NCBI RefSeq assembly: GCF_025200715.1
Contig: NZ_CP104144.1
Coordinates: forward strand, 248,001-312,000
From: Rhizobium sullae
GTDB taxonomy: Bacteria > Pseudomonadota > Alphaproteobacteria > Rhizobiales > Rhizobiaceae
Length of the DNA stretch: 64,000 nt
Direction of reading: 5' to 3'
Both the position numbers and the translations under genes were made by a program. How positions within the stretch are numbered: position 1 is the stretch's first letter; each line of letters opens with the position of its first letter. Below are positions 1-64,000 of this stretch, piece by piece. Below the pieces are notes generated by a model, which saw only the letters and a program-made list of their open reading frames with translations, made no database searches and was not told the origin of the DNA.

Positions 1-1132
1 CCGTCAGATTCTCGTCCGCAAAGTCGAATTTCGAGCTGTGCAGGATTTCCGAGTTAAGCCCGTTGCCAAGACGCAGGAAGCAGCCCGGCTTGTGCTCGAG
101 AAAATGGGAAAAATCCTCGCTCCCGGGGATCAATGGGCAGGTCAAAATCTTGTCCGTATCGACAAGCTCCTCCGCAACGGTGCGGGCAAACTCCGTCTCC
201 TTCTCCGAATTGATGACGACGGGGTGCCCGCGCACATAATCGATTTCGAAGCCGGCGCCATAACCCTCGGCCACAGTCGCGGTGAGCTTGCGAATTCTCC
301 CTTCCAGAATGTCTCTTATCGCCGGTTCGAAGGACCGGACGCTGAGCGAAAGCGTTGCGATGTCCGGAATGACGTTCGAGGCTTCGCCGGCATGGATGGA
401 GCCGACGGTGACCACTGCCGTTTGCGTGGGATCAATGCTGCGCGAAACGACCGACTGCAGTGAAACGACGAGATTGCAGGCAATGACGACCGGGTCGACT
501 GTCAGATGCGGCCTGGAGGCATGGCCGCCCTTTCCCTTGATGGTGACTTTTACCGTATCGGCAGCAGCCATCAATGGACCGGAACGCAGGAGCCAGGTGC
601 CCTCTGGCGCGCCGGGGTGATTGTGCAGCCCGAAAATTGCGTCACACGGGAAGCGTTCGAACAATCCGTCGGCGATCATCGCCTGCGCCCCGCTTGCCGT
701 ACCGGCTTCCTCGGCGGGCTGGAAAATCAGGTTGACTGTTCCGTCAAAACGGCGCGTGCGCGCCAGATATTCCGCGGCCCCAAGCAGCATCGTCGTGTGG
801 CCGTCGTGACCGCATGCATGCATCTTGCCGGCTGCCCTGCTCGCATAAGGCAGGCCTGTTTCCTCCTGGATCGGAAGGGCATCCATATCGGCGCGGATCG
901 CAATACTGCGCGCGCCGTTGCCCACCTTGAGACGCGCGACGACCCCATGGCCGCCGACATTGCGCAACACGTCGTAGCCCCAGGACTCCAGTTTCTCGGC
1001 GACGAAGCGTGCGGTTTCCGCCTCTTCGAACGACAGTTCCGGATTGGCGTGAAGATGCCGGCGCGTCGCTTCAAGCTCTGCCTTGAGCGGCTCGAAGTCG
1101 GAGATACGGGCAAAAGCATTGTCGCGTGTCAT
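1..1132 (-). CDS. M20 family amidohydrolase (partial, C-terminus beyond window)
   Basis: The protein reads leftward off the window edge, so only its first ~377 residues are present. It carries the M20D metal-binding stretch MHACGHDGHT in the first third, followed by an FQPAEE motif with the catalytic glutamate and an HNHPG-like segment. These are typical of hippurate/N-acyl-amino-acid hydrolases that release an amino acid from an acyl or indole conjugate. The start is the ATG at 1130-1132 (M-T-R-D-N), with only a weak GGAA upstream. It is the last gene of the leftward operon, 86 bp after the ABC ATPase gene, which suggests that it hydrolyses the compound imported by that transporter in the cytoplasm. 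The family is secure; the substrate is unknown. Confidence 0.85.
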   Translation of the reverse strand, partial: MTRDNAFARISDFEPLKAELEATRRHLHANPELSFEEAETARFVAEKLESWGYDVLRNVGGHGVVARLKVGNGARSIAIRADMDALPIQEETGLPYASRAAGKMHACGHDGHTTMLLGAAEYLARTRRFDGTVNLIFQPAEEAGTASGAQAMIADGLFERFPCDAIFGLHNHPGAPEGTWLLRSGPLMAAADTVKVTIKGKGGHASRPHLTVDPVVIACNLVVSLQSVVSRSIDPTQTAVVTVGSIHAGEASNVIPDIATLSLSVRSFEPAIRDILEGRIRKLTATVAEGYGAGFEIDYVRGHPVVINSEKETEFARTVAEELVDTDKILTCPLIPGSEDFSHFLEHKPGCFLRLGNGLNSEILHSSKFDFADENLT

Positions 1133-1218
1133 CAGTTGGTTCCAATAGATAGAATGAACGGGATTGTCGCGCCGCGTTCTACTGGCGCGGGCAGGATGCT
1201 GAGCGCTAGGATTGCCGG

Positions 1219-1998
1219 CTAGATGAAGCGCGCCAGAAAGCTTCTCGTGCGTTGATGCTGGGGATTGCCGAGGACATCTTCGGGCTTGCCGTGTTCGACG
1301 ACTTTGCCGCCATCCATGAAGATGACCCGATCGGCCGCCTCGCGTGCAAACCCGATCTCGTGTGTCACGACGATCATGGTCAGCCCCTGGCTTGCCAGGT
1401 CGCGCATCGTAGAAAGGACCTCGCCGACGAGTTCGGGATCGAGTGCGGAGGTCGGCTCGTCGAACAGCATCAGCTTCGGCTTGATCGCCAGAGCCCGTGC
1501 GATCGCCACACGCTGCTGCTGGCCGCCGGAAAGCTGGCGCGGATAACTGCCGGCTTTTTCCGAAAGCCCGACGCGCTCCAGAAGCATCAACGCATTTTCC
1601 GTCGCAGCCTTGCGGCTTTCGCCGTGGATGCCGACCGGCGCTTCGATGATGTTTTCGAGCGCGGTCATATGCGGATAGAGGTTGAACTGCTGGAAGACCA
1701 TGCCGATCTTGCGCCGCTGTGCAGCGATCGCATTGTTGGAGAGTTTTTCAAGGCGGCCGTTTCGCAACCGGTAGCCGATCTGTTCTCCGTCGACCATGAT
1801 CGAGCCTTGATTGATGGATTCCAGATGATTGATGCAGCGCAGGAAGGTCGATTTGCCCGAGCCGGAGGGCCCGAGGATGACCACGACCTCGCCAGGGGAG
1901 ACATCGAGATCGATCCCTTTCAGGACCTCTAGATTGTCGAAGGACTTGTGAACATTGCGCGCGTGGACGAGCGGTTCGACAGCTACAACGGCATTCAA
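1219..1998 (-). CDS. Polar amino-acid-type ABC transporter ATP-binding protein
   Basis: This 259-residue ATPase is of the GlnQ/HisP class. The Walker A GPSGSGKST lies at residues 43-51, the signature LSGGQQQRVAIARAL in the middle, and the Walker B LMLFDEPTSALDPE follows. Length and motifs match ATPases that power uptake of polar amino acids and opine-like solutes. The start codon is TTG at 1996-1998, overlapping the TGA stop of the permease gene (TTGA), with a clear GGAGG seven bases upstream, so translation is probably coupled. It works with the permease and binding protein just upstream in the operon. Confidence 0.93.
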   Translation of the reverse strand: MNAVVAVEPLVHARNVHKSFDNLEVLKGIDLDVSPGEVVVILGPSGSGKSTFLRCINHLESINQGSIMVDGEQIGYRLRNGRLEKLSNNAIAAQRRKIGMVFQQFNLYPHMTALENIIEAPVGIHGESRKAATENALMLLERVGLSEKAGSYPRQLSGGQQQRVAIARALAIKPKLMLFDEPTSALDPELVGEVLSTMRDLASQGLTMIVVTHEIGFAREAADRVIFMDGGKVVEHGKPEDVLGNPQHQRTRSFLARFI

Positions 1999-2963
1999 CG
2001 GCTTGCCTCCTGTACGATGACGGGTGAGGGGGCGTCCGGTACGACCGGCGTGCCCGCATGTCCGGCAGGCTTCGCTATGCTGCCGGAACGTCTGTCGCCT
2101 CTGCTATAGTAGCGCTCGATATAGCCCTGGCCGATGTTGAGGATCGAGGTGATCAGCAAGTACCAGACCACGGCAACGAGCAGCATCGGAATGATCTCGA
2201 ACGTGCGGTTGTAGATCGATTGGACCGAATAGAGCAGGTCCGCCATGGCGATGACGCTGACGAGCGAGGTAGCTTTGATCATGCTGATGAGCTGGTTGCC
2301 GGTGGGCGGAACGATGGAGCGCATCGCCTGCGGGATTATGATCCTTCGCAGTGCGCGCGCACGCGTCATGCCGAAGGCTTCCGCGGTTTCCGCCTGGCCC
2401 CTGTCGACGGAAAGAAGGCCGCCGCGGATGATCTCGGCCATGTAAGCCGCCTCGTTGAGCGCCAGGCCGACGATTGCCGCCGTCATCGGCGTGATGACTG
2501 AATTGGTGTCCCAACTGGCCAATGTCGGCCCGAAAGGCACGGTGATCGAAATCGAAGGAAAGAGAGTCGACAGGTTGTACCAGAATATCAGCTGCACCAG
2601 GAGCGGTGTGCCGCGGAAGAACCAGATGAAGAGACCGGCAAGGGAATGGGCGAGCCGGTCCGCCGACAACCGCGCAATGGCAAGCAATAGACCGAGCACT
2701 ATGCCGATCAACATGGCAACGACCGTCAACCCGAGCGAGACGTAAAGGCCGCTGATGACCGTGGGGTCAAAGAAATATTGCGCGACGACGGGCCAGCCGA
2801 AATTCTCATTGTTTGCGACGATCCAGCCAAAATCGGCCGCAATCGCCAGGGACAGCGTCCAAAGGACAAGGCGATCGATGCGAAACGGCTTGTGCGCGTT
2901 GACGACGTCGCGGGGATCCGCATCGCCCGGAGGCGATGCGCTTTTGTGGTTGCCGGCACTCAT
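1995..2963 (-). CDS. Polar amino-acid-type ABC transporter permease
   Basis: This 322-residue integral membrane protein of the HisM/GlnP family has several hydrophobic segments and the cytoplasmic EAA-type loop (around AEIIRGGLLSVDRGQ, then the EAFGMTRARALRRIIIPQA stretch). It has a longer N-terminal extension (~45 residues) and a hydrophilic C-terminal tail of about 40 residues relative to the family core. The start ATG overlaps the stop of the binding-protein gene (ATGA), indicating translational coupling. It forms the inner-membrane channel for the cognate binding protein. A single permease gene implies a homodimer. Confidence 0.92.
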   Translation of the reverse strand: MSAGNHKSASPPGDADPRDVVNAHKPFRIDRLVLWTLSLAIAADFGWIVANNENFGWPVVAQYFFDPTVISGLYVSLGLTVVAMLIGIVLGLLLAIARLSADRLAHSLAGLFIWFFRGTPLLVQLIFWYNLSTLFPSISITVPFGPTLASWDTNSVITPMTAAIVGLALNEAAYMAEIIRGGLLSVDRGQAETAEAFGMTRARALRRIIIPQAMRSIVPPTGNQLISMIKATSLVSVIAMADLLYSVQSIYNRTFEIIPMLLVAVVWYLLITSILNIGQGYIERYYSRGDRRSGSIAKPAGHAGTPVVPDAPSPVIVQEASR

Positions 2964-3850
2964 TTTGGCAACGTCCCGCCGAGATTGATGCCCGGCTCTT
3001 TGATCATGTTGTTCTCAAGGCCCCATTTCTTCATGATTGCCGCATACGTGCCGTTGCCCATGAGAATCTTCATGCCATCGCGCAGCACGGGGCCGAGCGG
3101 CGATCCTTTCGGCACGACCGCGCCCTGGTAAAGATTGTCAAAACCGTTCTTCTGGCCGACGCCCGTAAGTTCGAGCTGGCCATTGGCCTGCGACACGAAA
3201 TAGGTGAGGGGGGCTTGGGAGGAGAAGAATGCGTCCGAGCGCTTGGACCTGACGGCCAGGATCGAGCTTGGCTGATCGGTGAAGGACTGAACCTCGACCG
3301 CGTCCTTGCCGTCGGCCTTGCACTTTTCGGCCTGGACCTTGATGACCTTTTCGGCGGATCCACCAGCCATCACGGCAATGCGCTGTCCGCAGGCAGTCTC
3401 CAGCGAAGCGATGCCGTTGGGGTTACCCTTGTGCACGGCAAAGACGACGAATTCCTGCACCCAGTCGACGAAATCGTTGGCCTCCTCGCGGCTCTTGAAA
3501 TCGCCGACAGGGCCGAAGGCGAACTGATAGCGGCCGGAATTGACGCCGGCGAGAAGTGCCGGAAGGCCACCGACGGTGGCGTGCTCGATTGTGACGCCGA
3601 GCACCTGGCCGAGCGCGTCCGTGAGGTCGGCGCTGGCGCCCTCCATCTTCGTTCCGGTCACGATCTCGTAGGGAGGAAAGGAGCCGTTGTTGACCGAGAT
3701 CATCTTGCCGGCGGTCTTGATGTCCTCGGGAAGCTTTGCCCGCAGTTCCTCGTTGACGGTGAGCTTCGGAAGCATTGCATCCTCGGCCAAGGCCATTCCA
3801 GAGAGCAGGGCGCTCGCAAGAGCGAAGGCGGTGATGGATTTCAAAGGCAT
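2960..3850 (-). CDS. Periplasmic polar amino-acid-type solute-binding protein
   Basis: The start was set at the ATG 3848-3850 because it gives a classical Sec signal peptide (MPLKSITAFALASALLSGMA, cleavage near A-E-D) and has an AAGGGGAA ribosome-binding site; a longer upstream frame has no such features. The mature ~275 residues match family-3 binding proteins (LysT/HisJ/OccT fold), including the NNGSFPPYEIV ligand-loop region and the DFKSREEANDFVDWVQE segment. It delivers a small polar solute to the adjacent permease. The ligand cannot be read from sequence. The operon context with an M20 hydrolase favours an amino-acid conjugate. Confidence 0.92.
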   Translation of the reverse strand: MPLKSITAFALASALLSGMALAEDAMLPKLTVNEELRAKLPEDIKTAGKMISVNNGSFPPYEIVTGTKMEGASADLTDALGQVLGVTIEHATVGGLPALLAGVNSGRYQFAFGPVGDFKSREEANDFVDWVQEFVVFAVHKGNPNGIASLETACGQRIAVMAGGSAEKVIKVQAEKCKADGKDAVEVQSFTDQPSSILAVRSKRSDAFFSSQAPLTYFVSQANGQLELTGVGQKNGFDNLYQGAVVPKGSPLGPVLRDGMKILMGNGTYAAIMKKWGLENNMIKEPGINLGGTLPK

Positions 3851-3887
3851 GTTCTTATTCCCCTTTTTGGTTTGTATGGAAACGGAT

Positions 3888-4877
3888 TTACGATCCGGCT
3901 GCGGCAAGCTGCGGGCGATCTGAGGACGCCTGCAGCGGAAAAAGCTCTGCCGGCGTGAGCGCTCGCGGCAGGATGCCCTGTTCGTGCAGTTCCCGTGCAA
4001 AATCGGAAATCATCGCGCGGTTCGCATCAAGGCCGCTCTCGTCCCAGTCCGGTGGAAGATCTGCCGAAACCTTCAAAAGCTCATCGAAGATCCACGGCGT
4101 GGTGTCGGCATATTTGCGACGCCTGACCGTCCAGACGCGCCTGGATTCATCGATCAACGCGCTGAGTTCTTCGGGGAGCCACGGATATTGCGCCGCCGCC
4201 GTCGCCTTGATGCCGATGAGATGCATGCCCGGCACGTAGCCGACGTCCTTGAAATACTGGCGTTCGGCACGACGGAAATCTGAAAGCACTTGGCGGAAGG
4301 GCGAATCTCTATCGAAAAAGCCCTCGGGCATGAAGGGCGTGAAAACGGCATCCAGTGCCCCCTCCTTCAGAAGGTCGACCATCGGGCGCTCGCCTGGTGC
4401 TGCTTCGATGCGTCCCGTGCGGCCAAAGCCGTCGAGACGATCGGTGATGGGATGAGCTTCCGTCAACCTGCCGGCAAACCACATCGCGTCCTCGACGCTA
4501 ACGCCTTCACGGCGCAAGGCAGCGCGTGTCCAGGTGTTTCCGGAATCGCGCCATCCGGTAACGCCGATCCGCTTTCCGGCAAGCTGGCTCAGCTCCGTAA
4601 TCGGGCTGTCCTTCGTCGTGATGATGCAGCGATGGCGAAAGCCGCGCATGATGAAGTTCGGAATGCCGATTACCGTATCGTCGCCGTCGGCGCGAAGCTG
4701 GGCGTACCGGCTGAAGGACATTTCCGCCGCGTCATGTGCCTCGTCCGTTCCGACATTGGAGATGAGCGTGGCAACCCTGTCGACCTTCACGTCGAGGCGG
4801 GGAGAGGAAATGTCTCCCAACACCAGCGGGGTCATGTAGTCCCAGTCGCGCAGGGCCAGCCGTATCGTTACAGTCAT
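3888..4877 (-). CDS. 4,5-dihydroxyphthalate decarboxylase-like protein (NMT1/PBP superfamily)
   Basis: This ~329-residue cytoplasmic protein has the two-lobed binding-protein-like fold seen in enzymes annotated 4,5-dihydroxyphthalate decarboxylase: an AGKRIGVTGWRDSGNTW stretch, then a C-terminal helical region with FDELLK and W-D-E-S-G. No signal peptide is visible, so it is unlikely to be a periplasmic receptor. The start is the ATG at 4875-4877; a TTG five codons upstream is possible but less likely. It is the first gene of the leftward operon, facing the MocR regulator across an 87-102 bp promoter region. It could be a decarboxylase of the imported compound or a non-enzymatic sensor. The family is fairly sure, the reaction is not. 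Confidence 0.75.
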   Translation of the reverse strand: MTVTIRLALRDWDYMTPLVLGDISSPRLDVKVDRVATLISNVGTDEAHDAAEMSFSRYAQLRADGDDTVIGIPNFIMRGFRHRCIITTKDSPITELSQLAGKRIGVTGWRDSGNTWTRAALRREGVSVEDAMWFAGRLTEAHPITDRLDGFGRTGRIEAAPGERPMVDLLKEGALDAVFTPFMPEGFFDRDSPFRQVLSDFRRAERQYFKDVGYVPGMHLIGIKATAAAQYPWLPEELSALIDESRRVWTVRRRKYADTTPWIFDELLKVSADLPPDWDESGLDANRAMISDFARELHEQGILPRALTPAELFPLQASSDRPQLAAAGS

Positions 4878-4917
4878 GCATTTCGCTCGCAAAAGATGGT
4901 TGCTCTTGCTCGTAAAT

Positions 4918-4965
4918 AAATGTTCAATTTGACTCGATCAAATGTTATTACGTTATTGAACATTT
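4918..4965. promoter_or_regulatory. Candidate MocR operator: three AAATGTT half-sites
   Basis: The short divergent intergenic region holds AAATGTT at 4918-4924, a second direct copy at 4940-4946 exactly 22 bp later, and an inverted copy AACATTT at 4959-4965. The outer pair extends to a 10-bp inverted repeat, AAATGTTCAA and TTGAACATTT. Direct plus inverted half-sites on the same helix face are typical of MocR/GabR dimer targets. The site lies between the catabolic operon and the regulator gene, 15 bp before the regulator start. Confidence 0.6.
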
Positions 4966-4979
4966 AATCTGGTGTAAAA

Positions 4980-6308
4980 ATGAGCGAAACACGAAATGCC
5001 GATTGGTTTGCCGAAAAATTGAGCGACAAGACGATCCGCGGAATTGCATTGGAAACCAGCGCCTTGATCCGCGCAGGTGCGCTTCCGGTCGGAACCAAGC
5101 TGCCGGCGATCCGCGACCTTGCCTTCGCGCTTGGCGTCAGTCCTGCTACGATCTCCGAGGCCTGGAGCGAGTTGCGCCGCCAGAAGATCATCAGCGGGCG
5201 CGGACGCAACGGCACCTGGGTCAGCGGCGACCGGTTCGTTGCCAAGCCCGAGAGGCTTGCAAGTTCCGGCAACTACGGAGAAGGCGTACTCAACCTCACG
5301 GCGGCGGTCCCGGATGTAAGGCTGCTTCCACCCCTGGCCGAGGCCCTGGCATACGGCGCGTCTGCGGAAAACCTCAACAGTTACGAACGCAGCCGCATCC
5401 TGCCAGAGCTCGAAGCGGCTGTGCGGCGCGACTGGCCCTACGAGCCGGAGGCCTTTCTCGCCACGAACGGTGGATACAACGCAGTCTATACGCTGCTGCA
5501 TGCTTTGGTTATGCCGGGCGCTTCGGTCGCAATCGAGAATCCGACGGCCATGCGCCTTCTCGATATTCTTGAAGATCTGGGCGTGCGCATCCTGCCCGTT
5601 CAGTGCGACAAGGACGGTCCCCTGCCGTCGTCACTCGAGGCGGCCACGAAATATCGCCCCGTCGCATTTCTGTTTCAGCCGCGGCTTCATTCGGTGACAG
5701 GCCAAAGCGTCAGCAGGGCGCGTTTGGAAGCTCTGGGAAACATTCTGGCGGGTAGCGATACGCTGATCATCGAAGACGATGGCGTGGCCGACATCTCCGG
5801 CGCACCCAAGCATTCCTTGGGCGGGCGTTTTCCCGACCGCGTCATACACATCCTGTCCTACTCAAAGACGCTGGGTCCGGACCTACGTCTTGCCGTATTG
5901 TCGAGCTCCAGGGCGATTGTGGAGCAAATTCAATCCTACCGAAGCTTCAGCGCCGGATGGACCAGCCGGATTCTACAGGCCGCAGTCGCGTGGCTGCTCC
6001 GCGATCAAATGACGGATGAAATCCTTGACCGCGCACGCAATATCTATCAGCAGCGGCGCGATGAGCTGACGAATGCGCTGCGCGAGCGCGGCGTAGAGGT
6101 GGATGATGGCGCCGGCCTTTGCGCCTGGGTTCCAGTCTCATCGGAGCCATTTGCGATGGTCACGTTGGCGGCGAGGGGGATTGCCGTTCACCCTGGCGCA
6201 AAGTTCTCGATCCTGCCCAGCAATCATATCAGGGTCGCAACGGGCAACCTTTCGGACCATAGCAGAGAGGTCGCAGACGGCATCGCGCTGGCCTGCACGA
6301 CCGGCTGA
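4980..6308 (+). CDS. MocR/PdxR-type GntR regulator with aminotransferase-like domain
   Basis: The 442 residues show the two-domain MocR layout. The N-terminal winged helix-turn-helix (residues ~10-85) contains LPAIRDLAFALGVSPATISEAW. A linker leads into a fold-type-I aminotransferase domain with an aspartate pair near residues 266-267 and the pyridoxal-phosphate lysine in SYSKTLGPDLR (K296). Such proteins sense amino-acid-like ligands through the cofactor and activate a divergent catabolic operon. The gene is divergent from the five-gene importer/hydrolase operon and has half-sites immediately upstream. The length is normal and no lesion is visible. Confidence 0.92.
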   Translation: MSETRNADWFAEKLSDKTIRGIALETSALIRAGALPVGTKLPAIRDLAFALGVSPATISEAWSELRRQKIISGRGRNGTWVSGDRFVAKPERLASSGNYGEGVLNLTAAVPDVRLLPPLAEALAYGASAENLNSYERSRILPELEAAVRRDWPYEPEAFLATNGGYNAVYTLLHALVMPGASVAIENPTAMRLLDILEDLGVRILPVQCDKDGPLPSSLEAATKYRPVAFLFQPRLHSVTGQSVSRARLEALGNILAGSDTLIIEDDGVADISGAPKHSLGGRFPDRVIHILSYSKTLGPDLRLAVLSSSRAIVEQIQSYRSFSAGWTSRILQAAVAWLLRDQMTDEILDRARNIYQQRRDELTNALRERGVEVDDGAGLCAWVPVSSEPFAMVTLAARGIAVHPGAKFSILPSNHIRVATGNLSDHSREVADGIALACTTG

Positions 6309-6483
6309 TCCTAGATTGCGCCTCCGACAATCTTCTCACCTATAAGCGCTGCCATGGAAGCGTCCGGTTTCAAGGTCGTGAGCTGAAAAGTTGATCGCAA
6401 ACTCCGACCTTGCACCAAGCTGTTGCAACGAGGTTCTCGTTCACTGGAACGGCGGGCGTCTCCATTGCAGCGGCAGCAGGTGG

Positions 6484-6933
6484 CTATGGCGGCGAAACAC
6501 TCGCAATTTGATCCAAATTCGCGATCAACCGAGTAAGCAGGGTGACGAGCTGTTCCGTTTCCGCGCTGGTGAAGCCGTTCAATGCCTCACGATTGCCTTG
6601 AAACAAGGCCGCCGTTGCCTCGGGCATGCGTGCTTGCGCGTACTCTGTCAGCACTACGTGGCTGCTTCGACCATCAACCGGATCAGGTGTTCGTTGGATC
6701 AAGCCATCCCGCTCCATGCGAGCGAGCATTTGCGCCATCGGTGGCTGCTCCACCTTGGCGAAGCGCGCAAGGTCGCGTTGCGTGCTCGCGTTGCCGTTTT
6801 TCAGCGCGACGAGTACCGGTAAATGTCCGACGCCGAAGCCAAGCGGTTTGAGGCGTGACTCGCTCAGGCGGGCGAACCCTCTCGCCGCGAGGCTGATGAG
6901 ATGCCCCGGTGTGGAAAGCACATCCTCGTCCAT
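6484..6933 (-). CDS. MarR family transcriptional regulator
   Basis: This 149-residue protein has the MarR winged-helix core: TQRDLARFAKVEQPPMAQML as the recognition region, then the wing with RMERDGLIQRTPDPVDGRSS, the family's strongest signature. N- and C-terminal helices form the dimer interface. It is divergent from the NTF2-like gene at 7054, with an AT-rich palindrome in between, so it probably represses itself and that gene. MarR proteins commonly respond to phenolic or oxidative signals. The ligand here is unknown. Confidence 0.9.
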   Translation of the reverse strand: MDEDVLSTPGHLISLAARGFARLSESRLKPLGFGVGHLPVLVALKNGNASTQRDLARFAKVEQPPMAQMLARMERDGLIQRTPDPVDGRSSHVVLTEYAQARMPEATAALFQGNREALNGFTSAETEQLVTLLTRLIANLDQIASVSPP

Positions 6934-6970
6934 TCTATTCGCTCCTTACCTGGTGTTGACTATGGAATAT

Positions 6971-6986
6971 ATATGTACGTATATAT
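6971..6986. promoter_or_regulatory. Imperfect AT-rich palindrome, candidate MarR operator
   Basis: ATATGTACGTATATAT is a 16-bp palindrome with a single mismatched pair, centred between 6978 and 6979. It lies in the 120-bp divergent region between the MarR gene and the NTF2-like gene. Size and AT content match MarR operators, but AT-rich palindromes also arise by chance. Confidence 0.45.
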
Positions 6987-7053
6987 CTCTAGGCTGGTCA
7001 ATGTTGGTTACGCGCCGTTCAACGTTCGTTCCAAACCAGATTGAGGAAACGTG

Positions 7054-7431
7054 ATGTCGGAAATCGATACTCAAGTTATCAAGCTCATCTATGATCGCTT
7101 CAATGCGCGCGACATCGACGGGATACTTGCCGTGCTTACTGATGATGTTGCTTGGGCCAACGGCATGGAAGGTGGCCATGTTCACGGGCGTGAGGCAGTT
7201 CGTGACTATTGGACACGTCAATGGGCTATCGTGAGTCCACATGTAGAGCCGGTGGCATTTCAGCGCATGAAAGATGGTGCATTAGCCGTCGAGGTGATCC
7301 AGAACGTATACGATCTCAATGGCCAGCCGCTGGAGGATCAAACCCACGGTCTCAAAGACAAAACACTGCTTCACGTCTTCCATATGAAGGGTGACAGGAT
7401 CGCACGCTTTGATATCCGGGATGCCAGTTAG
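7054..7431 (+). CDS. SnoaL/NTF2-like fold protein
   Basis: This ~125-residue single-domain protein has the layout of ketosteroid-isomerase/SnoaL-like proteins: an N-terminal helix with FNARDIDGILAVLTDDVAW, the HVHGREAVRDYWTRQW segment, and a C-terminal beta-sheet ending HVFHMKGDRIARFDIRD. The ATG at 7054 was preferred over the overlapping GTG at 7051 because GAGG lies at good spacing. It is divergent from marR and probably controlled by it. These proteins are small lyases or isomerases, or simply bind small molecules; the specific reaction is not predictable. Confidence 0.82.
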   Translation: MSEIDTQVIKLIYDRFNARDIDGILAVLTDDVAWANGMEGGHVHGREAVRDYWTRQWAIVSPHVEPVAFQRMKDGALAVEVIQNVYDLNGQPLEDQTHGLKDKTLLHVFHMKGDRIARFDIRDAS

Positions 7432-7784
7432 GCCGAGGTCCGGCGTCGGCTTCTGTGAAGATGGGGTGGATGCCATGCTCGGAGGTCTTCGTCCGCCCGT
7501 CACCTCTGATCGACCAAAGCTTCACCGATGCCATCAACGAGGCACACGTCTCAAAGCCTGCGCCTTCCCTCCCGCGGGAGCGGGTTCCTTCTCTGGCACA
7601 AAGCAGGTAGTCGTAGCTTTTGGATGTTGCGCTACATTAATTTGCATCAGCCAACTGCGAGTTCGAATTTCCACTAAGTGGGTCCGAAAGACTGAAGGTG
7701 ACCCCGGTTGCGGACGCAGTCTCGAAGCCTATCTCATCAAGGGCTGTATGGCAGTCCGAATCTCTGCGCATATGAGGTCCCGCA
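7432..7784. other. Gene-free stretch
   Basis: No convincing gene was found in these 353 bases on either strand. A GC-rich inverted segment near 7570-7580 (CTCCCGCGGGAG) might help terminate transcription of the NTF2-like gene, but no T-tract follows it. Confidence 0.4.
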
Positions 7785-8207
7785 ATGACGCACGAGCCTG
7801 GAAAAAGACCATTATTCCGCAAGCTCGACAATCATCTCCTGCACGTGAGTGATCTCGATGCAGCCATAGCTTTTTATGGGGGTCGGCTCGGTCAAGCCCT
7901 GGTTTGGCGCGACGATGAAGCCGCCGGCTTTGCGCTCCCGGAAACCGACGCGGAACTGGTTGTCCATCTTCATATCGGTCCCGAGACCGACATCCTGGTC
8001 GATGACGTGGACGAGGCGTTTGAGGAGTTCTTGGCCGCGGGCGGAGAGGCTGTGCAACCGCCATTCGAAATCGCGGTCGGACGATGCGCCAGAATCCGCG
8101 ATCCCTTCGGCAACATAGTTGTGATCTTGGACCAATCGAAAGGGACGTTGGTCACGGACGGGAAGCTGCGTGTCACCGGTGTCAAGCGGGCCAGTAACCA
8201 CGCGTGA
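7785..8207 (+). CDS. VOC family (glyoxalase/bleomycin-resistance-like) protein
   Basis: The 140 residues form one vicinal-oxygen-chelate domain: FRKLDNHLLHVSDLDAAIAFY at the start, LVVHLHIGPETDI in the middle, and the strong C-terminal RIRDPFGNIVVILD signature. The start has GAGG nine bases upstream. VOC proteins are metal-dependent isomerases, dioxygenases or drug-binding proteins; the residues visible do not decide among these. It stands alone with gene-poor DNA on both sides. Confidence 0.85.
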   Translation: MTHEPGKRPLFRKLDNHLLHVSDLDAAIAFYGGRLGQALVWRDDEAAGFALPETDAELVVHLHIGPETDILVDDVDEAFEEFLAAGGEAVQPPFEIAVGRCARIRDPFGNIVVILDQSKGTLVTDGKLRVTGVKRASNHA

Positions 8208-8518
8208 ACGTCCACTCGCTGACGTCGTGCTACATTAATTGAGGCAATTTTCTGGTTTGCCATCCGCCCCTGAGCGGACCTCGTCTGGTAACTTTTTGTC
8301 AGACCCGGTGCTCCTTCCCCCGCGGTCGGCATTCTCAATCGCAAAGCAGAGCGAACGTTCATTGAACTTCTATGGATTTCTGCACGCTCCGGTCTGAGCG
8401 GCGGGGTGACACCTGGCACGAATTACGCTCCAGCCAAAATACCCAAGTATCACCCCGCTGATGGGGTGATAAAAAAGGCACGGGAGCCTGCGATGCAGCG
8501 TTTACTTGGACGGCACCA
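8208..8518. repeat. Gene-free stretch with a perfect 9-bp hairpin at 8448-8471
   Basis: No gene is seen in these 311 bases. TATCACCCC (8448-8456) and GGGGTGATA (8463-8471) form a perfect stem with a 6-base loop, followed on the plus strand by six A residues. On neither strand is there a T-tract in the right place for an intrinsic terminator, so this may be an operator or a mobile-element scar. A related GGGGTGACACC lies 45 bases before it. Confidence 0.45.
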
Positions 8519-8737
8519 TCAAGCTCGTCTGAGAAGGGCCGGCATCAAAGGAGCAGCATAGCGGATCGAGTCTCGTTCGATAGCATCCAGAGAGTTCATC
8601 AAGTCGACAAAGTCACATGCCTCGGCCCAGGACATGCCACTCACCTGCACGTCACCAAGCGTGGCGGGTTCCATCGTGAGCCCGTCCACGACAAGCCATT
8701 TGTCATCGATTTCATGTCGAAGATTGAAACGTCGCAT
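8519..8737 (-). CDS. Small hypothetical protein (72 aa)
   Basis: This is a short soluble protein beginning MRRFNLRHEIDDKWLVVDGL, with an acidic helical C-terminal half (AEACDFVDLMNSLDAIERD). The ATG at 8735-8737 was chosen because GGAG lies nine bases upstream; an in-frame ATG further upstream adds eleven residues without a good site. No known domain is recognised. It has the look of the small conserved proteins common in rhizobial accessory DNA. The possible promoter lies in the AT-rich stretch above 8770. Confidence 0.5.
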   Translation of the reverse strand: MRRFNLRHEIDDKWLVVDGLTMEPATLGDVQVSGMSWAEACDFVDLMNSLDAIERDSIRYAAPLMPALLRRA

Positions 8738-8963
8738 CGCAAGGTCTCCAAACAGTGACCGCGGTACCATATTTTAGAATGGGTGAATATGAAAAAGTTA
8801 ACAGCCGCTAACTATAACGGTTAGCTTGCGTGATTGCCGATCCTATATGATCAAACACGCGATCCACGGAGTTTCCTGGCACCCCGTGTGGTGTTGTGCG
8901 GTTCGTTGCCGCTGCGGTTGATGAAGCCGCAGGTAGAAATTATTGAGAGGAGAAATGTTCTGG

Positions 8964-9203
8964 TCAAGTTGAAAAAATCGCAGCGATGCGCTCTAGATCG
9001 GTTCGGCTGATTTCCTCAGACACCGGTTCGCTTTTATTGGCGCGAAACCACTCTGCTGCCTCCCGAACGCGTTCGCCGGTCAGGCCATCGTACGCACCAA
9101 GTCTGCCGATCCATTCTCTCACGGTCTCACGTTCCATTCGGCCCGCGCTGTAACGGGCGTGAACGGTTTTAGCAGAGGCCACTAGATCGGGAATACTATT
9201 CAA
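8964..9203 (-). CDS. Small hypothetical protein (79 aa)
   Basis: A 79-residue, mostly helical, charged protein (VASAKTVHARYSAGRMERET; later RVREAAEWFRANK). The apparent start is a TTG at 9201-9203 with GGAG eight bases upstream. No family is recognised and no membrane segment or signal peptide is visible. It lies in a gene-poor region between another small unknown gene and a long gene-free stretch. The coding-like composition and clean ribosome-binding site are the only support. Confidence 0.45.
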   Translation of the reverse strand: MNSIPDLVASAKTVHARYSAGRMERETVREWIGRLGAYDGLTGERVREAAEWFRANKSEPVSEEISRTDLERIAAIFST

Positions 9204-9950
9204 GGACGTGCTCCGCTGACTTCAGGCGCCAATGTACTATTTCTGAGGTGCCGGTGGCGCCGCCAGCGTTGAAAAACGTGTAGGTCGTCTCAATCCATCG
9301 GGCTAACCGTGCCGATGACGGGTATCATACCGCCGCAGTAAATAGTAGCGCGGCAAGTATTTTGCCGTCATCTTTCGACCTTCCGAAATCGTCTCGCGCC
9401 CCAGAGGAAGATGGGCTTCGTAGCCTGCCACGCCACCTATCGATGCGAGTACATTCCATTCTTTCGGCATGGCCCTGTGAATTCTTAAACAACATCAATC
9501 CCTTAGATTGAGAAGCTGGCTCCACGCGCCGTGATCCGGACCTTAAAAGAAGCGCCTCCAGTTGGATATCGAAAAGTCGACTGCGTTCCGGACATCGAGG
9601 GAACGTCGGCCTCCCGCGGCCCGACTGGATGCCGTCATCATGAGATGTTTGTCGTCGATGACCTACCGCCGGCCCAAGACAGGTTCTGACGGCGATCATG
9701 TATTCCTCACCGTCAATTCGGCGCTCCGGACAGCGTGCTATCCTCGCCGCCGCTTGCCGTGAGTTTAGCGCTCCACCGGCTGATCGGAGTTCGTGGTTGG
9801 GCGAATGACTGGTTCATAGCGCGATCCGGAAAACTAACCTGTCCTCCGCTTTCTTCACCAAAGCGGAACATCTACCGTTTGACCGATTATTTGCTCAGCG
9901 CGTACGCTGTCCAGATAGAACACGCGGGACAATGAGCGCGAGTTGGACGT
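9204..9950. other. Gene-free stretch
   Basis: Several open frames occur here, but none gives a protein that resembles a known family or has a good start. The bases probably are decayed or regulatory DNA. No repeat, IS end or terminator could be identified. Confidence 0.4.
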
Positions 9951-10766
9951 ATGGTTGATGAGCCCGAGATTCCCCTCGAAGGCGGTGCGGACTCGAGAGT
10001 CGTTCGAGTCGGTCAGACAGTCCGGCGCGACGGTCGCGCTTGGTCGCCCGCCGTCCTTGATCTGTTGCAACACGTTGAGCGTGAAGGATTTGCCGGGGCC
10101 CCACGTGTGCATGGCTTTGACGACCAAGGGCGAGAGGTTCTGACCTACATCGAGGGAGAGGTCGGCCAAGGTGCCGGGTTTATCCCCGACGAAGGCGGCC
10201 GCTTCGATGTCCGTCTCCCGGACTATGTCTGGCGCGATGACGTGCTCGTTCATCTTGGCGCGCTCGTACGGGCCTATCACGATGCCGCGGCCGGCTTTCC
10301 GTGGGCTGGCCGCGAATGGCGCTTAAAGGCTCGGCAGCCTGTCGAGACGGTTTGTCACAACGATCTCACGCCATGGAATACTGTCTTTCGAGCGGGCCTG
10401 CCGGTGGCTTTCATCGATTGGGACGCCGCGGCGCCAGGGCCTCGCGCGTGGGACCTCGGATTCATCGCCTGGCGTTGGGTGCCGTTCTGGCGCGACGCGA
10501 AGTGTCGAGCACATGGGCTCCCGACCGGCGTTGCCGAAAAGGCCCGCCGCTTTCGCTTGCTGGTTCACGCGTACGGGCTCGAGCCAGAGATTGGCGTCGT
10601 GCACGCGGGAATCGAGCGGGTGCGGCACTTGCAGGAACACATGTTGAAGCTCGTCGCTGACGGTTCTGAGTGGGAGGTGGAACTCGCTCGTCGCGGTGTG
10701 CTCGACGAGGCAGCGCTTGAGATCGCCTGGATTGAGGAGCACGCTGCAGCGCTTGCGGGGTCGTGA
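9951..10766 (+). CDS. Aminoglycoside-phosphotransferase-like (APH/choline kinase fold) protein
   Basis: The 271 residues carry the APH-family catalytic loop CHNDLTPWN (H136 to N143) and the metal-binding FIDWDAAAPGPRAWDLG stretch about 15 residues later. The N-terminal lobe is short for a full kinase and lacks an obvious glycine-rich loop, which is common in this subfamily. The products phosphorylate a small hydroxylated molecule such as an aminoglycoside, choline or homoserine; which one cannot be inferred. The gene stands alone, in the same direction as nothing nearby, so no pathway is suggested. Confidence 0.8.
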   Translation: MVDEPEIPLEGGADSRVVRVGQTVRRDGRAWSPAVLDLLQHVEREGFAGAPRVHGFDDQGREVLTYIEGEVGQGAGFIPDEGGRFDVRLPDYVWRDDVLVHLGALVRAYHDAAAGFPWAGREWRLKARQPVETVCHNDLTPWNTVFRAGLPVAFIDWDAAAPGPRAWDLGFIAWRWVPFWRDAKCRAHGLPTGVAEKARRFRLLVHAYGLEPEIGVVHAGIERVRHLQEHMLKLVADGSEWEVELARRGVLDEAALEIAWIEEHAAALAGS

Positions 10767-10769
10767 CCT

Positions 10770-10987
10770 ACTGCGATGAAGGTCTCTTCCGGCACATCCA
10801 AGACAGCCGCGGACGGCGTCTCTCGACCCGAAACCTTGGCGATGGCCTGGATCGCGTCGATCACGGGCTGGTTGGCCACACGGTTCTCCGCCGACAGGCG
10901 CGGAACGGTCTTTCGCTGGTCGTTGTCGCCGAAAAAGCCCGTCTTCTGGTCCATCATTTCGCCCAAGAATCCACGGCCCAGAACCCG
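10770..10987 (-). pseudogene. Aldo-keto reductase C-terminal remnant
   Basis: Leftward translation gives V-L-G-R-G-F-L-G-E-M, then FGDNDQRKTVPRLSAENR and ANQPVIDAIQAIAK. This aligns with the SPLGRGFLTG and FR..PRF..EN..N..LVD..K.IA block of class-11-type aldo-keto reductases, such as the intact copy at 13259. The N-terminal barrel half and the conserved TPAQIALAW segment are missing, and no start exists. It lies directly after the flavodoxin gene on the same strand, so an aldo-keto reductase was probably once part of that operon. Confidence 0.6.
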
Positions 10988-11008
10988 AGCGGCCGTTCAC
11001 TTCGCGAA

Positions 11009-11581
11009 CTAGCCGCTCAGCCAGCCTGTCACCTGTTCCAGGGTCCGCCGTTCCTGGTCCGCCTCCATCGAGAAGGCGGGCCGGACGTCGGCGCCGGGAG
11101 CAATCGACCTGACGATGTCGATGCTATCTCCGAGGCCGTATCCTCCGTGCGTTATGAAAGGGTGGATGATCTTTCCGGAAAGGTCATGTCCCCGTAGGAA
11201 GGAACGGACGACAGGTGGGGCCGTCATTCCCCAGATCGGGAAGCCAAGATAGATGGTGTCGTATCGTCGCACGTCCGCCACGCTGGTTTTCAGGGGCGGA
11301 AGGTATCCGGCCCCCGTCTCTTGGCTGGCCTGGGCGACCGTCTCGACATAGTCCTCGGGGTAGGGGTTGCCGGGATTGATTTCGAACAGCGTCGCACCCC
11401 TTGCCCCGCGGATCTGACGCGCAATGAGCTTCGTGTTTCCGGTCCGCGAGAAATAGGCGACCAAGGTTCCGCTGGAGCCGGACCGCGCCTGCGATGCGTT
11501 GTTCTCGGCAGGCGCCGCAAGGTCGGCCGCGGCAAGGGACAGAGCTTTCAGGAACTTGCGCCGTGGAATTTGGATCTGCAT
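11009..11581 (-). CDS. Exported flavodoxin
   Basis: This is a 190-residue flavodoxin-fold protein. The N-terminus (RRKFLKALSLAAADLAA) resembles a Tat signal peptide with a twin arginine, which would export the folded FMN protein. The phosphate-binding loop SRTGNTK follows the first strand (VAYF), and the flavin-contacting YLGFPIWG segment lies mid-protein. It follows the CMD-cupin gene by 30 bp on the same strand, suggesting one redox operon. Its partner oxidoreductase is unknown; the neighbouring reductase-type genes are candidates. Confidence 0.85.
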   Translation of the reverse strand: MQIQIPRRKFLKALSLAAADLAAPAENNASQARSGSSGTLVAYFSRTGNTKLIARQIRGARGATLFEINPGNPYPEDYVETVAQASQETGAGYLPPLKTSVADVRRYDTIYLGFPIWGMTAPPVVRSFLRGHDLSGKIIHPFITHGGYGLGDSIDIVRSIAPGADVRPAFSMEADQERRTLEQVTGWLSG

Positions 11582-11611
11582 ATGATTGCTCCCTGCGCAC
11601 CACAGGCTCCG

Positions 11612-12820
11612 TCAGTCGATCTGGCGTCCCTTGCCGTAGTCTTCGTCGGATACCTTCTCCATCCAGGTGACGGCACTGCCGTTCAAGGATTCGGCGACGG
11701 CGAAATGGGTCATCGCCTCGTCTGCCGAGGCGCCGTGCCAGTGTTTGGCCAGAGGCGGAATCCAAACGACGTCGCCGGGGCCGACCTTCTCGATTGGTCC
11801 GCCCTCCTCCTGTACCCAGCCCTGGCCGGATATGATGAAGAGGGTCTGTCCCAGCGGATGCGTGTGCCAGGCCGTGCGCGCACCCGCCGAAAAGGAAACG
11901 GTCGCCCCACCGATCCGGGCTGGTGCGTCGCCCTGGTAGAAGCCCGAGGTCTCGACTTCTCCAGTAAAGTGCTGCTTCGAAGCCTTCGCGCTGCCTTGGT
12001 TGGCCCGCGTGATCTTCAGGTCGCCCGATGCCGCGGATTGCGCGGCGGACCTTTGCAGGGCATTGCCGCGGCTGTCGAATATTCGCTGAAGGACGGGCAC
12101 GGCCGACATCGCCCTTGGCCAACCGGCATAGAATGCGACATGCGTTACGACCTCGGATGCTTCGGCGCGGGTCAGGCCGTTGTCCATGGCGCGGTTGGTA
12201 TGGAAAGGGAGCTGCTCGGGCTGACCGATCGCGATCAGGGCCGCCATCGTCACAAGGCTGCGGTCGCGGGCGCTGAGATCCGGCCGCCGCCACAGATCGC
12301 CGAACAGGACACGATTGGTGAGGTCCGCGAGCGTCGGAGCCGTAGGTGCCACGTTCGCGTTGACGGCAGCCGCACGTGCCGTCTCGGCAGCGGCTTCCAG
12401 TTCGATACGGGCAGCAGCGCTGTTTCCCACCGGAGCGATGTCGCGCTCATCGAACACCTTCTTCGTCTCGGTCACGGCCGATATCGCGTTCGGCCAGCCA
12501 GCGTAGAAGGCGAGCTGCGTGATCAGTTCGCCGATCTCGTCCGGCGCGACGTCGTTGTCGAGCGCCCGGCGGACGTGGCTGCCGATCTGCGCTGCCTTGC
12601 CGGTCGAGATCAGGGTGGCGACGGTGACAAGACTGCGGTCGCGCGGCGGAAGCTCGCCCCGTTCCCAAACCTCCCCGAAGAGAACGTCGTCGGTGAAATG
12701 GCCGAGGCCGGGAGCAACGTCATACACGACCGGCGGAGCGACGCGTGCACGGGGTTCCTGTGCTTCGACGCCCGTCGCGGCGAGAGCGGAGATGGCGACG
12801 GTGGCTGCGATCTTGTTCAT
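11612..12820 (-). CDS. Exported tandem carboxymuconolactone-decarboxylase/cupin fusion
   Basis: From the ATG at 12818-12820 (GAGG eight bases upstream) the protein has 402 residues. A Sec signal peptide ([20 protein letters not shown]) comes first. Two CMD domains follow at ~31-125 and ~145-245, each with RDRSLVT and an AFYAGWP(N/R)A motif. A cupin domain at ~285-385 has the metal-ligand pattern [13 protein letters not shown] and later HWHGA. The CMD domains lack the CxxC of AhpD peroxidases and look like the PcaC class. Such fusions occur beside aldo-keto reductases, flavodoxins and LysR regulators. A role in handling reactive carbonyls or quinones in the periplasm is inferred. Confidence 0.85.
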
Positions 12821-12909
12821 AGGACACCTCATGTTGTCGTCGAAATTGGGCGGCTGGAGCCGTTCGGATCGAGGATTGCAGACCAACGCTTTCGGCCGGA
12901 CCTTGTCTG

Positions 12910-13068
12910 TCAGACGCGAAGAAGCGTCTTGATTGCGCGGCGATCGTCCATCGCGTGGTATCTTTCCGTGACGTCGGCGAGCAGCCGTGCCGCAAGGCCT
13001 TCCACGACGAGACCGCCGATGCTCCCAGTCGCGCCAATGACGAGAACTGTAAGGGTGGGTGCCCTCAT
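12910..13068 (-). pseudogene. Truncated NAD(P)-binding (NmrA/SDR-like) gene remnant
   Basis: Starting at the ATG 13066-13068 the frame begins [18 protein letters not shown], the nucleotide-binding N-terminus of atypical short-chain dehydrogenases. After about 25 residues the sequence stops resembling the family and ends at 52 residues, so almost the entire gene has been deleted. A GGA-type ribosome-binding site remains. It lies divergently from the aldo-keto reductase across a long perfect palindrome. Confidence 0.6.
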
Positions 13069-13151
13069 GAACCATTCCTGCCTGCGCCAACGATCCTCGG
13101 TCGGCGAAGGCAAAACTACCAGCCGAGCATTGATCGGATTAGAGGGCGTGT

Positions 13152-14245
<1,094 letters not shown>

Positions 14246-14310
14246 GAGCCGTATGCCAGAGGAGGTTTGACGGCGCCTCGGCCCAATCTCTTTCCAGAAA
14301 GACGACAACC

Positions 14311-15573
14311 ATGTCACACGAACTCGCGAACTCTGCCGATTGCCTCGCGGCGCCCGTCGATACGTCCTCCGTCAGCCCGCTTCCGCCCCGCAGGCGCGTC
14401 CTTGCCGTGCTCAGCGCCCTTATGGGATTCGCGTCGATCTCGACAGACCTCTACCTTCCGGCCATGCCGGCCATGGGCAGGGATTTCGGAGCGGATCCGG
14501 GTTCTATCGAGCTGACCGTGTCCGGATTCCTGATCGGCTTCAGTCTCGGCCAACTCTTCTGGGGGCCTGTCGGCGACAGGTATGGCCGCCGGCTTCCCGT
14601 GGCGGTCGGCCTACTCCTATTTGTCATCGGGTCGGCCGGCTGCGCAATGTCGGGATCGGCCGCTGAGATGATCTTATGGCGCGTCGTGCAGGCGATCGGC
14701 GCCTGCTCCGGCGTCGTGCTCGCACGTGCGATGGTCCGCGACCTCTACGAGGGAAGCCGGGCCGCGCAGATGCTTTCGATCCTCATCACCATCATGGCCG
14801 TGGCTCCGCTTCTCGGGCCGATCGTCGGGGGCCAGATCCTCGCGATAGCCGGATGGCGCTCGATCTTCTGGGTTCTGGTCGCGGTGGGGCTGGCGACCCT
14901 GGCCGCTCTCTTTACGGTTCCGGAGACCCTGCCGGCAGAACGGCGGAACAAGAATTCGATCACGGACGCCGTGCTTGGCTACGGCAAGCTGCTCGCTAAC
15001 CGGCGCCTTCTCGGATTTGCTGCGGCAGGCGGCTTCTTTTATGCCGGCATCTACGCCTACATCGCCGGAACGCCCTTCGCCTACATCGACTACTACCATG
15101 TCCCGGCCGGACTATATGGCGTCCTTTTCGCCTTGGGGATTGTCGGGATCATGGTAACGAACATGGTCAACTCGAGGCTTGTGACCAGGCTTGGCAGCAC
15201 GACCATTCTGCGGTTCGGCACCTTCGGCGCGATGGCGTCCGGCTTTGCGATCCTGGTCGCGGGCGCGACCGGTTGGGGAGGCCTGTGGGCGCTCACAACA
15301 CTGCTCTTCGTCTTCGTGTCCTGGTCCGGCCTCATCGTGGCCAATTCCATTGGCGGCGCCCTCCAGGACTTCCCCGAACAGGCCGGGGCGGTCTCCGCGC
15401 TCGTCGGAGCGATCCACTACGGCTCCGGCATCGCCGGCTCCGCGGCGGTGAGCGCCCTTGCCGACGGCACGCCCTGGGCATTGACGCTCGTAATAGGTGT
15501 CGCAGGCATCGGCAGCTTCGGGAGCCTTGTTCTTGTCGCTCCGGGCAGGCGCCTTGACCTTGCGTCATTATGA
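14311..15573 (+). CDS. MFS multidrug efflux transporter, Bcr/CflA type
   Basis: The 420 residues form about twelve membrane segments. The first begins LSALMGFASISTDLYLPAMP, a hallmark of the Bcr/CflA drug:proton antiporter subfamily, and the loop 2-3 motif is GPVGDRYGRRLP. The motif C-like VAPLLGPIVGG in segment 5 is typical of exporters. It sits 65 bp behind the aldo-keto reductase and before the LysR gene, so it may export a toxic substrate or product of the same stress response. Confidence 0.9.
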   Translation: MSHELANSADCLAAPVDTSSVSPLPPRRRVLAVLSALMGFASISTDLYLPAMPAMGRDFGADPGSIELTVSGFLIGFSLGQLFWGPVGDRYGRRLPVAVGLLLFVIGSAGCAMSGSAAEMILWRVVQAIGACSGVVLARAMVRDLYEGSRAAQMLSILITIMAVAPLLGPIVGGQILAIAGWRSIFWVLVAVGLATLAALFTVPETLPAERRNKNSITDAVLGYGKLLANRRLLGFAAAGGFFYAGIYAYIAGTPFAYIDYYHVPAGLYGVLFALGIVGIMVTNMVNSRLVTRLGSTTILRFGTFGAMASGFAILVAGATGWGGLWALTTLLFVFVSWSGLIVANSIGGALQDFPEQAGAVSALVGAIHYGSGIAGSAAVSALADGTPWALTLVIGVAGIGSFGSLVLVAPGRRLDLASL

Positions 15574-15619
15574 GATGAAGTTGCGGTAATAAAGCCGCAG
15601 CCATTAGGGAGGTTCATGA

Positions 15620-16513
15620 ATGAAGCGCGAGGATCTTGCCGATCTCAGCGCCTTCCTGACCGTCGCCGAGGAACAGAACTTCACGCGCGCGGCGGCGCGC
15701 CTGGGGGCGTCACAGTCGGCATTGAGCCATACAATCAGGCGGCTCGAAGCCCGCCTCGGAGTCCGTCTTCTAACCCGGACGACGCGTAGCGTCGCACCGA
15801 CCGAGGCCGGTGAAAGGCTGCTTGCGACATTGCGGCCGGCGTTGGACAGTATCGGCGCAGAGCTGGCGTCCTTGAGCGAACTTCGCGACAAGCCGGCGGG
15901 AACGATACGGATCACGACGTCCGAACACGCCGCGACCACGGTGCTGTGGCCGGCCATTCAAAGGCTCCTTCCTGAGTACCCCGATATCCACGTCGAACTC
16001 AGCATCGATTCCAGCTTCACCGATATCGTGGCCGAACGGTTCGACGCCGGTGTCCGCCTGGGCGAAGCCTTGGCAAAGGACATGATCGCGGCCCGCATAG
16101 GTCCCGACCTCCGGATGGCCATCGTCGGATCGCCGGAGTACCTCACCGACCATTCGAAACCGACGACGCCGCAGGATCTCGCGTCGCATCGCTGCATCAA
16201 CCTGCGCATGCTGAGCGGGGGCGGCCTATATGCCTGGGAGCTCGAAAAGGACGGGCGCGAACTTCGCGTGCGTGTCGATGGCCAGCTCGCGTTCAACAAC
16301 GTGAACATGATCGTCCGGGCGGCCGAGGCTGGATTCGGGCTCGGGTTCGTCATGGAGGATCATGTCATTGACCAGCTTTCCGACGGCCGCCTTGTGAGGG
16401 TGCTGGAGGACTGGTGTCCTGCTTTCGCGGGCTATCACCTTTACTATCCTAGCAGACGGCAGCCGTCGGCGGCTTTTTCGGTCTTGGTCGATGCTCTTCG
16501 GTATCGTGGCTGA
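15620..16513 (+). CDS. LysR family transcriptional regulator
   Basis: The 297-residue protein has the N-terminal LysR helix-turn-helix (FTRAAARLGASQSALSHTIR, then RLGVRLLTRTTRSVAPTEAG) and a two-lobed effector domain. It belongs to the large group often encoded next to aldo-keto reductases and MFS pumps (YafC/DmlR-like). GGGAGG lies ahead of the ATG. Its end (YYPSRRQPS) closely resembles the LysR protein at 54959, which is likewise paired with an aldo-keto reductase. The target is probably the adjacent operon and the palindromic divergent promoter. Confidence 0.92.
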   Translation: MKREDLADLSAFLTVAEEQNFTRAAARLGASQSALSHTIRRLEARLGVRLLTRTTRSVAPTEAGERLLATLRPALDSIGAELASLSELRDKPAGTIRITTSEHAATTVLWPAIQRLLPEYPDIHVELSIDSSFTDIVAERFDAGVRLGEALAKDMIAARIGPDLRMAIVGSPEYLTDHSKPTTPQDLASHRCINLRMLSGGGLYAWELEKDGRELRVRVDGQLAFNNVNMIVRAAEAGFGLGFVMEDHVIDQLSDGRLVRVLEDWCPAFAGYHLYYPSRRQPSAAFSVLVDALRYRG

Positions 16514-16991
16514 CCAGTTCATGTGGTGTCCGCTGCTGTGAAAGGAAGCGGCCCATCTTCCGATGTCGGCCCAGAACCTCCGCGCGTGAGCGTGGAGGAC
16601 GCGCTGAAATCGGCAGGCGAGGAAGCGGTCTACTACCGCACCCCTTTGACCGGCGCCTCCAACAGCCGTCACGGCCACTTCTGTGGAAGGGTGCTTGATG
16701 CGTTGCCGCCCGTGGGGGTCGACCAATTCCGGGCCGCGCTTTCGTTCCGTGCGCCTCAAGCGCGAGCCAAACCATGACCGCGCAACGGCTCTCCTGATCC
16801 ATGGAAGGGCAGCTGTGACCGCACTGCCCCCGCGGTTGAATTTCACCTGCACGGGGTACCTTATCGGTGGCGGGCGCTCTCCAACAGTGGCACATACTGA
16901 TCTGTATTCACTCATGGGCAGGCTAGCAACCAGCACATCTCGCTTCGACTTTGATGGCAATCTTTGTCAGAACCTACGCAACAAGTGATCC
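16514..16991. other. Gene-free stretch
   Basis: About 480 bases between two LysR genes. Long open frames occur because of high GC, but none resembles a known family or carries a good start. It may contain the promoter of the second LysR gene. Nothing else is supported. Confidence 0.4.
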
Positions 16992-17867
16992 ATGGACATC
17001 AATCACGTTAGATACTTCCTCAATTTGGCCGAAACCCTGAACTTCACCGAAGCCGCGCGCAGAAGTGGCGTCTCGCAGCCAAGTCTCACGCGAGCAATCC
17101 AGCGTCTCGAGGAAGAATTGGGCAGTCCGCTGATCTATCGCGATGGCAAGGACAGCCGGCTTACGGCGCTCGGCCGGGACGTCCAGGCCGAGTTCATGCG
17201 GATTGAACTCGCACTTAGAAACGTGCGCGAGCATTCCGAGAGCACGGTGCTCGGCCGGCGGCGTATTCTCGACATCGCGGTTGCCCCGACCATCGGCCCC
17301 GCTGCCTTTGCCGCATTCTTCGATGACGCGCTTGGGGAGCTTTCTTCCATAAAGGTCCATATGCATCAGCTCTTGGCCGGAGAAGGTGCGGACGAAGTGC
17401 TTTCGGGCAAATATCACGCTTGCATCTTGCCGCGGGCGCCCCGTCCCAACCCCAAGCTCAACGTCGTGCCGCTGTTTCGGGAGCGATTCCTCCTTGCCTG
17501 TGCGGAGAACCATCCGCTGGCGGGCAAAGACGTTGTCAGCACCGAGGCGATTGCAGCCTATCCCTATGTCGACCGGCTGGCCTGCGAGTTCCACACCGAG
17601 ATCACCGAACACCTGATGGACCATGACGCGGTCATGCAACCGCGCTTCAGTGCGGAGCGCGAGGACTGGGTCCAGCAAATGGTAGCCGAAGGCCGCGCAA
17701 TCTGCATCATGCCCGAGCGGTCCGTCGTAGTGCAAGGCATAGCGACCCGCCCGGTCGAGGGGATATCGTTGGAGCGCGAACTGGTATTTGTAACGGTCTC
17801 CGGTTCCGGCACACCGCTCGAGATCCGCAAGATCGCGCAGATGGCCGCTCGGCACGACTGGGCGTGA
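16992..17867 (+). CDS. LysR family transcriptional regulator
   Basis: This is a 291-residue LysR protein with a canonical N-terminus (HVRYFLNLAETLNFTEAARR, SQPSLTRAIQRLEEELG). The effector-binding domain resembles those of oxidative-stress or aromatic-acid sensing members but lacks a recognisable OxyR cysteine pair. It lies 114 bp upstream of msrB-msrA in the same direction, so it may control methionine sulfoxide repair, for example in response to hypochlorite-type oxidants. That link is inferred from position only. Confidence 0.9.
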   Translation: MDINHVRYFLNLAETLNFTEAARRSGVSQPSLTRAIQRLEEELGSPLIYRDGKDSRLTALGRDVQAEFMRIELALRNVREHSESTVLGRRRILDIAVAPTIGPAAFAAFFDDALGELSSIKVHMHQLLAGEGADEVLSGKYHACILPRAPRPNPKLNVVPLFRERFLLACAENHPLAGKDVVSTEAIAAYPYVDRLACEFHTEITEHLMDHDAVMQPRFSAEREDWVQQMVAEGRAICIMPERSVVVQGIATRPVEGISLERELVFVTVSGSGTPLEIRKIAQMAARHDWA

Positions 17868-17981
17868 GCGGGGCAGAACGGAATTTACGTACGGCTATCG
17901 AATCTATGCAGACCCGATATTGGGAATCCCCACGGGCCTTCGCCATATTCAGGCAACAAATCCAAGAACGGAGATAGGGCA

Positions 17982-18425
17982 ATGACCTATACAAAGACCG
18001 ACGAAGCGGTCAGCAAGCTCACACCCGAACAGTATCGGGTGACCCAACAGAACGGCACCGAACGCCCCTTCACTGGGGAGTATCATGACAACAAGAGACC
18101 GGGGATCTATGTCGACATCGTTTCCGGCGAACCGCTGTTTGCCTCCGCCGACAAGTTCGATTCCGGCTGCGGCTGGCCGAGCTTCACCAAGCCGATCGTG
18201 CCGGCAAACGTCAAGGAGCTGCGGGATGATTCTCATGGTATGACCCGTACCGAGGTGCGCTCGGCGCATGGCGGCAGCCACCTCGGCCACGTCTTTCCCG
18301 ACGGTCCTCAAGACCAGGGCGGCCTGCGTTACTGCATCAATTCCGCCGCACTGCGCTTCATTCCGCGTGGGGAAATGGAGGCCGAGGGCTATAGTGCGTA
18401 TCTCAACCAGGTGGAGGATATCTAA
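17982..18425 (+). CDS. msrB: Peptide-methionine (R)-S-oxide reductase
   Basis: This 147-residue MsrB reduces methionine-R-sulfoxide in proteins using thioredoxin. The catalytic cysteine is C118 in [12 protein letters not shown], the second cysteine C63 lies in [10 protein letters not shown], and the [14 protein letters not shown] block is intact. The two CxxC zinc sites of many MsrB proteins are absent, which defines the zinc-free subclass. GGAG lies upstream of the start. The stop is immediately followed by the msrA start, so the pair is co-translated. Confidence 0.95.
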
Positions 18426-18932
18426 ATGACCGAGAAAGCTGTTCTAGCTGGTGGTTGCTTCTGGGGAATGCAGGACTTGATCCGCAGGCTCCCCGGGGTC
18501 ATTGGGACCCGCGTGGGCTATACCGGCGGCGATGTGGCGAACGCGACCTACCGCAATCACGGTACCCACGCCGAAGGCATCGAGATCATCTTCGATCCCC
18601 AGACGATCAGCTACAGGCGGATTCTGGAGTTCTTCTTCCAGATTCACGATCCGACGACAAGAAACCGACAGGGCAACGACGTCGGCGCCTCTTACCGCTC
18701 GGCGATCTACTACGTCGACGAGGAGCAGAAGCGAATAGCCGAGGACACCATCGCAGACGTCGACGCTTCGGGCCTGTGGCCGGGCAAGGTGGTGACCGAG
18801 GTCGAGCCGGCGGGAGACTTCTGGCAGGCGGAACCGGAGCACCAAGATTACCTCGAGCGCTACCCTAACGGCTACACTTGCCACTTCCCGCGTTCCGGCT
18901 GGGTGCTGCCTCGGCGGTCGGCGGCCGAATAA
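18426..18932 (+). CDS. msrA: Peptide-methionine (S)-S-oxide reductase
   Basis: The 168-residue protein contains the GGCFWG active site (C11) near the N-terminus, the GYTGG turn and the ...[20 protein letters not shown] segment of MsrA. It reduces methionine-S-sulfoxide and complements the adjacent MsrB. The start codon follows the msrB stop directly. The length is normal for a short single-domain cytosolic MsrA. A LysR gene upstream suggests oxidant control. Confidence 0.95.
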
Positions 18933-18989
18933 CCGGCCGCCTGTCTCTGGCCGGACGGGTTGTCGGCGCATTCGAACCAACTCTGAAAA

Positions 18990-19009
18990 GCCCGGCGGAT
19001 GCGCCGGGC
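18990..19009 (-). terminator. Candidate intrinsic terminator (minus strand)
   Basis: GCCCGGCG and CGCCGGGC form a perfect 8-bp stem with a 4-base loop. On the minus strand it is followed by TTTT. It lies 57 bp after the msrA stop; any minus-strand transcript it serves is unknown. It may also slow plus-strand transcription without a T-tract. Confidence 0.4.
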
Positions 19010-19156
19010 GCACGGAATGGGCCCGCTGCGCAGTTTAGACGCCTCTCACCAAGGAGCGCCGGTAGTGCCGGCGCTACACTGACACGGCAGATCCGGGCAA
19101 AGATCCGGCTCGGGACGAACATCTACGCAGTCGCTCTCCGTTGCTGATGCCCCACG

Positions 19157-19506
19157 GATTTGGCGGCAGCGCGCCGCATTGCAGCGGCCCTGGCCGTCGC
19201 CAAGGACATTCCTGACGTGCGCGCCGTTGCCACGATCGGTGCGCCGGCCGATGGCGGCCACGTGTTGAAGAATTTCGGGACGAGCCTCGAGGAAATCGAG
19301 AAGAGCGGTGTGGCCGAAGTCGATCTCGCCGGGCGCACCGAAGCGGAACGCAGCGGTAGCGGCAGGATTGATCGTTTCGAGCGCGTCATTTCCATCGATG
19401 GCGAGGTCTCCGAGGAGACTCGTGGTAAGATTGCCGAATTGCCGACAAATGCCCGGTCCATCGCACGCTCGAAGCTGTGGCGAAGACAAAGACCGTCGTG
19501 AAATAG
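19157..19506 (+). pseudogene. Decayed alpha/beta-hydrolase-OsmC fusion gene
   Basis: The first part (DLAAARRIAAALAVAKDIPD, then AVATIGAPADGGHVLKNFG) matches the hydrolase domain of the bifunctional hydrolase/OsmC proteins. After AEVDLAGR it jumps directly into the end of the OsmC domain (FERVISIDGEVSEETRGKIAE). A one-base loss near 19440 then shifts frame; the second frame continues ADKCPVHRTLEAVAKTKTVVK to a stop at 19504-19506. The N-terminus, most of the middle and the reading frame are all lost, so this is a dead gene. OsmC proteins detoxify hydroperoxides, which fits the redox surroundings. Confidence 0.75.
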
Positions 19507-19635
19507 GAAGGTCAGCAAGCGCCTCCTGGGGCGCGCTGATCAATTTTCGTGAAGCCGGAGCTGGCGAAGCGCCCTCGCCAGCATCCAATCTGAGGCGGAA
19601 ATTATTCACAGCCTATGAAGCCGGCAGTGTCCGGA

Positions 19636-19657
19636 TTGCGCAAAAGCCATTGCGCAA
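19636..19657. promoter_or_regulatory. Paired TTGCGCAA palindromes, candidate LacI operator
   Basis: Two copies of the CG-centred palindrome TTGCGCAA lie at 19636-19643 and 19650-19657, 14 bp apart and 65 bp before the FGE start. LacI-family operators are commonly CG-centred palindromes. The LacI gene that closes this operon (25129) is the obvious candidate to bind. The short length means that chance cannot be excluded. Confidence 0.4.
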
Positions 19658-19721
19658 CGTCCGTAGACCTTATTGTATCTTGGTCCGGAACCTGCCTTTC
19701 GACTGACCGACGAATGACACT

Positions 19722-20657
19722 ATGAAAAGTTGCTGCCTCCCAACCGAAATATCGAAGAGATCGGACGCCGGTTCGCCGACGCAGGCGCCAGTGCATCGAG
19801 CTCTATCTCCGGTCTCTGTCGATACGGCACAGATTCCAGGCGGGCTCGTGCTGGTCGGGACAGACAGGCCGTACCTCCCGGCGGACGGGGAAGGTCCGGT
19901 CCGCAAGCTCCGGCTCAAGCCGTTCCTGCTCGCGAAGGCAGCCGTTAGCAATTCGCAGTTCGCTGATTTCATTGCGGCCACGGGTTACATCACCGAGGCC
20001 GAGCAGCTGGGCTGGTCCTATGTGTTTTACCAGCATGTCGATCCTAAGGTTGCGACGTCAGGCGTCGTCGGCGCTGAATGGTGGCGGCGTGTCGAGGGCG
20101 CCTGCTGGCATGCGCCGTTCGGACCTGGTTCCGATGTCGAGGCATTCAAAGATCATCCTGTCGTTCACATCTCATGGCAGGACGCGGTTCAATTTGCCAC
20201 TTGGGTGGGCGGACGGCTTCCAAGCGAAGCCGAATGGGAACATGCAGCGAAGGGCGGTCTCAGTGGCGCGATTTATCCCTGGGGCGACCGCCACCCGGAA
20301 GATGGCTTCACCCCGTGTAATATCTGGCAGGGCCGGTTTCCGGAGTTCGACAGCGGGGTGGACGGTTACAAGGGGCTTGCACCCTCCGTCTCGTTCGAGC
20401 CGAACGGATTTGGACTGTACAACATGGCGGGAAACTGCTGGGAATGGACTGCGGACGTGTTTCGCGTGAGGTCCTTGCGCAAAACGTCGCAATCCCTCAA
20501 CGCCATGGCACGGCAGGAAAGCCGCCGCGCCCTCAAAGGCGGCTCATACCTCTGCCACGCGTCCTACTGCCACCGGTACCGTATCGCTGCTCGCATGGGC
20601 AGCACCGGCGATTCGACCACCGGGCATATTGGCTTCCGCGTCGCTTTCGACATTTGA
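19722..20657 (+). CDS. Formylglycine-generating enzyme (sulfatase-activating)
   Basis: The 311 residues match the FGE/SUMF1 family. An ISWQDAVQFATWVGGRLPSEAEWEHAA block sits mid-protein, with YNMAGNCWEWTADVF later. The C-terminal active site GGSYLCHASYCHRYR carries both copper-binding cysteines (C278 and C283), which distinguishes true FGE from the many FGE-like domain proteins. It oxidises the cysteine of CxPxR sulfatases to formylglycine in the cytosol. It opens an operon that ends with exactly such a sulfatase. The ribosome-binding site is weak; the first ~35 residues are poorly conserved and the real start could lie slightly downstream. Confidence 0.9.
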   Translation: MKSCCLPTEISKRSDAGSPTQAPVHRALSPVSVDTAQIPGGLVLVGTDRPYLPADGEGPVRKLRLKPFLLAKAAVSNSQFADFIAATGYITEAEQLGWSYVFYQHVDPKVATSGVVGAEWWRRVEGACWHAPFGPGSDVEAFKDHPVVHISWQDAVQFATWVGGRLPSEAEWEHAAKGGLSGAIYPWGDRHPEDGFTPCNIWQGRFPEFDSGVDGYKGLAPSVSFEPNGFGLYNMAGNCWEWTADVFRVRSLRKTSQSLNAMARQESRRALKGGSYLCHASYCHRYRIAARMGSTGDSTTGHIGFRVAFDI

Positions 20658-20782
20658 TCTGGACTTCGGTTGACTTGGAAGGCTGCATAAGTTAATCCAT
20701 TAACTTGCCGGTTTCATCGGGCCTTGAGGAGGGTTCCCGTGGAGAATACGCCGGCTTGTCGGATGTCTCTGGGAGAAGACAC

Positions 20783-22027
20783 ATGAAACTTGCCAATCGA
20801 TTGAGCCGTTGCATTGCAGTTGCGCTATGCCTGTATGGCGTTGGAGGCGCTGCGCGGGCCGAAACCCTTAAAGTCTATTGGAACGCCGGCCATGCGTATC
20901 AAGCATATGCCGACGTCATCAAGAAATTCGAGGCGGACCACCCCGGCTGGACGGTCGAATGGGGACGCTTCCAATGGCCGGATCTGCGCACCAAGCTGGT
21001 GGCCGATCTTTCGGTCGGAAATGCGCCGGACCTCGTTGCCGAGCCTGGCGGCTGGGTGCCGGAATTCGGCTTGCAGGGCATGATTACGCCGCTCAATGAC
21101 TTTGTCGCAAAAGACGGCAAAGAGATGGGCTATCCGCAGGACTGGCAGGATTTCTCCGTCGAGCGCAACACGATCGACGGCAAGTACTACGGCATTCAGT
21201 TGCACCTGACCTGTGCGGCATTGGTCTATAACGTGGACATGTTGAAGGAAGCCGGCTTCGACAAGCCGCCGGCCAATTGGCAAGAATTCCGCGAGGTCGC
21301 GATCGCGACCAGCAAGCGCGGCAGGTTCGGCTTTGCTCCCAACCAAGTGGCGACGTACTACACACCATGGATCTACCAGAATGGCGGCGCCTTATACGAT
21401 GCCGCGGTCAAAAAGGTCGCTTTCGACAGCCCGCAGTCCGCACAGGCAATCCAGTTCGTGGCCGACCTCATTCATAAGGATAAAGCGGCACCCTTGCCAG
21501 TGGCCGGAGCCGACTACGAAGGCCCGCAGAAGCTGTTTACAGCCGGCCGGGCGGCGATGATCCTGACCGGCCCATGGGACGTTAGCCCGATCAAGACAGG
21601 CAATCCCAAGCTGAACTGGGACGTCGCACCGTCGCTGACGGAAAAGCAGCAGGCGACGATGGCAGGTGGCGTGAGCCTTTTCATCCCCAAGACGGCCAAG
21701 CATCCCGCCGAAGCGTGGGACCTACTCAAGAGGTTCGTTGCGCTTGACACCGAACTTGCAGCCTCGTTGCCCAACGGCATGACCATGCCGCGCAAATCCT
21801 GGGCAGCCGATCCAAAGGTCAAGGCAGATCCCGTGCTCGGCAAATTCAGCCAATGCCTGCCTTACGCCGTCGATTCAGCCGCCAAGCTTGCGCTCACGGG
21901 CAAGAATGCTGTCGTACAGGATCTCTTCAAGACGGCCGTGCAGGACATCCTTTACAACGACAGGCCTGCGCAGGAGGTTCTCTCCGACTATGCGGCACGA
22001 GCCAACGCGGCACTCGCCAACAAGTAA
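20783..22027 (+). CDS. Sugar-type ABC solute-binding protein (CUT1 family 1)
   Basis: The ATG at 20783 (GGGAGAAG nine bases upstream) gives a signal peptide (MKLANRLSRCIAVALCLYGV, cleavage after ARA) and a 414-residue protein. The mature part begins ETLKVYWNAGHAYQAYADVI and has the family-1 extracellular binding protein pattern, including WTVEWGRFQWPDLRTKL and FTAGRAAMILTGPWDV. Such proteins bind mono- or oligosaccharides and derivatives. Together with the two permeases downstream it should import the compound that is desulfated by the sulfatase. Confidence 0.92.
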   Translation: MKLANRLSRCIAVALCLYGVGGAARAETLKVYWNAGHAYQAYADVIKKFEADHPGWTVEWGRFQWPDLRTKLVADLSVGNAPDLVAEPGGWVPEFGLQGMITPLNDFVAKDGKEMGYPQDWQDFSVERNTIDGKYYGIQLHLTCAALVYNVDMLKEAGFDKPPANWQEFREVAIATSKRGRFGFAPNQVATYYTPWIYQNGGALYDAAVKKVAFDSPQSAQAIQFVADLIHKDKAAPLPVAGADYEGPQKLFTAGRAAMILTGPWDVSPIKTGNPKLNWDVAPSLTEKQQATMAGGVSLFIPKTAKHPAEAWDLLKRFVALDTELAASLPNGMTMPRKSWAADPKVKADPVLGKFSQCLPYAVDSAAKLALTGKNAVVQDLFKTAVQDILYNDRPAQEVLSDYAARANAALANK

Positions 22028-22102
22028 CGAAGCAGCAGCGGCCGTGCGTTTAGCACCGTCGCTGCCGCCCCCGAGATCAATGTTCTGACGGAGGTCGTCG
22101 GC

Positions 22103-22990
22103 ATGAGGCTGCCTAACAGTCGCAAGGCCCGGGAGGCCGGATTCGCCTATATCGTCCTGCTGCCCGCCATCGCATATTTTCTGGTCTATTTCTTCTATCC
22201 GATCGTGGTGGAACTCTGGGCCAGTTTCTTTCGAGGTCAGCCGCTCATTGGCCAATCCGAATTTGCAGGCTTTGACAATTATCGTCAGGCCCTGATGGAC
22301 TCCCGTGTACGCGCCGCCTTCGGCCGCACCGTGGTGTTTGCGACACTCGGAACGGTTTTCACCCTGGTGCCAGCCCTTTGTCTGGCGGCCATTCTCAGCG
22401 GCCCGATCAAGGCGGCCACGACGATTCGTGCCATCATCTTCTTTCCGTATATCATCTCGTTCGTGATCGTTGCCCTGATGTGGAAGAGCCTGCTCGATCC
22501 CTATACCGGCATACTAAACGCGCTGCTCTCCTATCTGGACCTTCCCACCCAGAATTGGCTGAGCACACCATCGACGGCCCTTCCGACAATCGTCGCGATC
22601 ACCGTATGGAAGGACATCGGCTACGCGATGCTGATCTACATTGCCGCCATCCAGGGTATTCCCAAGGATCTCTACGAAGCCGCCGAGGTCGATGGCGCCT
22701 CGCCCGCGCAACGGTTCAGGCGAATAACAATTCCCTTGCTGATGCCGACCACACTCTTTCTTGCGGTCATCAGCACGATCGGTCACCTTCAAGATCTATC
22801 CGCGCCCTATCTGCTGACGGGCGGCGGTCCGGCCGAGGCGACCCGCCTTTACGCATTGCACGTCTACGAGGCTGCGTTCCTGGAGCTCAACATCGGCTAC
22901 GCGTCGGCGCTCTCGTTCCTGATGTTCGTTGCGATCCTGGTGATAACGTTCCTTCAATTCCGTTTCCTGAACCGGGAGGTGGTCTATTGA
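22103..22990 (+). CDS. Sugar-type ABC transporter permease (MalF-like)
   Basis: This 295-residue, six-segment membrane protein has the cytoplasmic coupling loop with the EAA motif (EAAEVDGASPAQRFRRITIP). GGAGG precedes the ATG. Its stop codon overlaps the start of the next permease gene (TGATG at 22988-22992). It pairs with that protein as the heterodimeric channel of a carbohydrate (CUT1) importer. The operon contains no ATPase, so a shared ATPase such as the one encoded at 30794 may energise it. Confidence 0.92.
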   Translation: MRLPNSRKAREAGFAYIVLLPAIAYFLVYFFYPIVVELWASFFRGQPLIGQSEFAGFDNYRQALMDSRVRAAFGRTVVFATLGTVFTLVPALCLAAILSGPIKAATTIRAIIFFPYIISFVIVALMWKSLLDPYTGILNALLSYLDLPTQNWLSTPSTALPTIVAITVWKDIGYAMLIYIAAIQGIPKDLYEAAEVDGASPAQRFRRITIPLLMPTTLFLAVISTIGHLQDLSAPYLLTGGGPAEATRLYALHVYEAAFLELNIGYASALSFLMFVAILVITFLQFRFLNREVVY

Positions 22991-23826
22991 TGACGGCCCG
23001 CTTCTCCCACCGCACGCCCCTTGCCACCTTTGCCGCCTATGGCACGCTCAGCTTCTTCGTCATCCTTGCGCTCTTTCCATTCTTTTACATGATCTCGCTG
23101 TCTCTGCAGAGCGACGCCGACCTCTCCAGCGGCGTGCCCGTGCTGGTTCCCTCAGTGCTGCAGTTCTCCAACTACGTGGCGATCTGGGAAAAGGCACCGT
23201 TTGCCCGGTTCATTCTCAACAGTTTCATCGTCGCCGGCGGCATAACTGCGCTCCACCTCTTCTTCGACCCGCTCGTCGGCTATGTATTTGCAAAGCTGGA
23301 GTTTTTTGGAAAGCGGGCTATGTTTGCCGCGCTGCTCTCCACGCTGATGCTGCCATTCTTTATCCGAATGATCCCGCTTTACATCCTGACCGCAAAAATG
23401 GGCTGGTTGAACACCTACCAGGGCCTCATCATGCCGTTCGCCATGAGCGCTTACGGAATTTTCCTGATGCGCCAGTTTATCCGTCCGATTCCGGACGACC
23501 TGCTTGATGCCGCGCGTCTCGACGGGGCGTCGGAATGGCGCATCTATCGATCGGTTGTCTTGCCGCAGCTTGGCCCGCCGATGGCAACGCTTGGCTTGCT
23601 GACCTTCGTGTTCCAGTTCAACGAATTCCTGTGGCCCCTGGTGGTCGTAAGCTCCGTCGAGATGCGGCCGATTACGACAGGGCTGACTTTGTTCAATTCG
23701 GAGTTCTTCACGCAATGGAATTTGACGGCAACGGGCGGGGTGATCCTGTTTCTCCCGAGCTTCCTGCTGTTTGTCTTCATGCAACGCTATTTCGTGCAGT
23801 CGGTGATGACGTCCGGAATGAAATGA
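22990..23826 (+). CDS. Sugar-type ABC transporter permease (MalG-like)
   Basis: A 278-residue six-segment permease starting at the ATG that overlaps the previous stop codon. The EAA loop (DAARLDGASEWRIYRSVVLP) lies between the fourth and fifth segments. It forms the second half of the sugar-type importer. A longer frame open upstream overlaps the MalF-like gene and is not coding. The next gene, the sulfatase, starts 18 bp later. Confidence 0.92.
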   Translation: MTARFSHRTPLATFAAYGTLSFFVILALFPFFYMISLSLQSDADLSSGVPVLVPSVLQFSNYVAIWEKAPFARFILNSFIVAGGITALHLFFDPLVGYVFAKLEFFGKRAMFAALLSTLMLPFFIRMIPLYILTAKMGWLNTYQGLIMPFAMSAYGIFLMRQFIRPIPDDLLDAARLDGASEWRIYRSVVLPQLGPPMATLGLLTFVFQFNEFLWPLVVVSSVEMRPITTGLTLFNSEFFTQWNLTATGGVILFLPSFLLFVFMQRYFVQSVMTSGMK

Positions 23827-23844
23827 GCCATGGAAAGGTAGAGA

Positions 23845-25128
23845 ATGAGTGCTTCTCCCAATGTCATCGTCTTTTTTACCGACCAGCAACGCTGGGATAC
23901 GGTCGGGCTTCACGGTCACCCGTTGAAGCTGACGCCGAATTTCGACCGCCTTGCCGAAGCCGGGATGTTCGTGCCGAATTCCTTCACCTGCCAGCCGGTG
24001 TGCGGACCCGCGCGCTCGGCGCTGCAGACCGGCCTTTATCCTACGACGACAGGATGCTACCGCAACAGCATCCCCTTGCCGAGCGGCCAAAAGACGCTCG
24101 CGCACTGGTTCCGGGAAGGAGGCTACGAGACCGGCTATATCGGCAAATGGCATCTTTCAGGCAGTGAGCCGGTTCCTGCATCTGAACGCGGCGGCTACGA
24201 GTATTGGCTGGCGTCCAACATTTTGGAATTCACGTCATATGCCTACGATACAGCGGTGTTCGATGGCGAAGGCGAGCGCGTCAAGCTTCCCGGCTACCGT
24301 GTCGACGCCCTGACCGACGCGGCGATCCGGTTTGTGGCGGCAGACCATGAAAAACCATACTTTCTTTTCCTATCCTTCATCGAGCCGCACCATCAGAACG
24401 AGTTCGACAACTATCCTGCGCCTGTCGGCTACGAGGAGCGGATTCGAAAACAAATGGAATTGCCGCCTGATCTTGCGGCCCTTGGCGGATCCTCGGATGA
24501 GCACTATCCGGGCTATCTCGGAATGATCCAGCGCCTGGACGAGGCGCTTGGGCGACTGACCGATGCACTGACGAGCCTCGGCCAGCTCGACAACACGATC
24601 ATTCTCTTCACCTCGGACCACGGCTGCCATTTCAAGACCCGCAACAACGAATACAAGCGTTCTTGCCACGAGGCGTCGATACGCGTGCCGACCTTCTTTC
24701 ACGGTCCCGGATTCATGGGAGGTGGAAACCATCAGGGCCTGGTCAGCCTGATCGATCTACCGCCGACGCTTCTTGCTGCTGCCGGATTGAAGGTGCCTGC
24801 TGCGATGCAGGGAAGGTCGATCCTCGATGAACGGCCCGGTGGCGAAGAAGACGTGCTTGTGCAGGTCAGCGAACATCATGTGGGTAGGGCACTGCGGACG
24901 CGAAGATGGAAATATGAAGTCACAGCACCAGATCTCAGCGGTTGGGACGACATGGACAGCGCCAACTATGTCGAGACCCATCTCTATGACCTAGAAAACG
25001 ACCCTTACGAGTTGGAGAATCTCTGTGGCCGGGATGGCTATGAGGATATAAGAAGGCGGCTGCGCGAGCGGCTGTTGGAGCGGATAGTCGCCGCCGGCGA
25101 GAAATGCCCGAGGATTACGGCGACCTGA
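23845..25128 (+). CDS. Type I sulfatase (formylglycine-dependent)
   Basis: The 427-residue protein belongs to the alkaline-phosphatase-like S1 sulfatases. Metal and substrate residues include the N-terminal FFTDQQRWDTVG, the C-x-P-x-R activation site C53-G-P-A-R57 followed by SALQTG, the GYIGKWHL block, and the second metal site FTSDHGCHF. There is no signal peptide, so it acts in the cytosol on an imported sulfate ester. A maturation enzyme is encoded in the same operon, an unusually self-sufficient arrangement. The substrate is probably a sulfated sugar or similar, inferred from the CUT1-type importer. Choline sulfatase is less likely given that transporter class. Confidence 0.93.
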   Translation: MSASPNVIVFFTDQQRWDTVGLHGHPLKLTPNFDRLAEAGMFVPNSFTCQPVCGPARSALQTGLYPTTTGCYRNSIPLPSGQKTLAHWFREGGYETGYIGKWHLSGSEPVPASERGGYEYWLASNILEFTSYAYDTAVFDGEGERVKLPGYRVDALTDAAIRFVAADHEKPYFLFLSFIEPHHQNEFDNYPAPVGYEERIRKQMELPPDLAALGGSSDEHYPGYLGMIQRLDEALGRLTDALTSLGQLDNTIILFTSDHGCHFKTRNNEYKRSCHEASIRVPTFFHGPGFMGGGNHQGLVSLIDLPPTLLAAAGLKVPAAMQGRSILDERPGGEEDVLVQVSEHHVGRALRTRRWKYEVTAPDLSGWDDMDSANYVETHLYDLENDPYELENLCGRDGYEDIRRRLRERLLERIVAAGEKCPRITAT

Positions 25129-26175
25129 ATGAGCAGTCAAGATATACATGACGGGGAACGGCCGGCGACGAGAAGCGAGCGATCCGTAACCGTTGCCGAC
25201 GTTGCTCGGCTTGCCGACGTATCCACCGCCGCTGTCTCCTTCTATTTCAGCAACCGCCAGGAACATCTGAAGCGCGTTGGGACGGAAGCACGCGAGCGCA
25301 TCCGTGCCGCAGTCGAGGAACTGGGCTACGTCCAGAACAAAACCGCTCGCCACTTGCGTCGCCAACAGAGCGAACGCATTTGCATCGTCCTGCCGAAGCT
25401 TGGCATACCCTATGCCGACAAGATGGTTCACGATCTCGGATCGGTGGCTGTGCAGCAGGGGTTGCTGCCGATTGTGTTAACTGGCTCCACGATCGGTGCA
25501 GTCCAGAAAATCCTGGGCGAGGTTGAAGCAGGTCTGGCCGATGGCGTAATCGCTGAAGCCGGTTTCCTCACCGAGGAGCAGGTCGGGCAGGTATTTGCGC
25601 ACTTCAACCGACCCTGTCTTGTCATCCATCCCACAGCACGACCTCGATCCTATTCTGTCCTTAACAACGGTCTGATCGACGCGCTTGAGTGTGCGTTCGA
25701 TGATCTTCTGCACAAGGGACATCGCGATTTCGTCTACATTCAAAATGCCGAAATGCCGCATAATCCGCGAATTTCTGCGCTGAAGGCGCGTGCGGTGACT
25801 GCTGGTCTGTCTGTGCTGATCACCACAATGGCGGGAGCGGATGCTCGTGAGGCTACTGCTGGGTGCGCGCGACAGATCGCTGAAATGGCAAAGCGGCCGA
25901 CAGCGATCCTGCTTGACTCCGACTATACGGCCGTGACGCTGATCGAGGAGTTTTCCCGCCTCGGCATTCGAGTGCCAAGCGACATTGCCGTCCTAGGCTG
26001 CGGCAACGCCGAGGAAGGCTTTTACTGCAATCCCCGCTTGACGACGATCGGTCCGGAATGGCTTTCGCTACTTGAAGCTGGCCAGCATCTCATCGAGAGT
26101 CTCGCCGCCCAGAAGCCCGTTGAGGCGAAGGCATTCTATACGCCCTGGAGGTTCATTCCGCGAGAGAGCGCGTGA
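25129..26175 (+). CDS. LacI family transcriptional regulator
   Basis: The 348 residues start with a LacI helix-turn-helix (TVADVARLADVSTAAVSFYF) preceded by ~20 extra residues, then a periplasmic-binding-protein-like effector domain ending in YTPWRFIPRES. Its ATG follows the sulfatase stop directly, so it is co-translated. It most likely represses this operon until the imported compound appears. The paired TTGCGCAA sites upstream of the FGE gene are candidate operators. Confidence 0.9.
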   Translation: MSSQDIHDGERPATRSERSVTVADVARLADVSTAAVSFYFSNRQEHLKRVGTEARERIRAAVEELGYVQNKTARHLRRQQSERICIVLPKLGIPYADKMVHDLGSVAVQQGLLPIVLTGSTIGAVQKILGEVEAGLADGVIAEAGFLTEEQVGQVFAHFNRPCLVIHPTARPRSYSVLNNGLIDALECAFDDLLHKGHRDFVYIQNAEMPHNPRISALKARAVTAGLSVLITTMAGADAREATAGCARQIAEMAKRPTAILLDSDYTAVTLIEEFSRLGIRVPSDIAVLGCGNAEEGFYCNPRLTTIGPEWLSLLEAGQHLIESLAAQKPVEAKAFYTPWRFIPRESA

Positions 26176-26240
26176 CAGCGGTGTTTTGGGGGATGCCGCG
26201 CCGCGAACTACGGATCGCCACTGCGTGATCCTACCGAATA

Positions 26241-26267
26241 ATCGCCGCCCTCACGGAGAGCGGCGAT
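26241..26267. terminator. Bidirectional hairpin between convergent genes
   Basis: ATCGCCGC (26241-26248) and GCGGCGAT (26260-26267) form a perfect stem. The CTC/GAG bases inside the loop can extend it after one mismatch. It lies between the end of the LacI gene and the end of the leftward membrane-protein gene. T-rich bases on each side are modest, so it is a probable rather than certain terminator. Confidence 0.5.
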
Positions 26268-26284
26268 AAGTATCTTCTTGGACG

Positions 26285-26635
26285 TTAGGCCGGAAGTTGG
26301 AAGATCCAGTTTGCAATCAGCACAATCGCCAGACCGCCTGCAAGGGCGACATAGGGCAGAATGCCGGCCTTTTTCGTGCCAAGATCCTGGCCTGTCAGGC
26401 CCAGATCGTCCATCGCTCCTGCAGGGAATTTTCCGCCGTCCCGCACATAATGGCGATAGGCAAAGACCGGGAGGATGACGGCGGCGAAGGCGAAGCCGAC
26501 CCAAAGTGCGTTGGCATAGCCCCAGACCTTAGCGCCGGCACCCAGGAAGAGGGCGTTGACGAAGGCGAGAACCGTGTTGAGGCCCATCAGCCAGCTCGGC
26601 GCCTTCCAGGGACGTTCGACATGGCCGGAATCCAT
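26285..26635 (-). CDS. Small membrane protein of unknown function
   Basis: From the ATG at 26633-26635 (AGGA seven bases upstream) the protein has 116 residues. There are two close hydrophobic segments in the N-terminal half (LMGLNTVLAFVNALFLGAGA and ALWVGFAFAAVILPVFAY) and one at the C-terminus (ILPYVALAGGLAIVLIANWI). A basic RHYVRDGGKFP loop lies in between. An upstream in-frame start would run through the operators and is rejected. The family is not recognised. It shares the tandem LacI operators with the divergent regulator, so it is probably co-regulated with the sugar importer operon and may assist uptake or signalling. Confidence 0.7.
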   Translation of the reverse strand: MDSGHVERPWKAPSWLMGLNTVLAFVNALFLGAGAKVWGYANALWVGFAFAAVILPVFAYRHYVRDGGKFPAGAMDDLGLTGQDLGTKKAGILPYVALAGGLAIVLIANWIFQLPA

Positions 26636-26654
26636 GCGATGTCCTGTTCCTGTT

Positions 26655-26690
26655 CCAAAACGTTTTGGCTTGATCTCCAAAACGTTTTGG
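26655..26690. promoter_or_regulatory. Two tandem perfect LacI operators
   Basis: CCAAAACGTTTTGG occurs at 26655-26668 and again at 26677-26690. Both are perfect 14-bp palindromes with a central CG. Their centres are 22 bp apart, two helical turns. They lie 20 bp before the membrane-protein start and 35 bp before the LacI start, exactly where a LacI-family repressor would control both. Confidence 0.85.
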
Positions 26691-26724
26691 TTCATATTGA
26701 CGCTGTATCTGGGAGGATACAGCA

Positions 26725-27735
26725 GTGTCTAATCTGAAACAGCTGGCCCAGTCGCTCGGCCTGTCGATCACCACGGTATCGCGTGCACTCGACGGCTATC
26801 CGGACGTATCGCCGGCAACCCGCGAACGCGTGCGGGAAGCGGCAGCGCTTACCGGGTATCGTCCCAATGCCTCTGCACGACGCCTGCGCAAACAGCGCGC
26901 TGAACTTGTCGCCGTCACACTCCCGAGTGATCCGGGGCACATCGGCCCGCCGCACTTTCTCGATATGCTCTCCGGCTGCGCCGAACATCTGGCCACAGCC
27001 GGCCTCAATCTTGTGATTGCCCCCGTGCCGCGGGGCGAGAGCGAGCTCGACATGTGCCGCCGTTTCGTCGACGGGCAAAGGGTTGACGCCATGCTGCTCG
27101 TGCGCACGAAGCGCAGGGACGAGCGCGTGGAATTCCTGCAGGCGCGGAGCATTCCGTTCGTCACCAACGGCCGGACCGAGTCTGTCGTGCCGCATCCCTA
27201 TCTCGACGGCGACGGTTTTGCCGGATTTCAAGCGGCAAGCCTTCGTTTTCATGCCGAGGGTCATCGCCGGATCGCTCATATCGCCGGCCCGCAGGACTAT
27301 TACTTTGCCCATGTCCGCCGCATGGGCTGGCAGGCAGCCATGGAAGAAAGCGGCCTTTCAACGGAACTTTGCGCCGAAGGCGCCCCGACCGAGCAGGGCG
27401 GATACCTGGCGGCGCTGGAATTGCTGCGCCATCCCCGTCGGCCAACCGCGATCGTCTGCGCGACAGATGAAATGGCGATCGGTGCTTTGCGGGCGCTTCG
27501 CGAAATTAAGGGCGGGGAGACGATCAGCATCGTCGGCCACGACGATCTGCCAACGGGCGCTTTTGCCAGCCCGCCGCTCTCCACTATGCGCATGGCAGGC
27601 GAGAACCTGGGCCGCAGCTTTGCCTCGCTGCTGCTTCGCGCCATTGCAGGCGAGCCTTCGGAAGAACTTCAGGAACTGCACCCGATCGAGTTCGTCGACC
27701 GCGAGAGCCATCGGCGTGCGCCGCCAAATGCATAG
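26725..27735 (+). CDS. LacI family transcriptional regulator (AglR-like)
   Basis: This 336-residue regulator begins at a GTG with GGGAGG upstream. The helix-turn-helix reads LKQLAQSLGLSITTVSRALDGY, with the hinge-helix RPNASARRLRKQRAE. The effector domain ends at a FVDRESHR motif typical of sugar-responsive LacI proteins. It is the first gene of a rightward set with binding protein, two permeases, ATPase and hydrolase, 24 bp apart from the first. The gene order resembles the alpha-glucoside agl operon of rhizobia. It probably binds the two tandem palindromes just upstream and autoregulates. Confidence 0.93.
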   Translation: MSNLKQLAQSLGLSITTVSRALDGYPDVSPATRERVREAAALTGYRPNASARRLRKQRAELVAVTLPSDPGHIGPPHFLDMLSGCAEHLATAGLNLVIAPVPRGESELDMCRRFVDGQRVDAMLLVRTKRRDERVEFLQARSIPFVTNGRTESVVPHPYLDGDGFAGFQAASLRFHAEGHRRIAHIAGPQDYYFAHVRRMGWQAAMEESGLSTELCAEGAPTEQGGYLAALELLRHPRRPTAIVCATDEMAIGALRALREIKGGETISIVGHDDLPTGAFASPPLSTMRMAGENLGRSFASLLLRAIAGEPSEELQELHPIEFVDRESHRRAPPNA

Positions 27736-27759
27736 AGAAGAACCAAAGAGGAGGAGAAA

Positions 27760-29037
27760 ATGAAACATCTAGCGTCACTTGGAATTCTGGCATCGACCGT
27801 CCTTTTGGCCGCAACGCCGGTGCTTGCCGACACTGTATTCTTGTCCACGCAGCTTCGCCCGATCGCAGAAGCGACCGTGGTTCGCGAAGAGTTGCTCAAG
27901 GGCGTTCAGAACCCGGTCGACTACGTGGTCGAGGAGCCGCCGCAATTTGCCGTCCGCATGGAGGCCGAGCGCCAGGCCGGAGCGCACACGATCAGCCTGG
28001 TCGGCGCTTTGCATGGCGAACTGTCGCCGCTTGCCGACAAGGACGGACTTGAGCCGCTCGACGATGTCGCCAAGGCGCTCGCCTCGAAAGGCATGCCGCA
28101 GCCTCTGCTCGATCTCGGCAAGCTCGGCAAGTCCAGCCAGCAATATATCCCTTGGATGCAGGCGACCTATGTCATGGCCGCCAGGAAGGATGCCCTGCAA
28201 TACCTTCCCCAGGGCGCTGATGTGAACAAGCTCACCTACGATCAACTGATCGAATGGGGCAAGAAGATGCAGGAAGCAACCGGCCAGCCGCAGATCGGCT
28301 TTCCAGCCGGGCCAAAGGGACTGATGTCCCGCTTCTTCCAGGGCTACTTCTATCCGTCTTTCACGGGCGGCGTGGTGCGGCCGTTCCAAAATGCCGATGC
28401 TGCAGCCGGCTGGGAAAAGCTGAAGGAGCTCTGGGCGGTCGTCAATCCGAACTCCACCAATTACGACTTCATGCAGGAGCCGCTGCTTGCCGGCGAAGTC
28501 ATGGTCGCCTGGGATCACGTTGCCCGCCTCAAGGAGGCGATTTCCTCCGAGCCTGACCAGTATGTCGTCTTCCCGGCACCAGCTGGACCGAAAGGCCGTG
28601 GCTACATGCCGGTTGTCGCCGGTCTCGCCGTTCCGAAAGGCGCGCCCGACAAGGCTGGCGCATTCGCCGTCATCGAACACCTGACGACGCTCGACACCCA
28701 ATTGCTCACCGCGCAGAAGGTCGGCTTCTTCCCGACGCTCGATGCCAAGCTGCCCACCGACATCGATCCCGGCGTCGGCCTGCTGGCGGCTGCCGTCAAC
28801 GCGACCCAGAGCTCGCCGGACGCGCTGATCTCGCTGCTTCCGGTCGGCCTTGGCGACAAGGGCGGCGAGTTCAACAAGGTCTATATGGACAGCTTTCAGC
28901 GCATCATCCTGCAGAACGAAGCCGTCGGCGACGTCCTGAAGGCGCAAGGAGCAACGCTTGCGAAGCTGATGAGCGACACCAAAGCCCCGTGCTGGGCGCC
29001 GGACGCCAAGAGCGACGGAGCCTGCCCTGTCGAATGA
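27760..29037 (+). CDS. Sugar-type ABC solute-binding protein
   Basis: The protein has 425 residues with a Sec signal peptide (MKHLASLGILASTVLLAATP, cleavage after VLA). The mature part resembles family-1 sugar-binding proteins: FAVRMEAERQAG early, then GFPAGPKGLMSRFFQGY and the ligand-cleft aromatic residues. The very clear AGGAGGAG lies six bases before the ATG. A DTKAPCWAPD tail with two cysteines could form a disulfide. It should bind the glycoside handled by the hydrolase at the end of the operon. Confidence 0.92.
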   Translation: MKHLASLGILASTVLLAATPVLADTVFLSTQLRPIAEATVVREELLKGVQNPVDYVVEEPPQFAVRMEAERQAGAHTISLVGALHGELSPLADKDGLEPLDDVAKALASKGMPQPLLDLGKLGKSSQQYIPWMQATYVMAARKDALQYLPQGADVNKLTYDQLIEWGKKMQEATGQPQIGFPAGPKGLMSRFFQGYFYPSFTGGVVRPFQNADAAAGWEKLKELWAVVNPNSTNYDFMQEPLLAGEVMVAWDHVARLKEAISSEPDQYVVFPAPAGPKGRGYMPVVAGLAVPKGAPDKAGAFAVIEHLTTLDTQLLTAQKVGFFPTLDAKLPTDIDPGVGLLAAAVNATQSSPDALISLLPVGLGDKGGEFNKVYMDSFQRIILQNEAVGDVLKAQGATLAKLMSDTKAPCWAPDAKSDGACPVE

Positions 29038-29098
29038 GCCTCTGGCCCGGACGCCCTGTGTCCGGGCCTCTTCCTGCAAAGTCGCGAGGCGAAAGCCA

Positions 29099-29950
29099 AT
29101 GCCGAACAACCGCCCCTGGATCCCCTATCTGCTGATCTTGCCCTCGGTGGCGTTCCTGGCGCTGCTCTTCGTCGTGCCGCTCGTGCAGACGATCTGGCTT
29201 GCCGTCTCCGACAATGGCATGCCGTCGCCTGCCAATGTCCAGCGTATGATGGGCGACCTCAATTTCACGCGCTCGGTTCAAAACACGTTTCTTCTGACGC
29301 TTGCCGTTGTGCCGGTGCAGATCGTCATTGCGCTCGCCATGGGGACGATGGTCGCGAAAGTGGCGGCCGGTCGGGAAACGATCCTATGGATCTGGACCAT
29401 TCCGCTTGGCATTTCCGATCTTGCCGCCGGTCTCGTCTGGCTGTCGATCCTGCAAAACAGCGGCTATCTCAATTCGTTCCTCTACGGCCTCGGCATTATC
29501 GAACGGCAGGCGAGCTGGCTTTCCTACCAGACGCCTTTCGCACTTTTTCTCGGCATAGCCGCCGCAGAGATATGGCGGGGAACGGCGATTGTGATGGTCA
29601 TCATCGTTGCCGGCCTCAATCAGGTGCCGAAGGAATACCGGGAAGCGGCAGAGATCTTCGGCGCGGGTCCCTGGACGCGCTTTTACCGCATCACCCTGCC
29701 ACTCATCCGGCCCGCGCTGCAGTCAGCGCTCATCCTGCGTACCGTATTGGCCTTCGAGGTATTCGCCGTCGTCTATGCCCTTGGCGGCCGCAATTTTCCG
29801 GTGCTGGTTGGCGAGGCCTACAACTGGCAGAACCAGAACCAGAACTATGGCGTTGCCGCAGCTTACGCGGTTCTCATCATGCTGATCTCGCTTGCAGCCA
29901 CCATGTTCTATCTGAAGGCGATCAGGGTCGATCCGGAGCGTCTTCCATGA
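29099..29950 (+). CDS. Sugar-type ABC transporter permease (MalF-like)
   Basis: A 283-residue, six-segment inner-membrane protein. The cytoplasmic EAA loop reads EYREAAEIFGAGPWTRFYRI. It pairs with the next gene product as a CUT1 importer channel. The last codons overlap the ATG of the next permease (29947-29950). The gene lies 61 bp behind the binding-protein gene. Confidence 0.92.
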   Translation: MPNNRPWIPYLLILPSVAFLALLFVVPLVQTIWLAVSDNGMPSPANVQRMMGDLNFTRSVQNTFLLTLAVVPVQIVIALAMGTMVAKVAAGRETILWIWTIPLGISDLAAGLVWLSILQNSGYLNSFLYGLGIIERQASWLSYQTPFALFLGIAAAEIWRGTAIVMVIIVAGLNQVPKEYREAAEIFGAGPWTRFYRITLPLIRPALQSALILRTVLAFEVFAVVYALGGRNFPVLVGEAYNWQNQNQNYGVAAAYAVLIMLISLAATMFYLKAIRVDPERLP

Positions 29951-30780
29951 GCACGACGACCGGCACCGCAAGCTTCGTCTCGTCCCGCCGCATTCTGCTG
30001 TGGAGCGGGGTCGCCGTCCTCTGTGCCTGGGTTCTGGTGCCGATCTATCTGATCGCGCTCGGCGCCTTCGGCGGACGCAGCGCCGTCTACCTCTGGCCGA
30101 AGACCGGCCTGCCGACCGGCCTTTCCTTCGAGCCCTTCCTGCTTTTCCTGAGGACGGAAGGAGTTCTCGGCTCCTTCCTGAACTCTCTTGGAGCCGCGGC
30201 GATCACGGTTGCCCTTTCCCTGCTTCTCGGAGCGCCCGCAGGCTATGCGCTGGCACGCTATAATTTTCACGGCAAGGATTCCTTCCGGCTCATGGTTCTT
30301 TTGACCCGCGCCTTTCCTTTGGCAATCCTTGCGCTTCCGCTCACCGTTTCCTTCATCCGTCTCGGCCTCTACGACACGGTCACTGGCGTCGGTCTCGTCC
30401 ATACCGTCCTTGCCCTGCCTTTCGCGGTTCTTGTGACACAAGGCATCTTTCTCGGCGTTCCGAGAGAGCTCGAGGAAGCGGCATGGGTCTTCGGCTGCTC
30501 GCGTATCCAGGCGTTCTTCAAGATTGTCGCTCCCCTTGCCCTTCCGGGTATCGCAGCGACCGCCGTCTTTGCCTTCGTCATCTCCTGGAATGAGGTCTTT
30601 GCCGCTTCCGTGCTCACCGTCCGAAACCGGACGCTGACGGCTTACCTGCTGACCGTGTTGGCGGAAAGCCCGATGCATTACCGCTTTGCAGGCGGCCTCA
30701 TGCTCATCCTGCCATCCGTGGTCTTCATCTTCGCGGTCAGGCGCTACCTCTTCGCGATCTGGGGCATTTCATCCAAGTAA
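29947..30780 (+). CDS. Sugar-type ABC transporter permease (MalG-like)
   Basis: A 277-residue six-segment permease whose ATG overlaps the previous stop (ATGA). The EAA loop is ELEEAAWVFGCSRIQAFFKI. A larger frame open upstream is the out-of-frame shadow of the preceding gene. It is the second channel subunit of the importer. The ATPase gene follows 13 bp later. Confidence 0.92.
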   Translation: MSTTTGTASFVSSRRILLWSGVAVLCAWVLVPIYLIALGAFGGRSAVYLWPKTGLPTGLSFEPFLLFLRTEGVLGSFLNSLGAAAITVALSLLLGAPAGYALARYNFHGKDSFRLMVLLTRAFPLAILALPLTVSFIRLGLYDTVTGVGLVHTVLALPFAVLVTQGIFLGVPRELEEAAWVFGCSRIQAFFKIVAPLALPGIAATAVFAFVISWNEVFAASVLTVRNRTLTAYLLTVLAESPMHYRFAGGLMLILPSVVFIFAVRRYLFAIWGISSK

Positions 30781-30793
30781 CGGGAACAGTTTC

Positions 30794-31852
<1,059 letters not shown>

Positions 31853-31873
31853 CGAATATCTGGAGTAAATGGC

Positions 31874-33157
31874 ATGACGAAATACATCGATGAAGCCAAG
31901 GCGATTTTGGCGGCGAACGATCGTGGTGGCTACACCGTTCCGACCGACCGGCTTTATCCCTTTCAGTGGAACTGGGATTCGGCCTTCGTAGCCATGGGGT
32001 TTGCCGCCTACGACATCGATCGCGCCTATCGTGAGCTCGAACGCCTGGCCGAGGGACAATGGGCCGACGGCATGATCCCGCATATCGTATTTCATCAGCC
32101 GAGCGACAGCTATTTCCCAGGGCCTGACGTCTGGCGCACGGACCATGTCATCCCAACCTCCGGTATCACGCAGCCGCCGGTCTTCGCGATGGCTCTTCGC
32201 CAGATTTACGAAACGGCGGTCGCAACGGGCTCCGTCGCAGAGGAGAGAACCCTGGCGCTCTACGAAACTGCCCTGAAGTGGCACCGGTGGTGGTACCGTG
32301 CGCGTGATCCGGAAGGCACCGGTCTTGTCGCTCTATTGCATCCCTGGGAAAGCGGCAGCGACAACTCACCCGCCTGGGATATCGCGCTTGCCCGCGTGCC
32401 GACCGTCACACAAACCGTAGTCGTTCGAAAGGACACAGGCCATGTGGACCCAGCGATGCGCCCCCGCGACGAGGACTATAACCGATTCATCCACCTTCTT
32501 GACACCTATGCGGACTGCGGATGGGATCCGGCTAGGCAATGGCAAAGAGCCGAGTTCAAGATCGCGGATGTCCAGACCAGCGCGATCCTCCTCAAGGCCG
32601 GCGAAGACCTGCAATATCTTGCCGGCGTGCTCGGGCGCGGAGACGAAGGCGACGAGATCGCAGCGCTGAACGAGCGCACGCGGCAGGCCCTGAAGGCGCA
32701 GTGGCGTCCTCATTTTTCGCGTTTCGTCTCGCGCGATCTGCTTGCCAGCCAGGATGTCGTCGCAGCCACGCAGGCCGGCTTCATTCCTCTTCTTGCGCTC
32801 GATCTTGATGAGGCGACAGCCGAAGCTGCAGGGGCGGAAATGCGAAAATGGTGCAAGGGTATGCAAGTCGCCTTCCCGACGACCGAGCCCGGATCCGCAA
32901 GTTTTGAGGCCAAGCGCTATTGGCGCGGCCCCGCCTGGGCGATCATCAACTGGCTCCTGATCAAGGGATTACATCGTAACGGCCAGGCAGGATTTGCAGA
33001 AGAATTGCGCCGCTCGACGATCAGCGCGATCGAGAAGGAAGGCTTTGCCGAGTATTTCGACCCGAAAACCGGCGAAGGATGCGGTGGGCTCGGATTCTCC
33101 TGGACGGCAGCGGCTTACATCGCGCTTGAAAGGGCGGACAGTTCCGCAATTGTATAG
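31874..33157 (+). CDS. GH63-like glycoside hydrolase (mannosyl/glucosylglycerate hydrolase type)
   Basis: The 427-residue cytosolic protein has an (alpha/alpha)6-barrel signature: the LYPFQWNWDSAFVAMGF motif near the N-terminus, SGITQPPVFAMA, the LHPWESGSDNSPAWD block, and the C-terminal RYWRGPAWAIINWLL. These match the compact GH63 group that hydrolyses mannosylglycerate, glucosylglycerate and similar small glycosides, rather than the large eukaryotic glucosidase I. GGAG precedes the ATG. As the last gene of a sugar-type importer operon, it should cleave the imported glycoside. The exact substrate is not proven. Confidence 0.8.
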   Translation: MTKYIDEAKAILAANDRGGYTVPTDRLYPFQWNWDSAFVAMGFAAYDIDRAYRELERLAEGQWADGMIPHIVFHQPSDSYFPGPDVWRTDHVIPTSGITQPPVFAMALRQIYETAVATGSVAEERTLALYETALKWHRWWYRARDPEGTGLVALLHPWESGSDNSPAWDIALARVPTVTQTVVVRKDTGHVDPAMRPRDEDYNRFIHLLDTYADCGWDPARQWQRAEFKIADVQTSAILLKAGEDLQYLAGVLGRGDEGDEIAALNERTRQALKAQWRPHFSRFVSRDLLASQDVVAATQAGFIPLLALDLDEATAEAAGAEMRKWCKGMQVAFPTTEPGSASFEAKRYWRGPAWAIINWLLIKGLHRNGQAGFAEELRRSTISAIEKEGFAEYFDPKTGEGCGGLGFSWTAAAYIALERADSSAIV

Positions 33158-33234
33158 GAGCCACCACCACCAACTCCGAAATCCGGTGCCCGGTTGGAGG
33201 GGCTTAACGCGGCCGGGCGCTAATTGCTTCCAAG

Positions 33235-33399
33235 CTAGAGTTTAACGCGATTCTCCCCGAGTGCACGACTATGCCGCCCTATGCCACCGTTGTTGAGGGA
33301 GCGACGGGCCCGCCAGTCTGCGACGCCTATTCGATGACGTGCTGTGGTGCCGACGTCGCAGTTGAAGGGAACGCGGCTGTTCTTGCCAATTTTTGCCAT
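33235..33399 (-). CDS. Possible 54-residue ORF beside the IS right end
   Basis: An ATG at 33397-33399, with GGAGG nine bases upstream, opens a frame of 54 codons ending at 33235 (MAKIGKNSRVPFNCDVGTTA, then a basic tail). No family is recognised. The good ribosome-binding site lies directly next to the TnpB right end, where the guide segment of an omega-RNA would be. The frame may therefore be accidental. An interrupted host gene is another possibility. Confidence 0.25.
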   Translation of the reverse strand: MAKIGKNSRVPFNCDVGTTARHRIGVADWRARRSLNNGGIGRHSRALGENRVKL

Positions 33400-33427
33400 T
33401 GCTGGATCCTCCGTATGAGCACGTTAA

Positions 33428-33620
33428 CATCTTCCCCGCAGTGAAGGAGGGGATTTTCAGGGGCGGCTTTAGGCCGCCCTTTCGAGTCCTCGGCTCCCGC
33501 CGGAAGTCTCCGACGCCGCCGATGGCCGTGTTCCGGCCAGGAGTATGTTGACCGCCGCGTTGACGTCGGCGTGGTCTGCGTGTCCGCAGGAGAGGCAGAG
33601 GAACTTCGCTTGGTTTTCGC
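33428..33620 (-). ncRNA. Probable omega-RNA at the tnpB 3' end
   Basis: TnpB nucleases use an RNA made from the 3' end of their own gene and the element's right end. Here the tnpB stop codon lies inside a strong hairpin (GGGCGGC-TTTAG-GCCGCCC, 33461-33479). A second hairpin follows at 33433-33453, with the right end near GTTAAC (33421-33428). The guide segment would be the flanking bases just below 33428. The 5' boundary is a guess. RNA data would be decisive. Confidence 0.5.
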
Positions 33621-34662
33621 GGTTTGCCTTGTCCCTCGACCCACACTTTGAGCAGGTCACGGACGTGTATCTCGGATCGACCTTCACGACGGTTCCGCCG
33701 AGGAAGGCCAGCTTGTAAGTCAGCAACAGCTCGAAGCGGTACCACGCCGCCGCGAGGATCGAGCGATTGAGGCCAGCCTTCCGGGCGACGTTCTTGCCCG
33801 GCTCTTCGACGGTCCCTTTCGCCGAGGCGCTCATGTTCCTGATCTTCAGGTCCTCGAGGACGGCCGTCCCGAAGCGCTTCGCGATGCGCGTCGTCGTCAC
33901 GTGTTGCCAGTGCAGCCGTTGGCGCGCCGCCTTCGCCGCGATGCGCGCGGCGTGGCGTCTCGCCTTGGCCTGGCGCTTCGAACGGCTCTTGCGCCGTGCG
34001 GCTGTCCGCTGCCACTGCTTGTGGCGGTCGTCGAGGTTGGACGGCGGCATCGCGTGCATCTCGCCGGTGGAGAGCGCCAAGGTGTTGACGATGCCGCGGT
34101 CGATGCCGACGGGCGGATTGTCGTTTTCCGGCGTCTCGTGTTCGAACGCGCAGGAAAAGGCGATGTGCCATCCGTTGGCCGCGCGCACGACCGTGACGTT
34201 GCCGACCGCGCCCCGGATCGGGCGGGTGTAGCGGAACTTGACGGCGCCGATTTTCGGGAGCCGCACCCGCGCCCACTTCGCGTTCAGCACCTCGATGGCG
34301 CCGACGCGGCTCGACGGGAAGCGCAACGCGTCGTTGACGAACTTGCGCCGCGGCTTCGGGTAGCCCGCCCGTCCGGCAAAGAAATTCCGGAACGCCTGGT
34401 CGAGGTCACGCAGCGCCTGTTGCTGCGCGTCGATCGGGCATTGTGCCACCCACGGCACCTCGGCGCGGATCGCCGTCAGCTCGCGCGCCTGGGACGGGTA
34501 GGAGATGGTCTTTCCCTCGGCCTTCTTGAACTGCCGCCAGAAGGAGGATCGCTGCTCAAGGGCGATGTTGTAGACGAGGCGCACGACGCCGCAGCAGCGG
34601 GCGAAGAATTCCGCCGTCTGCTGGTCAGCGTAAATCCTGTACTTGTACGCGCGGTTCGGCAT
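33469..34662 (-). CDS. tnpB: TnpB, RNA-guided nuclease of IS605 family
   Basis: The 397-residue protein has the complete TnpB layout. The N-terminal helical/WED region starts PNRAYKYRIYADQQT. The RuvC catalytic residues are D188 (VGIDRGIVNTLAL), E270 (VLEDLKIRNMS) and D366 (HADVNAAVNIL). The zinc finger cysteines are C337/C340 and C356/C359. All are intact, so the nuclease may be functional. It cuts DNA next to a transposon-associated motif, guided by RNA from the element's right end, which preserves the element at the donor site. The ATG is at 34660-34662, divergent from the tnpA remnant by a few dozen bases. Confidence 0.93.
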   Translation of the reverse strand: MPNRAYKYRIYADQQTAEFFARCCGVVRLVYNIALEQRSSFWRQFKKAEGKTISYPSQARELTAIRAEVPWVAQCPIDAQQQALRDLDQAFRNFFAGRAGYPKPRRKFVNDALRFPSSRVGAIEVLNAKWARVRLPKIGAVKFRYTRPIRGAVGNVTVVRAANGWHIAFSCAFEHETPENDNPPVGIDRGIVNTLALSTGEMHAMPPSNLDDRHKQWQRTAARRKSRSKRQAKARRHAARIAAKAARQRLHWQHVTTTRIAKRFGTAVLEDLKIRNMSASAKGTVEEPGKNVARKAGLNRSILAAAWYRFELLLTYKLAFLGGTVVKVDPRYTSVTCSKCGSRDKANRENQAKFLCLSCGHADHADVNAAVNILLAGTRPSAASETSGGSRGLERAA

Positions 34663-34689
34663 GCGATGGTTGTATCAAACGGCCGGCGG

Positions 34690-34930
34690 CATTTGCAATA
34701 CGGAGTATCGCACGGGAAGACATCGTGTTTTGCGTTGCACGTTCATTTGGTCCAGCTGTCGAAGCTCGTCAACAGTCTCAAGGGCGTGTCGAGCCGCCTG
34801 CGGGAAGCGAGGCCGGACGTGGCGGGGCGCTCCTTCAAGGGCGTGTTGTGGTCGCCGTCATATTTCGCCGCGTCATGCGGCGGCGCGCCTTTGGACATTG
34901 TCCGGCAGTATGTCGAGACCCAAAGGTCGC
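34690..34930 (+). pseudogene. Degenerate IS200-type tnpA (Y1 transposase)
   Basis: An opening E-Y-R-T-G-R-H-R-V is followed, after a one-base frameshift, by ALHVHLV. The sequence then jumps to SKLVNSLKGVSSRLREARPD and GVLWSPSYFAASCGGAPLDI, ending IVRQYVETQ. These are the N- and C-terminal blocks of the IS200 tyrosine transposase. The middle, including the HUH histidine motif, is deleted. It cannot be active. The C-terminal frame stays open through the left end into the parE remnant, creating an in-frame fusion. Confidence 0.8.
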
Positions 34931-34975
34931 ACGCTTCCTCCCCGCCCTTGAAGGACGGCATTTCCGCGCGCGGTT

Positions 34976-35181
34976 CCGATGATCTGATCACCAGCCATCC
35001 GGTGGCCGGATCATTGCGGTCTGCATACGAGTTGGGACTACCTGACGTGCGGAGCGTTTCGATGAAGCGATATCCCTATCTCATCCTTAATCATGACCGG
35101 CCAGATCATGTCGACGTATGGCGTGTGCTTCATGCTAAACGCGACATTCAGCAGTGGATGCAGTGGCCGGACAACCATTGA
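34976..35181 (+). pseudogene. ParE/RelE toxin, C-terminal part truncated by the IS
   Basis: The last ~68 codons (AGSLRSAYELGLPDVRSVSM, then KRYPYLILNHDRPDHVDVWR, and VLHAKRDIQQWMQ) match the C-terminal two thirds of ParE-type toxins, including the conserved V-L-H-x-x-R-D-I end. The N-terminus and the antitoxin gene are missing; the IS left end takes their place. No parE start was found on the other side of the IS, so a deletion accompanied the insertion. Confidence 0.7.
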
Positions 35182-35301
35182 ATTCGAACGGTTCCGCAGC
35201 TATGGGACCTTGAAAATTTGCGAAAGATCGGCCGTCGCCGTCTTTGTTTGATCATCGTTGGCTTAGGACCTGCTTTCTTTATCCCGACGGTAGTCGTGCC
35301 A

Positions 35302-36504
35302 TCAAACAGCTCGAAGTCTGGTGTTGCAGTACATCAAAAGCCCAATTCCGCTGATTCCAAAGAGCGCTCCGATAATTGACGTCCCCGAATAGGTCGTGAT
35401 GAAACTGCCGATGGCGAAGACGAGCGCGCTCACGCCCGCGCTGAGAAAGATGTTGACGGATATCAAGGCGCTGCCAAGGCCTGGTCGCTCTGCAATGAGA
35501 TCCTGGAGGTAGGTGATGGGGATGCTGATCAGCGCTGCCGCACCAATGCCGCTGATGACCGTCAGGGCGTAAGCGTGCCAGCGCTCTGAAGCAAGGCCGA
35601 GCAGCAACAGGTAGGCGGCGTATATGATAGTGCCGGTTACCAGTGCTGTAACCTGACCCGTCTGCTTGAGAATCCGCGCCCATACGATGATGAAGACGAT
35701 CTCAAGGACAGCGACGACGCCGACGATAATGCCGACATCGGCCAATGTGCCGCGAGCGGCGTCGGTGACGATCAAGGGTAGGATCGCGTCGTTGATGTGG
35801 AGCGCGCTCGTGATGAGGGCCACGGCAATCACGCGCGCAAGGATTCTGGGCGAAATCACCTCGCCAAGCGCTGCGAGATGAGAAAGGTGATGTGTCGCCG
35901 CCTTGTCCGTACCCTTTTGGCGCGGCGGGAACCGACTGATCAGGCCGAAGCAGCAAATGCACGAGATGCAGGCGAAAAGATAAGCCGGCAGCATGCTAGC
36001 AGATTCGGAAAGCAAGACGCCTGTGACGCCTGGCACGAGCACCCAGGAAAGGGAAATCATTGACCGGATGCCGGAGTTGACTGTCGCGATGTCCGTGCCG
36101 GACATGCCCCTGGTCGCCGCCCGTGCGTTGGCAAACAAAAGCGAGTTCAAAGAACCGTAGACCGGCAGGAGCAGAAGGACGCTGAGAACGAAAATGCCCT
36201 GAGATGGAAAGATATAGATTGCCCCATATCCCGCGATTCCGAATGCGGCCGCGAGGAACATCATGGAACGATATTCGCCAAGTCGGTCGGCGAGATTGCC
36301 GAGCAGGATGCTGACGATGACGTTGACCGCAGCGGCGGCAAAAATGAGTGCCGAGTACAGGCCGTTCGAAAGGCCGAGCTCGCGGATAGCGACGACCGAC
36401 CGGTAAGGTCCCGTCGCGGCGCTTGCAAACCCGAAAGTGAAGATCGCAATCATGCTGACGCGGATAGCGGGACTGCGGAAGACATCGGGAAAGAGACGGT
36501 GCAT
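35302..36504 (-). CDS. MFS transporter (SetB/sugar-efflux-like)
   Basis: This is a 400-residue, twelve-segment major facilitator protein. Segment 1 reads VSMIAIFTFGFASAATGPYRS, and the loop 2-3 motif is GNLADRLGEYRS. The overall pattern, including a second-half ALHINDAILPLIV, resembles SetA/SetB-type sugar efflux transporters. It ends leftward about 120 bp from the parE remnant and starts just below the M81 remnant, on the same strand as the M81/GH20 operon, of which it may once have been a member. The substrate is unknown. Confidence 0.82.
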   Translation of the reverse strand: MHRLFPDVFRSPAIRVSMIAIFTFGFASAATGPYRSVVAIRELGLSNGLYSALIFAAAAVNVIVSILLGNLADRLGEYRSMMFLAAAFGIAGYGAIYIFPSQGIFVLSVLLLLPVYGSLNSLLFANARAATRGMSGTDIATVNSGIRSMISLSWVLVPGVTGVLLSESASMLPAYLFACISCICCFGLISRFPPRQKGTDKAATHHLSHLAALGEVISPRILARVIAVALITSALHINDAILPLIVTDAARGTLADVGIIVGVVAVLEIVFIIVWARILKQTGQVTALVTGTIIYAAYLLLLGLASERWHAYALTVISGIGAAALISIPITYLQDLIAERPGLGSALISVNIFLSAGVSALVFAIGSFITTYSGTSIIGALFGISGIGLLMYCNTRLRAV

Positions 36505-36560
36505 GGTGGTCCGGATAAAAAAGAGAGGCAGGCGGCGGATGTTAGCCTTTGTCCGGGGCC

Positions 36561-36650
36561 CGAAATGAAAGACAATCAGTCATGCCAGCGCGCTGAAAAG
36601 CACGCCTGCCGTTGTCGTCGAACTTGCGGCCGACCGGTCGCGTCCGGCGA
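36561..36650 (-). pseudogene. Degenerate second copy of the M81 peptidase gene 3' end
   Basis: These ~90 bases align with 37591-37687, the 3' end of the M81 gene and its trailer, with scattered substitutions and one 9-base gap. In the right frame they encode Q-R-Q-A-C-F-S-A-R-W-H-D-stop versus Q-P-Q-A-R-L-S-V-R-W-Q-D-stop in the intact gene. Together with 37591-37687 it forms an imperfect direct repeat that flanks the vapBC pair. It is either the scar of a cassette insertion or the relic of a second M81 gene. Confidence 0.7.
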
Positions 36651-36788
36651 ACAATGGCAAAATGAACCTTGATCTTCAAATCCGCGAAATTCTCGGCGAT
36701 AAAGGCGGGGTTTAGGATCAGACATTGCACATCAGCTCCTCCGACCAGTTCGTCTTGTACCGCGTTGGTCCTCGTCTGTTCGCATGAT

Positions 36789-37229
36789 TCAGTGTGCGCC
36801 GCTCTGGATGGTTGCCAGCGAGACGCACGACCTTGCCATCTCATTTGATGCGCGCTCGGTGATCACCCGCAGCAGCCGTTCATCTGCCGTCACGAACCTC
36901 GACCTCGTTTGGGCCGCTGCCGCCAAGTAGGCGCAATCATATGCCGGGTGCGAAAGTTCGATTGCAAGTCTCGTTGCCCGCTCCAGTAAGCCGGTCATCG
37001 AGAGGACCGCTATTCCGGAGCGTTCAAGCAACCGCGCTGCAAGGACTGCTTCATCATGCATAAGCTCACCGCGTTGTGTCTTCTTCCAGAGAATGTTGGC
37101 GCATTCCGGAATGAGAAGCTCCGGGGCAGCAAACCTGAACCGCGAGCGCAGATCGACGGCGGCGTGAGTGCCCTCTTCCTCCACGACCCATTTTATCGCG
37201 ATGCTGGCATCGATAATCAGCGTCTCCAT
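36789..37229 (-). CDS. VapC-type PIN-domain toxin
   Basis: The 146 residues form a PIN ribonuclease domain with the conserved acidic residues: D7 in LIIDASIAIKW, a glutamate in IPECANILW, and aspartates in YDCAYLAAA and VTADERLL. It cleaves RNA (often initiator tRNA) when its antitoxin is degraded. Its ATG shares a base with the antitoxin stop (TAATG), so the two are translationally coupled. The symbol vapC fits by family. Confidence 0.92.
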   Translation of the reverse strand: METLIIDASIAIKWVVEEEGTHAAVDLRSRFRFAAPELLIPECANILWKKTQRGELMHDEAVLAARLLERSGIAVLSMTGLLERATRLAIELSHPAYDCAYLAAAAQTRSRFVTADERLLRVITERASNEMARSCVSLATIQSGAH

Positions 37230-37468
37230 TACCGCTCGTCTCGGTCTTCGCGTAGGAGCACCTCGGAGGGTGTCTGTTTGCGTGAGGCCGTCAGCTTCCG
37301 CAGTTCGGCCGCGAGATCGTCGAAATCAGGTTCGGACTCGTTTGCCAGCGCCTGGCGCAGGATCTCCCGATGCTCGGCTTCCGCCGAGCGGCCGTGGCGG
37401 GCGGCGCGCATCTTCAGCTTCGCGATCAGGTCATCATCAAGATTGCGTACATGCAGGTTTCCGGCCAT
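37229..37468 (-). CDS. FitA/VapB-type antitoxin
   Basis: From the ATG at 37466-37468 (GGAG upstream) this 79-residue protein has the FitA ribbon-helix-helix beginning NLHVRNLDDDLIAKLKMRAA, followed by AEAEHREILRQAL. The C-terminal tail, EVLLREDRDER, would thread into the toxin. Twenty further residues open upstream are excluded because they run over the operator. It neutralises the PIN toxin and, with it, represses the promoter through the palindrome 15 bp upstream. Confidence 0.92.
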   Translation of the reverse strand: MAGNLHVRNLDDDLIAKLKMRAARHGRSAEAEHREILRQALANESEPDFDDLAAELRKLTASRKQTPSEVLLREDRDER

Positions 37469-37482
37469 CGATATGGCTCCAA

Positions 37483-37508
37483 TGCTATCATTGAGGGCAA
37501 TGATAGCA
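37483..37508. promoter_or_regulatory. vapBC operator palindrome
   Basis: TGCTATCATTG (37483-37493) and CAATGATAGCA (37498-37508) are perfect 11-bp arms around AGGG, directly upstream of the antitoxin start. Size and position match the FitAB/VapBC autoregulatory operator. Confidence 0.8.
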
Positions 37509-37604
37509 GGCCCGTCATGTCCGCGCAATCACGGGAAGGAAGGGGAAGAAGGGATCTTAAATAGACGTCAAACGACATAAAAGGCAGGCGCGAAATGAAA
37601 GACA

Positions 37605-39041
37605 TCAGTCCTGCCAACGCACCGAAAGACGCGCCTGCGGTTGGTAGTCGAATTTGCGGTCGAGCGGGAAGACCGGTCGCGTTCGGCGATGGCTGGCAAG
37701 ACGTTCGATGTCCTGATTCACGACGCCCTCGGTCAGCGCCATGAGGTTCGGATTGGCAATCGGCGCAAGCTCGGGCGAAAGATAGCCCGATTTCACGACG
37801 AGCAGTCGAACCGATCGGGGATCGAGCCCCAGCCGCGTGAAATCCGCGATGTTGTGATAAGGACGCCTGCTGGCGGCAAGAACCACCGTCACACCGCCGA
37901 CCCTCACCACTGCCTGGCGTTCGGCCTCGGGGCCGGGATCGTCGAGCCGGATCACCTCGGCTTCGATGCGAACGGGAAAGCTCGCTGGATCGAGACTGCC
38001 GCCGATTGAGAGCGGCACGGTCGCTCCCTTGCCGGCGGCAAAGCAGGCCTCGACGGCCGGCCGGTCGGTGATGCCGGCAAAAAGCGTGTTTTCGAACTTG
38101 CGGGAAAGGACGGCGCTTAGGACATCGGCCCGGTCGCCCACGCCGCCGCCGGTCGGATTGTCAGCGGAATCGGCGAGAATGACCGGTACGGTCTTCATAT
38201 CTGCTGCGATGTCGAGCATGTCGTCGAGTGGACCGGTGACCGGTCCGAAGCGGAAGTCCTCGCGGGCATTCCAATAGGAAAGGGCGATCTCCTCTGCGGC
38301 TTTTGCGGCAGCAGCTTTGTCCGAGCCCGTCACCACGGCGCAGGCCGTCGCCCTGGGCTCGTCGGCCCAGACATAGCCGATCATAAGATTGGCATCGAGA
38401 ACGCCGTCCCGGCCGTCGAACTCAGCAAGCGCCTGATAGAGGTCCTTTGCCGGCTCATCTTCTGTTGAAGTCCGCTCGCCTGGCCACAGTACGGGCACCG
38501 GCGCCCAGGCCACGCCCGGCCGGTTCCCGCTCTTCAGCGCGACGACGAGCATTGACCAGGCGCGTGCCATCGTCTCGCGCACATCGATATGCGGCGCCGT
38601 GCGGTAGGCTGCGAAAATATCAAGCTGGTCGACGATCTTCTGGCTGACATTCCCATGCAGATCGTAGCTCGCAGCGACGACGCAGTCCGGACCGACGACG
38701 GCGCGTGCCGCCGAAATCCAGTCGCCTTCGGCATCATCCAGTCCCTCGACATTCATCGCCCCGTGCATGGCGAGATAGAGACCGTCAAGCGGCATGGACG
38801 CTTGCAGCCGATCGAGGAATTCCGTCTTGAACGCCTCGTACGCGGCGCGCGACACCGGCCCGCCGGGAATGGCACGCGCATGAAGCAGCGGGAGGGGGTC
38901 GATCCCTTCCGCCTTCAGGAAGCTGAAATAGTCGGATACGAGAAGGTCCGCCCCGCGTAGGACGCGAAAATCCTCGATCGCCATCAGCACCGGCGAGTAT
39001 GTGCTGCATTCCGTGTGAATTCCGCCGACTGCAATCCGCAT
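37605..39041 (-). CDS. M81 family metallopeptidase (MlrC-like)
   Basis: The 478 residues match the MlrC/M81 family: MRIAVGGIHTECSTYSP at the start, LAMHGAMNVEGLDDAEGD, ASYDLHGNVSQ, and the DSADNPTGGG metal site later in the protein. MlrC was described for hydrolysing linearised microcystin peptides, but most rhizobial members have unknown amide substrates. It is the last gene of the leftward RidA-RpiR-SDR-GH20-M81 operon, 24 bp after GH20. A second M81 gene lies divergently at 43714. Its 3' end is duplicated beyond the vapBC pair. Confidence 0.9.
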   Translation of the reverse strand: MRIAVGGIHTECSTYSPVLMAIEDFRVLRGADLLVSDYFSFLKAEGIDPLPLLHARAIPGGPVSRAAYEAFKTEFLDRLQASMPLDGLYLAMHGAMNVEGLDDAEGDWISAARAVVGPDCVVAASYDLHGNVSQKIVDQLDIFAAYRTAPHIDVRETMARAWSMLVVALKSGNRPGVAWAPVPVLWPGERTSTEDEPAKDLYQALAEFDGRDGVLDANLMIGYVWADEPRATACAVVTGSDKAAAAKAAEEIALSYWNAREDFRFGPVTGPLDDMLDIAADMKTVPVILADSADNPTGGGVGDRADVLSAVLSRKFENTLFAGITDRPAVEACFAAGKGATVPLSIGGSLDPASFPVRIEAEVIRLDDPGPEAERQAVVRVGGVTVVLAASRRPYHNIADFTRLGLDPRSVRLLVVKSGYLSPELAPIANPNLMALTEGVVNQDIERLASHRRTRPVFPLDRKFDYQPQARLSVRWQD

Positions 39042-39065
39042 CGCTACCGTCCTGGAGTTTCGGGC

Positions 39066-40982
39066 CTAGAGTTTCGGGCTCAGCGGGACGATGGCCGCAA
39101 AGCGGTACCAGTCCTTCTTGGCCTTCGGGGTCCATGCCGCCTCGGCGATCGCCGGAAGGCGCGGAAACACCAGGCGGTTGAAGTAGCCGCGCGACAGGAA
39201 GTGTTCGGACCAGATGCAGGCCTGCACGCCTTTCATCTTGTCGGTGAGCTCCTCGGGAAATGCGCCTTCTGCTTCATAGGCATAGGTGTGTGCCGGCGGT
39301 ACCGTTCCTGCCCAGCTCGCCCCCGGCTCCTGGAAGGCTTCTGCCTGCACCATGTCCAGATAATAGGCCTGGCCGGGCGTCATGACGACGTCGTAGCCCT
39401 CTCTGGCGAGATCGATACCCACCTGCGGATTTTCCCAGGCCATCAGCAGCGTGTCTTTCGCTGCAACCCCGCCGCCGTGGGCCACCTCATTCCAGCCGGC
39501 GAGCTTGCGCCCGCGCGCCGCCAACATGTCCTTGACGCGTTTCAGGAAATAGGACTGCAGGCCGAATGTGCCGGAAATGCCTTCCTCGGCCATCAGCTTC
39601 TTTGCCAGCGGAGAGGCAAGCCATGACCCGTTTGCCACTTCGTCGCCGCCCACATGGATGTAGGAGGAAGGGAAGAGCTCGACCATCTCGTCGAAGACCC
39701 TTTCCAGGAATTCATAGGTGAGCGGCACGGCCGGATTCAAGGCATTGTTCGGATAGCCCTGAACGGAATGATAGCTGTCCGGCGCCTCCTGGCCATCGGT
39801 CAGTTCGGGAAGAGCGGCCAGCGTTGCGGCATTGTGGCCGGGAATATCGATCTCCGGCACGACCTCGACGTTCAAGGTCTGAGCATGGGCAACGATGTCA
39901 CGGATATCGTCCTGCGAGTAGAAGCCGCCGACCGGCTCGGCGCCGTTGCCGAGCTGCGGCAACAACGGCTCGTCCGGGCCGCGCAGGACCCCGGTTGTGG
40001 TCAGCTGCGGATAAGCCTTGATCTCCAGCCGCCAGGCCTCGTCGTCGGTCAGGTGCCAATGAAAGATATTGAGCTTGAACCAGGCAAGGATATCGATCAG
40101 CCGTTTGACGTCGGCGACGGGATAGAACTGGCGCGATACGTCGAGATGGCAGCCGCGCCAGCCATAGCGCGGCTTGTCGGAGATGCTGCCGGAGATCGGG
40201 AAGCGGAACTTGCCCTTGGTCGTGCGCGCGCCGTTGAGCAATTGCGCAAGCGAGGTCAGGCCGTACTGGCGCCCGGCTGCATCGGAATAGGAAAGCGTGA
40301 CCTTGTCGGAGGCAAAGGTCAGCCGGTAACTCTCCGCACCGAGCAAAGCCTGGCGATCGAGAACCAGCGCCCGGCCCTGCGGAGATGGCGTCAGGCTGAA
40401 GACGGAATGGTCGCTCTCAAAGAGGCGGCGCGAAAGGGAAATTACCGTCGAGATCGAAAGCAGCTCGTCGGAGCTTGCCCCTTCCGGATAAAGCACGACC
40501 GGAAAGCTGTCGCCTGGCTTGGCATCGATTTCTGCCGGCCAGGGCTGAAGCGCGAAGGGAACGTCAACGCGGCCCTCCGGCAGCAGCACCGGCGGCGGCT
40601 CGCTCACGCGGCCTTCAAGAAGCAGATCGGACACGGCGACGGCGGCATGCGTGCCGTCGGCCAAGGTCAGATAAGCGGACTTTGCCCCGTCCGTGCAATG
40701 CTGCGCCTTGCGGTGAAGGCCGGAGACCGTGAAGGTCCAGCTTTGCCCGGGTGCGATGCTGAGCCCCGCAGGCGGCGAAAATTCGTGGAAGTTCGCGTTC
40801 CGGCGCAGGAACCGGGCGTTTTCGCAGGCTGCGGGGTCGCTCACGCGCGTCAAGGACGTATAGACGAGCCTGAAGCCGGAAAGCGGGCTTTCGCAGAGGT
40901 TGAAGAGCGTAAAGGTGAAACGGCCGTTCGGTCCGCCGTCCGGGGTCCAGCTGTTTTCCAAGCGATAGTAAACCGGCTTCAT
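39066..40982 (-). CDS. GH20 beta-N-acetylhexosaminidase
   Basis: The 638-residue protein has an N-terminal beta-sandwich (~1-130), a GH20b-type domain (~140-265) and the catalytic TIM barrel. The catalytic pair is D447-E448 in YIHVGGDEV. DVSRQFYPVADVKRLID opens the barrel, FHWHLTDDEAWRLEI lies at ~307-321, and the active-site tryptophans are in LMAWENP and ACIWSEHF. There is no signal peptide, so it removes terminal GlcNAc or GalNAc from imported oligosaccharides in the cytosol. It stands between the SDR and M81 genes, suggesting a glycopeptide- or aminosugar-like substrate for the operon. Confidence 0.93.
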   Translation of the reverse strand: MKPVYYRLENSWTPDGGPNGRFTFTLFNLCESPLSGFRLVYTSLTRVSDPAACENARFLRRNANFHEFSPPAGLSIAPGQSWTFTVSGLHRKAQHCTDGAKSAYLTLADGTHAAVAVSDLLLEGRVSEPPPVLLPEGRVDVPFALQPWPAEIDAKPGDSFPVVLYPEGASSDELLSISTVISLSRRLFESDHSVFSLTPSPQGRALVLDRQALLGAESYRLTFASDKVTLSYSDAAGRQYGLTSLAQLLNGARTTKGKFRFPISGSISDKPRYGWRGCHLDVSRQFYPVADVKRLIDILAWFKLNIFHWHLTDDEAWRLEIKAYPQLTTTGVLRGPDEPLLPQLGNGAEPVGGFYSQDDIRDIVAHAQTLNVEVVPEIDIPGHNAATLAALPELTDGQEAPDSYHSVQGYPNNALNPAVPLTYEFLERVFDEMVELFPSSYIHVGGDEVANGSWLASPLAKKLMAEEGISGTFGLQSYFLKRVKDMLAARGRKLAGWNEVAHGGGVAAKDTLLMAWENPQVGIDLAREGYDVVMTPGQAYYLDMVQAEAFQEPGASWAGTVPPAHTYAYEAEGAFPEELTDKMKGVQACIWSEHFLSRGYFNRLVFPRLPAIAEAAWTPKAKKDWYRFAAIVPLSPKL

Positions 40983-41009
40983 GTCCTGTTCCTCTCTTTG
41001 ATTATGGCT

Positions 41010-41786
41010 TCAGTAATGGTCGGATTGCGAGAAGGTGCGGGCAAGCTCCGCCTGGCCCGCCGTCAGGCCGCAATCAACGGGCAGGCAAACCCCGCTGATG
41101 GCCGCCGCCTGCGGTCCGGCCAGAAAGGCGACGGCATTTGCCACATCCGTCGGGTCGACGACCCGCTGAAGCGGATACCATCGCCGTGCCTCCTCGAAAA
41201 CGTTGGGATTGGCAGCCGCGCGCGCTTCCCAGGCCCGGGTTCTGACCGTGCCGGGGGCGACCGCATTGGAGCGGATGCCAAACTTGCCGTATTCGACGGC
41301 AACCAGCCGCGTGAAGTGGATAAGACCCGCTTTTGCCGCGCTATAGGCCGGATGCCCGAAGACGTTCATGCCGTTGACGGAGGCGATGTTGATGACCGAG
41401 CCTTTTGACGCCTTCAGCATGTCTTCGACGGCGCGAAAGCATAAGAATGCGGCTTCGAGGTTGAGCGCATTGTCCATGCGCCAGATGGCAGGCGTGGTAT
41501 CGTGAAGGCTGACGGCACGTGCCGCGCCGGCATTGTTGACGAGCGTTCGCAATTGTCCGAGCTCCGCACAGCGCCTTGCAAGATCAGAAACGCTCGTCTC
41601 GCTCGTGACGTCGCATCCGGCTGCAACGAAGCGGCTCTGCGCACCAAGCGTGGCCGCAACGGCCGCGGCCGCCTCAAGATCGATGTCGGCGAGGAGGACA
41701 ATGTCATGGTCATCGGCGAGTCTAGCGGCGATAGCAGCGCCGATGTCTCCAGCAGCTCCCGTCACGATAGCGACCGATTGCGTCAT
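41010..41786 (-). CDS. Short-chain dehydrogenase/reductase
   Basis: This 258-residue classical SDR has TGAAGDIG (residues 9-16) for the cofactor, NNAGAA, and the catalytic S136, Y148 and K152 (YSAAK). The D at position 34-36 after the second strand favours NAD. It oxidises or reduces a sugar- or alcohol-type metabolite. It lies in the GH20/M81 operon, 24 bp behind the RpiR gene, so it probably acts on a product of these hydrolases. Confidence 0.92.
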   Translation of the reverse strand: MTQSVAIVTGAAGDIGAAIAARLADDHDIVLLADIDLEAAAAVAATLGAQSRFVAAGCDVTSETSVSDLARRCAELGQLRTLVNNAGAARAVSLHDTTPAIWRMDNALNLEAAFLCFRAVEDMLKASKGSVINIASVNGMNVFGHPAYSAAKAGLIHFTRLVAVEYGKFGIRSNAVAPGTVRTRAWEARAAANPNVFEEARRWYPLQRVVDPTDVANAVAFLAGPQAAAISGVCLPVDCGLTAGQAELARTFSQSDHY

Positions 41787-41810
41787 GCTTCATGCTCCTT
41801 TTGTACGCCC

Positions 41811-42674
41811 TCAGTCTCCGAGGAGCTGACGGTCGTCGCCGTCGCGATGGGTAACGAGTTGCTGTTTGATGCGTCGCAGCGTCACCGCCGCCTTCGGTTG
41901 GATGGCATAGGCGACAAGGCTCGCGATGATGTCGACGGTTGCGATGTAGGCGATGCGGGTGGAGGTGGGGCGGAAGATGTTGTTTCCTTCCGGCAGATCG
42001 ATCGGTACGACGATCTCGGCCGCCATTGCCACCGGGCTGCCGGTCTGCGTTAGTGCAATCGTCGTGACCTTTGCTTCGCGTGCCAGCCCGAAGGCGCGAA
42101 CGAGTTCGGCATTGCGCCCCGAAAAGGACGAGCCGATCAGCACGTCGCCCGCTCGTGCTGCCGCCGCCATCATCAGTTGCATGCTGTGGTCCGAACTGGC
42201 TGTGATCCGCAGCCCCAGACGGAAGAGACGGTTCTGGAATTCGTCTGCGATCATCGAGGAGTTGCCGCCCGATCCGAAGGCGTAGATCATATCCGCCTTG
42301 GCGATCTGCTCGGCGGCGTGCCCGATTGCGGCAATGTCGAGAGAGCGGTGCAGCAGGAACAGCGCGTTTTGCGCTTTGGTGATGATGTCCTGCGCAACGT
42401 CAGCGGGATCACTGCTTTTAGACTCAGGCTTCAGATAGCGGACGCCGATATGCGCCGTGCGGGCGAGCTGGACTTTGAAGTCGGAGAAGCTCTCGCAACC
42501 GAGACGGCGGCAGAAGCGCGTCACGGTCGGCGGCGAAACCTTGGCCTTTTCGGCAAGTTCGATGATGGAGGCGTTCACGGCAAATTCGAAATCGTTGACG
42601 ATGATTTCGGCAATCCGGTTCTCCGATGGAGAAAGGCGGCCTTTGTCTTCCTGCAATGTGGAAAAGATATCCAA
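41811..42674 (-). CDS. RpiR/MurR family transcriptional regulator
   Basis: The 287 residues combine an N-terminal RpiR helix-turn-helix (ASIIELAEKAKVSPPTVTRF, then CRRLGCESFSDFKVQL) and a C-terminal SIS sugar-phosphate-binding domain (IYAFGSGGNSSMIADEFQNR, then GDVLIGSSFSGRN). Such proteins sense phosphosugars, e.g. MurNAc-6-phosphate. It is the second gene of the leftward operon and probably controls both this and the divergent NTF2/M81 transcript. Confidence 0.92.
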   Translation of the reverse strand: MDIFSTLQEDKGRLSPSENRIAEIIVNDFEFAVNASIIELAEKAKVSPPTVTRFCRRLGCESFSDFKVQLARTAHIGVRYLKPESKSSDPADVAQDIITKAQNALFLLHRSLDIAAIGHAAEQIAKADMIYAFGSGGNSSMIADEFQNRLFRLGLRITASSDHSMQLMMAAAARAGDVLIGSSFSGRNAELVRAFGLAREAKVTTIALTQTGSPVAMAAEIVVPIDLPEGNNIFRPTSTRIAYIATVDIIASLVAYAIQPKAAVTLRRIKQQLVTHRDGDDRQLLGD

Positions 42675-42698
42675 CCGATCCTCCCGGTGATGGCGCCC

Positions 42699-43088
42699 TT
42701 ACTGGTCTTTCTTCTTATAAGCGACGCAGTCGATTTCCACCTTGCAATCCACCATCATCGAAGACTGCACGCAGGCGCGCGCCGGAGGATGCTCGCCGAA
42801 ATATTCCTGATAGATCTTGTTGAATGACCAGAAATCGCGGGGGTCGTCGAGCCAGACGCCGACGCGCACAATATCCTCGGCGCGGTAGCCCGCCTCTTTG
42901 AGGATCGTAAGCACATTGGCGATGGTTTTATGGGTCTGGGCGATAATGTTGCCGTCAATGATCTCGCCGTTTTCCATTGCAACCTGACCGGAAACATAAA
43001 GCCAGCCATCGGCTTCGACGGCGCGCGCAAACGGCAGAGGTTTGCCGCCGGCGCCGGTTTGAACAGTGCCATAGCGCTTGATGGACAT
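42699..43088 (-). CDS. RidA family (YjgF/UK114) protein
   Basis: From the ATG at 43086-43088 (AAGGA upstream) the protein has 129 residues with the RidA trimer fold. It contains FARAVEADGWLYVSGQVAM, the TIANVLTILKEAGY helix, and the ending VDCKVEIDCVA. The RidA catalytic arginine region is replaced by an ARACVQ segment, so it belongs to a RidA subgroup that may act on other imines or carbamates. It opens the leftward operon. RidA homologues commonly accompany amino-acid or aminosugar catabolism. Confidence 0.88.
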   Translation of the reverse strand: MSIKRYGTVQTGAGGKPLPFARAVEADGWLYVSGQVAMENGEIIDGNIIAQTHKTIANVLTILKEAGYRAEDIVRVGVWLDDPRDFWSFNKIYQEYFGEHPPARACVQSSMMVDCKVEIDCVAYKKKDQ

Positions 43089-43198
43089 TCCGGATCCTTG
43101 CAAATTATTTTCTTGATAAGTTGACAAATGACCACAGAAAGCGGAGTTTTGCCAGCGGAAAACACTCTTTATGAAAAGAATTTAAATCCGGGGCGGAT

Positions 43199-43684
43199 AT
43201 GCGCGATCCTTTCAAGAATCCCTTCCCATCGTCCGACGTAGCCAGGCATTCCATCTGGGAGATGCTCGTTCCACGCGATATCGACGCGTTTCTGGCTGCC
43301 GATTGGTCGATGGTCGAAAACGACTTCCTGGAAGACGGTTTCATTGGCATCGACAGCTGCAGGCAGGTGAGCCCGGACAAATGGCGCCTTGCCTTTCCAG
43401 CGCTTACCGCCTATCGCGACGAATGGCTGCGGCAGGCCAAGGAGTTTGCGAACGAGAACTTCGCCGAAGATGCGCGCACAGCGATTTTCACAACGACGAC
43501 GCTCGAGCACATCGAAATCGAAGGCGACATGGCGCTCGTGCACAAGAAGTTCGATGGCGGCATCGGCAAGGCCGACGGCAGCCGCGATGTCATGCAGTGG
43601 CAGACGCTCTATTACTGCCGGTTTCACGAGGGGCGCTGGAAGATCTGCGGGTTCACCGGCTATCTGCCGAATCCGATGGGTTGA
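43199..43684 (+). CDS. NTF2/SnoaL-like protein
   Basis: This 161-residue protein has an N-terminal helical part (SIWEMLVPRDIDAFLAADWS, then MVENDFLEDGFIGI) and a beta-sheet end, TLYYCRFHEGRWKICGFTGY, like the curved NTF2 fold. GGGGCGGAT precedes the ATG. It is divergent from ridA and is followed 29 bp later by the second M81 gene, so it belongs to the same catabolic cluster. The function is unknown; such proteins are often small enzymes or ligand carriers. Confidence 0.72.
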   Translation: MRDPFKNPFPSSDVARHSIWEMLVPRDIDAFLAADWSMVENDFLEDGFIGIDSCRQVSPDKWRLAFPALTAYRDEWLRQAKEFANENFAEDARTAIFTTTTLEHIEIEGDMALVHKKFDGGIGKADGSRDVMQWQTLYYCRFHEGRWKICGFTGYLPNPMG

Positions 43685-43713
43685 GGCCTGCCGACAACAT
43701 AAAGGCCAATCTC

Positions 43714-45180
43714 TTGCGCATTTTTACCGCGGCTCTGGCAACCGAGACCAACACCTTCTCACCGATTTGCGTCGACCGGCGGGCTTTCGAGGCCTCGCTT
43801 TACGCGCCGCCGGGGCAGCATCCCGAAACGCCGACGCTTTGCACCGCGCCGATCACCGTTGGCAGGCGGGTCGCTGCGGCAAAGGGCTGGGAGCTGATTG
43901 AAGGAACGGCAACCTGGGCGGATCCGGCCGGGCTCGTCAACCGTTCTACCTATGAAGACTTGCGCGACGAGATACTCGCGCAGCTGCGCGCTGCAATGCC
44001 GGTTGATGCTGTAGTCCTCGGACTTCACGGAGCCATGGTGGCGGCGGGCTACGAAGATACCGAAGGCGACATCCTGTCGCGCATCCGCGAGATCGTGGGA
44101 CCCGACATTCTCGTCTGCGCCGAACTCGACCCGCACAGCCATCTAACCGCCAAGCGCGTGGCGGCCCTCGACTTTGCCGTCTACTTCAAGGAGTTCCCGC
44201 ATACGGATTTCGTTGATCGCGCCGAAGATCTGTGGCGCATCGCCGTCGATACGCTTGAAGGCAGGGTCAAGCCCGCCGTTTCCGTCTTCGATTGCCGCAT
44301 GATCGACGTCTTCCCCACGTCGCGCGAACCTATGCGCTCCTTCGTCGACAAGATCATTGAGATCGAAAAGAGCGATCCGGACGTATTGTCGATCTCGGTG
44401 ATCCACGGTTTCATGGTCGGCGACGTTCCCGAAATGGGAACAAAGATGCTCGTGGTGACGGATGACAAGCCGGAAAAGGGGGCAGCGCTTGCCCGTGAAC
44501 TGGGGCTTGAGCTGTTTGCCAAGCGCGGAACCTTCATGGCGCCGCAGATCGACGAGAAGGAAGCGGTCGTGCGCGCTCTGGCCGCTACTACCTGGCCCGT
44601 CGTCATCGCCGATGTCTGGGACAATCCGGGCGGCGGTACCGCAGGCGATGCAACGGTCATCCTCGAAGAATTGATGGCCCATGGGGCGCGGGAGACGGCA
44701 ATCGGCACGATCTGGGACCCGATGGCGGTGCAGATCTGTTTTGCGGCAGGCGAGGGAGCTGAGATTCCGCTCCGCTTCGGCGCAAAATCGGCGCCTGGTA
44801 CCGGAAATCCGATCGATGGTACCGTGAGGGTCGTCAAGCTCGTGAAGAACGCCGAGATGCAGTTCGGTGAGAGCTTGGCACCCTTCGGCGATGCCACCCA
44901 CGTGATTCTCAACGGCATCGACATCATCTTGAACTCGACGCGCGCCCAGAGCTTCGACACCAGCCTTTTCACGGTCATGGGCATTGATCCGGCCAGGAAG
45001 AAGATCCTCGTCATCAAGTCCACGAACCACTTTTTTGCGTCCTTTTCAAAGATCGCCGCCGAGATCTTATATTGTTCCGCAGGGACACCTTATCCGAACA
45101 ATCCGGCCAAGACGGCCTATCGCCGGGCGCCAAAAAACATCTGGCCGATGGTGGCCGATCCTCACGGACGAGAGCGTTGA
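43714..45180 (+). CDS. M81 family metallopeptidase (MlrC-like), second copy
   Basis: The TTG at 43714 (AAAGG upstream) begins the sequence M-R-I-F-T-A-A-L-A-T-E-T-N-T-F-S-P, the true family N-terminus, giving 488 residues; an open frame further upstream overlaps the NTF2 gene and is rejected. Family blocks include LGLHGAMVAAGYEDTEGD, CAELDPHSHLT and VWDNPGGGTAGD. It is only moderately similar to the copy at 37605. It presumably hydrolyses an amide-containing product of the cluster. The start codon is unusual but matches the family start. Confidence 0.88.
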   Translation: MRIFTAALATETNTFSPICVDRRAFEASLYAPPGQHPETPTLCTAPITVGRRVAAAKGWELIEGTATWADPAGLVNRSTYEDLRDEILAQLRAAMPVDAVVLGLHGAMVAAGYEDTEGDILSRIREIVGPDILVCAELDPHSHLTAKRVAALDFAVYFKEFPHTDFVDRAEDLWRIAVDTLEGRVKPAVSVFDCRMIDVFPTSREPMRSFVDKIIEIEKSDPDVLSISVIHGFMVGDVPEMGTKMLVVTDDKPEKGAALARELGLELFAKRGTFMAPQIDEKEAVVRALAATTWPVVIADVWDNPGGGTAGDATVILEELMAHGARETAIGTIWDPMAVQICFAAGEGAEIPLRFGAKSAPGTGNPIDGTVRVVKLVKNAEMQFGESLAPFGDATHVILNGIDIILNSTRAQSFDTSLFTVMGIDPARKKILVIKSTNHFFASFSKIAAEILYCSAGTPYPNNPAKTAYRRAPKNIWPMVADPHGRER

Positions 45181-45189
45181 GCCGCGTAG

Positions 45190-45770
45190 ATGCAGGAAAA
45201 CCGGTTTGCCGTGATCGCCGAGCCAGGCGATAGGATCGCGGATCTTTCGACGCCGCGACCGATCATCGACGAAGACCGGCTGGCGGCAAACATCAGCCGG
45301 GTGCAGGCCTATATGGATGCGCACGGCCCGCGTTTTCGTCCGCACATCACGACGCACAAGATCCCGGCTCTTGCCGCAGCGCAGGTCACCGCCGGTGCAA
45401 AAGGCATCAATTGCCAGACGATCTCCGAAGCCGAGGTTTTGCGGCAGCGGATTTCGAACACATCCTCATCACCTTCAATATTCTCGGTCCGCAAAAGCTC
45501 GAACGGCTCTCGGCACTCAACGAGAATATCGCCGAGCTGAAGGTCGTTGCCGACAGCGCGGTGACGGTTGACGGCCTGTCTACGCATTTTGCCGGCCGCA
45601 CGCTCGCGACGTGTTCGAATGTTTGGAGCGTTATCGAAGCTGTCGTACCTTTTGCGCGGCGCAATGAAAACTTTAGGTCAGCGATGATCGACCATCCGGC
45701 CGTTGAGGCTGCCGTTTGCGCCCCGGAGCGCTTTGCAGGTTATAATCGTGTGTTTGTGGCCGCCGGGTAG
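45190..45770 (+). pseudogene. D-threonine aldolase/alanine racemase-fold enzyme, frameshifted and truncated
   Basis: The gene starts well (M-Q-E-N-R-F-A-V, then PRPIIDEDRLAANISRVQAY and HITTHKIPALAAAQ with the pyridoxal-phosphate lysine, then INCQTISEAEV). One T is missing from a T-run near 45437. The true continuation (FAAADFEHILITFNILGPQK, then VDGLSTHFAG) is found in the next frame. After ~45595 the family similarity stops and an unrelated ~55-codon tail runs to a stop at 45770. Two lesions make it a pseudogene. It follows the second M81 gene by 10 bp and was clearly part of that operon. Confidence 0.8.
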
Positions 45771-45807
45771 CGATCATCATAAGGCAGATCGAGGCGTGCA
45801 GGCAGCC

Positions 45808-46500
45808 TCAGACACCGTCCTTGACGCGCTCCCATGCGTTCTTCAGGTGCCGTCCGAGTGCCTCTGACAACGCAGGCTTATTGCGCTGTTCCAGCGCGAC
45901 GATCATCTCTTCATGCTCGGCAACTGCGGCCGCCCATTTCTCCGGGCCTTCGTGACCGACGAAACGAATGCGCTTCAGCCTCGTCTGCAACGTCCCATGC
46001 ATGTTCGAGAGCGTTGCGTTGTGCGCCATCTGAACGATTGCCGTATGGATCGCCTGGTTGAGCTTGTAGTAGTTAAGCCGGTCACCCGACCTGTATTTCT
46101 CCAGCATTTCGTCGTGAAGAGCGCGAACATGGGCGATTTCCTCGACCGAGCCGAGCTCGCAGGCGAGCCGTCCGGCCAGCTCCTCCATCGACTGCAACAC
46201 CGTCAGCATGTCTTCGACATCCTTCGGACTGAAGCGCTTCACGACCGCTCCGCGGCTGGGGACGAGCTCGACGAGCCCTTCGCTCGCCAGATATTTAATC
46301 GCCTCGCGCAACGGCGTCCTCGAAACGCCAAGCTGCTCGCCGAGCTGGCCTTCGTGGATACGGCTTCCCGGCGCGAGATTGCCCTCGATGATCATGTCGC
46401 GCAGGTGGTTCACAAGAGTGTCGTGCAAGGCTGTTCGCTGCAGCGGCGCAACGCCGCTGACATCACCCGCGCCCATGTTGATTGAGTTCGTCCGGACCAC
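45808..46500 (-). CDS. GntR family regulator, FadR/FCD subfamily
   Basis: The 230 residues start at a GTG (46498-46500) with GGAG upstream. The GntR winged helix (LVNHLRDMIIEGNLAPGSRI, then SRTPLREAIKYLASEGLVEL) is followed by an all-helical FCD domain with the metal- and effector-binding histidines in NQAIHTAI and AEHEEMI. It is divergent from the PdxA/Tct operon, with a palindromic site between, and probably represses it until an organic-acid inducer binds. Confidence 0.92.
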   Translation of the reverse strand: MVRTNSINMGAGDVSGVAPLQRTALHDTLVNHLRDMIIEGNLAPGSRIHEGQLGEQLGVSRTPLREAIKYLASEGLVELVPSRGAVVKRFSPKDVEDMLTVLQSMEELAGRLACELGSVEEIAHVRALHDEMLEKYRSGDRLNYYKLNQAIHTAIVQMAHNATLSNMHGTLQTRLKRIRFVGHEGPEKWAAAVAEHEEMIVALEQRNKPALSEALGRHLKNAWERVKDGV

Positions 46501-46569
46501 GCTGATTCTCCATTGAGGGCGCTCGCTGAGGTCACGTAATGAGACTCCGAGGCGATCAAGTCAACGGAA

Positions 46570-46587
46570 TATTCTGCATACAGAATA
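46570..46587. promoter_or_regulatory. Candidate GntR/FCD operator
   Basis: TATTCTG (46570-46576) and CAGAATA (46581-46587) flank CATA, forming an 18-bp palindrome in the divergent GntR/pdxA promoter. The core TGCATACA resembles FCD-type operators. Confidence 0.6.
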
Positions 46588-46656
46588 CAGTGCTCTTGAT
46601 ATTGAATGCCAAACTGTTGTATCTGCTGTTTCGAGGAGAAACATGTGGAGAGGCCC

Positions 46657-47694
46657 ATGACCAAAGACGGCACAGCCGAAACGCGTCCAGTGATCGCCCT
46701 TGCAATGGGCGATCCGGCAGGCATCAGTCCCGAACTTACCGCCCGCATCATCGCCCTTCCGGAAGTTCGCGAAGCCGCGCACCTTGTCGTAATAGGCGAC
46801 CGTCGTATTCTTCAGGGCGGAGCCAAGGAGGCGGGCGTTGAACTGAACCTTGCCAGCGCGTTGCTCCACAATTTTGAGGAGGCGGGTAAAGATCGCCATG
46901 TCTTCATCGATCTCGGCCATCTCGATCCTGCCGACGTGGTACGGGGCGAGGCGACGCTTGCAGGCGGCACTTTTGCCACGGCAAACTTCCGCACTGCGCT
47001 GGAACTTGCCCACGCCTGCCGAGCCCACGCCGTCTGCTTTACCCCCTTCAACAAGAAGGCGATGCGTTACGCATATCCCGGCTACGACGACGAAATCCGC
47101 TTTGTTGCCGACGTCATCGGGTTCACCGGCAAAGCGCGCGAATTCAATGTTCTCGAACGGGTCTGGAACGCACGCGTGACTTCGCACATACCCCTAGCAG
47201 ACGTTGCAGCCGCTCTATCGGTGGAAGGTATTCTCGCCGAACTGGAACTGACACAGGCGTGCCTGAAGAGCGCCGGTCGCGAAAATCCGAGGATCATCGT
47301 CGCAGGGCTTAATCCGCATGCCGGCGATGGCGGCAATTTCGGAACGGAGGAGATCGATATCATCGAACCGGCCGTAGCAGCCGCCCAAAAGGCCGGCTTC
47401 GACGTCGCAGGCCCGTTCCCTGCCGATACCGTCTTTCTGCGGGCACTCAAGGAAGAGTTTCATGCCGTTCTGACCATGTATCACGATCAGGGCCAGATCG
47501 CGATGAAGCTGATCGGTTTCGACAAGGGCGTGACCATGATCGGTGGCCTGCCGTTCCCGCTCTGCACGCCGGCTCACGGCACGGCCTACGACATCGCTGG
47601 AAAGGGTATCGCCGATGTAGGCGCTACCCGCGAGGCGTTGCTTCTGGCGGCACGCATGGCCAGAAGGGCTGCAGCGCTGTCTGCGGCGGCTTGA
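46657..47694 (+). CDS. PdxA-like 4-hydroxythreonine-4-phosphate dehydrogenase family (PdxA2 type)
   Basis: The ATG at 46657 has GGAG upstream; the seventeen residues open before it are cysteine-rich and have no site. The 345-residue protein has the PdxA start PVIALAMGDPAGISPELTAR. The metal histidines and catalytic residues lie in VTSHIPLADV, AGLNPHAGDGGNFGTEE and MYHDQGQIAMK. Being in a catabolic operon with a Tct transporter and its own GntR regulator, it is more likely a PdxA2-type phospho-aldonate dehydrogenase than the vitamin B6 enzyme. The kinase that would make its phosphorylated substrate is not in the operon. Confidence 0.88.
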   Translation: MTKDGTAETRPVIALAMGDPAGISPELTARIIALPEVREAAHLVVIGDRRILQGGAKEAGVELNLASALLHNFEEAGKDRHVFIDLGHLDPADVVRGEATLAGGTFATANFRTALELAHACRAHAVCFTPFNKKAMRYAYPGYDDEIRFVADVIGFTGKAREFNVLERVWNARVTSHIPLADVAAALSVEGILAELELTQACLKSAGRENPRIIVAGLNPHAGDGGNFGTEEIDIIEPAVAAAQKAGFDVAGPFPADTVFLRALKEEFHAVLTMYHDQGQIAMKLIGFDKGVTMIGGLPFPLCTPAHGTAYDIAGKGIADVGATREALLLAARMARRAAALSAAA

Positions 47695-47765
47695 CTTCAG
47701 AAATCTGCAGCATCGACCGGCATGGAGGAGGGTTCGTGCCGGATGAGTTCAAAGGAGGAGTAAAG

Positions 47766-48758
47766 ATGAAGAAGCCTTTTTCTGTTGCATGCACGATCCT
47801 GGCGGCGTTAACCGCGGCTAGCCAGGCATTCGCATTCGAACCGAACCGCCCGGTCGAGTTCGTCGTCGCCTCGGGCGCCGGCGGTGGTACCGACAACTTC
47901 GCCCGCACCATCCAGTCCATCATTACGAAGTACAAGCTGATGGATCAGTCGATGGTCGTCCTCAACAAGGGTGGCGGCAGCGGCGCGGAGGCGTTTCTCT
48001 ACGCAAGGCAGAACAAGGGTGACGCGAACAAGCTCTATTTCGGAACGAACAACGCCTATTTGCTGCCCCATGTGGCCAAGATGGCCTATTCGACCAAGGA
48101 TCTTACGCCCGTTGCCGCTCTCGCGTTTGACGAATTCCTGATCTGGGTAAAGTCCGACTCTTCCTATGCGAAGCCGACGGACCTCGTTGATGCCGCCAAG
48201 GCAAAGCCTGGAACGGTCGCCTTTGCCGGCAGCCAGTCCAAGGACACGGACGAGACACTCGTTGCCCTGATCGAACAGCAGACCGGTGCGAGCTTCAAGT
48301 ACGTGCCGTTCAACGGTGGCGGTGAAGTCGGCGTGCAGCTGGCGGGTGGTCACGTGACTGCAAACGTCAACAACCCGAACGAGAACATCGGCCAGTGGCA
48401 AGCTGGAGCCGTCAAACCTCTCTGTGTCTTCTCGTCCAAGAAAATGGCAAAAAGCGAGCCGATCCATGACGGCAAGGGCTGGCAAGACATTCCGACCTGC
48501 GTCGAGGCCGGTATTCCGATTGAGTCCTACAAGATGCCGCGCACCGTCTGGACTGCGGCTGATATTCCGGACGATGCCCTTGCCTACTACACCGAGGTTC
48601 TTCGCAAGGTGAGCGAAACCCCGGAATGGAAAGAGTATGTGGGCAAGACTTCGCAGACCGGGGATTTCCTGACCGGTAAGGCGCTCGGCGAGTTCATCGC
48701 AACCAGCGAGACGAATGCCGTCAAGGTCTTCAAGGCCGAAGGCTGGCTCGTGCAGTGA
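47766..48758 (+). CDS. TctC-type periplasmic substrate-binding protein
   Basis: The ATG at 47766 follows AAAGGAGGAG and gives a signal peptide (MKKPFSVACTILAALTAASQ, cleavage after AFA). The 330-residue protein belongs to the Bug/TctC family of carboxylate binders: PVEFVVASGAGGGTDNFART, KGGGSGAEAFLYA and the LAGGHVTANVNNPNE cleft residues. Together with TctB and TctA it forms a tripartite, ion-driven importer of a carboxylic acid. An upstream 25-residue extension lacks a start site. Confidence 0.92.
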   Translation: MKKPFSVACTILAALTAASQAFAFEPNRPVEFVVASGAGGGTDNFARTIQSIITKYKLMDQSMVVLNKGGGSGAEAFLYARQNKGDANKLYFGTNNAYLLPHVAKMAYSTKDLTPVAALAFDEFLIWVKSDSSYAKPTDLVDAAKAKPGTVAFAGSQSKDTDETLVALIEQQTGASFKYVPFNGGGEVGVQLAGGHVTANVNNPNENIGQWQAGAVKPLCVFSSKKMAKSEPIHDGKGWQDIPTCVEAGIPIESYKMPRTVWTAADIPDDALAYYTEVLRKVSETPEWKEYVGKTSQTGDFLTGKALGEFIATSETNAVKVFKAEGWLVQ

Positions 48759-48816
48759 GATGACCGGTCCGGCGAACGCCGCCGGACCGGCCCTTTCTCA
48801 TAAGGGAGGATAGCAA

Positions 48817-49311
48817 ATGCACATAAGACGCATCCACATGGAGCTGATCGTCGCGACAGTGACCGCAGGCATCGGACTTCTTGCTGCGAGCGGATCGCTC
48901 GATCTTGGAGTGGGTTGGGAAAGCTCCGGCCCGCAACCTGGCTACTTTCCCTTTTATGTCGGACTGATCGTGCTCTTGGCGAGTGCCGCTTCCGCCGCGC
49001 AGACGCTTTTCGCACTCCGACAGGACGGAGAAAAGCGCCGGGAGATCTTCCTGGAGCGCGAACAGGTCAGGCGTCTGGCTTCTTTTTTCGTGCCGATGGC
49101 GGTTTTCGTGGTCGTTGCCATCCAGCTCGGTCTTTATGCCGGCAGCGCACTCTATCTCTTCTACGTTTCGTGGAGACAGGGAAGATATCATTTCCTTGCA
49201 GCCGTTTCCCTCGGTCTCGGATTTGCCTTGGCTCTTTATCTGATTTTCGAGATCGTCTTCCAGATCCCGCTGCACAAGGGTCCGCTCGAAAACATGTTCG
49301 GCGTTTACTGA
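48817..49311 (+). CDS. TctB small membrane subunit
   Basis: This 164-residue protein has four hydrophobic segments: near 8-26, 45-63, ~90-110 and 122-145. Between them lie GPQPGYFPFYVG and the polar loop LRQDGEKRREIFLERE, which are typical of TctB. It connects the binding protein to the TctA channel. It lies between tctC and tctA with 17 bp to the latter. A larger shadow frame open on the same strand is not coding. Confidence 0.9.
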   Translation: MHIRRIHMELIVATVTAGIGLLAASGSLDLGVGWESSGPQPGYFPFYVGLIVLLASAASAAQTLFALRQDGEKRREIFLEREQVRRLASFFVPMAVFVVVAIQLGLYAGSALYLFYVSWRQGRYHFLAAVSLGLGFALALYLIFEIVFQIPLHKGPLENMFGVY

Positions 49312-49328
49312 AGGCCAGGGAGGCTTCG

Positions 49329-50843
49329 ATGGGAGATTTTGGGCTGCTGCTGGACGGGTTCCAGATCGCTTTGACGCCCTACCACATCATGCTCATGGTG
49401 GTGGGCGTGATGCTTGGCTTGATCGTCGGCGTGCTGCCGGGCCTTGGCGCGCCGAATGGTGTGTCCTTGCTCATTCCGCTGACGTTTTCGATGGATCCGG
49501 TTTCGGCCATCATCCTGCTCGCGTCGATGTATTGGGGTGCCCTGTTCGGGGGATCGACCACCTCCATTCTGTTCAACATTCCAGGCGAGCCGAGTTCGGT
49601 CGCTACTACGTTTGACGGCTATCCGATGGCCCGCGCAGGCCAGCCCACGCGCGCGCTGACACTTGCCTTCATGTCGGCGGGCATCGGTGCTCTTGCCGGG
49701 GTCATCGTCATTACGCTTTTGTCTTCGTGGGCAGCAGGCTTCGCCTTGCGCTTCGGCGCGCCGGAATATTTCGCCGTCTATTTCCTTGCCTTCTGCGCTT
49801 TTGTCGGGATGGGCAGCGCTGCCCCGTTGAAAACGGTGGTTTCGTTGGGACTTGGGCTTCTCTTCTCGACAGTTGGCATGGATACCGTCACCGGATCGCT
49901 CCGTTTGACATTCGGGCTTGACGTGCTCCTGGGCGGCATCAGCTTTCTTGTGGTCGTCATCGGACTTTTCGGGATCGGAGAGATCCTCGCGACGGTCCAG
50001 GACGGGCACAAATTTCGCGGTCTCTCGTCAAGGATCGATCTCCGCGACGTACTGCGCACCATCGCTGAACTGCCCAGATACTACACGACAGTCATCCGTT
50101 CTTGCGCGATCGGTATCTGGATGGGCATCACTCCGGGCGGACCGACTGCGGCGTCATTCATGAGCTACGGTATCGCACGGCAATGCTCCAAGCCAGGTCC
50201 GGCCTTTGGCAGTGGGCGCGCGGAAGGCATCGTTGCGCCGGAAACAGCCGATCATTCGGCCGGAACCTGCGCGATGCTTCCCATGCTGGCGCTCGGCTTG
50301 CCGAGTTCGGCGACTGCCGCGGTGATGATGGGAGGGCTGATGATCTGGGGCCTCACCCCCGGACCGATGCTCTTCACAACGAAGCCCGATTTCGTCTGGG
50401 GCCTGATTGCCAGCATGTATGTGTCGAACATCGTCGGCGTGATTCTGGTCCTTGCCACGGTTCCGATGTTTGCAGCACTCCTGCGCGTTCCATTTTCGAT
50501 CATCGGGCCAATCATCGTCGCGATCTGCTTCGTCGGCGCCTATACGGTCTCCAGCGAAACGTTCGACCTCTGGCTGGTGATCATCTTCGGCGTCGTAGGG
50601 TTCGTCTTCAACAAGCTTGAATTCCCGATTGCGCCGCTGGTGCTTGCGATGGTGCTTGGCCACAAGGCCGAAAATGCCTTCCATCAATCGATGATCATCG
50701 CGGATGGCTCTCTTGGCGTCTTCTTCTCCAATCCGCTCGTCGGGACCATCACCACGCTGGCGCTCGCGCTCGTTGTCGTTCCCAAGGCCATCAAGCTGCT
50801 CTCCCGGTTGCGGCGGCGCGATGCGGCAAGCTCGGCCCGCTAA
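49329..50843 (+). CDS. TctA large membrane subunit
   Basis: From the ATG at 49329 the protein has 504 residues and about twelve membrane segments. The two inverted-repeat signatures of TctA are present: GLIVGVLPGLGAPNGVSLL near the N-terminus and GIWMGITPGGPTAASFMSYG mid-protein. It is the transport channel of the carboxylate system with TctC and TctB. A longer frame open upstream runs through tctB and is rejected. Confidence 0.93.
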   Translation: MGDFGLLLDGFQIALTPYHIMLMVVGVMLGLIVGVLPGLGAPNGVSLLIPLTFSMDPVSAIILLASMYWGALFGGSTTSILFNIPGEPSSVATTFDGYPMARAGQPTRALTLAFMSAGIGALAGVIVITLLSSWAAGFALRFGAPEYFAVYFLAFCAFVGMGSAAPLKTVVSLGLGLLFSTVGMDTVTGSLRLTFGLDVLLGGISFLVVVIGLFGIGEILATVQDGHKFRGLSSRIDLRDVLRTIAELPRYYTTVIRSCAIGIWMGITPGGPTAASFMSYGIARQCSKPGPAFGSGRAEGIVAPETADHSAGTCAMLPMLALGLPSSATAAVMMGGLMIWGLTPGPMLFTTKPDFVWGLIASMYVSNIVGVILVLATVPMFAALLRVPFSIIGPIIVAICFVGAYTVSSETFDLWLVIIFGVVGFVFNKLEFPIAPLVLAMVLGHKAENAFHQSMIIADGSLGVFFSNPLVGTITTLALALVVVPKAIKLLSRLRRRDAASSAR

Positions 50844-50881
50844 GGCCGTCTGCCGCTTTTTCTTATGAGGTCGGAGTCATC

Positions 50882-52276
50882 ATGAACTACCACAGCTACT
50901 TCCCCAAAAGCTCCGCCCCCGTGGAATGCTGCATCGTCGGCACCGGCGCGTTCGGGCGCAGCTTCCTCGACCAGAGCCGCAGAACGCCGCTTATCAGCGC
51001 GCGTGTCGCGGTCGATCTTTCGGCGGAAACTGCAGTGGCGGCACTCCGTTCGATCGGAGTGCCCGCCGGTGAAATCGTCCTTTGCCGGACGGAAGAAGAG
51101 GCGGCGGCGGCCTGGGCCGAACACCGGTTTGTCGCAACGGACAACCTCGAGATTGTGCTCGCTCTTCCGTTCACCGTGGTCGTCGAGGCGACCGGCCATC
51201 CCGAAGCCGGCGCGCGGCATGCGCGCCTCGCCATCGATGCCGGAAAGCATGTGGCGCTCGTGTCAAAGGAGGTCGACAGCGTGGTAGGCCCTGGTCTTGC
51301 TGCGCGGGCTCGCCGCAACAATGTGCTGGTAACCCCGGTCGATGGCGATCAGCCAAGCCTTCTCATGGGGCTGATCAGCTGGGCCCAGGTTCTCGGTCTG
51401 GATATCATCGCTGCTGGCAAATCCAGCGAATACGACTTCGTCTTTGATCCGGCGAAAAACATACTGACCTCCAACGGCACGTCGATCTACGCTCCGGAGT
51501 TTGCCGCTTGGCTCGAGCTGGGTGCCCTGGCTGCCCCCGATGTCGCAGCAGGCAGGGCGCAGGCAGCAGCAGCGCTGCCCCAGAGGACGGTGCCTGATCT
51601 TTGCGAACTGACCCTTGTTGCCAATGCGACCGGCTTCACTGTGGATCGGCTGGATCTGCACGCCCCCATAGCGCGGATCGGCGAAGTGCCAGACTTTTTC
51701 GCTCCGGTGGAGGAGGGTGGCCTGCTTGCTCACAAAGCAATTCTTGACGTATTTCATTGCCTCCGGCTCCCTAGCGAAGTCAGCTTCGCTGGTGGCGTCT
51801 TCGTCACAGTCGAATGCAACGATGCGGCGACATGGGCCATGCTTGCCGAAAAGGGCCACGTGGTCAGCCGGTCGGGCCGGACTGCAATGCTTTATCTGCC
51901 GCGCCACCTTCTGGGTGTCGAGGCGGCGAGCAGCGTCCTGGAAGTCGGACTCAAAGGTGTGTCAAGCGGTGCCGAGGAGCCAAAGCCGCTCATCGACCTC
52001 ATCGCCCATGCAGATGCCGACCTGCCGGCGGGAACGCTGCTTGCGGCAAGCGGCCACCATCATTCGATCACCAACGTTTCCGGTAGGATGGTGCCGGCGC
52101 AGGCGATATCGGGCGAAAGTCCGGTGCCTTTTTATCTCGCTGCCAACCGCAGGCTGGTTCGCCCGGTATCGGCGGGAAGTCCAATCTTATGTGCTGACGT
52201 CGAAATCGACGGCAGTTCCGAGCTGTTGAGTTTGCGACAGGAGCAAGACCGGATATTTTCGACGACGTCGCGGTAG
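50882..52276 (+). CDS. NAD(P)-binding homoserine-dehydrogenase-like/SAF-domain protein
   Basis: The 464 residues have an N-terminal Rossmann domain (CCIVGTGAFGRSFL at ~17-29; VVVEATGHPEAGARHA). A catalytic-like middle (KHVALVSKEVDSVVGPGLA) resembles homoserine dehydrogenase. The C-terminal SAF-like domain holds PVPFYLAANRRLVRPVSAGS. Proteins of this fusion type are found beside Tct transporters and PdxA2-type enzymes, and probably oxidise a hydroxy-acid intermediate. The exact reaction is unknown. It closes the GntR-controlled operon. Confidence 0.75.
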   Translation: MNYHSYFPKSSAPVECCIVGTGAFGRSFLDQSRRTPLISARVAVDLSAETAVAALRSIGVPAGEIVLCRTEEEAAAAWAEHRFVATDNLEIVLALPFTVVVEATGHPEAGARHARLAIDAGKHVALVSKEVDSVVGPGLAARARRNNVLVTPVDGDQPSLLMGLISWAQVLGLDIIAAGKSSEYDFVFDPAKNILTSNGTSIYAPEFAAWLELGALAAPDVAAGRAQAAAALPQRTVPDLCELTLVANATGFTVDRLDLHAPIARIGEVPDFFAPVEEGGLLAHKAILDVFHCLRLPSEVSFAGGVFVTVECNDAATWAMLAEKGHVVSRSGRTAMLYLPRHLLGVEAASSVLEVGLKGVSSGAEEPKPLIDLIAHADADLPAGTLLAASGHHHSITNVSGRMVPAQAISGESPVPFYLAANRRLVRPVSAGSPILCADVEIDGSSELLSLRQEQDRIFSTTSR

Positions 52277-52413
52277 GTTGATTTCACTTGTGGCAATGTC
52301 GCGCAAGAGCGCCCGTGCACGCGCCAACTGGACCGGTTGCATTATGTCGATGTCGACGAAGCGGCGGATCGCTGGGCGTCGAACGCTGTTTGTACCGGCG
52401 CCCTTGACCACAT

Positions 52414-52584
52414 CTACGTCGACAACGCACCCTGATTGACCTCCTTCACGAAGTTGGCGAAGTATGCGTCTGCTGGTCTAAGGACGATGTCCTGGCTGGC
52501 GCCTTGTCGAATGACCTCGCCGTCTCGGACGATATGGTCACGTACGCGGAGGGCTTCATCCAGATCGTGAGTGAGCGCAGCCGG
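52414..52584 (-). pseudogene. ProV-type ABC ATPase C-terminal remnant
   Basis: Leftward translation gives THDLDEALRVRDHIV, then RDGEVIRQGASQDIVLRPAD and FANFVKEVNQG. This is the region after the switch histidine of glycine-betaine/proline ATPases (ProV). The Walker motifs and the whole N-terminal part are missing, as is the regulatory CBS region. It is a decayed fragment in a gene-poor zone. The flanking 52277-52413 holds nothing recognisable. Confidence 0.65.
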
Positions 52585-53009
52585 ATGTGGCAAGCCGCCG
52601 GAGGGACATTGCGTCCGCCCGTTGATCTCTCCGCCTGCCAAGGCGGAATCCTACCGCCGCTATGGAGGCGACTAGCAAGCCAGCACCTGATGTCTGACCG
52701 GGCCTGTTTTCGGGTAAGGCGGCTTGCGGCCATGCGCACGACGGCACGGCCATCGACCTTCGGCTCCGATCACCCCCGATGCATCTTTTTGGGGTCTGAA
52801 GCGTTTCCAAGGCACAGCATGGAGACGCACTATGGCCAGGCGGGCATCCACCGACACCGGCATGAACGGGCGGTATGTCCCAAGCGACGAAGGACGGCCG
52901 CTCCAAGGACGGCGTCGACCGCTGCTTGTGCGCCGACGGCCGCCGCAAGGCCAAGCGCGGCGCCAGGCCGAGGAGGGTGATAAGTGCGAAAAAGCACCGA
53001 GGTAAGTCG
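52585..53009. other. Gene-free stretch
   Basis: No gene is supported in these 425 bases. Arginine-rich frames on both strands look like high-GC noise. An ATG at 52832 opens a 57-codon arginine-rich frame without a ribosome-binding site. Confidence 0.4.
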
Positions 53010-53384
53010 ATGACGAATATCCGTTTCAAGGGTTTTGATAGTCCCTCCCAGCTTCGAGAACATCTTGCGGACGTGGAGGAAGACGCTTCCGTCGCCGATC
53101 TGGCCGAAGACATACCCGTCGACGACGATCTGCAATCGGCCCAACGCGAGGTCGCCTGGCTTCGAAAGGACGTTGCCGACCTGCGTGAGCAGCTGGCCCT
53201 GTTCCGCCGTCGGCCCAAAATCGTGGCGGTGAGCCGGATCGGCGCCTATTCGTGGCTGCGCATGGCAGCAGCGGTTCTTGCTGTGGTCGCGCTCGCAACA
53301 TGGGTGCGTCATCTCCGCCATGGTAGGCTAGGCATCCGCGCGGCTCAGATGATCCCGGCTCGCGCCGATCGCAATCATTGGTAG
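53010..53384 (+). CDS. Hypothetical coiled-coil membrane protein (124 aa)
   Basis: From the ATG at 53010 (GAGG ten bases upstream) the protein reads MTNIRFKGFDSPSQLREHLA, then an acidic part and a heptad-like LQSAQREVAWLRKDVADLRE helix. A single membrane segment (AAAVLAVVALATWV) follows near residues ~92-105, and a basic tail. An upstream 45-residue extension is arginine-rich and unlikely. The family is not recognised. A role as a small membrane-anchored coiled-coil adaptor is speculation from composition only. Confidence 0.5.
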   Translation: MTNIRFKGFDSPSQLREHLADVEEDASVADLAEDIPVDDDLQSAQREVAWLRKDVADLREQLALFRRRPKIVAVSRIGAYSWLRMAAAVLAVVALATWVRHLRHGRLGIRAAQMIPARADRNHW

Positions 53385-53866
53385 GTCCGCTGCCGTGGAT
53401 TTCATCCGACCACGCCTCAGCACGATATTTTATCGGCAAGCACTATTCGGCGACCTGGCAAAGCTATTGGTTCCCCGCAATCGACATTGAGGAGGCCGCC
53501 GACGCCCAGGTAGGCGGATATCTCGAACGCGGGCGACGCGACCGTTGTGTTGGCAACTTTCACCGCCGTCGACGGTAACGGTGCCACAGGTTCGGTCTCG
53601 TGTCAGATCCACCAGATGCCTTAGTGGGTTATCTCGGTGAGGCGGCGGGCGCGACCAGTAGCCGAGCGAGTTCTATTGGCCGGCCGCGATGTCGCAAGGA
53701 CTGCGTTCGACGACCGGTACCTTGCCTGCGCCAGCCTGTCGTTCCGACCACTCTGTGGCGCTGAAGCTTGAGCGGATGGGCCGTCCGGGCAATCGGTGAC
53801 GCCCGAGGGTGACCGTCAAGGCATAATTGGAGGAACGCCTTGTCGAACCGTGAGGCGCAAAGCAGT
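53385..53866. other. Gene-free stretch
   Basis: No gene is supported in these 482 bases. A plus-strand frame around 53400-53570 (SARYFIGKHYSATWQSYWF) has some protein-like features but no known family or convincing start. Probably decayed DNA. Confidence 0.35.
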
Positions 53867-54862
<996 letters not shown>

Positions 54863-54939
54863 CACCTGATCTCCTTTTGTGATGAAGGGAGGATAGGACA
54901 TGGTAGGTCGTTCGTTAATTCGCCTGGAAATTCACACGC

Positions 54940-54958
54940 TGTTCTATAGAATAGAACA
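54940..54958. promoter_or_regulatory. Palindrome abutting the LysR start
   Basis: TGTTCTAT (54940-54947) and ATAGAACA (54951-54958) surround AGA, directly before the ATG of the LysR gene. It lies in the divergent aldo-keto reductase/LysR promoter. It probably is the autoregulatory LysR site. Confidence 0.6.
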
Positions 54959-55849
54959 ATGGACAGAAGTCGCCTACCTCAACTTGCAATCTTCGCGACC
55001 GTGGCTGGCTGCGGCGGATTTCGCGGCGCGGCCAAGGAATTGGAGATAGCGCCTTCTGCTGTAAGCCACGCCGTATCGAGCCTGGAGATTACTCTGGGAG
55101 TTCGGCTCTTTTCTCGAACGACCCGTAGCATCGCGCTAACGGAAGAGGGCGCACTGCTTCTCAAGCGGCTAAAGCCGGCGCTGGGCGAGATTGACCTGGC
55201 GCTCGATGCGGTAAAGGAAATGGGTAATCGTGTAGCCGGCAATCTTCGCCTCAGCGTGCCGCCCTTTGCGGCGCATTGGCTTCTGGCGCCACGTCTTGCG
55301 GCTTTCAGCAGGGCTTATCCGGGGGTCGTACTGGAAGTCCGGGTCGAGGAGCCCTTCAACGACATTGTCGCTGCAGGCCTCGATGGCGGCATGCGGCTCG
55401 GCGAGAGCCTGGAGCCGGACATGATCGCCGTGAGAATGAGCGCTCCCATACGGGCAAGCATCGTTGCTTCACCCTCCTATTTTGGGCAAAGGACCGTGCC
55501 GGTCCATCCGCGTCAGCTAGTGGATCACGCGTGCATCCGACGGCGATTTGCCAGCGGACAGGTTTATAGATGGGAATTTGAAAAGGATGGCGAAGAGCTC
55601 GTCCTTGATGTCGACGGCCCGCTTATTCTAGGCGACGATCGGCTGGTGCTAGAGGCCGCGCTCGACGGCGCTGGTGTCGCGTTCCTGTTAGAGAACATGG
55701 CGAGGGCCGCCATTGAAGAAGGGCGGCTGTACCAGATCCTTGCCGATTGGTGCGCGCCGTTTCCCGGTGTCTACCTTTATTACCCAAGCCGGCGCCAGAT
55801 GCGGCCCGCACTGCGTGCCTTCATCGAGTTCTTCAAGTATTCGGGCTGA
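54959..55849 (+). CDS. LysR family transcriptional regulator
   Basis: The 296-residue protein has a LysR helix-turn-helix (FRGAAKELEIAPSAVSHAVS, LGVRLFSRTTRSIALTEEG) and an effector domain ending VYLYYPSRRQMRPALRAF, close to the regulator at 15620. It is divergent from the aldo-keto reductase gene at 54862 and likely controls it. A ribosome-binding site is not obvious because the palindrome occupies that position. Confidence 0.92.
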   Translation: MDRSRLPQLAIFATVAGCGGFRGAAKELEIAPSAVSHAVSSLEITLGVRLFSRTTRSIALTEEGALLLKRLKPALGEIDLALDAVKEMGNRVAGNLRLSVPPFAAHWLLAPRLAAFSRAYPGVVLEVRVEEPFNDIVAAGLDGGMRLGESLEPDMIAVRMSAPIRASIVASPSYFGQRTVPVHPRQLVDHACIRRRFASGQVYRWEFEKDGEELVLDVDGPLILGDDRLVLEAALDGAGVAFLLENMARAAIEEGRLYQILADWCAPFPGVYLYYPSRRQMRPALRAFIEFFKYSG

Positions 55850-56339
55850 CAGGTCATGCACGTTGCAATCGTGCTTCGAGGGTCGTTCTGACTGCAAAAA
55901 TGGAAGAGCCTTCAGCCCGGCGGGATATTATCAATTCTCGACAAGGACTGCTCCTATCGATTGCATCTGAGACAACGGCATGAGTGAGTTTGCTTCGCGT
56001 TTGAACTCAAGCACATCCCCGACGACCCAGAAGCAAACCATGGGTAAGGGTCGCGTGACGGTCTGCCTTGACCGGGATTGGCTTGGCCACAAAAAAGGCC
56101 CTGCTGGGGCGGGGGGTGCGGACGGTTGCAGGGCCAGGTTGCCAGAATATATACTGGCTGAACGCGCCTCTTTGACCGATATGTTTTTTGAGACAGTATG
56201 CGCGAGCCAGAAGAGTAGCATATTTGCCGCGAAAAGAAGCTTGTCCCAAAGGCTTAAGTGGACTGGGTAAGCGCTGATGGACGCGACCGTCCGCTAGGAA
56301 ACCTGATTGACGCGCCAAACGGTCATTTGGGTGCATGAT
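55850..56339. other. Gene-free stretch
   Basis: No protein gene is supported here. The stretch contains the minus-strand terminator hairpin at 56097-56135 and perhaps a short RNA gene ending at it. The rest is unexplained. Confidence 0.4.
56097..56135 (-). terminator. Intrinsic terminator with C-rich loop (possible sRNA end)
   Basis: On the minus strand GGCCCTGC and GCAGGGCC form a perfect 8-bp stem around a 23-base loop rich in C (CACCCCCCGCCCC), followed directly by TTTTTT. No protein gene precedes it closely on that strand. The loop resembles the anti-Shine-Dalgarno loops of rhizobial regulatory RNAs. A short RNA of 80-120 bases ending here is possible. Confidence 0.5.
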
Positions 56340-56460
56340 GTCTGAACGGGATTGTCGTTCGGTAGCGGCGGGATGCGGCGCGGAGCCATTCCGGCTGCAC
56401 AGCACCGCATCACGTCGCGGATTGATGGTTCGAGCGAATTCGGCGGGTGTCATCCCGCCG
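56340..56460 (-). mobile_element. IS3-family transposase C-terminal remnant
   Basis: Leftward translation of ~56345-56460 gives HGGMTPAEFARTINPRRDAV, then SRNGSAPHPAATE. This is the typical end of IS3-type OrfB transposases (after the ...PHSALG..TPAEFA motif). The catalytic DDE domain is absent. It is a scar of an old insertion. Confidence 0.55.
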
Positions 56461-56498
56461 TGCCCATTTGGCCTAATGGTGCCGGACGGGCATTCTGA

Positions 56499-56705
56499 TT
56501 AACGGGTCGCAAGCAACTCCCGAAGCTGGTGGGGTTTATCGACGCCGAACTCGAACCACATCACCAATTCCCGCGCGGCCTCTTGGGCCTCTAAGTTTAA
56601 AATGTCGTAGTGGTGGCTTTCGCACCATTCCTTGAGCAAACCATCTAGCATACTCAGGTCATTTGAAGACAAAGCGCGTTTCTTCAAGGCCACTTTGTGT
56701 GACAT
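56499..56705 (-). CDS. Small hypothetical protein (68 aa)
   Basis: From the ATG at 56703-56705 (GGGAGG ten bases upstream) the protein reads MSHKVALKKRALSSNDLSML, then a helical, histidine-containing middle (WCESHHYDILN) and REL.. at the end. It contains no membrane segment. The family is not recognised; the good ribosome-binding site and clean composition support it as a real gene. It lies alone between the IS3 remnant and the Cpx-like locus. Confidence 0.6.
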   Translation of the reverse strand: MSHKVALKKRALSSNDLSMLDGLLKEWCESHHYDILNLEAQEAARELVMWFEFGVDKPHQLRELLATR

Positions 56706-56917
56706 TCTATTTCCTCCCAAAAATAGTACTTTTTCTAGCTGCTGACCCAGCGAGTATGACTTTAGTCGAATGTTTCTTTCTCGAAAATACTCTTGCGCAA
56801 ACTTTAACGCATTGAGGATGTAACTGCCTGTTTGGGCGCAGGAATTTTTATCGAGTCGGCACGACGGCTCGAGGGAACTGATGCCGCCAAGCCCGTCCTC
56901 GAAGGCGCCGCTCCGGC

Positions 56918-56938
56918 TTTACATTCCTTTACATTTAC
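56918..56938. promoter_or_regulatory. Exact CpxR-like box (GTAAA-N5-GTAAA)
   Basis: The plus strand reads TTTAC-ATTCC-TTTAC (56918-56932), i.e. GTAAA-N5-GTAAA on the other strand, with a third TTTAC at 56934-56938. This matches the enterobacterial CpxR consensus exactly. It lies ~80 bp before the Spy/CpxP-like gene that heads the two-component operon. Confidence 0.65.
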
Positions 56939-57013
56939 CCGGAACGCGCGACACGTTGCTCTGTTAGCTTTCCTCCATTGCAGCAGGCGCTGCGGAGTGA
57001 AAGGAGATTAACT

Positions 57014-57550
57014 ATGGAAAACGAGGACAAGAACTTGGCGAGCCCGACGTCCGGCGAACCAGCCTCGAAAGGATGGGGGCGCCGCACCGCGATCGGCAGC
57101 CTAGCAGCCGTCGCTATTGTCGGCGCGGCCGGGTTTGCGGCCGCGCGAAGCGACGGTTTCGGTTTCGGCATGGGCGGCCACATGATGCACGCACATATGG
57201 GAGGTAGCGGCTTTATGGAACACCGGATCGGCTCCGTGCTTGACGAAATCGATGCGACGTCCGAGCAGGAAGACAAGCTTTGGGAGATCATCGACAAGGC
57301 GCGCGATGAGATCGGGCCGACTTTCCGGGACGTCCGCGAGACGCGTGAGCAGGTTATTGAGCTCCTCGGCGCCCCGACCGTCGACCGTGCCGCTGCCGAA
57401 AAGCTCCGCAGTGAGCGCATCGCGGCCATCGACGAGGCCTCGCGCAAGATGACCACTGCGCTCCTCGATGCCGCCGCAGTTTTGACGCCGGAGCAGCGGG
57501 CCAAGCTCGTTGAGCATTTGAAGGAGCGCAGGGGCCACGGCCGATGGTAG
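57014..57550 (+). CDS. Spy/CpxP-like periplasmic metal-responsive protein
   Basis: The ATG at 57014 follows AAGGAGATT and gives 178 residues. The N-terminus has an anchor (RTAIGSLAAVAIVGAAGFAA) at ~24-43, then a glycine/histidine/methionine-rich stretch (GFGFGMGGHMMHAHMGG) likely to bind metal. A helical domain with LTPEQRAKLVEHL at the end matches the Spy/CpxP/ZraP fold. It probably acts as a periplasmic chaperone or metal sensor that restrains the sensor kinase encoded two genes downstream. Confidence 0.8.
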   Translation: MENEDKNLASPTSGEPASKGWGRRTAIGSLAAVAIVGAAGFAAARSDGFGFGMGGHMMHAHMGGSGFMEHRIGSVLDEIDATSEQEDKLWEIIDKARDEIGPTFRDVRETREQVIELLGAPTVDRAAAEKLRSERIAAIDEASRKMTTALLDAAAVLTPEQRAKLVEHLKERRGHGRW

Positions 57551-57653
57551 GGCGAGGCGGCTCCTGCAATGTACATGCAGCGTTCCAAAGTGCTACAGCG
57601 ACCTCTGCGCGTCTGACGCGCGGCGCTGTAGGCGACTGAACGGAGCGCAGGAG

Positions 57654-58352
57654 ATGGCGGAACGGGTCTTGATTGTTGACGACGATATGCGCCTGTCCGC
57701 CATGCTCGCCGACTATCTCTCCGGAAACGGCTACACCGTCCACACCGCGGCGACGGCCACGGCTGGCCTCACCGACCTTGGCCGCCGCGCCCCGGACGCC
57801 GTGATCCTCGACGTGATGCTGCCGGACCTCGACGGCTTCGAGACCTGCCGGCGCATGCGCGCGGTATCGGATGTGCCGATCCTCATGCTTACGGCCAAAG
57901 GCGAAGAGACAGATCGCATCGTCGGGCTGGAACTCGGAGCCGACGACTATCTGCCCAAGCCTTTCAATCCGCGCGAATTGCTGGCGCGCCTGAAGGCGGT
58001 CCTGCGCCGCCGCAACGGTAGCGCAGCGGTTTCGCGCGTCCTGCGCTTCGGGCGGCTGGAGATCGATCCGGGATCCCGCCTGGTCAGGATCGACGGCCGT
58101 GAATGTGCACTGACCAGCTACCAGTTCGACCTGCTTGTGGCGCTTGCCGAAAATGCCGGGCGCACGCTGTCGCGCGAACGGTTGATGGACACCGTCAAGG
58201 GCGAGGAGTTGGATGCGTTCGACCGCTCCATCGACGTCCATATCTCGCGCATCAGGGCGGCCATCGAAGACGATCCCAAGCATCCGAGGCGCATCATCAC
58301 CGTGCGCGGCGCCGGCTATGTCTTCGCCCGGTTCCAGGACGATGAGAGATAG
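57654..58352 (+). CDS. OmpR/CpxR-type response regulator
   Basis: The 232-residue protein has a receiver domain with the acidic pocket VDDD, the phosphoacceptor D53 (ILDVMLP) and K102 (YLPKPFNPREL). The C-terminal OmpR winged helix ends RRIITVRGAGYVF. It binds DNA as a dimer when phosphorylated by the adjacent kinase. The direct-repeat GTAAA box upstream of the operon is a plausible target. Its stop overlaps the region of the kinase start. Confidence 0.93.
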   Translation: MAERVLIVDDDMRLSAMLADYLSGNGYTVHTAATATAGLTDLGRRAPDAVILDVMLPDLDGFETCRRMRAVSDVPILMLTAKGEETDRIVGLELGADDYLPKPFNPRELLARLKAVLRRRNGSAAVSRVLRFGRLEIDPGSRLVRIDGRECALTSYQFDLLVALAENAGRTLSRERLMDTVKGEELDAFDRSIDVHISRIRAAIEDDPKHPRRIITVRGAGYVFARFQDDER

Positions 58353-58356
58353 AGCG

Positions 58357-59619
58357 ATGCGCAGCCGGCTGTTCCTGAAAATCTACCTCACGCTGCTTGC
58401 GAGCCTTGCAGCGGTCGCGGTCGCCAGCGCGGCCTTCGTGTGGCTGGGACAGGGCGAGGAGGAGTCCGGTTGGCAGAGCCAACGTGCTCGTTTCGTCGCC
58501 GCGCTGATTCCGCCCGACATGGACAGGCGGTCGGTGGAGGCGGCGCTGGAGCGGTTTTCACGGGCCTTGGACGCCGACATAGCCGTCTACGATCCGCGCG
58601 GCAGCCTGATCGCGAGCGCCGGCCGGCCGCTCCCGCGCGACATTCTCGAAAGGCCCTGGCGTCACGGCGGAGGCAACTTTCACACCATGGTGACGAAGTT
58701 GCCCGACGGGCGCGCCGTAGCCGCTCGCATGGGGCGGTCTATCGGTCCGTCCGGCCGCAATCCGCTCGCCTATCTGGCGTTGATTGCCGGAGTCATCGGG
58801 CTCGCCGCCTATCCGGTGGTGCGCCACCTGACCCGCCGGCTGGAGCGGTTACGCAGGGGCGTGGATGCGTGGGGAAGGGGCGATTTCGTGGCGCGTGTAC
58901 CGGCCGACGGCAGCGATGAGGTCGCGGCGGTAGCGAAGAGCTTCAACAAGGCTGCCGATCACGTTGAGCGATTGATCAAGTCACACCGCGCTCTGCTCGC
59001 CAATGCCAGCCACGAATTGCGCTCGCCGCTTGCGCGCCTGCGCATGGCGATCGATCTCTATGAGCAGGCGCCGGACGAGAACCGCAAGGAGGAGATCGTA
59101 CGCAACCTTGCCGAACTGGATATGCTCGTCGAGGAGATCCTGCTGGCGAGCAGGCTCGACCATATCGAGAAGCTCGATGCGCTCGAGTCCGTCGACCTCC
59201 TGGCCCTGGTCTCGGAAGAAGGCGCGCGCACCGGCGTCGAGGTCACCGGCACGCCTGTGACTGTCATGGGCGATGCGCGCCTGATCGGCAGGCTGGTTCG
59301 CAATCTCATGCAAAACGCGCTGCGCCACGGCGGCCCGCCTGTCGCCGCTACTCTTGCGCAGGCAGGCAATACAGCAGAACTGAGGGTCCGCGACCACGGC
59401 CCGGGCATACCGGACAGCGAGAAGGTCCGCGTATTTGAGCCGTTCTACCGGCCCTCGGGACGAAGCGAGGCCACCGGCGGCTGGGGCTTGGGGCTGGCGC
59501 TGGTGCGCCAGATCGCCGAGCGTCACGGCGGCTCGGTCCGTTACGAATCCCCACCGGGCGGCGGCGCCCGCTTCATCGTAACGCTTCCTGTCCACCGGGT
59601 CGCTGGAAAGATCAACTGA
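58357..59619 (+). CDS. CpxA-type sensor histidine kinase
   Basis: From the ATG at 58357 (a second ATG at 58342 overlaps the regulator's end) the kinase has 420 residues. A first membrane segment (~8-30), a periplasmic domain of about 100 residues and a second membrane segment (~137-155) are followed by a HAMP domain. The phospho-acceptor is H219 in NASHELRSPLARLR, and the ATP site shows NLMQNALRHGG, DHGPGIP and GWGLGLALV. It should sense envelope or metal stress through the Spy-like protein and phosphorylate the regulator. The operon ends here. Confidence 0.92.
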   Translation: MRSRLFLKIYLTLLASLAAVAVASAAFVWLGQGEEESGWQSQRARFVAALIPPDMDRRSVEAALERFSRALDADIAVYDPRGSLIASAGRPLPRDILERPWRHGGGNFHTMVTKLPDGRAVAARMGRSIGPSGRNPLAYLALIAGVIGLAAYPVVRHLTRRLERLRRGVDAWGRGDFVARVPADGSDEVAAVAKSFNKAADHVERLIKSHRALLANASHELRSPLARLRMAIDLYEQAPDENRKEEIVRNLAELDMLVEEILLASRLDHIEKLDALESVDLLALVSEEGARTGVEVTGTPVTVMGDARLIGRLVRNLMQNALRHGGPPVAATLAQAGNTAELRVRDHGPGIPDSEKVRVFEPFYRPSGRSEATGGWGLGLALVRQIAERHGGSVRYESPPGGGARFIVTLPVHRVAGKIN

Positions 59620-59756
59620 AGTCTCAATGCCGCCCTTCTTGGGACTGACGGTTTCGGATGCTGTCGGCATCACGTTGACCCGAACTGCAAATGACAGCGT
59701 CCTGCCATTGGAGCTCCTCCGCAACAGCGACGTCTACACGCCTAACAAACCCGCGG

Positions 59757-60290
59757 TCAGCCGAATTCTGCGCTCATGCGAGCGAGATCGTCCCACAGGC
59801 TCTCGGCAAATCCTCGCAGCACGATGATCTCGAATGTCTCGGCATCGATACAGGTGATGTGGGCCACGATATGGCCGATGAGCGTCGTTGCAGATTGTCC
59901 GACGGGGAAGGAGCCCGAAGCAAGATCGACGGCCGTGCCCTTGGAAAGGACCCGCGCCGCCATCTTGCCGCTGATCCGGATGCGGACGCGTCCGTGACTC
60001 TGGTCGACGCCGGTCGCGCGCGGTTCGAGCGCGTCGAACAGGGCCTTCATGTCCTGAAATGTCATCGGCTCTTCACCGATGATGAACCACTGACCGGGCG
60101 AAACAGGGCGTACGGTGAGGGCGGCCCCCCTGGCGAGGCCGTCGAGGACGGATGCTACATCCTGTTCGCTGGGCCGGGCGAGCACATGGATGACAGCGCC
60201 TTCGGGAAGCGATGAGAGCCTGACGGCAGCAGAAGAGATTGCCAGCTTGGCGCCAAGCACAGGGCGAAGGGTCGGGCGGAAATCAGACAT
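59757..60290 (-). CDS. soxG: Sarcosine oxidase gamma subunit
   Basis: The ATG at 60288-60290 gives a 177-residue SoxG; a longer upstream frame overlaps soxA. It has the fold of the T-protein-like gamma subunit: PGQWFIIGEEPMTFQDMKAL in the middle and TTLIGHIVAHITCIDAETFE near the end. Together with SoxA, SoxB and SoxD it forms the heterotetrameric enzyme that demethylates sarcosine to glycine, passing one carbon to tetrahydrofolate. It overlaps the end of soxA by 8 bp. Confidence 0.9.
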   Translation of the reverse strand: MSDFRPTLRPVLGAKLAISSAAVRLSSLPEGAVIHVLARPSEQDVASVLDGLARGAALTVRPVSPGQWFIIGEEPMTFQDMKALFDALEPRATGVDQSHGRVRIRISGKMAARVLSKGTAVDLASGSFPVGQSATTLIGHIVAHITCIDAETFEIIVLRGFAESLWDDLARMSAEFG

Positions 60291-63246
60291 GGAGCCTCTC
60301 GTTCTGCGGATCGAAGAACGCCGGGTTGCACAGGCGCGCCGCAGTAAATTCATTGCGCAGGCCGTTCCAAATCATCACCTCTTCACCGTGCCGCTCGGAT
60401 CCGTGCTTGACAAGGGCAAGGCCGATGGTCGAGCCGACATGGGGCGAAAACGCACTTGAGGTGACATAGCCTTGGTCGTTTTCGAGCGTTGCGGCCGCAT
60501 CCTTGGAGAGGATGTGGGAACCCGTGCGGAAGGACTGCTTCGAATCGAGCGGCACGACGCCGACTAAGCGCGGTCGGTCTTCCGCCACAAGTCCCTCGCG
60601 CCCCACCATTGCCTTGCCGATGAAGTCGGCCTTCACCGCCGAGACCATTTTCGCAAAACCGAGATCGGCCGGAACGACGGTGCCGTTGATCTCGTTGTGG
60701 GTGACATGTCCCTTTTCGATGCGCATGACGCCGAGCGCCTCGACGCCATAGGGCATGATGCCATCGTCTTTTCCGGCGTCCATCAGGGCATCGGCGACGC
60801 TTTCGCCAAAGCCGGCCGGCACGGCAAGCTCGTAGGCGAGTTCGCCGGAGAAGGAAATCCGGAAGAGGCGGCCGTGAAGCTTGCCGTTGAAAAGCGAGAC
60901 CTCTTTTGCGGCAAGGAAGGGGAAGGCAACGTTGGAGATGTCGTCGTCTACGGTCTTCTGGAGGATGGAGCGGGCTTTCGGCCCGGCGATCGCCATTTGT
61001 GCCCACTGGTCGGTGACCGATGCAAGGCGCACGTCCAGATCCGGCCACAGCGCCTGCGCGCAGAACTCCAGATGGTTCATGACGCCTGCGGCATAGGCCG
61101 TCGTCGTCGTCATGAAGAAGCGATTTTCCTCAAGCCGGCTCGTCGTGCCGTCATCGTAGATCGTGCCGTCCTCGCGCAGCATCAGGCCGTAGCGGGCCTT
61201 GCCGACGGGCAGTTTCAGGAAGGCATTGGAATAGACCCGGTTCAGGAATTCCGCCGCATCCTTGCCACAGATCTCGATCTTGCCGAGCATTGAGACGTCG
61301 CACAGCCCCGCATTCTCCCGCACGTTCAGCACCTCCCGGTCGACGCTTTCGCGCCATGTCTGTTCGCCCTTTCGCGGGAACCAGGAGGAGCGATACCAAA
61401 GGCCTGTCTCGACGAAGACGGCGCCGTTCTTTTCCGCCCAGCCGTGCAGCGGCGATTTGCGCACCGGCTGGAAATGATGTCCGTGATAGGCGCCTGCCAG
61501 CGCGCCGAAGGAGACCGGCGTATAAAAGGGCCGGAAAGTCGTCGTGCCGACGTCTGCCGGGGAGACGCCGCGTGCTTCGGCCAGAAGACCGATGGCATTG
61601 ACGTTGGAAAGCTTGCCCTGGTCCGTCGCCATGCCATTGGTGGTGTAGCGCTTGGCAAGCTCCACATGGCCATAGCCTTCGCGGACGGCAAGGCCGAGGT
61701 CCTTGCGATGCACGTCGTTCTGGAAATCGACGAAGGCCTTGCCCTTGACGCCGGCTATGGACCACACAGCCTTTTCAGGCGGGGCGACGATATCGTTCTC
61801 TACCGCGCCGAATGCGGTGGGTGCTGCCTTGAAGCCGAGTGCCTCTGCCATGGCAATGCCCTGCCGCGCACCGTCCGCAAGGCAGGCCGCAAGGCCGTTG
61901 ACGGCGGAAACGGAGCCGGCGAGCGCGAGCCCGTTCAGGTTGCCCGGTGCGAGGAAGGCTGCATTGTCGTCCGACCAGACCGGCTTGCCGCCGCGGTGGC
62001 AGGCGAGGTGGATGATCGGGCTGAAGCCGCCAGCCATGGCCAGGGCATCAACGTTCAGCCTTTCCGTGCGGCCATTTAAGCGGATATCGATTGCGCTGAG
62101 GGCCTTGCCGCCCTTGGCATCCGATACCACGGCATCACGGATGATGCGCGCCGGTCCAAAGTAGCCGCTGCCGCCGTTTTCGCGGCTGTCGACGATCGCG
62201 GCGAGGTGGACGCCCTGCGCCTCGAGATCGCGGGCCAGCGCGTAGCCGCTGTCATTGGTGGTAAAGATCGCCGCCGTCTTGCCGGGGGCGACAGCATAGC
62301 GGTTGAGATAGTGGCGCATGGCGCTCGCCATCATCACGCCTGGAATGTCGTTGCCGCCGAACATCAGCGGGCGCTCCTCGGCTCCCGTCGCCAGCACGGC
62401 GCGCTTGGCGGCAATGCGCCAGAGGCGTTCTACAGGTACGTTGGATTGCGGTTCGGACACGTGCTTTTGCACCCGCTCGACGGCGCCGAAGACATTGCCG
62501 TCATACCAGCCGAACGCTGTGGTGCGGGTCAGAAGGGTCACATTCGGCAAGGCTTCGAGTTCGCAGATGCAGTCAGCCGCGAAATCGGCTGCCGCCTTGC
62601 CGCCGATCGATGCGGTCTCGCCCAGAAGCTGGCCGCCGGCAACGGAGTGTTCGTCGATGAGAATAATGCGGGCGCCGGCACGGCCAGCACTGATCGCCGC
62701 TGCCAGACCCGCCGGCCCCGCGCCGATGACGAGTAGGTCGCAATGCGCCCAGCATTTGTCATAGGCGTCTGGATCGGCCGCATATGTCGCCTTGCCCAGT
62801 CCGGCCGCCTTGCGGATGAAGGGCTCGTAGATCTTTTCCCAGAACGCGGCAGGCCACATGAAGGTCTTGTAGTAGAAACCGGCGCTGAGGAAGGGCGACA
62901 GAAGGCTGTTCAGCGCGCCGATATCGAGGTCGAGGGACGGCCAGCGGTTCTGGCTTTTCGCTTCGAGGCCGGCATAGAGTTCCTGCATGGTGGCGCGCGT
63001 GTTCGGCTCGGTGCGGCCGGCGCTGCCGATCGTCATCAGCGCGTTCGGCTCGGCGGCACCCGCCGTCAGGATGCCGCGCGGCCGATGATATTTGAAACTC
63101 CGGCCGACGAGCTGGCGGCCGTTGGCAAGCAGTGCAGAGGCGAGGCTGTCGCCCCCAAGGCCCCGCATCGCCTTGCCGTCGAAGGTGAAAGGCAGCGGCT
63201 TGGAGCGGTCGATCAGCCCGCCTTTCGGCAAACGGTAGGATGTCAT
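60283..63246 (-). CDS. soxA: Sarcosine oxidase alpha subunit
   Basis: From the ATG at 63244-63246 the protein has 987 residues, the usual SoxA length. An N-terminal 2Fe-2S-ferredoxin-like part (PLPFTFDGKAMRGLGGDSLA) lacks the cysteines, as is normal. The NAD-binding motif VIGAGPAGLAAAISAGRAGA lies near residue 170, and the C-terminal half is the glycine-cleavage T-protein-like tetrahydrofolate domain. The start overlaps the soxD stop (ATGA). It binds NAD and transfers the one-carbon unit. The gene is intact. Confidence 0.95.
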   Translation of the reverse strand: MTSYRLPKGGLIDRSKPLPFTFDGKAMRGLGGDSLASALLANGRQLVGRSFKYHRPRGILTAGAAEPNALMTIGSAGRTEPNTRATMQELYAGLEAKSQNRWPSLDLDIGALNSLLSPFLSAGFYYKTFMWPAAFWEKIYEPFIRKAAGLGKATYAADPDAYDKCWAHCDLLVIGAGPAGLAAAISAGRAGARIILIDEHSVAGGQLLGETASIGGKAAADFAADCICELEALPNVTLLTRTTAFGWYDGNVFGAVERVQKHVSEPQSNVPVERLWRIAAKRAVLATGAEERPLMFGGNDIPGVMMASAMRHYLNRYAVAPGKTAAIFTTNDSGYALARDLEAQGVHLAAIVDSRENGGSGYFGPARIIRDAVVSDAKGGKALSAIDIRLNGRTERLNVDALAMAGGFSPIIHLACHRGGKPVWSDDNAAFLAPGNLNGLALAGSVSAVNGLAACLADGARQGIAMAEALGFKAAPTAFGAVENDIVAPPEKAVWSIAGVKGKAFVDFQNDVHRKDLGLAVREGYGHVELAKRYTTNGMATDQGKLSNVNAIGLLAEARGVSPADVGTTTFRPFYTPVSFGALAGAYHGHHFQPVRKSPLHGWAEKNGAVFVETGLWYRSSWFPRKGEQTWRESVDREVLNVRENAGLCDVSMLGKIEICGKDAAEFLNRVYSNAFLKLPVGKARYGLMLREDGTIYDDGTTSRLEENRFFMTTTTAYAAGVMNHLEFCAQALWPDLDVRLASVTDQWAQMAIAGPKARSILQKTVDDDISNVAFPFLAAKEVSLFNGKLHGRLFRISFSGELAYELAVPAGFGESVADALMDAGKDDGIMPYGVEALGVMRIEKGHVTHNEINGTVVPADLGFAKMVSAVKADFIGKAMVGREGLVAEDRPRLVGVVPLDSKQSFRTGSHILSKDAAATLENDQGYVTSSAFSPHVGSTIGLALVKHGSERHGEEVMIWNGLRNEFTAARLCNPAFFDPQNERLHV

Positions 63247-63521
63247 GCGCGTCTGCCTTCTTTCTCGCCAGACGCAGCGTCGCGGCACGCGGCGATCTCA
63301 TGGGTCACGGTATCGCGGGTGACGACCAGCCATCGGCGGCAACCGGAGGTGTGGTGCCAGTATTCCTCGTAGGCGCCGCGGGGATTGTCGCGCAGATAGA
63401 CGTAGTCGAACCACTCGCCGGCACCGGCATCGGCCGCCGGCCGCGCAAGGGCAGCGCCCTTGATGGTGAATTCCTCTTTGGGTCGTCGCCCGCAATGCGG
63501 GCAGGGCACGAGACTTGCCAT
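63243..63521 (-). CDS. soxD: Sarcosine oxidase delta subunit
   Basis: The ATG at 63519-63521 gives a 92-residue SoxD with the zinc-binding pattern CPHCGRRPKEEF near the N-terminus and EYWHHTSGCRRWLVVTRDT, which supply the remaining ligands. Larger frames open on this strand are out of frame. It lies between soxB and soxA, its stop overlapping the soxA start, as in all rhizobial sox operons. Confidence 0.94.
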   Translation of the reverse strand: MASLVPCPHCGRRPKEEFTIKGAALARPAADAGAGEWFDYVYLRDNPRGAYEEYWHHTSGCRRWLVVTRDTVTHEIAACRDAASGEKEGRRA

Positions 63522-63544
63522 TTCGAATGTCCTTGGTCCGCGAA

Positions 63545-64000
63545 TCAGTGAAGGTTGGGCTGGGCGCCCTGGCCCTTTTCGTCGATGAGGTAGCCACGCT
63601 GGAAGCGGTCGAGCCGGAAGGCCGTCGCCGTTTTGTGCGGTGCGTCGCGGGCGAGAAGATGGGCAAAGCAGAATCCCGACGCCGGGGTCGCTTTGAAGCC
63701 GCCATAGCACCAGCCGGCATTGAGATAGAGATTGTCGATGTGGGTACGGTCGATGATCGGCGAACCGTCCATCGACATGTCCATGATGCCGCCCCAGGAG
63801 CGCAGCACCCGAACGCGCGACAGCGCCGGGATCATCGCCTTTCCGGCTTCCGCGACATGTTCGACCGTCGCCAGGTTTCCGCGCTGGGCATAGGAATTAT
63901 AGCCATCTATGTCGCCGCCGAAGACAAGGCCGCCTTTGTCGGATTGCGAGACGTAGAAGTGTCCCGCACCGAAGGTGACCACTCCGTCGATAAAGGGCTT
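63545..64000 (-). CDS. soxB: Sarcosine oxidase beta subunit (partial, N-terminus beyond window)
   Basis: The last ~151 codons of soxB run in from the right edge. Visible are TFGAGHFYVSQSDKGGLVFG, the IRTHIDN-like part (DRTHIDNLYLNAGWCYGGFK) with the flavin-contacting W-C-Y-G-G-F-K-A-T-P-A-S-G, and the end RGYLIDEKGQGAQPNLH. SoxB carries the covalent FMN and FAD of the sarcosine-oxidising site. It is the first gene of the soxBDAG operon; its promoter is outside the window. Confidence 0.94.
   Translation of the reverse strand, partial: KPFIDGVVTFGAGHFYVSQSDKGGLVFGGDIDGYNSYAQRGNLATVEHVAEAGKAMIPALSRVRVLRSWGGIMDMSMDGSPIIDRTHIDNLYLNAGWCYGGFKATPASGFCFAHLLARDAPHKTATAFRLDRFQRGYLIDEKGQGAQPNLH

Follow-up and report, generated by a model that had tools for sequence, protein, structure and literature searches.

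A putative two-unit sulfatase and CUT1 importer module in Rhizobium sullae with its own predicted LacI operator and no ATPase gene

The window, a 64,000-nucleotide stretch of the Rhizobium sullae genome, carries six colinear genes (19722-26175; Table 1) that probably form two transcription units rather than one operon, and it is quite likely that together they allow one small sulfated sugar to be imported under LacI control and desulfated in the cytosol, with the importer energized in trans. A preliminary description had read these genes as one self-sufficient operon comprising a true formylglycine-generating enzyme (FGE), a CUT1-type binding protein (SBP) and two permeases, a cytosolic sulfatase, and a LacI regulator but lacking an ATPase; the gene inventory is confirmed here in full. 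In the arrangement proposed, unit 1 would be the FGE gene, which would have a promoter of its own and not answer to the module's LacI; in the cytosol its product would convert Cys53 of the sulfatase to formylglycine by oxidation. In unit 2 (SBP, permease, permease, sulfatase, and lacI), the encoded LacI would act as repressor of the unit from a single operator lying over the -10 region of the SBP promoter, and the substrate or its product would serve as inducer. A single small sulfated sugar or glycoside would pass from the SBP to the two permeases, ATP would be hydrolyzed by a CUT1 ATPase that is encoded elsewhere and hence should serve more than one importer, and the sulfatase would remove the sulfate inside the cell, leaving the free sugar to general catabolism.

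Table 1. Features of the sulfatase-importer module and of the operon that follows it (window coordinates)
Feature	Position	Strand	Basis or remark
FGE	19722-20657	+	PF03781 and closest PDB relative 6s07; probably its own transcription unit
SBP-operon promoter-like element	20670-20697	+	TTGACT, 16 nt, TTAATC; read by eye
Predicted LacI operator AAGTTAATCCATTAACTT	20689-20706		Perfect palindrome; genome-unique, kept in relatives
CUT1-type periplasmic SBP (SBP_bac_1)	20783-22027	+	Signal sequence by eye
CUT1-type permease 1, UgpA/MalF-like	22103-22990	+	Profile matches
CUT1-type permease 2, UgpE/MalG-like	22990-23826	+	Profile matches
S1-type sulfatase, cytosolic	23845-25128	+	C53-G-P-A-R57; no signal peptide by eye
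LacI-family regulator of the SBP-sulfatase operon	25129-26175	+	Profile matches; operator co-occurrence
Two CCAAAACGTTTTGG palindromes	26655-26690		Belong to next operon, outside module
MalK-like ATPase of next operon	30794-31852	+	Outside module on the evidence

The probable division into two units rests on a palindrome, AAGTTAATCCATTAACTT, that lies between the FGE and SBP genes and overlaps the putative SBP promoter, whose second hexamer (TTAATC) falls within it. This sequence occurs at a single place in the 7.6 Mb genome (up to one mismatch allowed). Among 17 copies of the operon that were compared, its core is present 5' of the SBP gene in 13, which are exactly the 13 that have a LacI of at least 40% identity, and it is missing from all four copies without such a LacI; the Fluviibacterium copy (L029) has an EbgR-like LacI downstream that is not close to the window protein. 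Both sequence marks of a local repressor are thus present, an HTH domain in the regulator (PF00356, 40.6 bits; cut-off 27) and a palindrome at the promoter it would control, and the co-occurrence agrees with the earlier proposal of a dedicated LacI, which would bind the putative operator. In every one of the nine copies with an upstream FGE gene the operator sits between that gene and the SBP gene, and by eye TTGACA/T lies 15-16 nt upstream of the TTAAT core in eight of nine aligned operons (8 nt in L022). A generic promoter and terminator scan did not call the SBP promoter, and its sites were no more numerous than in shuffled sequences. An operator and promoter at this point in all nine FGE-bearing copies, the operator being unique in the genome, do not agree with the single operon of the preliminary description. 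FGE is therefore probably transcribed separately, outside LacI control; read-through from it is possible, since only about 104-147 bp separate the FGE and SBP genes. We also considered a conserved element 5' of FGE and rejected it because in an alignment of six genomes none extended beyond the two nearest relatives. Within unit 2, the ATG at 20783 is taken as the SBP start as it fits the aligned starts of relatives (the mechanical open reading frame begins earlier, at TTG 20705), and the stop of permease 1 and the start of permease 2 overlap as ATGA.

The FGE matches PF03781 with 244.3 bits (cut-off 23.3) over residues 34-308 and profile positions 4-254 of 255, so the domain is full-length, and its best relatives in the PDB are solved formylglycine-generating enzymes (6s07, E 6.6e-93). 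Both cysteines, which we take to be copper ligands, are present in YLCHASYCHRYR and align with FLCHESYCNRYR of 6s07; on this profile match and alignment it is a true FGE, as had been thought. The term "self-sufficient" is not appropriate, however, as a second FGE gene that also has both cysteines lies at C2:1735400, and no FGE was found beside the transporter and sulfatase genes in the stretch examined for eight of the 17 copies (Devosia, Microvirga, two Martelella, Fluviibacterium, Nonomuraea, a Rhizobiaceae MAG, and Rhizobium sp. BK418). Relatives of the sulfatase (E<=1e-100) occur in 10 of 148 genomes of the genus, the window's included, and six of the ten have an adjacent FGE gene, in accord with the suggested rarity of such sets in rhizobia.

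The sulfatase matches PF00884 above its cut-off (201 bits, from residue 5) and has the alkaline-phosphatase-superfamily fold, which places it in family S1. Its C-x-P-x-R motif is CGPAR (residues 53-57), in which C53, P55, and R57 are invariant in 22 aligned sequences (window protein included), and no signal peptide is evident by eye, as expected of the cytosolic enzyme originally described. It scores 143.5 bits against the choline sulfatase model (NCBIfam TIGR03417), far below the cut-off of 433.45, and so differs from the rhizobial choline sulfatase BetC (6fny, 6g5z, and 7pth). The sulfatase family is widespread, with at least 585 stretches confirmed, of which the best 80 were kept.

The importer combines a binding protein of the SBP_bac_1 family with two different BPD_transp_1 permeases of the UgpA/UgpE type; the UgpA and UgpE models are the best permease matches, yet the scores are below their equivalog cut-offs. 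The importer and sulfatase presumably function as a pair. No MalK-like ATPase gene was found between 19722 and 26175, so the operon is without the dedicated ATPase of a CUT1 system. Approximately 47 of the 56 CUT1-sized SBPs of the genome, but not the window SBP, have an ATPase within 6 kb (an approximate figure, since the PF01547 list behind it misses at least one SBP, that beside the ATPase at C2:1747789). Among the 17 copies, whose gene content was read by tblastn and which include several close relatives and so do not represent 17 independent events, an ATPase gene lies in the operon in three (L029, L192, and L193; Martelella and Fluviibacterium) and is lacking in 14; the preliminary description's own counter-case, that relatives would always have an adjacent dedicated ATPase, is thus not what is found. 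At L112/L020 the ~20 kb examined yielded no MalK-like ATPase, yet the operon is intact, so there the ATPase must come from elsewhere if the importer works.

With Nonomuraea as root, a tree built from 15 of these 17 copies (L111 and L190, both close to L189, were omitted) places the ATPase-bearing copies in one nested clade (support 100), and the ATPase-less state thus looks ancestral, a polarity that hangs on one distant outgroup in a tree with two inner nodes of support 66 and 74. All FGE-bearing copies fall inside the Rhizobium clade (support 100); BK418, which lacks an adjacent FGE, is nested in it as well. The scarcity of in-operon ATPase genes and the contrast with the other SBPs of the genome might also be expected if the importer were dead or decaying through ATPase loss and the operon a relic, but this is very improbable, given that the SBP, permeases, sulfatase, and LacI are open frames conserved in Rhizobium, Devosia, and Microvirga, that the operator is conserved, and that the rooted tree makes the ATPase-less state likelier to be older than the ATPase-bearing clade. 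We infer instead that the importer shares an ATPase in trans. Tentatively, the transporter and sulfatase genes may have been inherited without an ATPase in several alphaproteobacterial families and depend on promiscuous MsmX-like CUT1 ATPases, and an FGE outside the LacI switch could keep the maturase ready before its regulated client.

The first MalK-like ATPase gene downstream is 4.6 kb away, in a separate LacI-SBP-permease-permease-ATPase-hydrolase operon, and had been suggested as the lender. A single six-gene operon whose importer is driven by this ATPase is improbable. The ATPase operon does come next both in the window and in R. gallicum (G603/L109), and the Rhizobium copies L019, L111, L189, L190, and L195 have a CUT1 operon with an ATPase, though a different one, shortly downstream. 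On the other hand, an orthologue of the 30794 gene was not found in three of seven operon-bearing genomes (the best-scoring match is 47-48% identical, 54% at most over part), the 82% identical orthologue in G609 is on a different contig from the operon, and in an R. sullae relative (G715, L018) the next operon is on the same contig with about 10 kb of extra DNA between the two. By similarity to the bona fide operon ATPases of Martelella and Fluviibacterium, 30794 ranks only 39-42 among 66 ATPase loci of its own genome, and the operator between FGE and SBP argues against a single six-gene unit. With such patchy orthologues and low rank the 30794 ATPase was rejected as natural partner, and it is a poor lender candidate. 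An operon ATPase relocated within the window's genome was likewise rejected: none of the 66 loci is an obvious orthologue, the best sharing about 54-56% identity with the Martelella and Fluviibacterium ATPases, whereas the latter share 68% with each other. The loci closest to those operon ATPases are C2:895467, C1:3791238, C2:2634408, and C1:3108293.

Sharing of this kind has precedent. In the accessible part of one account, MsmX of Bacillus subtilis and MsmK of Streptococcus are multitask ATPases that energize CUT1 importers whose operons, like that in the window, have no ATPase gene; there the sharing is demonstrated in, and documented mainly for, Gram-positive bacteria, unlike the host of the window module, for which energizing in trans is a prediction (PMC7658222). 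The same text reports that a Synechocystis ATPase can replace MsmX and implies that Escherichia coli YcjV and MalK cannot (PMC7658222). Sets of transporter, sulfatase, maturase, and regulator genes are also already known, and the window module is a variant of them: the Bifidobacterium breve ats1 and ats2 glycosulfatase clusters, from another phylum, use an anaerobic sulfatase-maturing enzyme (anSME) according to the available text, in place of the oxygen-dependent FGE of the window (PMC9239261). The Streptobacillus moniliformis glycosaminoglycan (GAG) cluster, whose ABC importer Smon0120-0123 takes up unsaturated GAG disaccharides, sulfated ones included, resembles the window module in its SBP-dependent ABC importer and predicted cytosolic sulfatase. 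Unlike that module it also encodes a dedicated ATPase (Smon0120) as well as lyases and a glycoside hydrolase, and no maturase is among the genes named in the portion available (PMC5430744). Nearer in taxonomy, the acesulfame sulfatase of Shinella, also of the Rhizobiaceae, is FGly-dependent and matured by a genome-encoded FGE, a likeness drawn by description; unlike in the window, this FGE is on a different plasmid from the sulfatase, and the excerpt demonstrates no dedicated importer (PMC11500405). No paper on the window operon was found in the open-access literature, which is not proof of absence.

If the two-unit scheme with an ATPase supplied in trans is right, this legume symbiont has the means to use a specific sulfated sugar-like compound, and control by one operator and one inducer permits a direct screen for that inducer and, with it, for the substrate. 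It would also offer a clean genetic test of ATPase sharing by ABC importers in alphaproteobacteria, with the ATPase-less Rhizobium, Devosia, and Microvirga copies and the ATPase-bearing Martelella and Fluviibacterium copies as a natural comparison.

Deduction of the substrate from structure was rejected because the sulfatase and the SBP both have fold matches that are tied and spread over many specificities; the solved sulfatase relatives listed are 20-28% identical, with top Z scores of 42.2 (6hr5) and 41.8 (2qzu), and the match to sugar-sulfatase folds leaves the substrate unfixed. Regulators of the LacI family generally respond to sugars or their derivatives, the SBP and permeases are CUT1-type, most of the closest solved SBP relatives bind sugars, and sugar-sulfatase structures dominate the listed sulfatase fold matches. 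These features make it rather unlikely that a non-sugar sulfate ester is taken up, or that the module scavenges sulfur rather than supplying carbon, with an enzyme that is perhaps a broad phosphate/sulfate-ester hydrolase from the same superfamily. Such a reading would accommodate the additional matches of the sulfatase to SGSH_C and phosphodiesterase-type models, the aromatic-degradation genes (found along with TRAP-transport genes) that adjoin the Martelella copies, and the hydrolysis of acesulfame by a Rhizobiaceae FGly sulfatase, as partly described in PMC11500405.

Should the substrate be a sulfated sugar, a galactose-type sulfate is a possible but doubtful candidate, weakly suggested by neighboring genes, several of whose assignments score under family cut-offs. 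The Microvirga copy is flanked by three genes annotated as galactosidase-type, a galactonate dehydratase gene (728.6; cut-off 311) lies near the L019 copy and has a 90% identical homologue at L020, and two Rhizobium copies have aldose-epimerase-like, GMC, and SDR genes in their vicinity. Against galactose, the dehydratase cluster is close to the operon in only two Rhizobium genomes, and the GMC gene of that cluster (E<=1e-130) lies 1.5 Mb off in R. gallicum (G603) and was not found at that threshold in four of seven genomes, the window's among them. The R. leguminosarum/laguerreae copies have an FGGY kinase gene upstream. Neighbor clusters beyond the Alphaproteobacteria were likewise set aside; an enolase-superfamily dehydratase is present in 34 of 88 clustered loci, 23 of them from Poribacteria, a suggestive pattern at most.

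The module comprises six genes, all colinear, on a 2.76 Mb replicon of the 7.6 Mb genome, and the same operon is present in another R. sullae genome (G715, locus L118; 98–100% identity). As the preliminary description held, its first gene encodes a true aerobic formylglycine-generating enzyme (FGE): it matches PF03781 (244.3 bits), formylglycine-generating enzymes head the list of its PDB relatives (6s07, E 6.6e-93), and the alignment pairs both cysteines (YLCHASYCHRYR in the window, FLCHESYCNRYR in 6s07). Sulfatase residues C53, P55 and R57 are invariant in an alignment of 22 proteins, the window's among them. The importer was also correctly described as having no ATPase gene of its own; none was found among the six genes.

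Features of the module and its right flank (window coordinates)
Feature	Position	Strand	Remarks
Six-gene module	19722–26175		
Palindrome AAGTTAATCCATTAACTT	20689–20706		perfect
TTGAGGAGGG element	20724–20733		~17 nt past the palindrome, 50 nt ahead of the SBP start
CUT1-type binding protein (SBP) gene	ATG at 20783		start agrees with relatives' starts
Two UgpA/UgpE-like permease genes			after the SBP gene; stop of one overlaps start of the other
S1-type sulfatase gene			427 residues; motif C53-G-P-A-R57
LacI-family regulator gene			last of the six
Indel region	26177–26643		between the two operons
Two identical CCAAAACGTTTTGG palindromes	26655–26690		22 bp apart, just ahead of the next operon's lacI
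Next operon	26725–33157		LacI, SBP, two permeases, ATPase, glucosylglycerate-hydrolase-like GH
MalK-like ATPase gene	30794–31852		in the next operon
TnpB-like gene (IS200/IS605-type)	33469–34662	minus	by eye; just past the glucosylglycerate operon

The perfect palindrome lies between the FGE and SBP genes, where a TTGACT hexamer is followed after 16 nt by a TTAATC within the palindrome, which would therefore cover the −10 region. Seventeen copies of the operon were compared: the window's, L118, L109 (R. gallicum), L110, L111, L112, L019, L021 (Devosia), L022 (a Rhizobiaceae MAG), L029 (Fluviibacterium), L191 (Microvirga), L189, L190 and L195 (R. leguminosarum/laguerreae plasmids), L192 and L193 (Martelella), and L194 (Nonomuraea). 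Several are closely related to one another; duplicates (L018 of L118, L020 of L112, L102/L180 of L019), plasmid match H1 (which is L109) and plasmid match H6 (equal in score and identity to H7/L192) were left out. The core TTAATNNATTAA stands ahead of the SBP gene in 13 copies, exactly those whose LacI is at least 40% identical to the window's; in the other four the LacI is different or divergent (EbgR-like in L029, annotated in L192 and L193, where the window's LacI finds no match at E ≤ 1e-10, and 30% identical in L194). An FGE gene is directly upstream in nine of the 17, and in all nine the operator separates it from the SBP gene, which speaks against the earlier view of a single operon. 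With at most one mismatch the palindrome occurs at one place only in the whole genome (the reversed pattern, a control, gave one forward and two reverse matches), and among six aligned genomes no conserved element was found upstream of FGE beyond the closest relatives. From the operator position, the copy comparison, the single genomic site and the unconserved FGE upstream region, we conclude that LacI is the predicted local switch of the SBP, permease, sulfatase and lacI genes, and that FGE most likely forms a unit of its own. A generic promoter scan listed no SBP promoter between the FGE and SBP genes, and read-through from FGE into the SBP genes is possible.

The TTGAGGAGGG element, distinct from the ribosome site that serves the SBP itself, is kept at the same place in seven of nine aligned copies (the window, L118, L109–L112 and L019) and is absent from L021 and L022. 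In the window, by eye, it is followed by a short frame that opens with GTG and ends in a stop overlapping the start of the SBP gene; the conserved stretch is possibly a leader or mRNA element. The Martelella copies share an AT-rich repeat, TTTACTAAAGCTTACTA, upstream of their ATPase, and Fluviibacterium carries a comparable stretch; the repeat is perhaps the operator of the divergent regulator in the Martelella copies.

FGE adjoins the operon in Rhizobium-clade copies only. The Rhizobium sp. BK418 copy is nested in that clade (nesting support 74 and 49) and lacks an adjacent FGE; its genome encodes another FGE (48%) ~28 kb from the copy. This second region, L186 (G667:C4:189801-209700), also contains a CUT1 importer, an ATPase and two more sulfatase-like genes. 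In the window's genome, too, there is a second FGE that has both cysteines (C2:1735400), with three further sulfatases 10–20 kb from it, and in R. gallicum G603 the one FGE match at E ≤ 1e-30 is the module's own. "Dedicated" fits the position of the module's FGE; "self-sufficient" was too strong.

In the window's genome a MalK-like ATPase lies within 6 kb of 47 of 56 CUT1-sized binding-protein genes (PF01547 match, open frame ≥400; an approximate count, because one binding protein or more escaped the PF01547 search), and the module's is among the nine without one. An ATPase gene stands directly upstream of the SBP gene in three of the 17 copies (L029, L192, L193). In a tree of 15 copies (SBP, permeases and sulfatase; 1433 columns), these three form a single nested clade (support 100), around which the ATPase-less Microvirga, Devosia and Rhizobium copies branch; support is 99 for the node separating Microvirga, and 74 and 66 for those placing L022 and the ATPase clade. 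With a root on Nonomuraea, a single and distant outgroup, the tree is most simply read as one lineage acquiring an ATPase from an ancestral state without one. The Martelella and Fluviibacterium operon ATPases are 68% identical, and the best of 66 ATPase loci in the window's genome reaches ~54–56% identity to them.

When the 66 loci are ordered by their bit scores with each of the three operon ATPases, the next operon's ATPase, the lender proposed earlier, takes places 42, 41 and 39. Its orthologue (≥82%) occurs in four of seven operon-bearing Rhizobium genomes, in G609 on another contig, and was not found in the other three (best-scoring match 47–48%, none listed above 54%); in G715 ~15 kb separates the two operons (LacI to ATPase). 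Because of this rank, distribution and separation, it is unlikely to be the specific lender. Neighbouring operons' ATPases might play some role, since in seven of 17 copies (the window, L109, L019, L111, L189, L190, L195) a CUT1 operon that includes an ATPase gene follows shortly downstream, but it is not always the same operon. Excerpts of PMC7658222 describe multitask ATPases acting in trans as established in Gram-positive bacteria, report that a Synechocystis ATPase could stand in for MsmX, and imply that neither YcjV nor MalK of E. coli could. We infer that an ATPase may be shared in a rhizobium.

Sulfatase relatives occur in 10 of 148 genus genomes (E ≤ 1e-100) and in three of 199 drawn from the family (E ≤ 1e-60), own genome included; the binding protein was found in one of 397 drawn from the order, its own (E ≤ 1e-110; at most four candidates scored per genome), and in nine plasmid records (E ≤ 1e-100). 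The sulfatase family is common elsewhere (7989 proteins at E ≤ 1e-40 among 7997 candidates scored), the best 80 loci including Poribacteria, Paenibacillus, Chloroflexi and others at 61–68% identity. At 23 Poribacteria loci (between L030 and L086) an enolase-superfamily dehydratase lies shortly downstream of the same-family sulfatase; the one scanned, L049, falls below the galactonate-dehydratase cut-off.

Searches of open-access literature found no paper on the window's operon. Clusters of sulfatase, maturase, transporter and regulator are already known: an excerpt of PMC9239261 describes such a set in Bifidobacterium breve ats1/ats2, with an anSME-type maturase (anaerobic sulfatase-maturing enzyme). 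For Streptobacillus, excerpts of PMC5430744 describe an ABC importer and a sulfatase predicted to be cytosolic. The module here departs from these systems as so described in its oxygen-dependent FGE, which is predicted to stand beyond LacI control, and in its importer, which seems to have been inherited without an ATPase.

The indel region between the two operons carries ~10 kb of extra DNA in an R. sullae relative (L118/L185), and in R. gallicum (L109) ~160 unaligned bases replace the window's 467. The next operon's glucosylglycerate-hydrolase-like GH reaches 377.2 bits, below the cut-off of 550; this operon probably directs autoregulated uptake of a glucosylglycerate-like compound.
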